From the NCBI GenBank assembly GCA_030248295.1, contig JASANH010000601.1, positions 124,001 through 188,000 on the forward strand: a stretch of DNA of 64,000 bases, given 5' to 3'. Below the pieces are notes generated by a model. It saw only the letters and a program-made list of their open reading frames with translations. It was not told where the DNA came from and did no database searches. This document shows, in pieces, positions 1-64,000 of the stretch. Position 1 is the first letter of the stretch. Every line of letters starts with the position of its first letter. A program made the position numbers and the translations under genes. The DNA comes from Mesodorylaimus sp. YZB2_4. Its lineage: Eukaryota > Nematoda > Enoplea > Dorylaimida > Dorylaimidae.

Positions 1-1416
1 GCTTCATCGAAAAAACAACATCCTTCGAACAAAAGTTCGAAAAAATCGAAATCCGATGATCAATCATCAACAGTGGCGGCTGCACCGGATTCGATTACGA
101 TGGATGATTTGAAATCGTTAATCAGTTTCGGAAATTTTCTGATAGGATTTTGTGTAATGATTTATTGCGGTTATTGGTTCGGCGTTTATATTTCGACTTT
201 GCACGAAAATCAAATGTGGTTTACGAATATTCAAGAAGTGGAAAGAGAAATCTCGTTTCGAACCGAATGTGGCCTTTATTATTCTTATTACAAGCATTTA
301 GTTCATGCATCGGCATTTTGGAAAGGTAAGATTTTAAAATTTCTCGCAAATTATTGGCAGATCTGCACGGTTTTTATTTGGATTTTGAATGTTTGTTTTT
401 TGAATATTGTAGAGGGGATATTTAGTTTAGACTTTTAATTTTGAGACTTGATTCTGTGATTTTTTTACCGATATAAAAATGTTTTGTCTATAAATATTGG
501 ATATTCTAATTTGAGACTGAATTTTTTGAATTTCTGTTTTGATTCGGACTTTTTTCGTATTTTAGGCCTTCATGATTTGTCATTAGACAATGCAACTGAA
601 CATGCGCGTACGATCAATATTATACAACGTTTCAATATTTTTCCCGAAATTGCCTTAGCTGCTATTTATCGATTATTTACTGATTTTTGGCATCGATTGA
701 CGGGCGGTCCAATATTTTTTTACGTTTATTCAATTTTCGCGTTGAATGGATTTTATATGTGCGTGATATTTGCTACGAGCTGGATGATGACGAGCGGATC
801 GTGGTTGGCTGGATTATTATGCGTGGCCTTTTATATTATGAATTTGGACGATACGACTCGTGTATCTTTCACCATCAATTTACGCGAATCGTTTGCTATC
901 CCGTTCTTTTTCCTTCAAACATTTTTTACTTGCTATTATCTTCGACGTGTCCAAACAACGACGCGCGATGAAAAAATATCACGAAATCGATGGGAAAGCG
1001 TATCTCAGTTGGGCGTATTTGTCAGTTCGTTATTATTCTCGTTATCTTGGCAATTCAATCAGTTCTTCCTTTTTCTGCAAGCATTGACCTTATATGGAAT
1101 GGGCATTTTGTTGTTGGCTCCTCGAGCCAAGATATCGCGTCTTCTATTGTTGAATGGGGCCGCCTTGCTGGCCACGTGTCTTCTGCAAATGGGCCAGCCT
1201 ATGCTATTGGGCTCGATATACCTTAGCTTCGTGCCTGCAGCTATGCTGAGCATGTATTTGTGTCGAGAGTGGTCCATTTCTGGTGGAATCGTTGGTGGTG
1301 GGTTGAAGTTGATCGTGCAAACAGTCTTCACATTTTTGATGACGATCCCCTTAAATATCGCTGTCAAGAAGTTATTGAATTTGGAAGCGGATGAACATAT
1401 TTTCAAGTTTTTAAAA
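1..1416 (+). pseudogene. Partial duplicate of DPY19 exons 1-2
   Basis: This is a direct copy of the first two coding exons of the complete DPY19 gene that starts at 3439, offset by exactly 3483 bases. The exon 1 part covers 1-325 (its first 45 bases lie outside the window) and the exon 2 part covers 566-1416. The long open frames of both copies translate identically, introns included. Exons 3 and 4 do not follow, because the repeat ends before them, so this copy cannot make the full enzyme. It is either a recent tandem duplication fragment or an assembly duplicate; the indel-rich tail of the copy favours the second. Confidence 0.85.
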
Positions 1417-2590
1417 GTAAGTAGGGAATTCAGGGGAGGAGGAGGGAGGCTGGTCGTGAAGGTTTCGTTATGCCCATGTGGAAATCAGGGTATGGTGTGA
1501 AGTATAGGTACAGCAGTCAGGGGCATGCCAGGCCAGCATTGGTCGATCCGATCGGACTGTTGGATCGACATCTGCTGGGAAGTGATAACGTTAAGTATTG
1601 CCTATCCTGTAATAATCGAGTCCCATCTTTGAAGTTGGTATTGAATCTCGCTGCAGATATTGAATAGTTCTCCCGTGTCCCGTTGATGTGGCCTGATAAA
1701 CGATGACAGCGAGGGAGTGGTGCCAAGTGCGTCACCCCCATTGAAATTTTATTTTTGTAGCGGATTGGCCAGAAGCGGATTGGGTGGGATGTAGGTCTGA
1801 AATCGGATCGGATCGATCGATGCTAGCTGGCGGGTGCTCAGGCGATTTTCCAGGGTGGTTGGTCTTGGGTAGTTGTAGGGACTAAAATGGAATTTGGACA
1901 CTTTCCCCTAAAGAAGCCATGTCATACAATAGGGTAGAGCCCGAAATTTGTGGCGAAAAGTTATATTTCTTGCAACTTTTTACGAAACATTTGCGGCAAT
2001 GGCACATGGTTCCATTGGCTTTTCTTCAGAATGCATAATTTTAGGGGTAGGCAGAGATAAACATGTTTTTCCATGAGGCCCCAGGAAGAGGGGGTAAAAC
2101 TTGCATGGGGGACCTTGGCGACTTTTTAGTCGACCAAGTTTAGTAGTGGTGATCCCCGTGGGGGAGGGCCTCTCTCCCGCTCCATGGGGTGAGTGCTGCA
2201 GTGGTGCATATTGCAAGGTAGCGAGTGGCTGGCTCCTCCCGGGTATCCCCAGTCATGGAGGCGCTTTCCGAACCATAAACCCTCGATGGCTTTGTATCCA
2301 GCCGTTAGTACCAGTCGAAATGCGTCGAATGGAGAGACGGAGTCAAACGAGGAGATAGTCGCAGTCACAGCCCACCCGCCATCTCCGACGAATCAGTGTC
2401 CATCAGGTGCCCTCGTGCGGATCTCCCAGCGGAGTGGCTCCACTACAGGAGACGGTTAGCCTGAACATTGAAAAATACTTTTCCCGTGGGGTTGTTCGCC
2501 AAAAGCTGGCAGGGTCTTCTCCTTCCGTGCATTTTTCACCGTGTCCCCTGGGGTCAAGTATGGGCAAGGGGGGGGGCGGGGGGGGGGCAC
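1..2590 (+). repeat. Direct repeat, copy 1 (of 3484-6100)
   Basis: Bases 1 to about 2150 match 3484 to about 5633 without differences that I could find. From about 2150 to 2570 the copies still align, but copy 1 lacks many scattered single to triple bases that copy 2 has. Homology ends in the G-run after the sequence TCAAGTATGGGCAAGG. From about 2590 to 3438 the sequence is unique and leads into the start of the DPY19 gene. Confidence 0.9.
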
Positions 2591-3438
2591 GACGGGCGTC
2601 TCCAGTCCCCCCCCAGCAGGCTTTGGGCACTGGGGGTTCTCGTGGCATGGCAGGAATGATTGCGACATCTGCAAACTTCGAAAAAGCCACTCGCGCGTCC
2701 GGGCGACGCAATCCAAGCGATTTCGCGGCGGGTGGTCGCCCATCGCCCAAAAAATGGGCTCAAAAAAAAGCAATATTTTTTCTCTCACTCGCAAAAAATT
2801 AATCTCAATTCGACCAAAAGAAAAAACGCAAAAATTTCTCCCGAGTTGTTTATTTTGTTTTATGTGTTCAATGTTTCTTAAGGCCTGGCGCTCTTGCACC
2901 ACCAGCAGCAAAAATTTAGCGAAGCAGAACTAATTTGTATCACCCTTTTACCTCCCTAAAAAAACTGTTCAGAAATTTCATCCTAATTTATCAGTTTCAA
3001 ATTTTCTTCAGGTTCTTTATTTCCACTCTCAGCTTTCGGCGAATGAGTGCTGTTTTTCGCGCGAAATGTTATAGCGTGCCATTTGCGCGTCGTCCAGCGT
3101 TTGATCCTCCTGTGTTTCGTCATTTTAATTTTCACGCAATGAATCGCAGCCCTTCGCGTATTTCAGATGCTTAAAAGCTGTCAGTGATTCGAGGTTTTAA
3201 TTTTCGCTGTTACTTTCTCCATTTCGGCCTTCTGTAGTATTTAGTGTCAGTGGCTCTTTTGGCGCGTGTTTTCCAGCCTCCCTTCTTATTTTTCGTCCTC
3301 CTTTTTCTGCCTAAGGGTTTCTTGATAGTGTGTGCAGCCCCGTTTCCCAGTGTAGGTTTCCCTCCCTCCCACCCTTTCCCTTTTAGCCTATTTTATTCTT
3401 TCCTTAGAGGTGCTTTTTAGTCTTCAATCAGGAGAATC
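1417..3438. other. Non-coding stretch upstream of DPY19
   Basis: No exon is recognisable here. It holds the intron-2 part of the duplicated fragment, a degraded tRNA-like SINE at about 2170-2290, the start of a miniature-element end at about 2555, then AT-rich unique sequence from 2750. The last part, 2950-3438, is T- and C-rich and probably contains the DPY19 promoter and 5' UTR. Confidence 0.6.
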
Positions 3439-6400
3439 ATGGAAACGCGTCAACGAAAAAAACCAACGAGTGCAACGAACGCTGCTTCATCGAAAAAACA
3501 ACATCCTTCGAACAAAAGTTCGAAAAAATCGAAATCCGATGATCAATCATCAACAGTGGCGGCTGCACCGGATTCGATTACGATGGATGATTTGAAATCG
3601 TTAATCAGTTTCGGAAATTTTCTGATAGGATTTTGTGTAATGATTTATTGCGGTTATTGGTTCGGCGTTTATATTTCGACTTTGCACGAAAATCAAATGT
3701 GGTTTACGAATATTCAAGAAGTGGAAAGAGAAATCTCGTTTCGAACCGAATGTGGCCTTTATTATTCTTATTACAAGCATTTAGTTCATGCATCGGCATT
3801 TTGGAAAGGTAAGATTTTAAAATTTCTCGCAAATTATTGGCAGATCTGCACGGTTTTTATTTGGATTTTGAATGTTTGTTTTTTGAATATTGTAGAGGGG
3901 ATATTTAGTTTAGACTTTTAATTTTGAGACTTGATTCTGTGATTTTTTTACCGATATAAAAATGTTTTGTCTATAAATATTGGATATTCTAATTTGAGAC
4001 TGAATTTTTTGAATTTCTGTTTTGATTCGGACTTTTTTCGTATTTTAGGCCTTCATGATTTGTCATTAGACAATGCAACTGAACATGCGCGTACGATCAA
4101 TATTATACAACGTTTCAATATTTTTCCCGAAATTGCCTTAGCTGCTATTTATCGATTATTTACTGATTTTTGGCATCGATTGACGGGCGGTCCAATATTT
4201 TTTTACGTTTATTCAATTTTCGCGTTGAATGGATTTTATATGTGCGTGATATTTGCTACGAGCTGGATGATGACGAGCGGATCGTGGTTGGCTGGATTAT
4301 TATGCGTGGCCTTTTATATTATGAATTTGGACGATACGACTCGTGTATCTTTCACCATCAATTTACGCGAATCGTTTGCTATCCCGTTCTTTTTCCTTCA
4401 AACATTTTTTACTTGCTATTATCTTCGACGTGTCCAAACAACGACGCGCGATGAAAAAATATCACGAAATCGATGGGAAAGCGTATCTCAGTTGGGCGTA
4501 TTTGTCAGTTCGTTATTATTCTCGTTATCTTGGCAATTCAATCAGTTCTTCCTTTTTCTGCAAGCATTGACCTTATATGGAATGGGCATTTTGTTGTTGG
4601 CTCCTCGAGCCAAGATATCGCGTCTTCTATTGTTGAATGGGGCCGCCTTGCTGGCCACGTGTCTTCTGCAAATGGGCCAGCCTATGCTATTGGGCTCGAT
4701 ATACCTTAGCTTCGTGCCTGCAGCTATGCTGAGCATGTATTTGTGTCGAGAGTGGTCCATTTCTGGTGGAATCGTTGGTGGTGGGTTGAAGTTGATCGTG
4801 CAAACAGTCTTCACATTTTTGATGACGATCCCCTTAAATATCGCTGTCAAGAAGTTATTGAATTTGGAAGCGGATGAACATATTTTCAAGTTTTTAAAAG
4901 TAAGTAGGGAATTCAGGGGAGGAGGAGGGAGGCTGGTCGTGAAGGTTTCGTTATGCCCATGTGGAAATCAGGGTATGGTGTGAAGTATAGGTACAGCAGT
5001 CAGGGGCATGCCAGGCCAGCATTGGTCGATCCGATCGGACTGTTGGATCGACATCTGCTGGGAAGTGATAACGTTAAGTATTGCCTATCCTGTAATAATC
5101 GAGTCCCATCTTTGAAGTTGGTATTGAATCTCGCTGCAGATATTGAATAGTTCTCCCGTGTCCCGTTGATGTGGCCTGATAAACGATGACAGCGAGGGAG
5201 TGGTGCCAAGTGCGTCACCCCCATTGAAATTTTATTTTTGTAGCGGATTGGCCAGAAGCGGATTGGGTGGGATGTAGGTCTGAAATCGGATCGGATCGAT
5301 CGATGCTAGCTGGCGGGTGCTCAGGCGATTTTCCAGGGTGGTTGGTCTTGGGTAGTTGTAGGGACTAAAATGGAATTTGGACACTTTCCCCTAAAGAAGC
5401 CATGTCATACAATAGGGTAGAGCCCGAAATTTGTGGCGAAAAGTTATATTTCTTGCAACTTTTTACGAAACATTTGCGGCAATGGCACATGGTTCCATTG
5501 GCTTTTCTTCAGAATGCATAATTTTAGGGGTAGGCAGAGATAAACATGTTTTTCCATGAGGCCCCAGGAAGAGGGGGTAAAACTTGCATGGGGGACCTTG
5601 GCGACTTTTTAGTCGACCAAGTTTAGTAGTGGTGATCCCTACGTGGGGGGTAGGGTAACCTCTCTCCCGCTGGCCATGGTGGTGCAGTGCTGCAGTGGTG
5701 CATATTGCAAGGTAGCGAGTGGCTGGACTCCTCCCGGGTTCAATCCCCAGTCATGGAGGTCGCTTTCCGAACCATAAACCCTCGATGGCTTTGTATGCCA
5801 GGCCGTTAGTACCAGTCGAAATGCGTCGAATGGAGAGACGGAAGTCAAACGAGGAGATAGTCTCGCCAGGGTTCACAGCCCACCCGCCATCGTCCGACGA
5901 AGTCAGTGTCCAGTCGAGGATGCCCTCGTGCGGAGGTACTCCCAGCGGAGTGTGCTGGCCGACTACAGGCAGAACGGGCTTAAGCCTGCAACATTGAAAA
6001 AATAACTTTTCCCGTGGGGTTGTTCGGCCAAAAAGCTGGCAAGGGTCTTCTCCTTCCGTGCATTTTTCACCGTGTACCCCTGGGGTCAAGTATGGGCAAG
6101 GGGGGACCCTCCCCCGGGAGATACCCAGTTGCGCCGCTCCCGGATTGCGCCGTTCGGATTGCGCCGTTTTAGTTGCGCCGTTTCCTGATTGCGCCGTTTT
6201 GAGTTGCGCCGATTTTCAATTGCGCCGCTTTGAGTTGCGCCGGTCACAAATTGCGCTGTTTTCTCAGGTTGTAATTCGATACCAGTACATACAGACTCAG
6301 TACATCAGTGCATACAGCAAATACTTATCGTCATCGAATGAAACATTAACGAATACAATAAAAAATATAGTTATTTGTCGCAAACCTGAACTACACAAAT

Positions 6401-9400
6401 CCTAGTTAGAACGCCACAGGACTAGCCAAACTGTAAGAAATGCCACGAATAAACCGCATGGCGTCAATTTCACCAGAATCGAATTGGCGTTGCAGAGTTT
6501 CGATGCGGCGATCAATGGTTACGTAAAGCTTGTTCGGCCGAACAATGTCTTGCCCAGCCATTGCTGCCATGATCGTCGTTTCGTTAGCATCAGTTTCCGT
6601 TGCCATGCTCTGAAACACATGGAAATGAATCAAAAGAGAACAGATAAAACCACTTGGCAACGAGTCAAATAAACACCCCCACTCACCTTCACAAAAAGGT
6701 AAATATTGGGATGATTCTTGGCAACAATTGAGCTGAAGCGTTTGTTCCAAGCTTCTAAATCGTTGTTGGTCCTTCGGCGAACACCATACATATTCCATGA
6801 ATCTAGGGCGATGTCGCCACCCAGCCACTGGTTCTCGAAATATGTGAACAGTGGGCGAACAGCCAGAGGCGCATCATCAGTCAAAAGCTCGAAAGTCGGG
6901 CGGACCATTGGAACTGGCAAAAACGCTAGCGCCATCAGCATCCGGATATTGATGCGAGCATTTTCGTCGTTTTTGTACAGATCGGAAAGTCCTGAAATTT
7001 GAAATAGTTTAAATGCTACAAGGTAGATGTGGGACTTATAATTTTTTATTAGAGACGCTGCGCTTACCAAGGTTTTGCAGCTTTCGATAGACACACTGGC
7101 AGAAGTGAAAATAGCATCCCAAGTGGCGAGCGTTAGGGAATTCGTCCCTAATTGCTGGCAGCAAACCACTTTCGAAATCTGACGTGATAATTTGTGGCGA
7201 AAATTGCAAGTGCTGTTCTACCGCTTTGTCTTTCAGTAACCTAACAACAAAATCGCTATTGCCCAGGAAAAATGTGCGGGGCGAAATGCTTACCTGAATA
7301 ATGCCACGTAAATGTTTCGAGTCTTCTCTGGCAGCAAGCAGTAAAGCAGTGGATAATGCTTATTTCCAACGAATGCATGGATCGTGAAGACCTGTTGGAA
7401 GAAAGGCGGGGCGACGGAAAACGTTCCATCCATGAAAATTCGTTGAGCACCACATAACCTAAAACGGTGTAGGTATAATAAAGGTCAGCTTAGATTGCTA
7501 GCACATGTATGCTGTACCTAACGAAGTTTCGGGGCGTTCCGAATACCATAAATCGATTACCGTTATCAGAATGGAAAAGCATGTCGTCGCCAGTTCCAGT
7601 TGTACGCATTGCGCGAGGAATATCTATAGCTTCTCGGGACTGAGGCAAAGGTGGCATGCTCTTGTGACGGCTTGCGTATAGAGCTGTCGATGCAGTCTTA
7701 AAAGTCGGGAAAACAGCCGCAGCGCCTTCATTGCTTGCCAAGCTTGCAGCTAAAAAGACATGTTACAAGTCTTTTGGTATGATAAGGTCTCACTAGCCAA
7801 AATATAGCTTACCTGCTTCCACATGTATCTTCGGAATGGGCGTTGATTCGCTTTTGGCTCGTTGTTTCATGGCCGAAACAGTCTTTTTAACCAGAGCTTG
7901 TTCGGGATCTGGCATGTGATTGTGATCACCACGCGGCATTGGATCAGTGTTTTGGAGCGTCGTCCACAATTTGCCTGTGCAACTTTTCTGATTGCAACGC
8001 CACCGCTTCCTCAGATTATTAGTTTCAGCCAATCGATAAATGAACCCTCCAAATGAACAGGCTTCCTTATCTTTCTCAGTTGCAAAAACTTCCATGGTGA
8101 AGTAAACGATGGATACGACCGACTGGAAATCGAATATGTCGACAGGTGGACTTTACTAATTGATTCCATGTTTTTTCTGGGTTTTATACCAAACTGACAA
8201 TAGGCAGATGACCCGCCCAATCAAACAATAGATGACCCGGCTCAATCAAAGAGCGGCGCAACAGAGAGAAGCGCAACTCGGGACTGGCGCAATTAGGACA
8301 CGGCGCTAAACAAAACAGCGCAAATCGGTCAGCGCAATTAGGAACGGCGCAATCGGGAACGGCGAAACTGGCCTACACCCCCTCCCCCTCCCTGCTGGGC
8401 CGGCCAGGACATCGAGCCCTTCCTCTCGAACCCCCCCCCCCCCCCCAGCCCCACCTCAGGTCCAGCCCTGGCCTTCAAGCAAAGGCCAATTGTCCAGCCA
8501 GCCTACAGTGCTGTATGTTAACAGTCATACAACTCACTTACTCGACTCGACCCAAACCTGACCTGTCTCACGCGCAATCAGATCAGGCTTGGGCGATCTG
8601 ATCTGATCTCTCCCTCCCCCCCCCCCCCAAAACCCCCCTCTAACCCAGCCGACCTTGCCTGGGGTTTGATGAGAAAGCATGTCACCCCTTCCTCTGAGAT
8701 GAAAAATTTTTTTGTTAAAAAAATCAGCTAGGGAAATTGCTTGTTCGTCACATGAGTGGTGGCCTTCCGCCAGCATCAGACCCCTTGTCCATACTTGATA
8801 TGGCATATCCGATTGAGCAGACTGATGCGGTCCACTAGTGTATGTTTCCGACTGTTTTCAGTCCATTGTTTATTTCAGGGCAAATTCGGTTTTGCTGATC
8901 CACGTGATTTCGAATCTCGCATCTATTTGTGCCACGGGGCCTTCGTCTTCCTTGACAGCGACTTCTTTGTGCGCACGACCCTGTCGGGCCATTTCCTCTT
9001 CCCGTTGTACCTATCGGTATTGGCTGGTGGTCTGTTCATTATTGGCAAGGATATCCTGATGGAATGGTGCGCCCCGATCATGCCCTACGTCCGACACGTC
9101 CCATTGGATAAAACTGATCCGACAGATAAACCCTATTGTTTCAATAAAAGACCCGACTTGGCATTTCTGATCATTCAATCAGCCTTTTTCGGTCTGGTGG
9201 CAATGATGGCGTTGAGGATCAAGTATATTTGGGTGCCTCATATTTGCATATTGGCGCCCATCTTGGTGGCTGATCGGAAACTATGGCACGATGGATTCCG
9301 AGCAATTTTTTCAAGCATGCCGGCCTGGAAGAACCGAACACCGTGGCCAGCTGATGTGGCGAGACACGCCTTGACTGCATTCATATTGATCACGCTCTTG

Positions 9401-12287
9401 TGGCGGTTCTCGTTTAAGTACAAGTAAGTGAGGCCGCGAGTTGTGGGTCGGAGGGATGGTTGGTACGCAGGGCGGGGAGGTGTTAGAGGGAGCAGGTGCC
9501 TTTGAGGTTGATCAGAGAATATGAGGAGATTGGATGAGAACTGGTGATAACGATAGGTGGAGGGGGTAGGGAGTCAAGGATTTCCTGTGCTCTGTTAGCG
9601 CTAACGATAAGATCAGCATCCGAAACTGGGGGGTGTAGCCCCCGTGACCCCCCCTCTACGATAGACAAATTGTCAATTTTGTAATGTTAAAATTTTGAAA
9701 AGCTGGTCTGACCCCCCTCTAGACAAGCCAAAAATTAGTGACCCCATTACGGGAAAGCTAAGGAGATCCCGACCCCCCCTCCCCCATCCTCGATGAGCCA
9801 AAAGTTGGTGAGCCCCACCGCAATCCTGACCCAGCCGCGACTTTTGGCGCGGCAGGGTCTGGACCAAGGGTGCAAGTATACAGGGTCAAGCTGTAAAGTA
9901 CAAGTCACTTTGTCGAAGTAAAGAAAAATCAGCGAACAGAGGCTGCTCAGTAACTTTATAGGAGTCAGCTGGCCGATAATCAAATACTTTTAAATTTGCC
10001 GCGCCCACTGATGCTCAGGTGCAAGAACCTTTTGACAGTCGGGGGGTAAACTCGGCTAGCGCAGTGAGAGGTTTGCGCGAAACGCCTCTAATTGAGTTTT
10101 GCTTGCGCGGAAAAAGCGATATTCAACGAGCTGTAACAACATTATAACAGAGGACTGAAGTCCAGTGCCGGCCAGAGACCGCCAGACTTAAAACTTGTGC
10201 CCCTGGTAGAAAACGGGGACGCTGCAACCAGCGTGAGAGCTCTGTCGAATGAATATTGCTGCCCCCAAAACGTGTGTGCAAGCAGTGAAATGCAGTACGA
10301 TTACAGGGCTCAGGCTACCCCGGGTTGGTTCCGCTTTAAAAACCTTAAAAACAATGTGAAAACTGTGCGAAAATCAGGGAAAATGGTAATCTTTGAGCCA
10401 AAATCAGCAAAAACTAAAAAAATTGCATTCCAGGGTTCAAGTCCTGAAAATTCAGAGAATAAATTTGAACACGTAAAAAAACATGTAAAAATCAGGGGAA
10501 AAAATAATCTTCCAGGGAAAACTTGGAGGTTGCATTTCGAGGTTTCAAGCTGGGAAATTAAGAAAATTTTAATTTTTACCAGGGGTTTGGAAAAATCATC
10601 CTACGCGCCGTGTGTGAACCTTATTGATGAAACAAGTGTATAACGCATTGGTAAAAAATTTGTGTTTTTGCTTCCTGGACCCCCCCTTTTAAGGCCCCAA
10701 AAAACTTTAGACCCCCCCTCTGGCCGAGCGCTAGGTTTCGGATGCTGGCTAAGATAATGGAAAAGGATACTGATGAAGGGTTTTTGTAACAAAAATGCGA
10801 CACCTATCGATAATAAGCTGGTGTCGTCCAAGTCCATCGTCTTAGGTATCGCAGGGATAGATCAGAAACCCAATATCCAGCTATTCGATTATCCAGTGTG
10901 TATATCTGGCTGGATATGCGCTACTAAAGTTCAGCTTTTGGGCTCAATATCTGGAATTCGATAGGATATCCACTATCCAGCCGGATAAGTCAGATATCTG
11001 ATATGGACTAAATATCTGACATCACCAAAGGAAATCATCAGATTCCTTGGTAATTTCACAGGAAAACCCCGGTCTAACCCTGGTGGCGGGTGGAAGAGAA
11101 TAGTCGATAGGGCTGATGTTTCAGCCTCAGTTATAGTCGCAAGGCGTATAAGCGTTTGTTGATGTGGTAAACCATGAACATGAACGTACCTTTCTCCAGT
11201 CGAAGCTGGTCCCACGCATATTCTCTCCTCCACCTGCCAGTCTTGGTTATACTCACGATCAGTGTGCACTGAAACCCCAAGACATACTTTTGAAGCATTT
11301 GTCGTGTCACTTAAACTAGCCTAACCTAGTGTGCAGAAATAAATTTGTTCTACTAATATTTGTGGGAGATTATGTGAATTACTTCGGCCAGCATCGACCG
11401 ATCTGGCCGACCTGATCCAACCCTTGGACTGGAAATACAAATTTTTCGCACTCGGCGCACTTTGCTAGTTGGTCGGGTCTGTTATGCCCTTTTGAGGGAG
11501 AAAACGAAGCTGTTCTGGAGGACCTGGCGCCAATTGCGTCATCACTGTTGAATTGAGAATCGATCTGATCTTGGGTCTGGATCAGGCTGATCAGATTGGT
11601 ATCTAGGCTCACAGTCGGGTCGGGATCGACATCTAGGCTCATTGTCAGTGAGGTCGATGCTGGCTCCCCGGTCAGCTTGTACCACGCGTGTATATAGGAC
11701 ATGGAGAATCTGGGGGCAAAGTGACAGCTCGTTCGCTTTTCAGGCACCAAATGGAAGAACTGCGCGAATTCTGGGACCCGGACACAGTGGAGCTGATGTA
11801 TTGGATCGGCAACAACACAGCACCGACGGCTTCCTTCGCTGGCAGCATGCAGTTGCTGGCCGGCGTCAAGTGCTGCACTGGTCGCCACGTGACCAATCAT
11901 CCTCATTTCGAAGACAAGGCCTTGCGGGATCGGACACGCGAAGTCTATCAAATGTACGGCCATCGTAAGCCTGACGAGGTCTATCAAATTCTGAAATCGA
12001 TCAATACGGATTATATAATTTTGGAGGATAGTGTTTGCTTGGCCAAATCGGACGGATGCCGAACATCAGATTTGATCGATTTGTCCAATGGCCACATCCC
12101 AGATTTGTTGTTGGCTCAACAGGAAGCGCGACAAGATGGCGAAAGCGAAAAATGGATGCCGCCAGGCTTGAAAAAATCTTCAGTACCTCGATTTTGCGAA
12201 GAGATACGTAAGCAAGAAGGAGATTTCAAAAAGTATTTCAAATTGGTTATGCAAAATCGTACATTCAGAATCTATCAGTTACTGTGA
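3439..12287 (+). CDS. DPY19L1: DPY19-family protein C-mannosyltransferase
   Basis: DPY19 enzymes are multi-pass ER membrane proteins that attach mannose to tryptophans of WxxW/C motifs, for example in thrombospondin repeats. The model has four exons: 3439-3808, 4049-4899, 8879-9423 and 11744-12287 (stop TGA), joined in phase by GTAAG donors and TTTTAG/TTTCAG acceptors, giving about 769 residues. That is slightly longer than typical members. Family blocks seen are HENQMWFTNIQEVEREISFR then GLYYSYYKH near residue 90-115, RFNIFPEIALAAIYR after the first junction, KYIWVPHICILAP in exon 3, and ELREFWDPDTVELMYWI then NTDYIILEDSVC in exon 4. Many hydrophobic helices fill exons 1-3. Intron 2 (3979 bp) carries nested mobile elements and intron 3 (2320 bp) carries repeats. 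The ATG at 3439 is the first in the open frame. Function is inferred from family. Confidence 0.93.
3484..6105 (+). repeat. Direct repeat, copy 2
   Basis: The intact partner of the repeat at 1-2590. It covers most of DPY19 exon 1, intron 1, exon 2 and the first 1.2 kb of intron 2, ending at the poly-G next to a miniature-element end at 6086. Confidence 0.9.
5660..5840 (+). repeat. tRNA-derived SINE-like sequence
   Basis: A tRNA-like head is visible: TGGTGCATATTGCAAGG resembles a spaced A-box region, and CCCGGGTTCAATCCCCAG contains a good polymerase III B box (GGTTCAATCC). A non-tRNA body follows. The same sequence occurs in the first repeat copy at about 2180-2360 with several bases missing. 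No cloverleaf with matching acceptor arms could be drawn, so it is not called a tRNA gene. Confidence 0.55.
6126..6275 (+). repeat. Left terminal repeat of the MULE (TTGCGCC array)
   Basis: About ten units of (A/G)TTGCGCCG(T/C)T are spaced 11-20 bases apart. The same units appear reverse-complemented at the other end (8245-8371). Subterminal arrays of this sort are typical transposase-binding regions in MULEs; that role is inferred. Confidence 0.85.
6406..8095 (-). CDS. MULE transposase with FLYWCH zinc finger
   Basis: The transposase excises and inserts the surrounding element using a DDE catalytic core. Six exons join in phase: 8095-7813, 7749-7518, 7458-7294, 7240-7068, 6991-6687 and 6609-6406 (stop TAA), giving 453 residues without a stop or frameshift. 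Residues about 15-60 form a FLYWCH-type zinc finger with ligands C34, C39, H58 and H60 in RWRCNQKSC and GDHNH. The MULE core follows: D182 in FMDGTFSV, D248 in ITSDFESG, the GCYFHFCQ motif, and a candidate E364 in TNNDLEAWN. Introns are short with normal splice sites. The intact frame suggests recent activity or a young copy. A domesticated host gene is less likely because the terminal repeats flank it closely. Confidence 0.9.
8245..8371 (-). repeat. Right terminal repeat of the MULE
   Basis: Units of GGCGCAA(T/C) repeat about eight times, the reverse complement of the left-end units at 6126-6275. The outermost stretches of the two ends match over roughly 30 bases with few differences. Confidence 0.85.
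10340..10570 (+). repeat. Dispersed AAAATCAGGGAAAA-type repeat
   Basis: Phrases such as AAAATCAGGGAAAATGG, GAGCCAAAATCAG, and AGGTTGCATTT recur here more than once and again at about 53885-53990. This marks a dispersed repeat family of unknown type within DPY19 intron 3. No coding capacity or clear ends were found. Confidence 0.5.
11112..11190 (+). repeat. 3' fragment of a SINE
   Basis: The stretch with GTATAAGCGTTTG then GATGTGGTAAACCATGAACA matches the body and tail of the SINE at 22662-22828 (reverse strand) but lacks the tRNA-like head. Confidence 0.55.
11387..11664. mobile_element. Candidate small inverted-repeat element
   Basis: GCCAGCATCGACC at 11387-11399 and its exact reverse complement at 11652-11664 bound 278 bases in DPY19 intron 3, ending about 80 bases before exon 4. 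No open frame lies between them. Only the 13-bp arms support this, and no target duplication was confirmed. Confidence 0.35.
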
Positions 12288-12817
12288 TAACAATCCATTC
12301 GTTCCATTTTATCTTGCCAAGGGTTTTTTGGTGACGGTTTTTAAAATTGGTCCTTTCCCATTACCCCTGTTTTAGATCATTTAGTAGAATACACGAGTAT
12401 CAAGACCAACAGCTGACACGAGTCCAAAAATATGCATACATAATTGATAGCAAATCAAAGCTTATAAGTTAACACAGGCCTCGCTATCGCAGTAAAGTAA
12501 CAAAATGATGTACAGTACAAGAAAGCCCACATTCCCGCTATCACGCTACGATGCACACCTCATCACAATACAAATATACGGGCAGCCGCTGAACATGTTC
12601 GTAGTAAATCTAATCAATTAATCGTGTTCATTGCCTCATTATCAATCAAAATACAAAAAACAAATTCCTAACTGAAACTAAAAAATATACCTAATGAATT
12701 GTCTCACCTTCACCTGCCAGAGCGCAAGTGCAAACCTACCTAACGCACTATAAATGTGCTAGACCGATTGTCGATGCACCCAGCCGCTCCAACCATTATT
12801 TCTTACGATTGCAATCT
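12288..12817. other. Gap between convergent DPY19 and CBL 3' ends
   Basis: AT-rich sequence with no recognisable gene. It must hold the 3' UTRs of DPY19 (+) and CBL (-). No repeat family member was recognised. Confidence 0.5.
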
Positions 12818-15800
12818 TCACACATTGACCCGAGGCGTATTCTCGTAATCGTGTGCATTCGACGTTTCAATATCGTTCATATCGCGAGCCAATGCCGGCA
12901 CTCGTTTACTAGCCGTTGAAATGTTGGCTGAATCGCTGGCGCCAGTCGAAGAAACGTTAACATAAGCTGGAGCATTCGTGGCCGACGGCAAGAACACATC
13001 ATCGTCCGTCACCGAACACGGTTTCATGAGGGGAAATTTCGAAGGCGATCCAACACCCGTCGCTGGTTTGTTCTTGTTGCCCGGTTCTTCCCTGCAAAGC
13101 ACATCATTGGCATCCATGTTTTCTTATACCCTGAGAGGATAAAATATTTACCCATTTGCAGAACGCGCGAACTCGCGCGCTCTGTCATCGGAAAGTCGGA
13201 GCACCTACCCGATTACAGCTCGTTCATCTTTAGGAGTCATTTTTTAAACATTGTGTGCATAAAAGAACGCAATCTACTTATAACCATGGCTATAAGTAGA
13301 TTGCGTTCTTTGATGCAACCGCTACAATGCCCTTCGGAAAGGAGCGTAGGATGCAAAACACAATTTCCAGCTTCCCACAAAAGCGGCCAGCGCCACTTGG
13401 CATAGCAAATGCTCCTTGGTGATGATATTCTCTCGTCAACACTTGACCCCAAACACATCAGGGTCAAGTGTTGACGAGAGCAGGTAGTGCGTCTGCCTCA
13501 CACACTAGGTGCACACTTACGATTAGAGGGGAGGGTTCGACTCCCGCCTGGGCAAAAAATGATTGCCAATTTAAGTGGTCCTTAGCCATCGAGTGTGCTG
13601 CATGAGTGGCTATGGATAAATTACGACATGACTAACCATCCTCTTCATACCGATCCCTATTCCGCATCAGTAGGTTACTAGGATCTTCGACTTTAGCGAA
13701 TATCGTTTCAGCAAGACGCCAGCCGTGTCTCATTCACGCTTTCCCCAGTTAACGATCGGTTGGGGTCACTTTTTTGGGATCAGGATGCATTGCATTTTAT
13801 CTTTTTTTGCGTATTAGCTTATTTCCCTAACTAAAGCACTTTTCAGTCATGCAGCTTTTTTGGAACTTCCCTTTCCGATTATCAATCATATACTTTACAT
13901 AAGCTGAAATTGATCGATAAATACACAGTCTCGATGCAGGCCTGAACACGCCCAAACATAGATAGGCCACGCCAGCTTTCCTCCTACTCCTACAATTGCG
14001 CAAAGAGCTGCTACAGACAGGCTACGATAAACAGACAGTATCTTCCAGCCTTGTGCTTTTGCATCATTATTAATGCAGAATCCTGATGCCTAAACGTCGG
14101 GATAAGGATGCCGACCTATTGTTAGCCCCAGTTTCCCAACTTTGTGCGACCCTTACTTTGCTACAGAACATGCTCGCTGTACGCTATGCTAATGCTTATC
14201 ACAAATCCACAACCTGGTCTCTCCAGAGGCCATCAAGTATGGGCAAGGAAGGGGGATAGGCGGGGTAACCCCCCTTGCTGGGTCGGCCAGCACACTGAAC
14301 CTTTCCTCTCACCTCCCGACTTCAGGTCCAGCAGGAAGAAAAGGAAGGAAACGAAAGCGATCAAATTGTATCTGGGCTGGACCAAGCCCTGGCCTCCAAT
14401 CACAGGCCAATTGTCCAGCCAGCCTGAAGTACCCTACGGAAACAGTAATACATCTCACGCACTCGACTCGACTCGACCCTGACCTGGCCTGACCTATCTC
14501 ACACGCGATCAGATCAGGCTTCGGCGATCTGATCTCTACCTAACCCCTCACCTAACCCAGCCGACCTTGCCCATACTTGATACCTAACCACAGCACTGCC
14601 CCTGTCCCCCCCCCACAAATCTTACCTGCGAAGCATAGCCGGCGACGAAGAGGGCGAATGTCCAGGCGTGACTGTAGGCAAACGTGGGCTCGCAGCGCCG
14701 CTCAATCCAGCTATTCGCGGGGGTGGTGGTGGCGGAGGCGCTAGGAATCCCGGCGGCGCGATAGCGAGCGGATCGACGGCCGATGCGTGATGATTAGCCG
14801 ACGACGCCGCATTGTTACTAGTGGGTGAATTGACCGACGATGGACTCATCGAACCACGCGCATTCGACAAATCCCTGCTGTTCTTTTTCATCTAAAAACC
14901 ATAAAATGTAAGATACATCATTTTTAAAATTTGCTGCAGTCGTACATTGGAGAAGGTACTGCGGGGAGCGGATGGTCTATCACTCCAGGCATGCCTCCTG
15001 GTCGTAGGAGCAGAGACATCAACCAACGGGTTTCTGCCTCGCCTGGAGGCTACTGTGTAGACCGGCCAACGAAGGCAAGTCAACACACTGCACCGTATAC
15101 GGTGGTCGAATACATAACCTTGCCCACAGGCCAAACGCGTCTATCACAGAATTCAATGCAAAAACTCACGTATCCAGCCGAATCAGCGGACGATGTGCCA
15201 TCGATATCGACCAAGGCTTTTGCTGGGGGCGAAATACTTTTCGATCGAGACCGTTCCCGAGGATCGAATGTATCGATTATTATGCCTTCCGTACCTTTGA
15301 TTTCGCAACGACAAAATGGACACGTCCCACCGCCTTCCGACTCCTAAAACGCGATATACTGTAATTCAAAAAGGAGAAAAGCCAATCACCCCCTTAAGCA
15401 TCCAAAACTGGGCCTAGGGGCCAGTTTGTACCTGCTTATTTTGGGCGTGGCCCGTGGGGGAGCCAGATTCAAGAGCCCCCTTCGGGGAAGCCAGATTCAA
15501 GGCCTCTCCTCGTTTATCGACCCCATAAGGATGATGGATGAGTCATCTACCTCCAGGCGTGCAAGGCGCGGAAAGAACTTCTCTAAGATCTCAGACGGCC
15601 AGAGTTGAACCCTGGTCGACACAGTATCTATCTCTGCCAAGCAAGCTATGACCGCTCCACGAAGGCAGCCCCTTTAGTCATCCGACACCGCCAACAGTGT
15701 CACAGTGGCTCCCGACTGATGATCGAGACCCGAGGCAATGTTCGCAAGGGCAGCAATGGTCATCCTCACAGGGAAAAGACCCCGGGTCACAGTACATGTA

Positions 15801-18060
15801 TGGGCATAAGGCCAGTTGAGAAAGGCCAATCTAACCCTTATAGTCTATACTAGTCCCAGTAGACATTCTCAGCCCGAGCAGATCCCCGTGCCCCATTTCT
15901 CAAACCCCGCACTTCCCAAATGGCTCCTCTCACTAATTCCGGCTGACTCAGAATCGCCCACGACTCGATTTCTCACCTGCCAACTGGTCAAACACGGCGT
16001 ACAAAGCAGATGCCCGCACGGTTCGATTTTCACATCTTTATCATTTTCGGCGCAAATTTTGCACAATTGAAAAGTGGTTCCCATCTCGCAATATATTTCG
16101 TATTGTTCGGGCGACACGCGAACGTGACCTTCGGGTGTTGGTTGTAAGGCGAACGTCAAATCAGGATTCACGTTCCTTCCATCCGGATATAAATAAAATC
16201 CTTCCCTCGATCCTTCCATTAACGCTTGAATTAATGATTTATTTTGCGGAATTGTTTGATAAATATTTCCATCCGGTGCCACATACCCAATCGCCCATTG
16301 ACCGAGACGAGTGCAACTGAGACGAAAAACGTAGCTAAAACAAACGAAAAATATAAATTCTTAGTCAAATATGTCAAATCTCATTATGACTCCTCACCTG
16401 CCGGGCCTTCCCACATATTTTTGTAATCGCTGTTTCACTTCGTCGTAAGTGAGAAAAGCCACATAGCCGGGATGGGTGACGGCCAGGAGCTGCCAATTGC
16501 GTAACAGGGACGACCACGGTTGGAAAAGCCTAAATTTTTTTCCAATTAGCCAAGAAAGCTACATTTTTTTTAAAACTCAGAATCGAACACGAGAAAAGTT
16601 TTAAAACTTATAAAAAAGCAATCGATATAAAAAATTAAAACAAAAATCAGTTTTTTTCTTCTCAGAAAAATTGTTTTAAGGTCACACATCATCAAAAATT
16701 TAAAAAAATCAGGCTGTATAACCTCAAGGAATCAATTGTCAGGCTGTATGACCAAAAGCCTTCGAAAAGTGACCCTGCGATATTAAAACGGACAAATTTT
16801 AAAGAAAATTCAACCTCACCTCGTAAACACATCGAATTCGAAATTGGAAATATAATCGTTGCATGTCAAATCGATTGTCGTCTTTAGCGCCAATGCTTCT
16901 AAGCCGCTACTCAATGGATGAACTTCATTCAAGGCAGTTCGAAATTCTTTCCAAGTTACCACAGTTCTGAAAAACAAAGCATCACATTACAACTTTTGAA
17001 AAATTTGACAGCTTCTTTATGAATTACACGGAGGTCATACAGAAAAAAAACGCGCCTTTATGCGTCAGCTTGCATGAAGGCGTGAAATACTATCTTTTCG
17101 CATACCACATAGGATGCATCAGTTGCGGGGGGGGGGGGCTGCTTCCATCCACCTACAATACACAGCTGAGAAGTTCGGGTAGACATTTGATTTTCCCATG
17201 GAATATTTAGTAATGAGTTGGCATCGTAATGATGAAGCATGGAATACCTGTGTCCGAAATGTTTTCTCCAAAAATCGGCCGCATCTTTTTTGGTAATTCG
17301 AAACGAGTCTCCGATAAATGCACCTCCGTTTGGGAACTCGGCTTTCAATTCGGCCAACATATGAGAGAATACCAAGGATAGTTTGATCAGATTCCTTCGT
17401 CCGTGCGATTGAGCATCGTACATTTGTTCGCGAGATTCTTTGAATAGGCGAATTGTCGATTTGCATTTTCGCATTAAATTATTAATAAAAATTTTAAAAT
17501 ATTCGTTATCACGTAAAGTCTCTTCGTTATTGTTATCTTTGCCATAAATGGCTCGAAGATGTTGGTACGTGTCGGGCAGAATATCCAAGATAAATGGTGG
17601 ACTATTTTTTAAATTCAATTTCGGTTGTTGACATAATTTGACTACCTGAAAGAACGTTTCAAAATCAAAAAAACATAAAATAGAACAGGAAAACTAAATT
17701 GCTTGAGAAAACTGAATAACTGACTTTATCGTAAATATTTTTTAGATACAGTATGTTCTGCTGTAAATTTGTAACATTGTGAAAATGAAAAAATGGTTTT
17801 TAATCGGAAAAACAAAAAAGCTTTGTTGACCAAAAAGAAAAAACGAGCGAGGGAGCCCAAGAAAAACTTAAAGAATTTTACATTTTGTTTTTATATACCT
17901 GATCCATAAGTTTCCATGTCTTTTCGACCAATCGTCGATCGACGGGTTGTAATCCATTCCCCGATCCAGTACCGTTTGATGACGAAGCCGTATCGCCGTG
18001 ATTGCCGATAGCGTCGGTGATTTTTTCGTGTATTCGAGAAAGAAATGCGCTTAGGCTCAT
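12818..18060 (-). CDS. CBL: CBL-type E3 ubiquitin ligase
   Basis: CBL binds phosphotyrosine on activated receptor tyrosine kinases and ubiquitinates them for down-regulation. Eight exons join in phase: 18060-17899, 17645-17248, 16966-16820, 16529-16398, 16334-15977, 15343-15170, 14891-14626 and 13091-12818, giving 636 residues. The tyrosine-kinase-binding region shows the four-helix part ([13 protein letters not shown]), the calcium EF-hand ([18 protein letters not shown]) and the SH2-like part ([17 protein letters not shown]). The linker tyrosine equivalent to human Y371 is Y361 in YEIYCEMG. The RING spans C371 to C410 with all zinc ligands. The tail has a PPPPPPP run for SH3 binding and ends [10 protein letters not shown]; no UBA domain is evident, so it resembles short forms. 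The start [13 protein letters not shown] is the best in-frame ATG. Intron 7 (1.5 kb) is repeat-rich. Confidence 0.93.
13262..13311. repeat. Hairpin 1: 21-bp perfect inverted repeat
   Basis: Bases 13262-13282 are exactly reverse-complementary to 13291-13311, with an 8-base centre containing the palindrome CCATGG. It lies in CBL intron 7. It could form a strong hairpin in DNA or RNA. Confidence 0.9.
13430..13480. repeat. Hairpin 2: 20-bp perfect inverted repeat
   Basis: Bases 13430-13449 are exactly reverse-complementary to 13461-13480, with an 11-base loop. The right arm runs directly into the tRNA-like head of a SINE. Confidence 0.9.
13478..13640 (+). repeat. tRNA-derived SINE
   Basis: The head reads TAGTGCGTCTGCCTCACACA (A-box region) and GGGTTCGACTCCCGCC (B box). 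A body follows with CCTTAGCCATCGAGTG and GGCTATGGATAAATTACGAC, ending in a short CATGA-type tail. Related copies are at 49930-50092 (+), 32606-32700 (-) and 22662-22828 (-). Confidence 0.75.
14232..14581. mobile_element. Miniature inverted-repeat element (350 bp)
   Basis: ATCAAGTATGGGCAAGG at 14232-14248 and its exact reverse complement at 14565-14581 bound a 350-bp element without coding capacity. The interior (CAGGCCAATTGTCCAGCCAG, CGATCAGATCAGGCTTCGG) matches the interrupted relative at 6086-8801. It lies in CBL intron 7, about 45 bases from exon 7. Target duplication is unclear. Confidence 0.8.
15590..15690 (-). repeat. tRNA-like SINE head
   Basis: On the minus strand, GGAGCGGTCATAGCTTGC and CCAGGGTTCAACTCTGG give spaced A- and B-box-like motifs. 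It sits in the intron between CBL exons 5 and 6. No paired acceptor stem was found, so it is not a tRNA gene. Confidence 0.5.
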
Positions 18061-19244
18061 TTTCGATCGAATATACCCTAGTCGAAATTCGTAGAAAATA
18101 TCCACCGCGCAAAGCGATAGAATTCTTTTTATTGATCGTTCGCTAATAAGGTTATCTGGAAAGAAAAAGTAGGAGATATTTTCTGAAACAGGCGCATTAC
18201 TAATTTCTCGAATGCTAACACGAGCGCGGCCTCGAATGATGAGTGTATGCATGTGGGTACGCGACATTCCATCTCGGTGATCGAGCGCGTGATTATGGCA
18301 AGCCAATCGTCAGGTCAGGGGCACCCCCGCAACAAAAACACGCATCAAATAGGTTATAAAACGCGTGTCACCTAAATTGACAACAAGAAATAACACTGGT
18401 CGCCATGGCCTCCGTTAGCTCGGTGCCAAGCCTAAAACTAATCTCGACTAGGTACTTACTAGAGATGACTGGGACATGCACTGCTTCCGGTTTGCCTCTC
18501 CCTCCCTCCCTCCGATCCCACCACGCATCCACCTATCCTGTTCCGCAAACGCACCAGTCGAACGTCAACTAGAAATGTAGTTTCAGGTTTGAAGAAAAGA
18601 GTTTTAAAAAAATCTGACGTAAGATTAGGTGACAGAGGCAAGCAATAAATTGATTCATACTAGGCAAGTCCAAATGACAGCCTTATCTTATCACCGGTCG
18701 GCTTGACAGTGAATGGAAATGACGAACCAAGTAGGATTACCGATAAAAATATACAAAAAATTGAAGCTTTTCAGTCTTTCTAATCACCTTGGCACTTCAA
18801 AAATCAAACGTGTCTTCGATTATATGTTTGGAGTGTAAAGTGTGGGAAGGCAAAAATAGAATCCGACCAATCAGAATCGAGTATTTGGTTTTGCGAAATG
18901 GATCGACCAGTTTGAGTGTGCGCGGCCAGCCCTCGTCGGTCGTCGTCGTTCGGTCGGGTCGCACGTGTTGGATTTTTGAGGTCCGCATTCTCTGCTCGCC
19001 TACTTGGTTTCGTTGTTCGGCTTTTCATTGTCCGCCGTGCCAGCCTCGTGTTTGCGCATGTATTATTTTATAGCATAAATCAAAAATTTATTTAAAGTGT
19101 ACTTTATTTTCACACGTTCTTCTCAATCAACATCCTCTTCGCTGCGCTAATTTTCAACCTTGCCCTTGGAAATTTGGTCTTCCAAATTTTGATTTCGCCT
19201 ACCGTACATTTGTTTCGGTCGAGTTAAAAAAAACGAACTTTCCG
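18061..19244. promoter_or_regulatory. Divergent upstream region of CBL and CK1
   Basis: The 1.18 kb between the CBL start (-) and the CK1 start (+) must contain the promoters of both. I see no TATA box that I would defend. A pyrimidine-rich tract, CCTCCCTCCCTCC, lies near 18500. The region immediately upstream of CK1 is T-rich. Confidence 0.45.
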
Positions 19245-22144
19245 ATGTCTGGGATGGAATTACGAGTCGGAAACAAATTTCGACTCGGGCGGAAAATCGG
19301 AAGCGGCTCGTTTGGTGATATTTATTTGGGTAAGAAATGGTTTATTTCCGTTTTCCCGTCCGTTTGTCTGAATTTTATGTTACGGGTTTTGGTGAATCAT
19401 GATATGTGGACACGAAGTTTTGCGATCTTTAGGTGTAAATATGCAAACGGGCGAAGAAGTGGCGATAAAGTTGGAATGTGTCAAAACGAAACATCCGCAG
19501 TTGCATATCGAAAGCAAATTCTACAAGCTTATGCAAGGCGGAAGTAAGAACTAATCTGGATGTAAAAGTTTTATTTTTTATTTATTTTTTTCTAGTCGGT
19601 ATTCCTCAAATCAAATGGTGCGGAGCCGAAGGCGACTACAACGTGATGGTCATGGAATTGTTGGGCCCTTCGTTGGAAGACTTGTTCAACTTTTGCTCAC
19701 GTCGTTTCAGTCTAAAAACGGTGCTATTGCTCGCCGACCAAATGGTAAGTAAGATCTATTGAAGTACGTAGAATCTTAGGCGTAGAGTAAGCTGACGCTG
19801 GTCTGCTCTGTTTACAAAAGTCTGTTCTCTGAACTCTAGTTTAGACAAAGCGAGCCGATTGCTTCACGCCGCAGTGAATGTCTTAGGCTAGCAGTCAGTT
19901 TTATAAAATGAAGCTGCAGTTACAGGAAACAGGTTTTGTTTCATTATACTTTCGTAGAAGACCATTGACGCGCGTGATTTGCGTCAATTTGATGTAGCAG
20001 CTCATTCATTTACTTTTTCAGATCTCTCGTATCGAATACATTCACACCAAGTCTTTTATTCACCGCGACATCAAGCCAGACAATTTCTTGATGGGGTTGG
20101 GAAAGAAAGGAAATTTGGTTTACGTAAGATGATTTTCGATTTCGCCTTTTTCTCTCCTTTAATATTTTTAAAGTTTTTTTAGATTATCGACTTCGGATTA
20201 GCAAAAAAATACAAAGACAGTCGTTCTCAGCAACACATTCCCTACAGGGAGAATAAGAATTTGACCGGTACAGCACGTTACGCGTCAGTGAACACTCATT
20301 TAGGCATTGGTAAGTAAGCTAGCTGCCTCCTATCGAATAGCCTTGATCTTTCTTTTTTGTAGAGCAAAGTCGTCGCGACGATTTGGAATCGCTTGGCTAC
20401 GTTTTGATGTACTTTAATCGCGGTTCGTTGCCTTGGCAAGGCCTAAAAGCTGCGACAAAACGTCAGAAATACGAAAAAATAAGCGAGAAAAAGATGGCTA
20501 CACCTGTGGAAGAATTGTGCAAAAACGTTCCTGGTAAGACTGGTTTTCGTACAAGATTTAAAGCACAGGATTTGGGTTAATGATACCTATGGATCAGATA
20601 TACACAGAGCAGAAGAGACACGGATGTTTGGGCCTCATCACACAGCAGTCATCAGTAGAGCAGATGTCGGAGTAAGTGGTAAAGTGTCGGGGCCGCGGTG
20701 GCTTACAAAAGGCCAGTATTGCTATTGAGCCCAGTAGGAAGCGGCGTTTAGTTGGTCCGTCGCTGGCCTTGCACACCTTGCTCTGGGCGACTCGCTGGCA
20801 CAATCAAGTGGCATAAGGAACGGGTAGAGAATGAGACTTGTGCTCGCACACCGTCAAAGCGGACCGTCCCATCTCTTCCATTATCACCCTGGGACGCTGA
20901 TGCCAGCCCTTGGAGGAGCCGCTCCTGCTGTAGTCGAGACGTCAGAGGGAGCTGTCGTGTGAGTTGATCAACTCGCGATCGCGCCCGTGAGTCCCGCGGA
21001 GAAACAGGCGGCATATAACCCAGCCCGCAAAAATCTTTAAAAGATCGCAAGTGACACGATACCACACGAAGGAGTTGTGCGATGGTGGCTGTTTGATGCG
21101 GCCAAACCGTCCGTTTTCTGCGCTTCATATGTGCGATAAGTTTTGCCATAGGATACACACTATATTTTTTATATGCTGCCTTTTCAGTGGAATTCGCAAA
21201 TTATTTGAAATATTGCCGCGGTCTTAGTTTCGAAGACCGACCCGATTACGCCTATTTACGCCAAATGTTTCGGAATCTCTTCCATCAGAAGGGGTTCACC
21301 TACGATTACGTTTTCGATTGGAATTTGCTCAAATATGTAAGTGGAGCCAGGAGAATCGGTTGGGTGTGGCAAGTTGGCTAATGACTAGAGCAAAGGGGGA
21401 CTAAAAGGTGGCGTGGTCGTGTCCGCCAAAGATAAATGCTATGCGATATGTGGCTGCTAATTAGGCGACGGCTAGAGGGCAGGGCGGATGTCAAGTTGGG
21501 TTGCATGGGAAGCAGGTCGTTGGGTTCATTCGATGTTTGGTAGAGGAACACGTCTTCCTGATTGCGTCATATGAAAAGGACGAGCTAATTAGCCGAAGTG
21601 ATGCCTAAATAAGTAGGCAGTAATTAATGAGGACTATTTTATAGCTCAGTTATTTTTATAGCATGGCCACGACGCGGCGACTGTCGGAGGCGATGACGGT
21701 CTTGGTGAGTCCGGAAAGAAGTCTCAACGTCAGCAATTGCAAAATTCTTTGGGTGCGGCTGCTGGAAATTTCGACCAATGGCAAGGGGACAGACTTCGAT
21801 CAACCAAACATCGTTACCCGACTAACAACGCTGGTGCTAGTACCAGCCAGAAGCAACAGGTCGCTGTCGCATCCGCTACGATAGCAACGCCGAATAACAA
21901 CGTAGTTCAACAGCCGAAAGGCAGTGCTCGAGGCGGGAAGGCGGTCAATGCTGGTGCCATTCCTCAAGCTGCACCCGCGGTCGGTCCGTCATCGGCGATG
22001 GATGTGTATCACAGAGAATGGCCCAAGTTAAATGCCCCGGGCGCCGTGCCCGTTCTACCTCCGCTTCCGCCCCACGTTATGGACGCAACACCGAGCGGGT
22101 CGTCGTGGCCTAAACCACCCGGACAGCCGCCGGTCAATTATTGA
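19245..22144 (+). CDS. CSNK1D: Casein kinase 1, delta/epsilon type
   Basis: A Ser/Thr kinase of the CK1 delta/epsilon group, which acts in circadian timing, Wnt and Hedgehog signalling. Eight exons join in phase: 19245-19329, 19433-19543, 19596-19744, 20022-20123, 20183-20309, 20363-20533, 21188-21336 and 21662-22144, giving 458 residues. The N-terminus [20 protein letters not shown] is diagnostic for delta/epsilon. Catalytic motifs are present: VAIKLE lysine, HRDIKPDN with D131, DFG at 152-154, and the CK1-specific [15 protein letters not shown]. The tail after FDWNLLKY is Gln, Asn, Ala and Pro rich, the usual place of autoinhibitory phosphorylation. It is somewhat longer than the about 415 residues common in vertebrates. 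Intron 6 (654 bp) is the largest. Confidence 0.95.
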
Positions 22145-22661
22145 TGGCGCGGCGGAGTGGGGATGTGCTGTACACAATTGTGTAAGACACTAATCGCCTT
22201 CTTGTTCATGCCCAGTAATTTGCTTGATCGAAGTGGATGAGGTTTCAGTTGGCTTCTGTGCTGTTGCAGGAGAGACTGCGCATTGTAGAAAAGTGTCGAC
22301 CTGAGTTCTTTTACGATGTGCTTCCGAATTCTGCGAGCAGGTTTCTTTCCTTTTGATTGACTCGTGTAAGATGTCCTTTACTTGATTATTTTTTGACTTT
22401 CGGCTTGGCACTGTTGGTCTGTTTCTGTTACAACGCAATGTGACGCACTGTCTTTGTAAGAGATTGTTGTTGCAACTGGCTCTTGTCGGCTAGCGTGGTA
22501 GGACGGCCGCCGGGGGTTCGATCCTTGGCGGCGGAGGTAGGTTTGGAACAAGCGTCTCCTCGGAATACGGGGGAGTCAAACTTGTAGATTGTGAGACCAT
22601 GTTTGGTTGACCGTTGACAGACATTGGGCGATTTGTAGAGCGATGTGGCATCCTTTTGGCA
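22145..22661. other. Sequence downstream of CK1
   Basis: Probably the CK1 3' UTR and spacer. A GGGGGTTCGATCCTTGG stretch near 22510 has a B-box-like motif and may be another SINE remnant. No gene seen. Confidence 0.4.
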
Positions 22662-22828
22662 GTTCATGTTCATGTTTTACGACATCACCAAACGCTTATG
22701 CGCACTCGAGGGTGAAGGGACACACTTTACACGAAATGATTTACCGGCCCGCGAGTCGAACACTCGCCCGTAACTGCGCACCTGGTGTGAGAGGAAGACG
22801 TCTAACCCACCAGGCCACGAGGCCGGTT
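22662..22828 (-). repeat. tRNA-derived SINE, complete copy
   Basis: Read on the minus strand it starts ACCGGCCTCGTGGCCTGG, has an A-box-like TGGCCTGGTGGGTTAGACG and a B box in GAGTGTTCGACTCGCGG, then a body with CCTTCACCCTCGAGTGCGC and GCGTTTGGTGATGTCG, ending in tandem ACATGA units. It is the best-preserved member of the family in this window. Confidence 0.75.
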
Positions 22829-25800
22829 GACTTTGGCCGATCATTTTTGAATTTTTGTGGACTTGTCAGTCGGGCGAAGTCCGTTTTGCCCGCGGTGGCA
22901 GTCAACCTTGAGAGAGACTGCGAGGTCGAGCACACATTGCTTCTCCTGTGTCTGTGTGGGGCACTGTTGCTGGGACACCCAGTGGGCCCTGGTTTCACAA
23001 TCACCTGGCATGTCCCAAATAAGGACACCATATCTCCTATCCTACATCATTGTGATTTGATCGTCTTAACTTCAGGACATGTCCTAGCTGACTCAGACTG
23101 GACACCAGGGGTCTCTCCGACTGATCGTGAATCGTGTCCTTCAGCGCTGAGATGTAGGACAGTACTTATGATGTCTGGGTGAACCAGACGAACCCGCTTT
23201 CTGGCATCCAGGTAGTGGGTGAGTCACCCTCGGGCTGACATCTTACAAATGGACCCGTCTTCGGGATTCGAACTCGGGGCAAGCGACTCGATCCCGAACA
23301 CCCCGTTGCTGGTTGGCGGCGGAACACTGTCACACGACGGCCTTTGAGGGCGTTGTACACAAGGACAGGTAATTTGGTCCGGTCGCCCTGTGCACCCAAC
23401 TAAAATGAGAGAGGAAGTAGCCAATTTGGTACTTGACAGGGCAGCCTCATTAGCAGGTGAGGACGCTGACTATAATTGCCAATATCCGAGCATGGAGCTG
23501 GGTCAGTTGGGGGCTGCTCGTCTATTTGTTAATCATATTGCAGCTGGTGCCTCGCTCGCGCCAGGGACGACACGTGGCATTGTGGAAAGTGTGGCGCGGA
23601 GGGGTCACCATACGCTGCACTGTTTGGCCATGGCATTCAACTATTGGCGAGTACTAGTTTTGGCCAAAAGTTGTAAGTATTGTTTTTTCAGGAGTGATGA
23701 CGCAGCTGGTGTTTGAGTGAGTGGTGGTCCGGGGTGTCGTTTATTCGAGGTTAAATCGGGGCCATGACGGTGCTCGTCTTTTTTGTCCACCCTCCACTTA
23801 CTCGTGTAGACATTGCATTGAGGAGATAAGCGATGACGACATTTTCAAATCCGTTTGCCAATGGCGACAGTGGTGGCTTTTGTGAGAGTGAACGGGAAGT
23901 TTCCAAAGAGGCCCCTCTGACATCAGCATACGGATGGGGGAACCGGTCGCCGGGTCGCGTGCCCGTGAGTCCAGTTTACTCAACCTCATTATACTCGCAG
24001 CTCGTATTCAGAAAGCTGGCCCTGCTTGTGACGTAATGTCGGCACGGGGAGGGGAGGTGGCGGGTGTTTGGTCATTACCTGTCCGAGACGGTCGTATGGA
24101 CGGGTGATTGGCCACCCGCCTTGTTTTCGTGGCCGTTTACCAAATTTGGTATTTCTCAAGGTCGCAACAATGGGCCGGGCGTATCGAGATAACAAAACGG
24201 GCCGAGCGCGACCCTCGTCGGCCAGCGGTCAACAAGAAAAAGATTGTTGTTGGGCGAGAGAGAGTGATATCTGCCATCGTCATCTTGACGGGCTGAAACT
24301 GCGACTGAAGAAAATATGCGTTCGGACGGCCTTGATGGCACCGAATCGGGGCCATCGTCTCGTGAAGTGCATCGATGCGATGAGGAGGAAAAGGGATGGA
24401 AGAGAAACGGTTCATTGTCTTTCCGCACAAATGCCTCCCTATGACTGCAATCGTCACTTTTTATGCTCTTTGTTTATGGTGGTGGTGGTCGAGGTGCGAG
24501 TGCGGGTTTATTAATGCACTGGCACGGTCTGTCGGCCATATAAGGTTAGCTGTGGTCGGTTTCGTTTTCACTGGCTCCAGTGTTTATATTAATTCCGAGC
24601 CGACAGCCGGTTCGCGTGCCGGCCAATGCGGACAAAGAGGAGTGCGAGGCTCGTAATCGAAGCCGGGGGTTTGTTTGCGGTGGACGGGGTATTGTTATTC
24701 TCGCTCGGCTAAGTACTTTTAGGGCCATTGTCCGTCTCCCTACGTGCATCGTATCGATTTTGGTTATTATGCATTGTAGTTGGGGGGTTTGTGAGAAAAT
24801 GCATGGGTGGCGCGCGTTGGCGCGTGAGACAACGGGTGCTGCTATTATTCGCTTCTCCCCGCTTTTGGTGCTGGCGCTCGTTCGTTGGCACAACGAGCTC
24901 GCTCAAGCTTACACAATGGACGCCGGCGTCGAGTATGGAAGCGGTGCATTGTGATTGCGTGTCTCTTTTCTTCTTTTCTTCTACAACCACCCGCCGCCGG
25001 GCTCCATTCGCTTTTAGGGTCGGCTTTTATGGAAGCTGTGCGCTTGTAGTCAGGTAGCATCGAGACTATTCTTGTTCCGCTCGCTTGCTTACGTTTATGG
25101 GCGAGCTTGGAAGGGCTTTTACGGGCCAGCATACCTAGGACAACAGGGCCGGTCAGCATCGCGTGTTCCACCTTTCACGCTTGGAAGGCTCTCGTAGGTG
25201 GCATTTGATAAGGTTGGAAGAAAGGGTCTAGTCGCGGGCTCCTTCTTCCGGTGCTGGCTTCTACTCGATTCGATTGTGCCGACCTTCGAGTGTAATAGAG
25301 AACAATCGGGCTCGCCTTTGCTCATGCATTTTTAAAATTCAATCATAATTCTGGACGGGCATGGGGGCCGCGATGGGCTTTGTTTTATCGTGTTTCGCAT
25401 TTTGTCATTAGTCGAGCAGTCCCGAGGGTGGGGGGCAGAGGGAGGGGTGTTTTTACGTTTACGCGTTTTCATTGTCGACTCGTGAAAAAGGCCAAACGAT
25501 TCGCCGTTTCGACGACTGGTCCTCTCTTCTTCCGGCCATCGCCGCGGGCCATTGCTCGAGTAAGAAAACATGAAAAAAGTTTTCGAAAGGAAGGCCCCCG
25601 GGCGGCTCGTTGTTTTTCGCCTCGTATCATCGTAATCGAAACGCAACCGACCAAAACGCCTCGTGTTTGTATTATTTGCCTCAAACGTGAACCCAGGCGG
25701 CGAGCTATGGCGCCGTCTTGTATGCGCACATAGTTTGATAAATCTCGTTTTGTTTTAGTCGGCATCGGGCCGGCTGATCATGTTCGCTGATGGGGGCTTA

Positions 25801-27755
25801 TGGCCGGTGCATTGTTGGCTGTGGTGACAGGCGTTGTTGATGCTGGCCGATACGATCTGCCCTATCAGCTGCGCATCGGCCAGGTTCGCCGTGCTGGCTC
25901 CCCAGTTGAGTGTGCCATCTGATAAGGGCCTGGAAGGTTCCGGCGGGTTCCTGGTCCCTGTGTCAGCTAGGTGGCCTGGCTATTATGTCTGCTGCACTTG
26001 TTTTCGGCTAATGGGGGTTTGGGGGCAGATGCGTTTGCCGTCGTTCAAGTATAACTCTGTGCGGCTTTGTCTGTTCGAGCACAATATTCGAAATGGCGCC
26101 CTCCTGGCGAGCAGATGCTTCGAGTACGAGCCGGCAGTTACTATTCGCAGCTTCATACAAAGGCCGGGATTCTTTTCCGCTCTGTACGAAGCTGGCTATG
26201 GGCTCGTCCTATTGTGCTGGTGGTCGGCGGGGGCTTTTAGTCACTGGATCACGCGCTATGTGGCTGACAGCTATTTTGGAGCGGGGAGTGCGTAAAAATG
26301 CAGTCCCGCTCCTATTAGGGCGCCGGGTCGGATTTGACCGGACGGTGAGAGACAACGACCCGGTGTCCTCCTTCATCGCCATCTCCTCTCGGCTTTAATG
26401 GAATTTTTATTGAGAATTGTTCTCGGCATAGGAAATGCGGCGGGCTGTTGATCGAAGCTGACGCGCCCCGCTTCCATCTCCTCCACCAGTACGCACCCGG
26501 GCGTCCTATTAGCCGCCGCGTTCGTTCGGCTTGCTCGAGGGGAGATTTTTTGACACCGTTTCGGCTAAGCCGAATAGGGAATGAGTTTCACGTTTTATTG
26601 TGCTCCTAGTCGGTTCGATCGGGCGGCCATTTTTTCGAATCGGACAATGCGTATGGGCGAGGGCAATAATTCGGGCCTCATCACCTCTCGATCGATTACT
26701 CATAGAGCTCGGAGCCAAGCGCTAACTAGGCGAGACTCTTGTTCGTCCATTCTTCTTGCATAACATCATTTAGTGATGAATACGAGTAATGATTTTCAAT
26801 TCTTCTCCATCTTACGTAGGCGACCCGTTTGTCGGGTCGTGTGCTCGTCCTAGTGCCCATTTTCGTCTAAGATTATTCGAGCCCGTCCGTCGCCTCGCCT
26901 CGTTTAGCTTACTCGTACGCAATGGCCAAGAAGGCTTGTATTGGCGCTGGATTTGCATGCATAATTTTTGGCTTATTATTTTGGCCAATTGTGCTGTTGG
27001 AGGCGGACGACGTGGTCGATTCGTCTGTCGCCGAATGTGAGAATGGGTGCGAGGCCCGTCGCCTGTTTTCCCGACTTGACCATGCTCGGACGGCGCTGCA
27101 TGTTGTGCTGGCGATGCGCGCTGAAGACAGCGATTACAGTAACAAAGGTATTCCGGGCTCCAATCAAAATCAAGGTGGGAGGGGGTGCTGGTGTTGGGAC
27201 AGGCGCGTGAGATGGAAAGTCGGCATTTTTCTTAGTTGAAAGTCATAATTTTTGACGCAATCACGTTTGTTGGCAGTTGAGCTCTTGTCATTCTATTATG
27301 CGTTGGGATGTGCCCGCGGGCGCCTCCTCTGCGAAACGAGATAGACTTACATTTAGCTTATAAACAAAAACCCGTCGGCGATAAAAGACTGGCAAAACTC
27401 TTAATCCTATTTGTTATTGGCGCGTCAGTAATACGTGCTTCGACCAGCCGACCGGTGCGCAGACAATCCGCGCTCGGTACCGGCCTTCGGATGGGTTTTG
27501 ACCATCTGGCCCTGCTAGCTAGTGACAAAAGTCGCGGGCGGCTGCTGTTGTGTTTTCGATTAAAATTATTATGCGTCCCGAGCCCGTGTTAGCCGGTACG
27601 GCGACCATAAGCCCGGGGGCATTTCGGACAGGGCGGGCCCGCGAAAATCAACACTGGATTACGGTGGCTGACCAGAGGATTGTGTCTCGATTTCAGCACT
27701 CATTCACCGACGGCACCTCGGACAGACTAGGAGCGGATAAACATCGAAGACAGAC
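22829..27755. other. Gene-free CpG-rich stretch upstream of SoxD
   Basis: No homology-supported exon was found in 4.9 kb. Another tRNA-like head (GAGTTCGAATCCCGAAG on the minus strand) lies at about 23240-23345. From about 24000 to 27700 the sequence is rich in CG dinucleotides and has frames of up to about 150 codons on both strands, none with recognisable domains. It probably includes SoxD promoter and 5' UTR, and may hold non-coding upstream exons. Confidence 0.5.
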
Positions 27756-30148
27756 ATGACATCGGAGAATTCATCGGCCCTGGTCGTCGCCCAGGCGCCA
27801 CCCCCAGTCTCAACGATTAGGAATCTCGGTGATTCTGGTTCGATTTTGGTTCAATCGTCGAGTCACGGCCACGATCCCGCATCGCCAGCACCGTCTACGG
27901 CCAGCTCGTCCTCGGTGAGCAGCGCCTCGCAGTCGCCCCTGTCGGCCAGTTGCACCGGTTCGCCACCCAGCCACAATCTGCACGACCATCACGTAGTGGT
28001 CTCCGTGCCGGACGTGACACCGGTCATCGTCAACGGAACAGCGTCCAGCGTGATCGTCAGAGTCGAGAAATCCCCGTCGCCCATCACCGATCTGACTCTG
28101 ATCGATCGAAACGGTGGTCTGGATGGTTCCAGTGGCGCGAGACGGATTCTGGTCGATGCCACCACATTGGCCAAAGTATTGCAAACTTGCGCAGGCAACT
28201 GCTACGAAGATAAACTAAAATGTTTGGACGACCTGAATGAGCAAATTTTCAAATTGAAAGAAGCTATTATACGATCGGCCACGCCCCAAAATATGGACAC
28301 GACCAATACGGGCTTGGCCGAGGATGGCGACGATATGACTCGGGACGTCGGGTGCTGTCCGAGATGGAAGACTAATGGCGATGCGAAAATTAACAATGGC
28401 CACTGCCGGTCGCCGACGCCCACCCCGTCGACTAAATTGAACGGACGTCGGTCGCAGAGCAATTATTCGCACAGCCCCTATTCGAGCGCGCAGACCAGAG
28501 AGCAACCACAAGTTATGAGCTCGGTCAAATCCGAATTGGTGAATGTGAGAAATGAGAAAATGAATGCAGCTACCGTTTTCTCCGATGCTATGGACGATGA
28601 GAGTTTGATTAAGTGCGCTCAAGTAAGCAGCTCTACTATAAGCCGAAAAGACTGTTTTGCAGGTGGGTTGGTTTTTTCAGGAGGAATCTGCATCGACTGC
28701 GCGACGTCTGCAACAGTTTCGCCAGCAGCAGTATTGGCTTCAACAACAGCAGCAGAGAATGCTGGCGGCTTCGTTAGCTGCGGCTGCTGCTGCCGCTGCC
28801 GGTGGGGGCGCACCATCTCCATCGCCCGCTTCATTGCTGGCCGCCCATCCGTTGATGTGCTTGGGCGCCTATGAGCAATTCTTCATCAACGCGGCCGCGG
28901 CCAACAATGCCAACGGTGGCCAACAGACTGCGACAGCAGCCAACAGACAACGATCGCCCAAAGCAGCAACGCCGACCAACGCCCTAAACAATATCAAAGG
29001 CGATACAACGCCGTTAAACTTGTCGAAACCCAGGAACGATACGCAACGGTAAGCTGACTGAGTGGGAGACTGGTGGCGAGAATGCGCGAATAGGTTGATG
29101 GTTTTTTAGCGATAAACGTCAGCAAATAAGTGTCGGTGACCAATCTCCAGATCCAAATACGACTAGCGCATCGTCCTTATTACATGGACTGCCCGCTTGG
29201 CTATGCGGTGGTCGAGTGGCAGCTCCGCCTCCTTTATGTAAGTCGTTTGCAGTAAAGTGGGTTGGTAAACACAGCTCCACTCTACTGTAGGGGGCGCCTG
29301 TCCGCCTCTAGCTCTGATGAACCGCATGGTCTTGTGTTGCAGACTTGAACTGTGTTCCCGCTGCCCAATCGCCGACCACCAGCGAGATGAGCACGCCGAA
29401 TTCGGCCAGTGGTGGCAATAACGGCCATCCGGCATCGAATGGGAATGGATCGGCGGGTGCTGGTGGTCGCAACGGTGGGTCCCGGTCACCCAATCATATC
29501 AAGCGTCCAATGAACGCGTTCATGGTTTGGGCCAGGGATGAGCGGAGGAAAATATTGAAGGCGTGTCCGGATATGCATAATAGCAATATTTCCAAAATAC
29601 TTGGTAAGCTAGGTGACTGTTGTACTTGGAATAGGCCATCGACCATCCACCTTTAAGGTGCACGTTGGAAGGCCATGTCCAACGTCGAGAAGCAGCCCTA
29701 CTACGAGGAACAGACTCGTCTTAGTAAGCTGCACATGGAACAGCATCCGGACTATCGTTACAGGTATGCCATCTCGGGTCCAAGCACTGCTTGGGAAGTG
29801 ACCTGATTGCATTGGTTGGCATGCTAATCAAAAGGACACTTTAGGCCGCGACCAAAGCGCACGTGTGTTGTGGATGGGAAACGGTTGCGTATTTCCGAAT
29901 ACAAGGCCATGATGCGAGCTAAGCGTCATTTATGGAATGGAAATGGACCGAATGCGGACGCGGACCCGAACATGTTCAATTCTCGCTCCGATGCGCAAAT
30001 GGCATTCTCGAGCGAGGACCAATCTCCGCAACACAGTGGTTTTGGCGAGGACGCGGACGCGTTTATGGATAACGAGGACGAAGAAGAGGAGGTGGCTGAC
30101 GAGAATATGGACGACGAGGAGTTGATCGAAGAGAATATGACCGCTTGA
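27756..30148 (+). CDS. SOX5: SoxD-family transcription factor (Sox5/6/13, EGL-13-like)
   Basis: SoxD proteins bind DNA by an HMG box and lack a transactivation domain of their own. Six exons join in phase: 27756-28622, 28681-29048, 29110-29237, 29343-29603, 29658-29763 and 29845-30148, giving 677 residues. The HMG box starts at about residue 506 ([19 protein letters not shown]) and continues through [18 protein letters not shown]; the following [20 protein letters not shown] is a SoxD hallmark. Upstream there is a possible coiled segment ([20 protein letters not shown]), a Gln-rich stretch ([16 protein letters not shown]), a poly-Ala run and TTPLNLSKP, which resembles a CtBP-binding PLxLS motif. 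The C-terminus is strongly acidic. Exon 2 has two in-frame acceptors 18 bases apart. The assignment to group D is firm; which vertebrate paralogue it equals cannot be said. Confidence 0.93.
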
Positions 30149-31576
30149 TCCTGAGCGCAGGTAAGCAGCAGTACGACCGAGTGCTACATTCTTATAGAGA
30201 GTAGGATTTTTATGTTAATTTAAAATATGTGGTCTACTGTAATTGGCGCTTTGTACATGAGACTGTCAGGCGCACGGTTGCACTCGTGGTCGTCTTCCCC
30301 CTGTTTTGATGTGTCATGTTTTCCAAGTTTGAATTATCGAATCACATATCTCTAGGCCATATGGTTCTCTAATGCGTAGGCCAGTTTCGGAGAGTACCTG
30401 TCTTTGTGTGGGGGCCAGTATGCGAGAACATTGATGTCTCGGTTAAAAATAAGGAATCGCTGTGACTTACTTTTTGGTTATTTTTTGATTCGCTGTGGTG
30501 CAAAGTATGGGATCGTGTGATGTACGAAACAGTCGCTGCTATGAGTAAGGTCTTGCGTGTGCGTGTTTCCATATAAGGTCGTTAGAGATTTGGGCTTTTG
30601 TCCGAGGGCTGCACTGTTAGGTTTTGTTTTTTATTTGCTTTTCTGGCTGTTTATAGCTTTGTTAGCGGTTTAGAACGTGAGTGTGAGAAACCATGTCATC
30701 GGGTTTGGAGTATAGAAGGTTTTCCCCGGGGTAGAGATTATGGCCAGTATGCTGCTTCACAAATTTCAGCTTTTTTTAATTTTAGCGGTGCGATGAGATT
30801 GTTTCAAAATTTTACAGTAATATTTTTATGAAAAATTGCCTAATTCTTAACCAAATTGAATCGCAATACAGTTTCAGATTTTTATAAGGACAATACAGGA
30901 TAAGCCGCGTGGCGACTTTTTTGCTTTTTCGCAACAGCTCTATCCCAAAAATGGCTTCTTTTTTGCCGCTTTCTGCTTGCATTTTTTATGCGGAATCTCC
31001 GTTGTTCTCAGGTTTGGTGCCGATTTGCACTGGCTTCTCCGCTTGTATACAATTTGGCTGGTGCATAGGAAGTGTAATGTGCTTCTGGAATGCTATTTCT
31101 CACGCATGCTGATGCTTTCCATTTTTAACAAGGTGTTGGGGTGTGAGTGGAAGGGATAAGTTTGGTGTTGGTTGCTCGTTTGGTGACAGCCATACTGCTT
31201 AGGATTCGTGTGTAGCTACGTTCTTTTAGTATTTGTGTGCCAGCTTGTAGCCAGGTCCTCCCCGTCTCATGTGGTGGTTTCATTATTTCTTGTCTGTTGT
31301 GTGCCATACACACATTCAGTATGTTACTTGAGTGCAATGCTTATTGGTTTACATTATATGAGGGACTGATGAGGTGTGTTGGTCTTACGTGGGGACTGAT
31401 GGGAGAGTGATAAGGGCCTTTGCCTGCGTGCCAACACCTTATCACTGAATTGAGCGGGTGAGGGTTGACATGAGTACTGTATTTGTTGAAGGCAGCAGAG
31501 GGGTACATTGGTGGACTGACAATGTCAGCTGCTACGATCAGTCGGCAAGTGGCACCATGTACATTGATCACAGGGA
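30149..31576. other. Sequence between SoxD and the dehydrogenase pseudogene
   Basis: Likely SoxD 3' UTR followed by spacer. T-rich in 30450-31150. No coding exon or repeat family recognised. Confidence 0.45.
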
Positions 31577-32557
31577 TCAGCAGGTGGTACCAGTCAACTT
31601 GGCACTAACTTGCCATAGCTTCTCGGCCATGTGGTCATTGATGGCCAGCAGAGTGGTGGGTGTCAGTTGGCAGTCGCTGAAGTAGTGTCCATTGACGTGT
31701 TCCAGGTCCTCAGCTAAGGCAGCTTGCAGAACAGTGTCGGCGCCTTGATCAGGGGTCTGAAACGGGCAATGGCTTTTCTAATGCTTTTGGCAACAAGGGG
31801 ATTCACTTTTGAGGAGTACAAGAGGACTCGATATTTCCCTGGGCGGCGGCAGGGGTTGTCAAGGGGGTGCGGACGAAGCCAGGATGAAGGCAATTGGTTG
31901 TCGCGCCTGCAAAAGAACACGCTGTGGGAAGGGGTGGTGGGGCCTTCTCGTACCTGTATGATGTAATCGATCAGCGAGCTTCCTAGTGAACCAAATGTTA
32001 AACAGTTTTGACCAAGGATAGGACACAGTGGGCAGATAAGGCTGCTTCTCAAACAGCAGATCATCGAAGTCGACCTGTGTTGCTCTCTTGAACGAGGTGG
32101 ACGAGACATTGACGACTCGACATCCTGGACCACTCTCCAACATTCGAGTGAGGAGGAGATGGGTGAGGAGGAAAGGGGAGAAGTGGTTCACTTGGAAAAT
32201 GTCAACTAGGCCATCCTCGGTTACGTTCTTGGTCCACGAGGCTAAAATTAGATAAGCTCGGCTTGTCATCTACACTGTGACAATCATATACCAAGACAGA
32301 TATGTCGTCCCCCAGAACTCATGCCTCCTACTCCGTCCGTCCATGGCATTGGCGAATAACATACGTACTGTTAAATATCGCTTATCTGCATCGAACCCCT
32401 TGAAACTCTTCTGTGCTCCCCAGACTTACTCTATATCCACAAGGGGGTGGGATAAAGCCATTCTGCAAAAATAGAGTGCCTGCGTTACAGGCGCCCACTT
32501 TTTTATTATTGTCCTTATTATTTCCATTAAAACAAAAGTACCCATTAGAGACCTACA

Positions 32558-32605
32558 CACCAGTGTGGAGGCTGATAACGGAATCATCAGGCCTCCACAC
32601 TGGTG
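32558..32605. repeat. Hairpin 3: 15-bp inverted repeat
   Basis: CACCAGTGTGGAGGC at 32558-32572 and its exact reverse complement at 32591-32605 flank an 18-base loop; pairing can extend inward with one bulge. It abuts the 3' tail of the SINE at 32606. Confidence 0.85.
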
Positions 32606-32700
32606 CAATGTCATGTCATGTCATGTCATGTCATACTTTATCCATAGCCAAGCACCATAAGGCGCACTCGAGGGCTAAGGAACACATAATTGACAATCAC
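32606..32700 (-). repeat. SINE body with tandem TCATG tail
   Basis: The plus strand shows four to five GTCAT units then ACTTTATCCATAGCCAAGCA and GCACTCGAGGGCTAAGGAAC. Reverse-complemented, this is the same body as the SINEs at 13478 and 49930. The tRNA-like head is degraded or missing. It lies in intron 2 of the SDR pseudogene. Confidence 0.7.
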
Positions 32701-33896
32701 TTTGTAAAGGGCTAGTGATACTCTTGCGCAGAAACACTCGGACTTCCCAGGGCCAGGCCCCTTTGAAATCCCAGAGGCATCAAATGAGCACTGTATACTG
32801 CAAATACATGAGAATACCAACCACACATGATGCATTGGGCTCCCCCTCGAGTCTTGGAGGCAGAACAGGCTGTGTAGCTCACTCTCAGACTGTTGGAAGA
32901 ATATGCTGTATGGATACAAGGTGGGTAGAACTGTCCAGTCAGATAGCTAAAGTTGCAGCACTGGCGTTGACTCACCTATTCCTGCATTATTGATAAGAAT
33001 ATGCAATGGTGAGTTGGAGGCGAGAAATTTTTCAGCGAATTTTCGCACCGACTTGAAACTGCGTAGGTCCATTCGATGAACAAATACACTCTTGCTGCCA
33101 GTTTCTTTTTCCAACTCCCTTTTCACCATTTCAGCCTTGTCAGTGTTTCTAGCTGGTATGTGCACAGTTGCTCCCTGCAAAGCGAGCCGCCGTGCAGTCG
33201 CTTTGCCAATGCCTGAAAGGCAACACTGGAACTGAACGAACTAACGATAAGATATGCCATCGGGGGACCGTATCCTGGTGGCAAGGACGGTGGATATGAT
33301 ACGTTCCCGCTAGTCTATGGTGCACAGGTGCAGTGTGCATGCTGACTGTCCTGACTGCACGTGGAGATGCTATGTAGAGCGGGACAGTGTTGCATTGTAA
33401 CTATACAGTGCAGATGCAGTGACCAGTATTGTGTATCTTTTAGTGCACTGGCGACTGCTCATCTTTCATCATCTACTGCTGAGCAAGGTGTAACCCACGG
33501 CGAGAGGGAGAGAACCACTGATCTCCCTGGCTGGGAGACGTGAACCCTTCGCGTTGATGTTTCAGCCGCAGGGCTTGCTTTACGTCTCACCGACTTCGGC
33601 CGGTCGCATTGTCTCCTACGCCCGCTGGTCAAGTTGCAAAGGCCGCACCCGAAATCGAAGCCTGCCACTGCTCATATGGGGCCAGTGTAATCAGTCCCAT
33701 GGTCCTCTCCGTGCACATACCATCAGTGGCGCCAGTGATAATGAATGACCACCCTTCCATCCAACCTCTTCCTGATCGTGTACTTGCCACGAGTACACAT
33801 CAAGCACAGCTTCGATGCCCATGCCACAGCAATGACCAAACTGACTATGCACACGACCAAGTGTAGGCCAGACCAGAACACGCAATCGTGCCCCAT

Positions 33897-34305
33897 CGTC
33901 GACCATACCTCTGCCGAAACCGAACGACAGATTGGCCTTAACTCCTTGCTTTTTTACAAAGTACTTTAGATGCACCGTTTTTCAAAGCAAATTTAAAGTA
34001 AAATAGCCGCCGTCTCTCCTATCGCATACCTTATTAGGGCATAGCCAAACCATAAACTTCTTTTGAAGCAGCTGACACGTCAAAAAACACAAACTCATAT
34101 CCACCAAAAAAGAAGTCATAAAACTAATCTCACTTGTGCACTCTGACGGCATCGAAAATTGCCTCGCGAGTAATGGCTTAAAAAAAGTCGTCAAACAAAA
34201 ACATTTGGTCAAAACGATTAAAGCTCAAATCGAAAAGTAATGCCTACTTTTTCGAACAAATCGATAATCGATAAAACTATTCGCAACCCAGCCCGCATTT
34301 CTTAC
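33897..34305. other. Spacer with no recognised feature
   Basis: AT-rich 409 bases between the SDR pseudogene and the 3' end of the coiled-coil gene. Nothing recognisable. Confidence 0.4.
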
Positions 34306-35682
34306 TTACACTGTTATGTTAACTTTCTTGAAATCATCCCCATTCATACTTTTGGTTTGAAGACCGCCAACACCCATGGCGATGCGTTTTGAAGCAACAG
34401 CCACCGAAGCACGGCTAGCTTTGAAACTGACTTGCTGAGCTTGTTGAGTCGCAGTTACGCCAGAGCGAACGCGAGCACGGTTGGCCAAAACGCATAGCGT
34501 TGAAGTGGAACGAGAAATACTCGGGCGATCACTCGGAGAATCGGCTTTGTCGCAGCTGCCAATCGTTCGATCGATGCACGACATGTGGCGAGCACGTGGC
34601 GGAGGCTGGTTCATGGACATAGTGACCTGCGAGAAAAATCAAGACTACAGGCCAACAACTTAAGGTTCAGTCGCTTACTTCAGAATCTTCCAAATGTATG
34701 ATCATTGGACTATTGCTGACTTTCTTTCCGTTCATGAGCACCTTGATCAGATAGTCTTTTCCCGGCAAGATATTCCCCATGAACAGAATTTGCGCCGAGC
34801 CGTCGCGCAGTGGTGAAACAACGCCTTGAATCTTGTCCCTTACTTGGGAGTTGGTGTCCGTCGATGATTTCTTGACCAGATTTTCCAACGTAGCCGTCAA
34901 AAACTGATACATGGAGGGCATGACATAAGAAGCGACGGCTTTTATCGTCACCATCCTTGGGACGACAGTTTTGACTGGATTCGATTTTGGAGAAACATAG
35001 ACCAATCGCACGTCGGATGGAAGCAGACTCGATGTTCGAACTATCATCGGCTTCGCGTGTTCAAAGAAAATGCGACAAAAATCGGCCAGTTCCGGTGTTA
35101 CTGAAACGTTAAATTCGGCAGAGGAATGAATCCATTTTTCGGTTTCTTCCAAGTCAGTCTCTATTTTCTTCAATTTGGACCCGACTTCATTTTTCGGCAA
35201 TGCATTCAAATTATCGAAGAAATATCGCAGGGCTACCGATCGATTGTCACACGTTTTATGGAGAGCAGGCAAAATCGTTCGACGAGAATCAGAAAAAGAA
35301 ATGATTTCGTTGGAAGCCGTTGAATAAAATTTATTCACCTGTAAAGGAAAGGAAAGATTTTTTCAAGCGCACCGAATCATTAAAATTTGGACTTGTGACT
35401 CTCAGGGCTGCCTGGAACTACACTCAGACAGCGGTAGATCAAAAACGATCGGAGGCAATTTTACAAAAGACTTAGTATACTAGCTTAAATATATTAAACC
35501 AAAGTTACCTTTGCAGTTGCACGTTTGTACATGTTGTCTAAAATTTTCAGCTCGACATCGCGTTTGAACAGTAGCTTGACTTCGTAATTCTTGAGCTTCG
35601 ATTCCAATTTTTGGTTTCGGCGCAAACTAGCTTCGATCATTCGATGGGTAGCCTCGACGTTGGACTGTTGACTCGGAATCAT
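34306..35682 (-). CDS. Uncharacterised coiled-coil protein, possible Ig/filamin-like domain
   Basis: I do not recognise this protein. Three exons join in phase: 35682-35509, 35338-34679 and 34626-34306, giving 384 residues. Residues 1-130 are charged and helical with heptad-like spacing (NQKLESKLKNYEVKL, KKIETDLEETEKW), resembling the coiled coil that follows B-boxes in TRIM proteins. Residues about 160-278 alternate hydrophobics and end GKDYLIKVLMNGKKV then SPMIIHLED, which looks like the last strands of a filamin-type Ig fold. The C-terminal 106 residues are basic and Ser/Thr/Ala rich. No RING, B-box or NHL repeat is seen. A 72-codon frame at 35916-35698 on the same strand could be an upstream exon, but no phase-compatible join with good splice sites was found. 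Confidence 0.7.
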
Positions 35683-36205
35683 CGTTTGGGTTTTCGATCA
35701 AGGTGTTTGAAATAGCTGAAAAATAAAACGTTGAAAACGGGCATATATTTTCAGACACTTGGAAATTTCAAGTGCCTTTACGCTGAATGATACTAGATTT
35801 TCATGCATGCCTTTTGTATGTTCAAATCTGAAAAGTTCTTGATTTAATTTCAATTTCAATTTCGGCTCAATTTTGGAAGAAGCAACCCAACGATCGATTG
35901 ATTTGGGTTTCTGCATTTGCTAGCACAAAAGATAGATGATGAGCAGGTGATTGCGGGAAGCGGGAAATTCAAAATTTGGAGTACGACAAGGAAGATCTGT
36001 GGCTACGCTATCCTGAGCTTACACTTTCTTCTGTCAATTGTGTGTACGCTACAGAACAGAGCTGTGACAAATTTAAAGTTTCATGTTCTATTGCAAGAAT
36101 GTGAGAGCAGCTACACGAATCTCCTAGAACACACGTGGCAGTGCCAAGACTACAGCACTTTGGAACGGCTACGTTCGAGTGCTGTTATCACGCTGACTAT
36201 GCTGT

Positions 36206-36790
36206 TCACCGATTGTATCGTTCGGGGGACGTGTACCAGGCGGGTGGTCTGTAGGGGGGCTTGTAGTCGGTCCATCGTGCCTCCCAAGGCCGTTCGGCCA
36301 ACCAGTACTTCTCGAGGGTGTTGGTGGCTATGAGGGCATTGTCGTGCAATTTTCGAGCCCTGCTCTTGTCCATGGACTCGAAGACCCACGGTCGATAAGG
36401 GTAGTAGAGAGGACGGTCGTAATGGGGGTCTCGATAACGACGCCAATATTCGGGATCGATTTGGCCTTGATCAATAAATGCGTATCGACTCGAATGGGCG
36501 TGCCAAGTCAAGGTGGGGTGGTTCCACCAAAGGCCCTGTGGTGGGTCCAGATTGTAGTTGCGACGGTTGGGCCAGGCAGCGTATGGCCAGTCGGCCGGAC
36601 TCCTCTGGTAACGTCGGTCGTACCAATAGTCGTCCCAAATGTCCCATTCTCGATAATAGCGAAGGAAAGGCGAGGCTCGTTCGCGATAGTTCTCGAACTG
36701 AGTCAGTTTGTGCACTTGAGGAGCCGAGGCAGCCCGATGAACGCCCGGCCTTTGCAAGGCTAGCGAACGGGCAGCTTCCACTTCGGCCAT
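36206..36790 (-). CDS. Trp/Tyr/Arg-rich protein, paralogue A
   Basis: A single-exon open frame of 194 residues starting at the ATG at 36790. It is very rich in W, Y, R and P and has no signal peptide, membrane segment or known domain. It is clearly homologous along its length to the gene at 37594-38244: shared blocks include YYREWD/YHRDYD, YWYDRR, WPNRRNYNLDPPQ, LTWHAHSSRYAF.DQ, RRYRDPHYDRPL and a C-terminal WYTSPERY. Conservation of spaced aromatic and Arg residues between two diverged copies shows both are selected as proteins. Upstream splicing cannot be excluded. The function is unknown; a structural or cytoskeletal role would be a guess. Confidence 0.8.
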   Translation of the reverse strand: MAEVEAARSLALQRPGVHRAASAPQVHKLTQFENYRERASPFLRYYREWDIWDDYWYDRRYQRSPADWPYAAWPNRRNYNLDPPQGLWWNHPTLTWHAHSSRYAFIDQGQIDPEYWRRYRDPHYDRPLYYPYRPWVFESMDKSRARKLHDNALIATNTLEKYWLAERPWEARWTDYKPPYRPPAWYTSPERYNR

Positions 36791-37593
36791 GATGGTGTTG
36801 GGTAACAAACTATACGAGTCGCAGTCCAGCTAAGGCACTGCACTGCACTCAGATAGAGCCAGCTAAACGACACCTTTCAGTTTGGCGAGGCCAGAAATGA
36901 CAACTGGGCGAGGCTGTTGCCACAGTTGACTCATCTGGTCGTTTAGAAAAGCGAATTCCAGGTGCGAGGAGAAAACGGACGAGGATGCGGAAAGAAAGCA
37001 CGAGCCTGGAAGTTTTATGGGTAAGCTAAGAGGAGGTGCTGGCCTGGTTCAGGCCTCGGTGGGGCGGCAGATTGGATTGTGCATGAGCTGCGTGGCCGGC
37101 AGAAGCCACAGGTACAGATGCGGATGGCACTCGCGGCCAGTCTGTGTGGTTGCCCTACATATATTTTGGCGGGTTTCCAATTTATGCGCACCCGACCAAT
37201 GATCGATGATCTTGCCCGAACCAGACCTACTGCAAATATTAGTGACGTGTAAGGAGTTCTTGCACATCACTGCTCCGGAGAGGTTACTCAAAATGTCAAG
37301 TTTTGACCCGGGAGCTCCAAAATCTCAGTTCTTACTGGACCCAGAATACTACCCCCCCCCCCCATCCCGTCACAACACAACACTCTTGTTCAATATTTTA
37401 TGATTTCAAAAACAAAAAGGCAGTGGCGCGGACAGTCCACGTGACCATTGGTCATAGCATTTGCATAAAATAAGCAATTATGAAAGGTGTGTACACAAGT
37501 CCCGCCGTGTCTACACACTCGATCATAAAATCTAATTAATTTGCTAATGAATCATTCCAACCCTAAAAGATGAATCAAGTTTGCACATCTGGT
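36791..37593. other. Spacer between the two W/Y/R-rich genes
   Basis: Presumably the promoter of paralogue A and the 3' flank of paralogue B. A C-run occurs near 37353. No other feature was recognised. Confidence 0.4.
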
Positions 37594-38244
37594 TTAGGTA
37601 TCGTAGCTGAAGAAGTAACGACGAGGGGACGTCATCCAGGTCTGTTGTTGGTATGGCTCCTTGTACTCGTTCCATCGACGCTCCCACGAGTACGGGGCCA
37701 ACCAATTCCTTTGCACCGAGTCGAAACCGATCAAATTTTGCTTATACAATTGCAAAACGCGTTTCGGTTCGACCAAATCGTGAGCCCAGGGTCGTGCCGG
37801 TGTCCACAATGGTCGGTCGTAATACGGATCACGATATCGACGCGAGTACATTGGGTCGGCCTGGTCGAGGAAGGCGTATCGGTCGTAGCGTGGATACCAG
37901 GTCAGGGCCGGATAGTGCCACCAGAAACTGTAGGGGGGATCTGAATGATAGTATCGGCGATTAGGCCAGGCGTGAGGAGGCCAGAAGAGGGCGCTCGTGT
38001 TGAACCTTCTGTCCCACCAGTAATCACTGTTCAGGTCGTAGTCGCGATGATAGCGTTTGAAGGGGCCAGCACGGTTGTTGTAGGTGATGTAAGGCAAGTC
38101 CTTGCCACTGGTCAACGAGGGGGACGAGTAGGTGCGCTTGATGGGATACTCGTGGACAGTGTGCAGACGCAATTGCTTGCTATCCAAATTGGTCTGCGAT
38201 GAAAGGGCAGCCATCGAACGACTACGTTGTAAACTCGACGACAT
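37594..38244 (-). CDS. Trp/Tyr/Arg-rich protein, paralogue B
   Basis: A single-exon open frame of 216 residues, starting MSSSLQRSRSMAALSSQ. It matches paralogue A at 36206-36790 in order and spacing of motifs: YITYNNRAGPFKRYHRDYD, DYWWDRRF, HAWPNRRYYHSDPPY, PALTWYPRYDRYAFLDQ, RRYRDPYYDRPLW, RPWAHDL and a C-terminal WMTSPRRYF. The N-terminal 30 residues are Ser-rich and differ between the paralogues. No catalytic or targeting motif is visible. The same-strand tandem arrangement points to local gene duplication. Confidence 0.82.
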   Translation of the reverse strand: MSSSLQRSRSMAALSSQTNLDSKQLRLHTVHEYPIKRTYSSPSLTSGKDLPYITYNNRAGPFKRYHRDYDLNSDYWWDRRFNTSALFWPPHAWPNRRYYHSDPPYSFWWHYPALTWYPRYDRYAFLDQADPMYSRRYRDPYYDRPLWTPARPWAHDLVEPKRVLQLYKQNLIGFDSVQRNWLAPYSWERRWNEYKEPYQQQTWMTSPRRYFFSYDT

Positions 38245-39761
38245 TTTTTCGCGCTCGTCTATTCACTAGTTCGACGGAAACCAAAGAGACGAAATTCGTT
38301 GTTTCGCTCGTTCTAGCAAGGGAAACGAAGAAGAGGGCCTCGGCGAAAGAGAAGCTGGCTTGTCAGTTGCCCGCGAAGCCTAGCCTCGAATTCAGCTTAA
38401 AATAACGCCTCGCCCTTGCGAAAACGAGTGGAAGAAGAGGATGGGTGACGAATGGCTCCTTCCTCACAATTGCACTGGCAATTGGAGATGAGGTGTAGTG
38501 ACGCCACGGGCGATGCGAATAAGGGGTCAGAGCCTTCCCTGAGACAATGGTCACTCGGTGCAGGCATGAATACTAGTGACTATGCTACTGCATAGCTGAA
38601 TTTGCTAGTGATACGAGAATGGAGTCACCACAGACATCGCAATGCCCCTGTCCCATATTTGGTTTGCCGATTCCCCCTCAGGTTTTTGGAATCAATGACT
38701 TGCGACAGTATGCGATACAGTAGGAGGGCAAAGAGCAAGAAACTATGCTCATTGAGCCAGCTCCATGCGAAGGTGATCCGGCTAATTTTGGAACAAAAAT
38801 TACCATTTTCTTGCCAGGCTTTCCTGACTTCTACTGGGATAACCTTAACCCAGAGGATGCCGACCTGTTTGCGGTTCTGCCAATCAAACCATGTCAGACC
38901 CCCCACAAATTTGACTGCAGGCATCGAGTTTTAATCCCAACTCCATATCGTGTGCGCATTACACTGCACGCTTAGTCAGCCAGACTTGACTTGAGGTCCC
39001 GTAATTCTTGCGTCTTATCGCCTCGTTCCACAACATTGTCATGGCTGAACGGATTTTCCCTCTGCTTCAGAAATCAACTACTGCATGTACCTAATGTGTC
39101 TGTGTGCACTCGAGATAATCCAGGAAGTCAAAGTTTCGAATAACGTAGGTCCAGACAGAGATACACATTCTACTGTATGGTCGGGGAAGATTTCAGAACA
39201 TTTTGACCAGTTTCTGAGCAATTCAGCCACTCGTACCCACGAAGGGCTATCAGTAATAAATGGGTTATTCAACTCTTATTCACCCAAAAGCGGTAATGGC
39301 CCAGCCCGCTTCAGGTACTTTACCCTCTTCCACTGCAGTCTGGGGGAAACTTGCGATGGGAGCCTTTTCTTTTGGTCGGGTGTCCGCGATCCCCGACTTT
39401 GCTCGCCAGTGTACCCGCTGTTCTGATCGTGAGAGTGTACAGTATATACACCATTATTCAAAACAGCACACGAATACTGCTCGCATAACTTTATATTATT
39501 TTAAAAAATCGACAACTCACATGGACACAAGTTAAAAATGGCAAGTTGCCCAAATTAGTACCCTGAATTAATGAACGAGACAACAACTATGACGCACACA
39601 GGGAACACAGGACAAAGGACAGAACAGAAAGACAAAAACACAGGACGAAACAAATACGCAGCACGGAAAACAAAAAGACAGGACATGCAAAGACGCAGAA
39701 CAAACACAAAAAAGGACAGCACAAACACGCAAAATACAATAACCGAACTAACATCCACCTC
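38245..39761. other. Spacer; 3' UTR region of the membrane-protein gene
   Basis: No gene recognised in 38245-39540. From about 39570 to 39761, immediately 3' of the minus-strand stop codon, the plus strand is almost free of T, so the minus-strand transcript would be nearly free of A and made of repeated CCTGT/TTTGT-like words. Confidence 0.5.
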
Positions 39762-42700
39762 CTAACGCCTTCCGCCCCTTCCACCCGACGGGCTCCTTCC
39801 ACGACGCCCCTTCTCCGCCGACCGACTCCTGCGACGATCCACCACGCCGGACGACGAACCGTGGCGACGCGCTCCATCCCGACTGCGTTCACGTGGCTGC
39901 ATACGGTACTCGCGCGGATCGACTCGCTTTCCCGCCATGTACTCTAACGAGTTCTTCTTTTGGAGTTCGCCTTTCTTGAGCCACTCCTCGGCCGAGAATC
40001 GTTTCTTCGGACCGCACGGGGCCAATAACGCCGCGGGCACACGACGACCGTTCAACGACACCAACCTGCCGGACTTGAATTTCTCGAACTTGGTCGAGGC
40101 CATTTCGTGCTTGTACTGGGCTGAAATGGGTAAGGTCATCATAACGAGCAAGCACTGACAAGAGACCACACTCACCGCTGATGTTCTCGTCGCTGTCGAC
40201 GTAAGCCTCCAAGCATAGCAGCACGATGGTGACGTGCTTGAACAACTCCGACTGCTCCAGTCGCCAGGCGCCGAACCGACCTTTGCAGATGATCGCGACG
40301 ATCTCGTGGAGATTGAACTCCTGCTTCATGGCCCACATTTCGATGCCGATGAAAATGGCCGCCACCGTGACGCACTCCGTCTTTCCCGTTTCTTCGTAGA
40401 CCAACATATTCGGCAGATCGGGTTGGATTCCGTATTCGTCCCCGGGACGGTACATGGTCTCACGTCCGGTCAGCAAGGCGTCGACCAGCCTCAACACGGC
40501 CCTGCGACGAGTCAGCAACAACGACAAATTGGTGACTTCGACGACGACGATCTGAAAGAAAAACTGAGCCGAATAAGACAAATAGGCACACTCTTTCTCC
40601 CACTTACATCACGGACGATTCCATTGTACATAATGCACTTGATGTGCACTTTGAGCAGATCGATGGTCGTGTCGAACGGAATATTCTCTTCCACTTCGTA
40701 CTCGTACGGGTCCTTGTGCTGAAAGCCGCGATTGGTCGTGTCGAACAGCTGCTTGGCCGACTTCTCAGCCCGACGAATTTGCACCACGAGTCCGATCTGA
40801 AACAAAGGCTCGTCAAAAAGGAAAAGTGAAGACAGGAAAAAAGTGCTCACGTTCTTTTGGACGAGGAAGTCGACGTAGTCGTTTCCATGAAAGTCTCGCA
40901 GCCTCGGCTCCTGGGCCAACCAGATTTTACGATTCGTTCCCGTTTCGATGCAGTTCGCATTCATGACCGCCATGATCCTCTCCTGGGTGTCCCGTCCAAG
41001 TGCGTCGTACTTCTTCACCAGCACCTCGGCCACGTTCTCCTTCAACACCAACTTGTCCTGCTGGGAGTAGCTGTCCGAAATTTCAATCAAATCTCGCCTC
41101 GGGTTGACACGCTTGAATGCGGCCTGCACGATTTCGTCAATTTCTGAGAGCAGGTTCCTTTGAATCTCGTTGTTGACTCGGCCCATTTTCGGACGGCCTT
41201 GTTCTTGATCCTTCTGGCCAGGACGCGAGCCAAAAACGTAGCGAAGGAAGCGCTTGAAGGCGGCGTAGCCCTTGATCGTCTTGCTGTGCTTCTGTTCTTC
41301 GAAGGCCAGTATCACCGGATTGCCTCGTCCATTTTGCGGATCTTCGCGAAGAAACTCGGCCGTGTCTCGCCGGTACAAAAGGGCGTGCATGTCGCGCAGC
41401 CTGTCCTCTTTTCGTTCCACTCCGATCCTCCAAATCGCAACGGCTTTCAGCAGAGCCTGCTCTTCCTCGTCTGAAAAGGAGTAGGATGAAATGAGGGACT
41501 GTGCCCCCACATTCCCACCAACTCACATTGCCTCAACATAACTGCTCGATTTTCCCTGTCGTCCAAAATCTTGTCGTACACTCGCCAAAAAACGACGTAG
41601 CTGATGATCATAATCGGGATGGCGATCAGACTCGTCAGCCACAGGGCTTTGGCTGAAAAGGAGTCGCTTAGTTCAGGAAATGACTTTTTCTATCGACCTT
41701 ACCCCAGGATGTCATTCGGTGGTAAAAGGCGAATATGTCCGTGTCGATGTCGTCGATGACGTCTGGAACGGAAGTGAGTTTCAAAAAGGAAAAGAGTCAA
41801 AAGTAGCCAACTCACCGATGTCTGCTTCGTCGAAGATGTACGGGTAAACAGCAAAGCCGTTCATGGACGCTGCATAGGCGTAGACGTAGACGTGGACGCT
41901 GATTTCTGCCAGTTTCTCGCCGAAATAGTACGTCCAATTAACGGTTTCACGAAACACCTGCAAAAGGGTGGTCAGTGCCAGTTTGAATTACAAATTAGGA
42001 GGCTTACATCGAGCAAGAAGTTGTCCGACGCTCGGCGGATTTCGATTTCAAAATAGCGGAAATAGCCAGGAAGAGGCTTCAATATTTTAAAACTGAGGGT
42101 TCGATTTTTCCGAGAAAAGGCGATCGAAGCGAAATCGGAGATGTTGATCGCTAAAGTGGAAAGCTAATTTTGTTTGTGGGAGCGAAAGAAAAGAGGTTCT
42201 TACAGAAGACGAGCAGTCGGTGGGGCAGCAGGGCCCATATGCCGTCGTTCGTCGTCACATTGCATTGAATTTTTACGTCGTCAAATTTGTAGTCGAAAAT
42301 CGTGTCCGGAATTGGGACAACGCCAATTGTCTCGTTGCATTTGCCGGCCGGCCTGGCTATCGTGGTGCCGCCGATCCGGTTCATTGTGCAATTGAAACTG
42401 GCGTTGGCGAACTTGGACTTGGGTGGAATGACGATAAGCAAATCGTGTTCTTTGCCCTGGTAGTAACCTTGATGACGATCGAACGGAAGAATGAAGCCGC
42501 CGTACTCAAAATGCACTGATGTTTTAACTGAAACATGGATTGTTAAGATTTGCAAGAAAAAAAGTTGAAATATTGTGTCTTACTGTCGTAATCACACTGA
42601 CCGCCAGTTCCGCCGTAAATCGCCTCAGCATCGCCATTGTAAGTAGTTGAGTCTTCGCAGATAGTTTTCGCTCGATTTGGACAATATATCTGGTCCACCT

Positions 42701-43354
42701 TCTCGCTGCAATAGTCTTCAGGGAGTGTCTGGCAGATGGCTCCTTTCGCTCCCTTCGTGCCGTTCTTGATGCAAAAGCAGCTTCCGATTTCAACGCACGC
42801 CTTCACCTTTCGTTTTTCCACTGCACATTGCTCGCAGTCGTCAGAACCTGAAGGTGAATACTTGCGCTTACCTAATGAGCAAAAAAGTTTCGAAAACCGT
42901 TTTTCTTAAGTATACGAAATTCTCAAGAGAAAAAATGAAAGAAGCCGCAACACTTACAAAGCATAAATTTCAGAAAATAGTAGTCATCTTCCCCAGTTTC
43001 GGTTTTCAAAGTGTATTTGCCAAATGCCGTCGTGTTGGTCAAGTTCAGTCGGAACGTTGCAGTTTGAGATCCACATTTCGTTTCATCGATGACTTCATTG
43101 TTTTCGTTCAACAGTTTCACGATCTCGTCACCAGTACAGGTGTTCGACTTTAAGTCAATGTGACCATCCTCCGAGATGATATCCGTTTCAAAATTATATT
43201 TATCGAAGATTGAAACTTCGACTAAAAAAGACAAAGTAAGCAATAGCGAGCTCGAACGATGCCTTTACTTACCTTCCGCATTCACATAAGCCAGTATCAA
43301 GAGGCCGAACGCCACCAAAAGAATCTTTTTCTTTTTGTTTCTCTTCTCCATCAT
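39762..43354 (-). CDS. Single-pass membrane protein of unknown family, long copy
   Basis: Unrecognised receptor-like protein. Twelve exons join in phase: 43354-43273, 43221-42958, 42847-42584, 42527-42204, 42150-42008, 41957-41816, 41762-41703, 41652-41527, 41470-40851, 40796-40608, 40551-40176 and 40120-39762, giving 982 residues. Order: signal peptide (KKKILLVAFGLLILAYVNA), a beta-rich part starting FDKYNFET, a Cys-rich module of 11 Cys (exon 3), a second beta-rich part with several N-glycosylation sites, then a membrane segment at about 428-448 (LTSLIAIPIMIISYVVFW). The cytoplasmic part of about 530 residues is charged and helical, with two hydrophobic stretches late (VAAIFIGIEMW, HVTIVLLCLEAYV), and ends in an Arg/Ser/Gly-rich tail. 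Extracellular placement is inferred. A head-to-head paralogue starts at 44434. Confidence 0.85.
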
Positions 43355-44433
43355 AATTCTTAAATTCAAACTTTTGATCGAAAATAAATTAAATATTTTC
43401 TCTTCTAAGGTTTAACGGAAAATCTTTACGATAAGATCAAACGACTGTTCTCGTTCTTTGTTTTCGAAGACATTGCTTGCATAAGCAACGAAACTTTGCT
43501 GCGAGCGCACATCTTGGCTGTATGCTTATGACATTTGCACCGATTGGTGGAGCGCAGGTGCAAAATGGCGCGAACTTTCAAACATGGCCATTGATTATAC
43601 ACCGAGCGGTCATGGTTAATGTTATGCTGCAGTTCCTGATGGATGATGTGCATTACAGTCAGAGCGAGCGAAGAGCAGGTGCGCTGTGATGGAGTGAGCA
43701 GCTAGAACATCAAACAAGTAACGTCTGAGAATTAGCCTAAAAATGAGCTATGCGCCGCTAGAAGTGGCTTGAGATTATAACCTGGCAAATTGTGTATGCA
43801 AACGAGCAATGCATTCACATCACAGTTTTCGGGATGCGTTTAAGGTTAGATTTTTTACGTAGTAAATAGCATGAGTTTGAGGCACCAGATCTGAGGAACG
43901 CTCAGCGCCCGAGCCTTCGCGCCAGGTACGATCCCTTTGCTCTTGGTTGCGCTTTGCTGCAGGACGAAGCAAAAAATCTTCATTATTAATTAAGGCAGGG
44001 CTCGCTGCATATTTTTATTAGGATTGCTGAACTGCAGGCTCAATTTCTTGGACCTGATTTTTGTCTCAAGTCATTGGGATGTCATTTGCGTTGAGTTTTG
44101 GAGCATTCTTGCTCCGTCCCTCCGATTACCATTTGCCCACGTGTGCTAGTTCTTGCTCGACTCGCAGCTGGCTGCACTGCAAACTGTATCGTACAGTATA
44201 TAATCCTGACATGTGTTTCTTTGGAGCTCAGAAAAGTCCAATGGGCGCGATGTTGCTGGCATGCGACGCTGATCGCTTTACAACATCCTCCTCGTGCGCT
44301 ATCAGTGCTGCTGCTGATTGGTGATTAGAGCGTTCGAACGTAATTTGCGTCAGCACAGAGCAAGCGTCCATACAAAAGTACGATTCGAATTTTATCAATA
44401 AATTTGACCGCGTGAAGAGTTTCGGCTACGGCA
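43355..44433. promoter_or_regulatory. Shared upstream region of the divergent membrane-protein genes
   Basis: The 1.08 kb between the two start codons must hold both promoters. I see no inverted symmetry between the two halves and no defendable core promoter motif. Confidence 0.4.
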
Positions 44434-47400
44434 ATGCCAAAGAAGAAAATGCTTCTTCTGGCGTTCATGATCTCGGTGCTGGCCTGTGTGAAAGCTCAAA
44501 TTCGGATAGGCAGTAAGCTCAGCCTTGCTTCGAGTTCCAGTACATTCTCGCATCGTCTTTCCAGCCGAATTATTTCTGTACGACAAGTACAATTTCGAAA
44601 CAACTGTCGTCTCTGATAGTGGTCATTTTGAATTCAAGGATACATGGAAATGTCGAGCCAACGAATCCATATTGGTACAACTAATGAACCCAAAGAATGA
44701 AATCGCGGATGAAAAGAGCTGCAGGCCTAACACCAAAATCACTTTCATTTTCCGAGTTAACTTGACCAGCCAAACAGAATTTGGAACGTACTGGCTCAGA
44801 AGGCATGATTTTTTTAGCGTCTTGAAGAATTTTTCATTTCAATATACGTTAAGTGAGTGAGTTGTTTATGAGTCTTGTTTTCATCTTTGTTCTCGAGACA
44901 AAATGCTCTGGAGCGCTAAAATTGACAGCATCATTTTTAGGCTCAGACAATTGCGAGGAGTGTTTTTTTGAAAAAAGGAGAAATAATAATACATGCGACC
45001 GACCTGGGATCTGCTACTGTGTAAGGAACGAGACAACTAACCCCGCAGTTGTCTGTCGTAGATTGCACGACATTTGCTACTCCGCCAAGGGGCGCTCATT
45101 CTGCCCAATGACAAGAAAAATAGGATGGTATCATCATAGCCTCTGCGAGGACACAGACCGCAATGATGGATGGGCTGAGGCGATGTATAATGGGAATGAA
45201 TGTGAAACCAACTGTACGCACGGAAAAGTTTAAAAATTTTTCAGTTTGTGAACCACGCTTTTTTCAGACACGAAATCTGTCCATTTTAAGTTGGGCAGCT
45301 CGTCTCTCCTGTTTGATCGGTACCGAGGGTACTACCAGGGCAGAAACAGGGATTTGGAGATCGCCATCCCGCCCAACTCGAAGGTCGCCAGGGCCAGATT
45401 CAACTGCACCATCAACCGCGTCGGCGGCATCACCATCGACAGGCCATTCGGGGTATGCGACGACGAAATGGGCATCGTCAAAATTGAAGACACAGTTTTC
45501 GACAACGGCTTCGACGATGTGAAAATTCAATGTAATTTGACGGCGAGCACTGGTCAGTGGGCGCTGCTGGAACAACGATTACTCGTATTTCGTGAGGACA
45601 TCTGTTTTCTCAATTTTGATCCTTAATCGACTTCCCCTCTTTAGCGGCTGGTGCCTCCGATTTCGTGGCGATAGTTTTTTATCGCGACAACCGAACCATT
45701 GCTTTAAAAATGCTGAAGCCCCTTCCAACCTTTTTCCGAGTTCTGGCAGTCGAAATCCGTCAGCTGTCGGACAATGGCCTGCTCGGGGTAAGAGACATCG
45801 AATTTGGCATTCTTGATTAAGGGTATATTTCTTCTGCTGAGTGAACTTTTCGCCAGACTGGCCTCGGCTTCTACCAAGATTCAAGGCGGTATTCGACTTT
45901 TTGGGTTGTGGAGGTCGACCGTTTCACCCTCAACAAGACAACACCACTTTTCTACTTGTGTTCACATTATTAGTCAGAATGAGAGTGTGTTGGGTCGGCC
46001 TCCGTTTTTAAACTGCTATCTGATGGCCGTTTATTGTTTCGAGCCCATATATCCTAGTGTGGCAAGCACATACTGTAGAGAGGTAGAGCGCACAATTCAG
46101 CTATGAGATCACTGCCCGTGATCAAAGGCCCTGACCGCTCGAATGTCCAGTGCTCGAGTCTACTAGTTTGACTCGACATATCAGTCCCGCTATGATGGCG
46201 CGAGATATCGTGCGCCAGCAGATGATATCGAGCTGATCTCACAGATGATTCATGCTTCACCGAAATACGCCTTCAGGCCTTGTTACAAGAACATAAGCGA
46301 TCTAGCTAGGCTCAAAAACTTACCAGTTCCCAGAAAAAGTTTGCATAAACTAGTCTTATGATGAATTTTCTTCAGTCAGAAGGAGGCTCGTTTTTATCTG
46401 GCCAGCAATTTTTTGTGCGACTTCTTTCTTTTTGTCACTTGGCAGATGAGCATGATGATGACGAGAGACCCTCTGAGAAAACCTGATCTGTAGTCTAGCT
46501 CAATGGGCTTGTAAGACTTGTAAATGCCTTGGTGAAACTGGTCATGGCTGGGTGATGTTATTTGAAACTTGCAGCTCGTAAAGGGAATGGTCGATGAGAT
46601 ATGAGCAGGACTTTTCTGGGTTCACGATCTGTATTTAAAGGAGCTCAAAAAGCCGACTTGAAAATGTGGTCAGATCAGATGAGATAGTGTTGAATTTATA
46701 GATAAAAGATGCAAGCAGGGTTTGTTTCTTTTTTTGCTCGAGTCACTCAACTGCTCAAAAATGTATTTATCGCGAGACCGACGTCGAGTTATGTGGTCCC
46801 TCAAAATATCCTACCTGGAACTTACGATTAGTCTGGGAGAGACCAGGGGAGAGTTCCGAGTCAAACCAGTGCGCTTAACGTTACGCTTATCGTGAGGTCG
46901 CTTAGCGTAGGATAGTAGCGTGTTCATGAGAATGTGCCGTCGTATTTCATGATACCTCATGTAGCAAAAGTGTTTTTTTTATTTCGGCCAATCTTTTCAA
47001 AGAAAGTAGGTTTATTGGTTGACTTAAGATTCAGTGATAAGTGGGGTGGGTTTTGACTTTTTAAAATGGGCTCGAGTTGGATTTCTGGGCTGGCATCGGG
47101 TCAAAGCTTTAAGCCTTTCGTCAGATCTGGCTTTGGCTTACTTGGGTTGCTGCTTTGTGAAACACGAGAAATAGCGTCTCTTTCGCAAAGGCGATTCAAA
47201 CAGGATCGTGCTCGTAGCTCGTAGTAGCGTTCGACCGGGGTCAACTATTTCCGGGGTCGGGGTTGACTGGGCCCGATTGGGCTAGTACGTAGGATACAAG
47301 TTCATAGAACTTTTTGTGGATGTAGAGCGTCACCTACTTTTTTCCTTGAGAAAAAGCAATATTTTAGACGGGCAATAACCCATGTCTTATTGAATACTAG

Positions 47401-48469
47401 ATGAAAACAAAATGAGCGAGCGTCTAAGCATCCGAGTTCTATGTAAATAGGGGCATGCAGAGTCACCTCCACTCCCATTCTTCATCGTTATCAGATACAC
47501 CCTCTGGCTCAGACTCTATGTTTTCCTCCTCATCAGAATTTTCCTGATCTTCGCACCTTCTTTGCTAGTTAACCCAAGAAAATTATCTGGTTGCCCTTAT
47601 TGTTAGCATACAGTTTTGGGACCCCGACCCCGCCCATAATTTTTGGGGGCAGGGACGGGGTCGGGGCCCCGGTCGAGCGCTAGCTCGTAGCCATTCAAAT
47701 TGATCCGCTGCAATTTCTGACACTGTAAGGCTCATACACTTGTTTCCATGCTGGCATCCGACGGTCGACTTAACCCGCCATTGTTTCTCGCCACTGTGAG
47801 GCCTATTGGGTGGTCTGAACAATTTTTGTCTTTACAGACTTTTCCTTTTTTCAGGTTTTCAACGAAACCAACAATTGGATGAACGAATTTGATGGAAACA
47901 TCACAGATATCTACGCCCTCGTTTACATCTATGCATACGCGGCCTCCAGGAACGGCTTGGCCGTCTATCCATACATCGTGGACAAAATTGCTGCGATCAG
48001 TGAGTTTGCCAGCTCGGATCATCTCATCTCAAAGTCATCCTGTGTTCTCTTTAGGCGATATTCCTAAAGAAGGACCCTCCTTCCGTCATCGAATGACCCC
48101 CTGGGGTGAGCTCATTCAGGAATGTGTTAAAGACAGCTGATTGAGTCTTTTTCAGCCCAGTCCCTCTGGCTCGCCTGTTTGATCGCCATCGCCCTCACGA
48201 TCGTCGGCCGTGTCGGTTTTTGGCGTGACTACAGCAAAATTTTGGAGAACCGAGGACTACTGAGGCGGTGCAAGTGGACCTCTTCCATTGAAACGCGACT
48301 TACTTTAACCAATTTCATTCTGACGAAGAAAAACAGAAATTTTTTATCGCCCATGAGCGAATTCTGGTGGAAATCCCAAAGTGACAAAAGAGAGGAACAT
48401 AATCAGGGCCACTGCGGCGGTGGAGTTGGGCTGTCCACACACTCGTATGTACACTCTAACATGAGCTGA
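44434..48469 (+). CDS. Single-pass membrane protein of unknown family, short copy
   Basis: Paralogue of the gene at 39762-43354 in opposite orientation. Eight exons join in phase: 44434-44512, 44565-44852, 44941-45213, 45268-45591, 45645-45787, 47855-47999, 48055-48105 and 48156-48469, giving 538 residues. Exon phases match the long copy throughout, and exons 4 and 5 have identical lengths (324 and 143 bases). Shared motifs are DKYNFET, a 10-Cys module, FDRYRGYYQG versus FDRHQGYYQG, FDDVKIQCN, VYIYAYAASRNG and the membrane segment WLACLIAIALTIVG at about 436-455. After it only about 80 residues follow, with no counterpart of the long copy's last four exons. Intron 5 is 2067 bp and repeat-bearing. 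The exon 3 donor (GTACGC) is weak but keeps phase. Confidence 0.82.
47618..47670. repeat. GC-rich hairpin
   Basis: CCCCGACCCCG at 47622-47632 and its exact reverse complement at 47656-47666, with GGG/CCC pairing just outside, surround a 23-base loop. It lies in intron 5 of the short membrane-protein gene. Confidence 0.7.
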
Positions 48470-49929
48470 ATTTTTTAGTGAAGTTTTCAAATGCACCTTT
48501 TTTGGTATTGCAATTAGGATGCAGAAGGCGAGATAAAATTTTTTCTCATTTGGTTCCTTTCTTTTTCTTCTTTCTGGTTTTTCGTCTTTTCTAATCGCAC
48601 TCAATAAATCCATCTTTGTTCACAATAGCTTCTGGGGCCTCTGCATACATGGGGCCAAGCATTTGTTCGTCAGGGTCGGTCTGCAGGTCCGTTAATAATC
48701 TGCGGTTCCGTTAACTTCGATGACCGTATTCGAATAGCTAGATGACATTATGAAATGGCCAGTTTGGAACCTGCAACCTCTTCTTGATTAAGCGCATCGT
48801 GCAAGTCCTCATCGGCGTGAAAACTCAAAGGCGTTCAGTTTTTCTGCTGTGCACAAATACTGCTGCTCACCCAGAAGTGCTTTACGGGCCAAGCACGAAC
48901 GCACGCGACGATCGACCACCAAACAGGACACAGGTACCGAGTCGATGCCATCACATAACAGGATCATCAGTCAAGTCACAACAGCCTTCTTTTTCATCCG
49001 ACCTGTCTCCGCATCGACCAGCGGCACTGCGCGCGACTCCTTCGGCAACGACGGCCTTTCCGTTCTGGCGTCCTCACGTTCGGGCTGGACATTCTGGACA
49101 TGGAGCAAGGGAAGAACGACGACGATCTTGATCGCATCACGACGCACTCGTTCTAAGTTGACCGACAGACCAGCGCCCGGTACATACAGAATGAGGAATT
49201 TTCAACTTGGGCTAGTGCCAGTACTGGCTCAATGAGTTGCCAGTAGACGCCAGGCGGGTAGCCAGACAGTTCGGAGCAGTCTCCGTGCCAGGAGAGCTGC
49301 CTGTACGGGCAGCCAGCCACCGAACAGAAGTCCCACCTTACAGCTTTAGTGTTTGAAGTAACCAGAACCGAGATGGTACAAAATGCGACCACACAACGCA
49401 AGTATCTTGCCCTCTGGAACCCCCGAAACACCACGTATCGACCACTCACCCCAGCTAAGGACTAAAAGTTGAAAGTGAATGTAACACCTGGCATCGATAA
49501 AGAGGACAATAAAATATTATCTTTGCAGCCTTGGAGTCAAAATCGTGACTTCAAGACTGCCATGAATACGCATGATATGTATAGTACGCAGAGCTCACTC
49601 ACTTGTCAGACGAATGCCCCAATGATCAATTTGGTAAACCTGAGCCTTAAAGGGCGGGTATATCGATCAGTGGTCGCGTGGTCGCGCACTTTCCCGCTAA
49701 GTGGTCGCATGGCCGCGCACATACCCTTTGAGGTGACGCCAGGTGCTCCGCCTCCAATCTCGGCCAATCAGACGCCAGGGAACAAGTCGCCCACCCCTGA
49801 CTGGTCTTCTGGTCATTGAGGAGAAGACGGGAAAAATAGCCGCAGCTCCTGCCCTATACCCGCGCTTTAACTGCGTGTTTTGACGTACGATCAGCGCACC
49901 AAGTGACACACTTATCGGGGACTTACCAG

Positions 49930-50092
49930 TACCTGGGTTGTGGCGCTCTCACGCTGGACGCGCACTTACAGGGATGGGTTCAAGTTCCATTTGGGTAAAA
50001 AATGATTGTCCATTTACTGTATTTGTTCTTTAGCCCTCGAGTGCGTTGTGCAGCACAGTGCTTGGTTATGGATAACGTATGACATGACATAG
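49930..50092 (+). repeat. tRNA-derived SINE
   Basis: The head has GGTTGTGGCGCTCTCACG and GGGTTCAAGTTCCATTTGG (degenerate B box). The body has TTCTTTAGCCCTCGAGTGCG and TGCTTGGTTATGGATAACG, ending GTATGACATGACAT. It matches the SINEs at 13478 (+) and 32606 (-). Confidence 0.75.
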
Positions 50093-50985
50093 CGTCCAGA
50101 GGGGACATACTCGAAGTAGAGACTGACGACTGAACACGTGTGGTCATTTGGTTTGACAGGACCAGCTGGCAGTCCTTGTGCCTGCGCTGGGTTGTCCGCT
50201 GGTCCCCGTTCAGCCTACTTTACAAGGTTTGACAGCTGGCCGGCTGTGCGCCAGGCACTGACCGTTTACGCACATTAGCAGGTCAAAACCCGGCATCAAT
50301 TTCAAAAATTTAAGTTTCGCGCCTTTTCAAAGAACACTAGCTCGGACCATTTTCACAGATAGGACATGTCCTAAATTATGGACAGGCAAATCAGATAGGA
50401 CTTGCGGCGTCCTGATACATAGGACATATCTTCTTGGTGACTGTGAAACTAGCACCTGGTCACTAGACAGCGAATACCTTGATGAGCTACATAACGTTAG
50501 TTTCATTGGCTGAAGAGTTCGCGCAGTATTCGACAATAAAAGGCAGAATCTTTGAAGTGCCATTTATGGATGCCGTGGACTCAGCTTTGGGGTCGCGCAC
50601 TCCTGAGAGAGGCCTAAGTCCCTCATGTCTGTCTACTGTAGATATCTAAGCTTTCTCTAGCAGACAAGGGTGGCGACAACCTATGAATCCGACCAGAATG
50701 TCTGTTGGATAAGCCTGCGTCTCGATCATGCCAAAACTATATGTAGGCTTGCAGCAGAGATGTAGGCCTACTGCTGGTATCATTGAACATAACGAAAAAA
50801 TCTGATTGTGCACGCTGCTGTAGTATAGGAGCCCTTTTTAGTGTTGGCTATATATACTTCTTTGCACTTCCCCAGCATAATCAGGCTCAATTTTCAGAGT
50901 CACCACAGTGCAGAAATGCGTACAGTACGCGACTGTTATGCCATAACGACAAGCTTATGTACACTTGGAGACCAAATAGGAAATA

Positions 50986-51003
50986 TTCAAGGAGAAACTT
51001 GAA
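50986..51003. other. Short stem-loop 3' of histone H3
   Basis: TTCAAG and CTTGAA, six bases each, flank a six-base loop about 50 bases past the H3 stop codon. It has the position and stem length of a histone 3' stem-loop, but not the conserved sequence or the four-base loop, so it is only a candidate. Confidence 0.2.
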
Positions 51004-51051
51004 CAGATAAGGGCATGTTATCCTCAATCCAAAAATCACTTCATGCCATTC

Positions 51052-51579
<528 letters not shown>

Positions 51580-51649
51580 CTACACCTTACCTTATGCCAC
51601 CGGCTCCACCTCTTCGTGACTGCAACGAAATTAGTGCGCGTGCGTTCTG

Positions 51650-51654
51650 ATTGG
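51650..51654 (-). promoter_or_regulatory. CCAAT box upstream of H3
   Basis: GACCAATCAG on the minus strand about 190 bases before the H3 ATG. CCAAT boxes are common in histone promoters; the role here is inferred. Confidence 0.4.
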
Positions 51655-52612
51655 TCACTGTGTTTCGCGACGGAAACGTAATCAGTGCCCCGCGGTTTTT
51701 CTTCCCGCCTGTTTTCTAGTTTTTTCAAATACCTTCAAATTTGTCTCAAATGCAAAAAGTAATTTCAAAAATTTTTCAAGATTAATAAAGTCCGCGTCGA
51801 GGGCATCATTTTGAGTGGTTACTTAGAAGCATAGATGTAGCGATTGAGGAGTAGGACACGGTTAAATCACAAAAATAAGCCAAATTTCACAATTTCCCAT
51901 CCATTCTTTGGTTTTTATCTGAAAACTTCATCGTTTACGACGAAAAATATTTAAATTCCATCTAGCAATAGCAGTGGTAATTAAAACGAAGAATTCAATG
52001 GGTAAATCTCAATAAACTTTGAACCTGAAAATTTTTTCAGCACCTTCCTTGTTTGTATCCTTGTGCGTGCTGTAAAGGTCTTCACAAAAAATTGTGTTTT
52101 TCTAAACTATTATGGTTTTTGTAGCTTTTAAATTTTTAGTGTTTTACTGATAGGGTAGTTATGTAGGCCTATAGTTTTACAATTTAGCTCTTCCAAAATG
52201 CTTCTAGACATTTTCAGCTCAAGTTTCGAAACAAAAACCCATGTGCAGTTTATTCTTTCCAATTTTTTTTTATTCCTACTCGGTATAGTATTGTTTTTGG
52301 AAAGGCAGCCGTAAATTTTTATTAAAACCAAAATGAACCTGAAACTTAATTGTATGTAAATGCTGTTGCGACAAGGTCGTCCCACCCGCCAGCCGTCCAG
52401 TCAGCTTTTCCATTGGGAGATCGAAACCAGACAGCTCATCCTTTTGTGTACTTTCGCACTCTCCTACGTATATGTTTGTCGATAAAGCTAATCTGATTCA
52501 CAATTTGCTTCTTTTCTAGTCATTCCCCATGATTTAGCTCACCGCCAGCCATTTTGTCTGGGTGAGTTTTTACGAAAAAATTTTTGGTGCTGAACGACCG
52601 ACACGCGAGAAA
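51655..52612. other. Spacer between H3 and TTYH
   Basis: AT-rich sequence with no recognised exon or repeat; it must contain the TTYH promoter and 5' UTR. Confidence 0.4.
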
Positions 52613-55600
52613 ATGGGGAACTGGCTGTTGACGATTTTTGAAAGTTTTCCGCGTATCAATTTTGCCTTTTATTTGGTTCCGAAAACGTTCATGTTTGTTG
52701 ATGATCGTGATTATGTGCAGGTAAGACAATGGAATTTTTGAAAAATTAGGTCGAAAGCAAGTTTTTTTTCAGTCTTTACTATTTTGGGCAGCTATTCCGA
52801 TAATCCTTTGTTTGCTGCTTTGCGTGATCGTGCTCATCGTTTGGTCTCTTCGCTGTTGTCGTCGTCGATCGATTGGTGAAAGTGATGGGAACGAAAGACC
52901 TGCGAAACGAAGAAATGAAGTGGATCGATTCGCGTGTGGTTTTTATGCCCCGATTCTGTTTCTCTGGTAAGAAATTTTGAAAAAAACCGTCGTGGAAGCT
53001 GTATGAATATTGACGCGTTTTAGCATCGTGGCTGGAGTTTGTCTGTACGCGAATGAATGGGCGAATCGAGGCATGAACTCCTTTGTTGCCAGCTTGGACG
53101 ACATGAAGCATTCGTCACTTAGCTTCTTTGATGGTGTACGTTCCAAGGATTTCTTTCAGTTTAGGAAGCTGTCATAGCCCTTCTTTAGATATCTCGAGTC
53201 AACTCGACAGTATTGAATGCCGTTAGTCAGCAGGCAGCCTTGTTGGATGTGATCAAGGGCCAAGGTGCTACTATAAAGAACGAAACCGTGAGGATGTCGG
53301 TATGAATTACCACAACTCCTAAACTTTTCATATTCCGTTTAGGTCTTGAAATTGCTCCTGTTCGAATTGGACGAAGTGAGCAAAATGGGGGCTAATATTA
53401 CACATGGGTTAACTGATATGGAATCGAAATTTTGGGGTTTCCAAAATGCTTTCGAGACTTTGCCCGAATGGATTGCCAGATTTGAATTGGAACGGTGAGT
53501 GAATGGGTGAACACCCTGAGGCCATATCGGGTAACCATGTTTTGCCCGCAACATAGGTAATGGACGCAGAGTTTTCGCTAGCAGGTGCCGCTATCAGATG
53601 GTGTTTTCTAAAAGTAGCGACAAATAGTTTCTTCGCCGAAATTTCAAATTAAAATGTTTGCGTACAGTATATGCAATGCAAATTCCTCCCTCCATATTAG
53701 CATCCTAACCTTGCTTATACTTGGAGTGAGTACGTGGTGGGATCTTTAGCATCGCTGGTTTATTAGGGATTATAGGGATTAGGGATTAGATGCTGGGCAC
53801 AATTTTCTTTCTAATACGCATTTCACTCATCGTCCATGCAAAAACACGCGCTGTAGGAACGGAAGACATCGGCGGGGCTCATACAGGGCTCGAAAATCTG
53901 AAAAAATCGGGGGAAAATGGGAATTTCGGAGCCAAAATCAGGGAAAACTGAGGTTGCATTTGGAGGCTCCAAATTCCTAGTCACCCGCCTTTTCTATGTA
54001 CCTCTTGATTATTCCGGCAGGCAGTCAGTAAATCAGTTAAAGTTGATTCAGTAGTGCGGAGACAGCGTGAAAAGAATCATGGAAAATCATTTTCCGCTCC
54101 TTTTATGAACCCTGTCCGGATAAGCGTGTGCATAATGTGAAACTTACAATTAGCCTCCCTTCTCTGACTGAATTGCGAGAGACAGTTTTGCTTCCTCATG
54201 TGAGCGGAAAATAACAGCATAGTCTTAATTTTTAGTTGGATTCTTTTCGTCATCCTTTATTCCACTCTATTCGTGATCGGCATATTCGGATTGATCGCAG
54301 TTTGCAAGCGATCACGGAAAGGATCGATTGGGTAAATTTATTTGCTTTTTGTATTCTCATTTTCTACACACGTTTGTTTTTCTGTTCAGATACGGTGTGG
54401 GAGGAATATTTGTATTTGTGGTGGGTTGGGCATTAGCGGCTTCGACCTTATCCATTAGTTTGGTAAGTGAGAAGCGACTTGATCGTACCTGATTCACAAG
54501 AGTGTGGTGGATTCTGCATTTTAGATGATATCGGATGCGTGCACTGATCCAAAGCCATACATCGAGTCGAAGTTATCTCCAGAACCAGTCAAAGGTATGG
54601 GATTTTGATTTTCTTATTGGAAAAACTCCAGTTTTTCATGTGGATTGTTTCTAAATGCTACTCTGTGGTAATATCTTTTCAGTAATGTTTCGTTTCTATG
54701 TGGACTGCGTGACGGAATCAAAGGAGATGGAGAACCCCATTTCGATCGATACAAAGGGCGCTGTAGCTGCAGCAAAGGCTGCGGACAAGTTTTGCCTGGA
54801 GGTGTCGACGTTAATTAGTGCTGCTACATTTCCCAAAGGGATTACGGAAGAGGTGAGCGGATGGATGATTGATTTGTGCGACTAGCTATCGTAGGAATAA
54901 AACGGGAAAGTACCGAAGATGAGTTTATGCGGTGCGGTTTTTGTTTTTATGACACGAATATTTCCTTTTTTTTAGATGCAACGTAAGCTGAACCAAATTC
55001 GCACTTCTTATGGAAACGTGGTGGTGGAAGTGAGCGGCTTGGCTCAGATCGCAGACTGTCGCCACGTTCGCAGGGAATACGAAAGTGCGGAGACGGCTCT
55101 GTGCTACAATGCTCTGTAAGTGGAAGTAGCTGTTCTAGTTTTGGCCTAGCCCACTATTGAATCGACCCAGCAGCCCCCTTTTCCGTGGGAATCGGGTCTG
55201 GAGAACTCATTTCTAAACAGAGGGCAATCAATTACGCGTTGTTTTCTTTCGTGAGACGGCCTGTCACTGGGAGGAAAAGGGGACACGCATAAAAGCTGGC
55301 TAGAGTGCCTTATCGATTTGTGCTTCACAGATAAGCTAAAACGAACTTTGAGCTTTTTTCAGGCCCGGATTCGCTCTGGCTTTACTATTTACTCTGGTCT
55401 TCTGTTTGACTCTCTTCGGCGTCTTGATCGCTGTCAGCAAAGCGTGGAAATTATTCCAAAAACGGTAAGACGGATGTTTAGTGTGGAGCGGATGGAGGAT
55501 GCCAGTTGTTATAGCATGAACGATTATATGGAAGTGGATAGTCAGGATCCGTTTAGTATTCATCGCGGGGCATCTCACCACAGCGGATCGGTACTGCTAA

Positions 55601-56049
55601 GTCACGATCAGTCTAATATACCGGCTGATTTTTATGGTACACACGTTTTCAATCCACGAACTCGTTTCGCATCGGCTGCTTTTGCTGAGTAAGAAAGACT
55701 GGTTTTCTTTTGTGCTGTTAAATAACGTTAGAATTGGGTGCTTGGACTGGGTCCCAAGTGAAATTTTGTGCTTCCTAAAAGCCAGAATTTCAGAAAGATG
55801 GGCTTGTAATGATGCAAATTGTGCACTGAACGCACTATTTGCTATTATAGCGAGGCTGAACAAAACGGAAACGCGCCAGCGGCACCGACTTGGCGCAACA
55901 CACCTCCTCCAGCTGTAAGTTTATCTCATTATCTTAGAAATTATGTTTCGATAAAAAATATCTTCTTTCAGTACGATTCCATGCATCGTGCCCAACAGAT
56001 GCAGCAACGACGCCAGCACCAGGCCACGACTACGAGGACAATGGCCTAA
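52613..56049 (+). CDS. TTYH: Tweety homologue (TTYH) membrane protein
   Basis: TTYH proteins are five-pass plasma-membrane proteins linked to volume-regulated or calcium-regulated anion currents and lipid handling. Fourteen exons: 52613-52720, 52773-52966, 53024-53135, 53189-53299, 53343-53494, 54236-54331, 54390-54462, 54525-54594, 54683-54852, 54976-55115, 55363-55464, 55515-55688, 55851-55914 and 55972-56049, giving 547 residues. Membrane segments are visible at AIPIILCLLLCVIVLIVWSL, APILFLCIVAGVCLY, ILYSTLFVIGIFGLIAVC, GGIFVFVVGWALAASTL and FALALLFTLVFCLTLFG. N-glycosylation sites (NSTV, NETV, NITH) fall in the first large loop, and paired Cys (DACTD, DCVTE, DCRHV) in the second, as in the family. 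The exon 11/12 junction is ambiguous; a 50-base intron (55465-55514) fits phase and length best. The cytoplasmic tail is hydrophilic. Confidence 0.92.
53885..53990 (+). repeat. Dispersed AAAATCAGGGAAAA-type repeat
   Basis: Within TTYH intron 5. GGGAAAATGG, GGAGCCAAAATCAGGG and AGGTTGCATTTGGAGG match phrases at 10340-10570. Confidence 0.5.
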
Positions 56050-56704
56050 ATGGGAGGAATCAGGCAACACCAGTCATTCCCGCTTTTTCTGCAAGGCCGC
56101 TTTTGCTCTTTATCAGCTTCAATCAATGCATCTGAGTCATCTTATCAAAAACACATCAAGCCAATGTTTTACTTGGTCTACGTCTTAGACTGTTGATAGG
56201 TTTGTGCTAGATAGTTTTGCCGTGCGTGTTTGTGCATTCCTGTTTTTGAGGGTGGCCTTTGAGCATTAGACTTTAGTTTTTGAGGCAAGTCTCGTTTTTG
56301 AGATTCCCTTTTAGTAAGTACCCTTCCACATTGTATCCATTTTGCAGTGTTACACTTTATGGCTATCTCTCTTTGTTGCATGCATTTTGAGCTTGATGTG
56401 CTATTATATTCTTACTGCCATCATCACTACGTATCTAAATATTTTTGTACATAAACAATTTCATTCCAGATCTGCAAAAGAGTACGATTAGAAAAAGTTA
56501 AAAATATTTGACTAGATCTAGACTAAAAGCGAAGCCCATCGCCTACGTACAAAACCAAATAAGTCTTTGGTAACGATTCGTAAAGTTACATCACCGATAA
56601 AGCCGTCCTATTCGACGCTGTGCTGTGCGTATAATCCTAACTAAGAAAGAATGAGATCGAAAAAAATTTTTTGTGATCGAAACGATGGCGTTTAATTTTC
56701 GTTG
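56050..56704. other. Convergent 3' ends of TTYH and GNB5
   Basis: T-rich on the plus strand at first, then AT-rich. It must hold both 3' UTRs. No repeat or exon seen. Confidence 0.5.
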
Positions 56705-58595
56705 TCAAGCCCAAATCTGAAAAAGAGGTTTTGAGGAAATAAATTAAAAAGGCTTAAAATGTCTTACGCGCAAAGTAGAATCCCAAGAAGCCGTGCAGAA
56801 AGCGGTGCCATCGGGCGAAGTGCGCAGACACGAAATTCTATTCTCGTGTCCGTACAATACATTCAGGCGTGTGCACTTTAGCACGTCCCATGTACTGACT
56901 GTGTAATCACCATAGCCAGCGAATAATAGACGACCTAAGAAGAAGGGGCTGCAGTTTAGGGAATGGAAATCAAAGATTACAACTTACCGCTAGCTGAGAA
57001 GTCAACACCATTGACTGGGAATATGATACTCTCCTTCGAGTACATGCTCACTTGACGATCAGCTCGCAAATCGAAAAGACGACACTGAAACCGAGTAAGT
57101 GAAAGGGTGAAAAAATGTAGAAAACAGTCTACATACTGTGGCGTCATCGGAACCAGTGGCGAAAGCGTCACCACTCGGATGGAATCGCACCGTATTTATA
57201 TCGGCTTCGTGTCCTTCAAAACTTTGTACGCATTGGCCAGTGCGTACATCCCATACCAAAGCGTGCTTATCGGCACCCTAAATATATGAGAATAAGAAAT
57301 TTTTATGACTGACAAGTGAATTTTTATGTCTGTATCTTCTCGAGTGCATTTTTACGGGTTTCAGGAATCACAAGATGATTTGATGAGATTAGAGGGATCA
57401 GAACAAAAACCAAGACTTACCCCTGATATAAAAATGTTGCTAGTGTCCGATCTTGGAACGTCCAATGCGAACACGTCACCAACATGCCCGTGGAAGTTTT
57501 GTATCATTTGACCACTTTCCACATCCCAAATGGCGCATGTTGAGTCTCCGCTTCCAGTCAAAATCTAAAAAAAGATTTTCCTTTTCTTGTAAAAAACTTA
57601 GCCAAGAACTTACCAAATTATCTGAACGTAAAAAGGTACAACAGGACATGTAGCTCGTGTGGGTGGCCACAGCGCGTTTTCTCGTGGTCACGTCTTCTTC
57701 GAAACTTAAGGGAAATACCGTACATTTATTGTCCAGTCCGCTGAAACAACAGTTAAAGAGATTAGAAACGAGGAAAAATAATAATTCGGAGGCTTACCCG
57801 CACGCGACCATTGTGCACGACGGAGCATAAGCGCATGCCATAACCCACGTGGTCGGCATTGTGATTGCGTGTTCCTACAAGCAAAAATTCAATATTTTAT
57901 GCTAAAATAAAGGTTTGTATGAAAACTAACCTTATTGGTAGTAAAAGCGTCCCAGACAATCACTTTTCCATCCTGGAATATAAGATGACAGATTCTAAGC
58001 AGCTATAGCACGAAATTGAGGCTTCCTGCCATCTGGCTGGTTGGGAGCGTGGTGAGAGGAATTCCAAGAAACACTTACTTGAGAGGAAGACACAATGTGA
58101 CGCTTGTCGCACGACCAATCCATGCAGAGAACCTTGCCCTGATGACCTTTCAAGACGCGACGTTGCTTGATTGGTATGTTCGATAATGGCTCTACTTTTT
58201 CGGCTACTTGATGAACTAAAAAAGTTTTTGGATGAATAGAGAGCAAACTTCAAACGAAAAGTGATCACAGGGTGCTTATTTAGTGTAGCAGGAAGAATCC
58301 AACAAGATGGAGATGATCAAAAGCCAACCCCCACTGGGACAAAATCAGGTAAGGACCGATTGACTCATTGCTTACTCGGAACGTCGTTGAGTTTTCTTCT
58401 TTCGCTATTCAATCGCATACGCAACGACTCGGCTTCTTTTGCTAACGTTTCCAACGTATCTGGTGCAACGGTTATGTTCACATTTCCTGCACAAACCAAA
58501 TCGGATTTGATCGTATTCGCTTCGCACGATGTAGTCGAATCCGGATCAGCGCCGACGCCGTCGCTGGCCGTCGAATTCATTCTAGCCTCTGGCAT
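56705..58595 (-). CDS. GNB5: G protein beta-5 subunit
   Basis: Gbeta5 is a seven-blade WD40 protein that partners the GGL domain of R7-family RGS proteins and accelerates GTP hydrolysis on Galpha. Ten exons join in phase: 58595-58376, 58215-58079, 57972-57931, 57874-57798, 57740-57614, 57564-57421, 57277-57137, 57084-56988, 56934-56768 and a last 12-base exon 56716-56705 (Ile-Trp-Ala-stop), giving 387 residues. Beta-5-specific stretches include [79 protein letters not shown] and [16 protein letters not shown]. The N-terminus has a Ser/Thr-rich lead and then a helical part ([19 protein letters not shown]) as in other beta subunits. It shares a short upstream region with CHMP7. Confidence 0.95.
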
Positions 58596-58873
58596 CTATG
58601 CAAGAGTCAAAATCGTGCAGATTTTACTTAACGATCGAGCAATACGTAGTCTAATAATAACGAAATCGATTAGCATGGCAGACGATGGAAAGTTCGCCAA
58701 CTTTTTTGTATCGATCGTCGGAAAGTGCAGCAGGGACCATTCCAATTTGCGATGACTGCAGCGAATAGATGTCTGCTAGGAGGCGGGATGGATGAAAAAA
58801 TATCGTTTTAGGACGAAGGCGTCTGTAACTTTTTCCTTCTGTGATAGTGAAGTTGGGAAACTATTTTCGCAAG
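58596..58873. promoter_or_regulatory. Bidirectional promoter region of GNB5 and CHMP7
   Basis: Only 278 bases separate the two divergent start codons, so both promoters and 5' UTRs must fit here unless upstream exons exist. No TATA box is convincing. Confidence 0.55.
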
Positions 58874-60870
58874 ATGTCCGATTTTGTAAGTTCTCGAAAT
58901 CAGCCACCATCAAAATCGATCGACCGTCAGAGGCCAGCATTTCTTCCGGAATGCTGGGACAGTGACGATCGAATGAGCAGCTTGATGTCCATGTTCAAAC
59001 GTCGCGAGGTGAATCCTGCTGAATACGATGCCAAAATACGATTTTGGAGCGACTTGATCGTATCGAGCAGCAGTACCTTACACAATCCATTTTTCACCAT
59101 CAAACAATTATCGGGCAGATTTCAAAGAAAAGATCGGGTGCCGGCTGGTTTGGAGACGGTGATCAGAGATATGTTATCGCAAGGATCGATCGTACCAGCA
59201 TCCGATTATGCGAAGAGTATCGGGCAACAAAGTTGGATCAGTTGGAGTGTCGATTTGTTAATCAAAAGGCCGTTTTCTTGGGTTTGGGGCGGTACGAACG
59301 GAGATGGCAAGGAAATGGCGGCCGTTGAATTTGTTGTTCCCAGTGTGGTGCAGGTGAGATGCTTTTCCCAAAATTTAGAAAGAATATGGTTTTGCTTCCG
59401 TGCACCAGCGAGATTTGTAAGCAGTGCTGATGAAAATCCATGTGTTTAGGCGAGTCTTGGTTTTTTGGGCGTTCTAATTACTTTATTAAAAAACCGAATT
59501 TGTTATAATTTTAGTCGCTTTCTGTTTTAGGAAATAGCCGAAGAAATTTTGAAAAGACGTAAAGACGCCTTGGAGAATGAAGACCACGAAAGTGATGCCC
59601 TTGCGCAAGATATCGTCCCTTATTCTGCTCTTCGACGATCCTTCAGGAACGACTTCATTAATCAGTGGCGTCTGGTGGACGATCGGGCATTGGAACTAGC
59701 CTTGAATTATTTACAATATAATCGTCAAGTCGCCATCGAAATGGCGGGCCCTACTCGATCAGAGAAAGTTATCAAATTCAAGTCGGCAAACGAAGCAGAG
59801 CCACCAAAAATGACCGAGACTGATCGCCAGATTCTTGAGTAAGTTTTCTGCATGAGATTACAAATTGTGGTGGTTAGGACTGCAGCATTGGCTCCTCAGC
59901 ATAGAGTGCCCTTTCTCTTGGCTGACGGTTGGTTTAGATTGCTAACTTGCATATTTAGGGTGAAACGTGCCACGGCAAATCTGGAACAGGAATTGTCGAA
60001 TATGGATCAACAAGTGGCGCGTTTAGATAAGGAAGCACGTGCTCAAGTTAGAGCTGGAAATCGGGCCAAAGCAAAATCGATATTGAGACAAAAACTGCAA
60101 ATTCTGAAACGAATGAAGGAAAAGGAAACTGCTTTTGATAATTTATCGGGGATTATGAATCAGTTGGCTCAAACAAAGGAACATAAGGCAGTAAGTAATA
60201 CGCTCGTTTTTTCAAAAACGGGGCATCCTTGTTTTTATTCCTTGGGACGTTTCCAATGTTTAGGAGTCCTTGTGAGTTTTCAAGTCATGGATAAGAAAGG
60301 GTTCGAACCCTGGGCCATTTGTCGCGTGCTCAAAAGTTGTAATCAGATCGAGCGGGGTTCAAATTCACTGGGCACATGTTTTTTTCACATCTCTGCTAGT
60401 CCTGGGCTGCCTTTAGTCTGCCATCTTTGCATATTCTTTCTTTTCAGATCTTTGACGCTTACAAATTGGGTGTTGCGGCATTCAAAAATAATCTGGCTAA
60501 ACATGGGTTGTCACCAGAAAATGTCGATAAGACGATGGACGAAATCCAAGAGGTTGGTTTAACCTGGAGTTTGTGAAATTTAATCCTAGGTTATTTTTAT
60601 TAATTTTAGGCTCTGAGTGACCACGAAGATATTCGTGCGGCCATTTCGTCGGGTCCGATCGGATTCGGCGGTCAGTTTGACACGAGCCAGGAAGAACTGG
60701 AGGAAGAATTGAATGAGTTGATGAAGGCGGATGAAAAAGCCAAACAGAAGATGGCCGAGAAAAGAGCGATTCGTTTGCCAGACGTGCCTCTGTTCGATGA
60801 AGAGGAAGAAAACGAAGCCGAACCTGAGGATCGATTGAAACGTTTACGTCGAGCGCTTGAGACGTCGTAG
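58874..60870 (+). CDS. CHMP7: CHMP7, ESCRT-III-like protein
   Basis: CHMP7 recruits ESCRT-III to the nuclear envelope for sealing after mitosis. Five exons: 58874-59353, 59531-59838, 59959-60190, 60448-60552 and 60610-60870, giving 461 residues, close to human CHMP7 (453). The N-terminal half carries the tandem winged-helix region: LPECWDSDDRMSSLMSMFKR, REVNPAEYDAKIRFWSDLI and ISWSVDLLIKRPFSW. The C-terminal half is the basic helical ESCRT-III core: KRATANLEQELSNMDQQVA, EARAQVRAGNRAKAKSIL and VDKTMDEIQE. The acidic tail ends EPEDRLKRLRRALE, which resembles a MIT-interacting motif; that is inference. The start ATG is the first that gives the conserved N-terminus. The exon 4 donor GTTGGT is unusual but preserves phase. 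Confidence 0.95.
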
Positions 60871-61437
60871 TCTCGATAGTGGCTTTGCAAGTGTTGCTTA
60901 TTGTTCTTTTCTTGGACTCGTTTTAAATGCGCTGTTTATGCGACGATCGAATAACTGGTACGTGATTTGGAAAGGAGGGCAGGGTGGATCCTGGGCGTCC
61001 ATATGACCCGGTATGCAGCAAGTAATACGCTCGTCGGATGGAAGCCATGGTTTATGTAGCAATCAGTAAAACTTCGAGGGTGGGTGTCTGATACATGTAC
61101 AGACATTGGCAGCAAGGTGATGCAACATGGGTGGGGCAGGCGCGCCCACGAATCAGCGCAACGTGGGTATGCGGTGTCTTGACGGTGATGGGGAAGTGTG
61201 TCTCGGATTGAAAGAGGGTGAAGCTTTGAAGCTCCTGATCAGATCCAGACATGAGTTTGATTGTGCAGTGATATGCTTTTCCAAGAGTGGCCTGGTACCC
61301 CATCTTTTGTTTGGAGTTGTGGGACTAGTTCAGTACAATGCACACTCATGGGCCAGTGTGTGCATAAACGGGTTGGCTGCATGGGGGTGTGCTGTATGCA
61401 TGCTGTCCAACCAGGATTATCTTTTACTCAAGTTTGA

Positions 61438-61575
61438 GAATATTCCACACCAGCAAACACTAGTTTACTTGAGGTGAAAATGTGCACATCACACAAGAAA
61501 TGATGGACCCGGCAGCAAGTCGAACACTCTCTGGTTAGAGCAAATGGAGGCAGACTCATAACCCACCAACGTTAT
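61438..61575 (-). repeat. tRNA-derived SINE
   Basis: On the minus strand: GTTGGTGGGTTATGAGTCTG (A-box region), AGAGTGTTCGACTTGCTGCC (B box), then a body with TTTTCACCTCAAGTAAAC and GTGTTTGCTGGTGTGG. It matches the SINE at 22662-22828. Confidence 0.65.
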
Positions 61576-61744
61576 CACCATCAATACTATATCACCCTCC
61601 CTCAATCACCATTCCATTGCACATTGCGTGCTTCATCCTTCCATTCACATTAAATAATTCTAGTTCTAGTTTTACTTGCTAAAAACACAGAATTCTAGAA
61701 AGAAGTCTCACCGTCTGATTTCAAGATAAAGAAACAATGAAAAA

Positions 61745-61805
61745 CATAAGCCCTGAGTGGGAATCGAACCAGCGACTGCATCACCACGACTGCTAGATTC
61801 CACCC
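61745..61805 (-). repeat. tRNA-like sequence
   Basis: The minus strand has GTGGAATCTAGCAGTCGTGG and CGCTGGTTCGATTCCCACT, a perfect B box. The outer arms do not pair as a tRNA acceptor stem, so a SINE head is more likely. Confidence 0.5.
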
Positions 61806-61954
61806 ACATTTGACTGTGGGATCTACTTTTGCATTTGAACTTTTGATCGCACTGAACAACGTCGGCTTGTTTTAAAATCTTGAAATAACGTGATCTGTGC
61901 CACTTGGGACGGACTGTCAAGTCATTTAGGCATAGTAAAATCAGTCAGTGTCAG

Positions 61955-62150
61955 TGGTCCCGTCTGTCATAATAGCACCCTGGACCAGTAATTCCACTGG
62001 TACGCGGCCGGGTTCGATTCCTGCCGGGAGCAAATGTTTTCCATTCTTCCTCTGTAACCGACTCCTTGTTCTCGCAGAAGTTATGAAGGCCGCTATAAAA
62101 TCTGGACCATGCAGTGAAGAACATCAATTTGGTTCCAGAATCGTGTAATC
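61955..62150 (+). repeat. tRNA-like SINE of a second family
   Basis: TGGTCCCGTCTGTCATAATA and GCCGGGTTCGATTCCTGCC provide A- and B-box-like motifs, and GGTCCCG can pair with CGGGAGC at six of seven positions. The following sequence (AAATGTTTTCCATTCTTCC) is unlike the body of the other SINEs here, so it may be a separate family. Confidence 0.5.
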
Positions 62151-64000
62151 TGGCTGTGAGATGGTCACGTATTGAAGCATAAATTTCAGCCACTAAAATC
62201 GCATGCCCTCATGAACCACCATCTTTAAGGCAAGCCTCAGGGCGTCACCGTCAATTAGTAGCTTGGAAATCCGCGGGGCTTGGAAAAGTTGTTTTGACTG
62301 TCGATAACCAGTTGAAGACTGGGTCCAAACACCAGTCACACTGACTCACATTTCCATCACCCTAAAACATGTGATCGCTTCTCCGACCTTGGGAATACTG
62401 CTGGAGGAGTTCACCCTCCCACAGTACGGTGCAGAGATGTGTGTGTGGCAGTGCATCTACCCTCCCCATCGATAAGGGCCAGCCAGTGCTCATCACTCAG
62501 CTTACCAATCCAAGCGTAATCATAGTGAGGACGGCATTGGAACACCTGTTCCTAAGACTCAAACCCGTGAAGCCAAATCACTCACAAGTTTGGGTCTCAG
62601 GGAACTGGTGTCCTTGTTCATCCCCATGGCCCTCTGAAACTCAAACCAACACTGTGTTAACAAACATCCACTCCGACCACGCCACCTAAACATCTAAAAA
62701 CTGATCCCATACAGCCTTGAAACCATGGCAGTCAGCGCCCCGTATGACTGGCCTATGTTGCCAGCACAATCCGCAATGCGTTTACATGCTAGCACAACCC
62801 ATCGCCCCTAATTACCAGCTATGGATTTTTTTACTGAAAAAAAACACGTGGCCTCAAGTAACGGCAGCTGTTTCTATAGGCAGCGAGAAAAATCATTAGT
62901 CTACTCCAGGACCCAGGGCCGTGGCAAACTGGTGTAAGAAGCCAGAATAGGCATCAACAAGTGAGCCATCACATCGACTAGCATCTCCCCTTGCCATCCT
63001 TCCACTTATATCCAACCTCAGCATCAGACCAGCTGTCATAATATAGTCTCCACCAATGGCTAGCCAGTGGCGCCAGCCAGTCAACATCATCAAAGAATCA
63101 GCCGCCCCCGCCTCTAAGCTAAACGTAGAACGAGCAAGAAGCTGCATTTCTCAAAACTGAATACCACCTACCCCTCCAACCCCCTTTGCTCAGAATGGGC
63201 CAGTTGTTTTTATTCCATCCATCTGATTCAACTGCACTGCTTACGGCCTCGACCTACGCGCACCCAATATTCATTACGTCGGCATGATTCCTACGAGACT
63301 GCTTAAAAAACATTCTCTCGGAGGCTGCGTTCTTTGCATAGCTTTCCAATCCGACTGTAATCAAGTGACGATGCGCATTTCGTTCTACGCAGCGCCTTCT
63401 GCATTACTCACGATCAGTCCCTGCGAACCCAGTTCTTCGTCCTACACTCCTCTCAAACATGCCTTTCCCATTCCGAATGGCATACTGTAACCGCTACAGG
63501 TGCTTGCTGGTAACCCGACTCCGCTACAGTAACCCGAGTGCGCATAGTGTGCCATTTCTTGTTCTGACAGCACTACATAATTTTCACAAAACCAAATGCA
63601 CATAAACCAAGAAGACACAAAAACTTGCAAGATGGTTCATTTAATGGATTGATCGTCGATAAGGCTACTCACAGGGTAAGCTAGTAGGTTATACAGTTGC
63701 TTCAAGATGAAGTTCCGAACTATACAACCAACTACCTCAGACTGTGAGCAGCATCCTCCGCCAAGTCGGCAACCAGCCAGACTCGTATAGTCTGCAATCG
63801 GCACCTAGCACGTACAGAAGTCTTGACACCTCTCCCAGCCGATACAGCTCGGCTCGGCACCCGACCGCACCACGCCGCCTAACCTTGCACAATAATTTCC
63901 GAACGCGAGCCAGGTGAAGGAGCTTGGTTTTTGTGAGCACGAGAAAGCACATACGACCATCATGTCAGCCACTGAAGTCAGTCGAGATAAATAGCCGGGT

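Follow-up and report, generated by a model that had tools for sequence, protein, structure and literature searches.

A repeated head-to-head pair of receptor-like genes in a dorylaimid nematode, one member with a probable pseudophosphatase tail

An active PTP carries an HC-x5-R loop, the consensus of which is HCSAGVGRS/T, together with a WPD motif. Vertebrates reportedly possess receptors with an inactive PTP domain, such as PTPRU and the inactive D2 domains. In C. elegans, EGG-3, EGG-4 and EGG-5 have PTP-like domains without key catalytic residues (PMC5603424). Among paired receptors, conversion of the ligand-binding exon keeps the ectodomains alike in frog CEACAM pairs (PMC5112662), and conversion likewise keeps the ligand-binding part alike in Siglec-11/16 (PMC5701461). 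Here we compare a gene pair of Mesodorylaimus sp. YZB2_4 with these systems.

Positions 39762-48469 of the window, the whole 64,000-nucleotide stretch that was analysed, hold two head-to-head genes, a long one (L) on the minus strand and a short one (S) on the plus strand, with introns of the GT-AG type. L (39762..43354, minus strand) has 12 exons (43273-43354, 42958-43221, 42584-42847, 42204-42527, 42008-42150, 41816-41957, 41703-41762, 41527-41652, 40851-41470, 40608-40796, 40176-40551 and 39762-40120) and encodes 982 amino acids, a model reproduced by a spliced aligner and near-identical in exon structure to most other L loci of the genome. S (44434..48469, plus strand) encodes 538 amino acids in 8 exons (44434-44512, 44565-44852, 44941-45213, 45268-45591, 45645-45787, 47855-47999, 48055-48105 and 48156-48469), and here also the spliced aligner agreed. 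The two proteins were 42% identical over 546 residues (BLASTP, E=8e-136), the phases of the eight shared exons agreed (0,1,1,1,1,0,1,1), and exons 4 and 5 were the same size in the two genes, at 324 and 143 nt. By hydropathy only, each protein has a hydrophobic stretch at its N-terminus and a single clear membrane helix, followed by about 530 residues in L as against about 82 in S. The preliminary description had proposed a related head-to-head pair with one tail-less member, the same exon phases with two exons of equal length, and cytoplasmic parts of about 530 and 80 residues, all of which were borne out.

In L, the membrane-distal ectodomain (42584..43221, minus strand) comprises exon 2, beta-rich by eye, and the Cys-rich exon 3, whereas the membrane-proximal part, exons 4-7 (41703..42527, minus strand), has an FN3-like look by eye with no detected match. 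Exon 8 (41527..41652, minus strand) encodes the membrane helix (aa 430-448, from hydropathy) and the start of the tail. In S, the helix predicted from hydropathy (48164..48220, plus strand) is followed by a short tail and stop (48221..48469, plus strand), poorly conserved between copies. S intron 5 is long in this pair (45788..47854, plus strand; 2067 nt), and across the 13 S copies it spans 739-2356 nt in all but that of locus L018, where it measures 272 nt. A candidate alternative terminal exon within it (45857-45973), which would yield a soluble product, was rejected as a conserved exon because its sole significant relative, at locus L019, consisted of two pieces in different frames. Further spliced exons of S had been named as one finding that would overturn the proposal; when the genome was searched with the L tail, none of the best 43 candidates was a tail-like exon next to an S gene. 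On this homology evidence, S appears to have no further exons.

No known family had been thought to fit the pair. This stood for the ectodomain, which gave no significant match in Pfam (best E values 0.41, under its cut-off, and 0.94), no significant Ig or FN3 match, no match to PDB sequences up to E=10 and none in a search of 5.8 billion proteins; an AF2 model of exon 4 alone was beta-rich but, at pLDDT 54, too weak for use. It did not stand for the tail, which appears to descend from a receptor-type PTP domain. The PTP-like (PF00102-like) domain, located by profile, HMM-HMM comparison and a bridging gene, covers L residues ~637-852 in exons 9-11 (40212..40966, minus strand). Against PF00102 the tail scored 13.2 bits, below the curated cut-off of 20.9 (E=0.067, profile positions 30-224 of 234), and exon 11 alone did not match PF00102. 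HMM-HMM comparison with PTP gave P=7e-4 over 72 columns and P=1.3e-3 over 207 columns, the latter scoring 31.4, whereas 60 column shuffles reached at most 20.9; hhalign probabilities were only 26% and 18.5%. A direct profile search of the tail against PDB sequences found no match up to E=10, and the AF2 model of exon 11 alone (pLDDT 47) was too weak for use. Since each direct score is weak taken singly, we base the case on the bridging gene and on introns. A search of the same genome with the L tail retrieved gene C345 (E=1.4e-4), which independently matches PF00102 (E=2.5e-6, and 7.1e-20 once spliced). L and C345 matched each other with E=9e-11 (BLASTP) and, with placement by eye, have two phase-0 introns in matching places.

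In the alignments, the catalytic loop of L is degenerate (YEETGKTECVT, 40366..40398, minus strand), with the catalytic Cys and Arg absent, and the WPD site reads LSL in one alignment and is partly gapped in another. As YEETGKTEC stands in place of HCSAGVGRS, the tail is expected to be catalytically dead, and is most likely a pseudophosphatase that has lost its catalytic residues. Loss of the loop is graded within the genome (HCSAGVGRS, HCSAGYQRS, VQCPTGTHQS, YEETGKTEC). Among named relatives, the four closest to one of the genome's PTPs came from Trichuris, at 36-40%.

Fourteen L loci were found in the genome, and a head-to-head S was present at 13 of the 13 loci with both sides assembled. Ten loci lie on contig C7 and three pairs form the group of contigs C148 and C649. 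Loci L027 and L028 closely resemble each other, and may be a recent duplicate or an artefact. Across loci S copies group with S and L copies with L in resemblance; therefore these are two old classes that spread as a cassette. The inverted duplication proposed earlier is supported as to the origin of the two genes, but not as a single local event. S is an old tail-less paralogue of L, and the L/S cassette occupies 13 places. Thus, an apparent orphan pair becomes a testable family, with many copies in the same orientation in one genome. These divergently transcribed receptor pairs probably make up a family restricted to one lineage, most likely that of nematodes; the open-licence literature searched yielded no description of such a family. 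The exact C. elegans SL1 leader was not found in the genome, and COX1 is open under each of the two mitochondrial codes tried, tables 5 and 13.

The extra copies might be alternative haplotypes of one locus in the assembly, as C649 is only 17 kb long and C148 ends inside one copy. This is extremely improbable, since ten loci lie on C7 alone, one neighbour gene on C148 lacks a close second copy, and between contig groups exons 1-4 differ by 17-34%. Between L copies, exons 2-3, together with 1 and 12, are the most diverged coding parts, and synonymous divergence falls from about 0.5 in the outer ectodomain to 0.01-0.14 over the inner tail, then rises again to 0.34-0.49 at the C-terminus. A homogenised stretch (40844..41593, minus strand) diverges by 0.9-9.2% per bin between groups, compared with 14-16% at the C-terminus. 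Tail synonymous divergence could also be lowered by strong codon bias or by constraint at the DNA or RNA level, and GC3 of exon 9 (0.69) does exceed that of exons 2-3 (0.48-0.55); yet exons 11 and 12, with still higher GC3 (0.81 and 0.74), have pS of 0.20 and 0.49. Introns speak against constraint too, with between-group identity of 89% in intron 9 and 92% in intron 10 vs 51% in intron 2, as do identical tracts of up to 344 bp in the tail that extend slightly into introns. Intron 8, however, reached just 75% identity between groups, lower than introns 5 and 7 (83 and 93%) and lower than expected from the adjoining exon, the most uniform of all. We regard constraint or codon bias as very unlikely, and gene conversion as in all probability the best explanation of the synonymous valley, its cause being deduced from the pattern of divergence. 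Our confidence in conversion is held down by intron 8 and by the permutation test: in 5 of 24 between-group pairs an identical tract surpassed every one of 1000 permutations, only three of these tracts lying in the tail and two outside it.

The role of S was considered against two other readings. The pair had earlier been likened to a signalling receptor and a decoy, in which S would compete for the L ligand as in vertebrate paired receptors. One member without a tail and the head-to-head orientation agree with this, as does a basic residue close to the helix's inner end in 11 of 13 S copies (R in 10, H in one; leucine in the remaining two), such a residue being a feature of short-tailed activating receptors. 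At that site 12 of 13 alignable L copies carry Y, and pseudogene L032 carries H. A decoy must, however, retain a receptor-like ligand-binding part, and S does not track the ectodomain of its own L: L-S divergence within pairs was about that between pairs in all eight exons (11 loci; permutation p on pN 0.08-0.98). The conversion signal, moreover, lies mainly in the tail. The decoy arrangement is therefore not supported, and we hold it to be unlikely; S may instead be a co-receptor, the alternative also named earlier, or a partner chain. Under neutral birth-and-death, L would be the sole working protein, S a decaying by-product and the valley incidental homogenisation. Lesions of S fit this, with a frameshift in the ectodomain of 3 of 13 copies and a frameshift or stop in the tail of 4 of 13. 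So do the 20-codon windows: all were below 0.7 in pN/pS in L (8 copies on C7), and in S (10 C7 copies, broken ones included) only codons 421-440 exceeded 1, at 1.17 with low pS, others being at most 0.83. We make no claim of positive selection, as recombination confounds such tests. On the other side, S is open through the helix in 10 of 13 copies, is present at every testable locus, and has a between-group pN/pS of 0.22-0.36 in exons 4-6; S is kept by selection. Within the three pairs of C148/C649, S exons 4 and 5 gave 0.44 and 0.63, values that weaken this argument. Neutral decay of S is rather unlikely.

As a whole, the data are best explained, with somewhat better than even confidence, by L and S being two chains, variable outside, with a common pseudophosphatase inside. 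The modelled starts of L and S are 358-423 bp apart in 10 pairs, and an intergenic block common to pairs (43420..43585; 83% over 171 bp against the L029 pair, with a consensus of ten other pairs) is likely part of a bidirectional promoter. Close starts and a common block together suggest one bidirectional promoter, from which L and S would probably be co-expressed, and the two would then serve as chains of one receptor complex. With its catalytic residues lost, the L tail would most likely signal by docking partners, not by catalysis. Gene conversion would hold the inner tail near-constant while the outer modules of both genes diverge. Within C7, L and S distances were not significantly correlated (Mantel p 0.07-0.25), which counts against the two-chain model because correlation might have been expected of a tightly co-evolving complex. 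More speculatively, and with rather low confidence, the family may be an invertebrate recognition repertoire, in which about a dozen two-chain receptors would combine diversified modules on the outside with a single shared pseudophosphatase on the inside, maintained by conversion. If so, it would serve in telling self, mates or microbes apart.

Compared with receptor-type PTPs, to which it is linked by homology through C345, L would, by hydropathy, likewise be single-pass, with a PTP-related tail, but differs in the lost catalytic loop and WPD motif, the score below cut-off and an ectodomain with no significant Ig or FN3 match. The vertebrate pseudophosphatases are likewise receptors with an inactive PTP domain, a likeness by description only, and a repeated gene pair such as L/S is not part of their description in the portions at hand. 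L resembles EGG-3, EGG-4 and EGG-5 by description only, and the portion of that account available describes no head-to-head gene-pair cluster (PMC5603424). CEACAM and Siglec-11/16 also pair related receptors whose tails differ, and they too undergo gene conversion (PMC5112662; PMC5701461); the frog CEACAM pairs are in opposite orientation, as are L and S (PMC5112662). In those systems conversion keeps the ligand-binding exon alike, whereas in L it is a cytoplasmic exon that stays uniform between copies, with ectodomains that diverge. The apparent site of conversion in L is thus opposite to that described for these two vertebrate paired-receptor systems.

The long-tailed receptor-like gene (L) occupies 43354-39762 on the minus strand, with 12 exons encoding 982 amino acids, and its tail-less head-to-head partner (S) occupies 44434-48469 on the plus strand, with 8 exons encoding 538 amino acids. 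The preliminary description of two head-to-head genes was borne out as real structures: their introns are GT-AG and 50-110 nt long, except for S intron 5 of 2067 nt, and in the eight exons common to both genes phases are equal, with exons 4 and 5 equal in length. The S stop lies about 82 residues beyond its helix, in agreement with the approximately 80 residues proposed. The two proteins share 42% identity across 546 residues (E=8e-136), and their putative signal peptides were called on hydropathy only.

The pair is not a single instance. When the genome, 145 Mb in 1067 contigs, was searched, a 674-residue L query returned 115 matches, and 512 residues of S gave 113 matches up to E=10. Modelling of fetched regions with a purpose-written splice-aware aligner resolved 14 L loci (the window, L018, L019, L020, L021 and L025-L033). 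L020 was truncated by a contig end, and at each of the 13 loci with both sides assembled S was found head-to-head beside L. L was open over the entire gene in 11 loci and over the portion present in L020; L032 carried two frameshifts and two stops, and L018 one stop and no tail. The aligner broke one tail exon into two in L033 and L028. S was open to beyond the helix in 10 of 13 copies, with ectodomain frameshifts in L027, L028 and L032, and its lesions were confined to the tail in 4 of 13. Across loci, S grouped by likeness with S and L with L, and family fragments were present on contigs C67 and C89 and at other places of C7 (858 kb, 1298 kb). That the pair forms a multi-copy family is virtually certain. 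The L027 and L028 pairs, in opposite orientation on C7, were apparently identical in L exons 4-7, and S exon 4 was frameshifted in each, but at different residues.

In 10 pairs the modelled starts of L and S lay 358-423 bp apart. The distance was larger in L019 (986 bp), in the window (1079 bp) and in L018 (2734 bp), values affected by a few start models that begin at least one residue inside. An intergenic block is common to the pairs: with L018 and L020 left out, the L029 pair as query matched 11 of 11 other pairs, the window copy (43420-43585) being 83% identical to it over 171 bp.

Elsewhere in the window, positions 1-2156 and 3484-5639 are exactly identical 2156 bp stretches, each with the same 346-codon open frame, which we take to resemble DPY-19; the first may start upstream of the window, and the repeat reflects either tandem duplication in the recent past or an error of assembly. 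Two adjoining minus-strand genes (36206-36829 and 37594-38262) encode Trp/Tyr/Arg-rich proteins of one family with 10 matches on 6 contigs in the own-genome search; one of the two proteins, when scanned, had no Pfam match up to E=1. In the 488 kb contig C73, a long COX1 frame (L035, 251816-256168), free of stops under mitochondrial code tables 5 and 13, lies near an inverted partial copy; the COX1-like places, 15 altogether on this and other contigs, are probably nuclear copies of mitochondrial DNA.

The earlier statement that no family fits stood for whole L, with nothing significant in Pfam (best E 0.41), no match among PDB sequences, and none among 5.8 billion proteins for L alone or in a four-row alignment with S. 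Because the last search depends on five-residue words in common and ranked some 8000 candidates per run, remote relatives may escape it. For the tail, the cytoplasmic part after the membrane helix, the statement was not supported. Although below the cut-off, a weak match of 270 residues around exons 9-11 to the protein tyrosine phosphatase (PTP) profile PF00102 (E=0.067) spanned positions 30-224 of 234, nearly the whole profile; exon 11 alone had no Pfam match. When four L tails were compared with 22 PTP sequences by HMM-HMM alignment, P was 7e-4 over 72 columns and 1.3e-3 over 207 columns, with low hhalign probabilities of 26% and 18.5%, respectively. The 207-column alignment scored 31.4, against a maximum of 20.9 in 60 column shuffles and 13.0 for the reversed tail. 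Outside its own family, the tail matched C345:82296-82607 (E=1.4e-4), C146:69912-70193 (E=0.011) and one further place at E=5.6 in the same genome.

The C345 place is itself one of the genome's 159 matches to PF00102, at E=2.5e-6. Its hand-spliced gene matched PF00102 at E=7.1e-20, showed a hydrophobic stretch upstream by eye, and was 27% identical to the L tail over 128 residues (E=9e-11). L and C345 have two phase-0 introns in corresponding positions (C345 boundaries by eye), the first after VDFLVQKN and WRMIWEKQ, and the second before IVVVEVTNL and ILIFHIENW, respectively. Locus L046 likewise shows a splice acceptor at the second of these, and another PTP, L039, reads through both. PTP catalysis requires the loop Cys and Arg. 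Where PTPs read VHCSAGVGRS and C345 VQCPTGTHQS, L aligned as VYEETGKTEC, the catalytic residues being gone. The L tail is very probably a dead PTP by descent. PTPs are expanded genome-wide (159 PF00102 exon matches, e.g. L039, L043, L044, L046 and L047), and their catalytic loops degenerate by stages (HCSAGVGRS, HCSAGYQRS, HCSAGLQRS, VQCPTGTHQS, VNCPTGVHQS). For one of these PTPs, the nearest four named relatives all come from Trichuris, which makes a nematode source likely.

Synonymous divergence (pS) between L copies of C148/C649 and those of C7 (32 pairs, or 24 where exons 1-3 are concerned; L018 and L032 excluded) was 0.45 in exon 2 and 0.55 in exon 3, and 0.068, 0.10, 0.20 and 0.49 in exons 9, 10, 11 and 12. 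In 40-codon windows it started its fall at 0.50, was down to 0.009 over codons 481-520, stayed at 0.05-0.14 up to codon 760 and returned to 0.34-0.48 past codon 840. Total divergence ran from 33% at the start through 0.9% to 14-16% at the end (11 loci, 24 between-group pairs). GC3 climbed along L to a peak in exon 11, where pS was already on the rise. Between-group intron identity, in 9 loci with 12 exons, was 51% for intron 2, 83 and 93% for introns 5 and 7, 75% for intron 8, 89% for intron 9 and 92% for intron 10. An identical tract exceeded all 1000 permutations in 5 of 24 between-group pairs, three in the tail (227-344 bp) and two of 51 bp around 42114-42164; two further tail tracts reached 1/1000 permutations, and the remaining 17 pairs were weaker. 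The pattern argues strongly for ectopic gene conversion focused on the inner L tail, with diverged sequence on either side; exon 5 may also have been touched by some conversion.

A decoy role for S predicted likeness of L and S ectodomains within a pair. Against it, within-pair pS and nonsynonymous divergence (pN) were like between-pair values in 8 of 8 exons (permutation p for pN 0.08-0.98; 11 loci). L and S distance matrices correlated across the full set of 11 loci (Mantel r 0.69-0.81, with p at or below about 0.001) but not significantly within C7 (8 loci; r 0.14-0.32, p 0.07-0.25); therefore, most of the correlation reflects the two contig groups. S is more than a decaying copy, because its between-group pN/pS was 0.36 in exon 4, 0.28 in exon 5 and 0.22 in exon 6, compared with 0.54-0.62 in exons 2 and 3, helix and tail (30 pairs). 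Within C148/C649 (3 pairs) pN/pS was higher, 0.44 in exon 4 and 0.63 in exon 5. In 11 of 13 S copies, the membrane helix carries a basic residue towards its inner end; L has Tyr at that place in 12 of 13 alignable copies (His in pseudogene L032). This recalls short-tailed, adaptor-pairing receptors, but deserves little weight since the residue lies so near the edge of the membrane.

The genome thus holds at many places a head-to-head cassette with diverged outer modules and a homogenised, PTP-derived tail without catalytic residues. A shared promoter could drive both genes, and L and S would then be co-expressed; they may form a complex, and the L tail would dock partners instead of catalysing. 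That they are chains of one receptor is a tentative reading, somewhat short of even odds. The C. elegans proteins EGG-3, EGG-4 and EGG-5 are PTP-like without catalytic residues, and double depletion of EGG-4 and EGG-5 kills embryos (PMC5603424); because of this precedent, docking by L would be plausible by analogy. The open-licence literature searched, mostly at listing level, yielded no such receptor-pair family, and passages of PMC10909979 had no bearing on one. The oppositely oriented frog CEACAM pairs undergo conversion in the ligand-binding exon (PMC5112662), and conversion in Siglec-11/16 includes the binding exon (PMC5701461). In contrast to these systems, the pairs of this genome have an inner part that stays uniform and outer parts that diverge.
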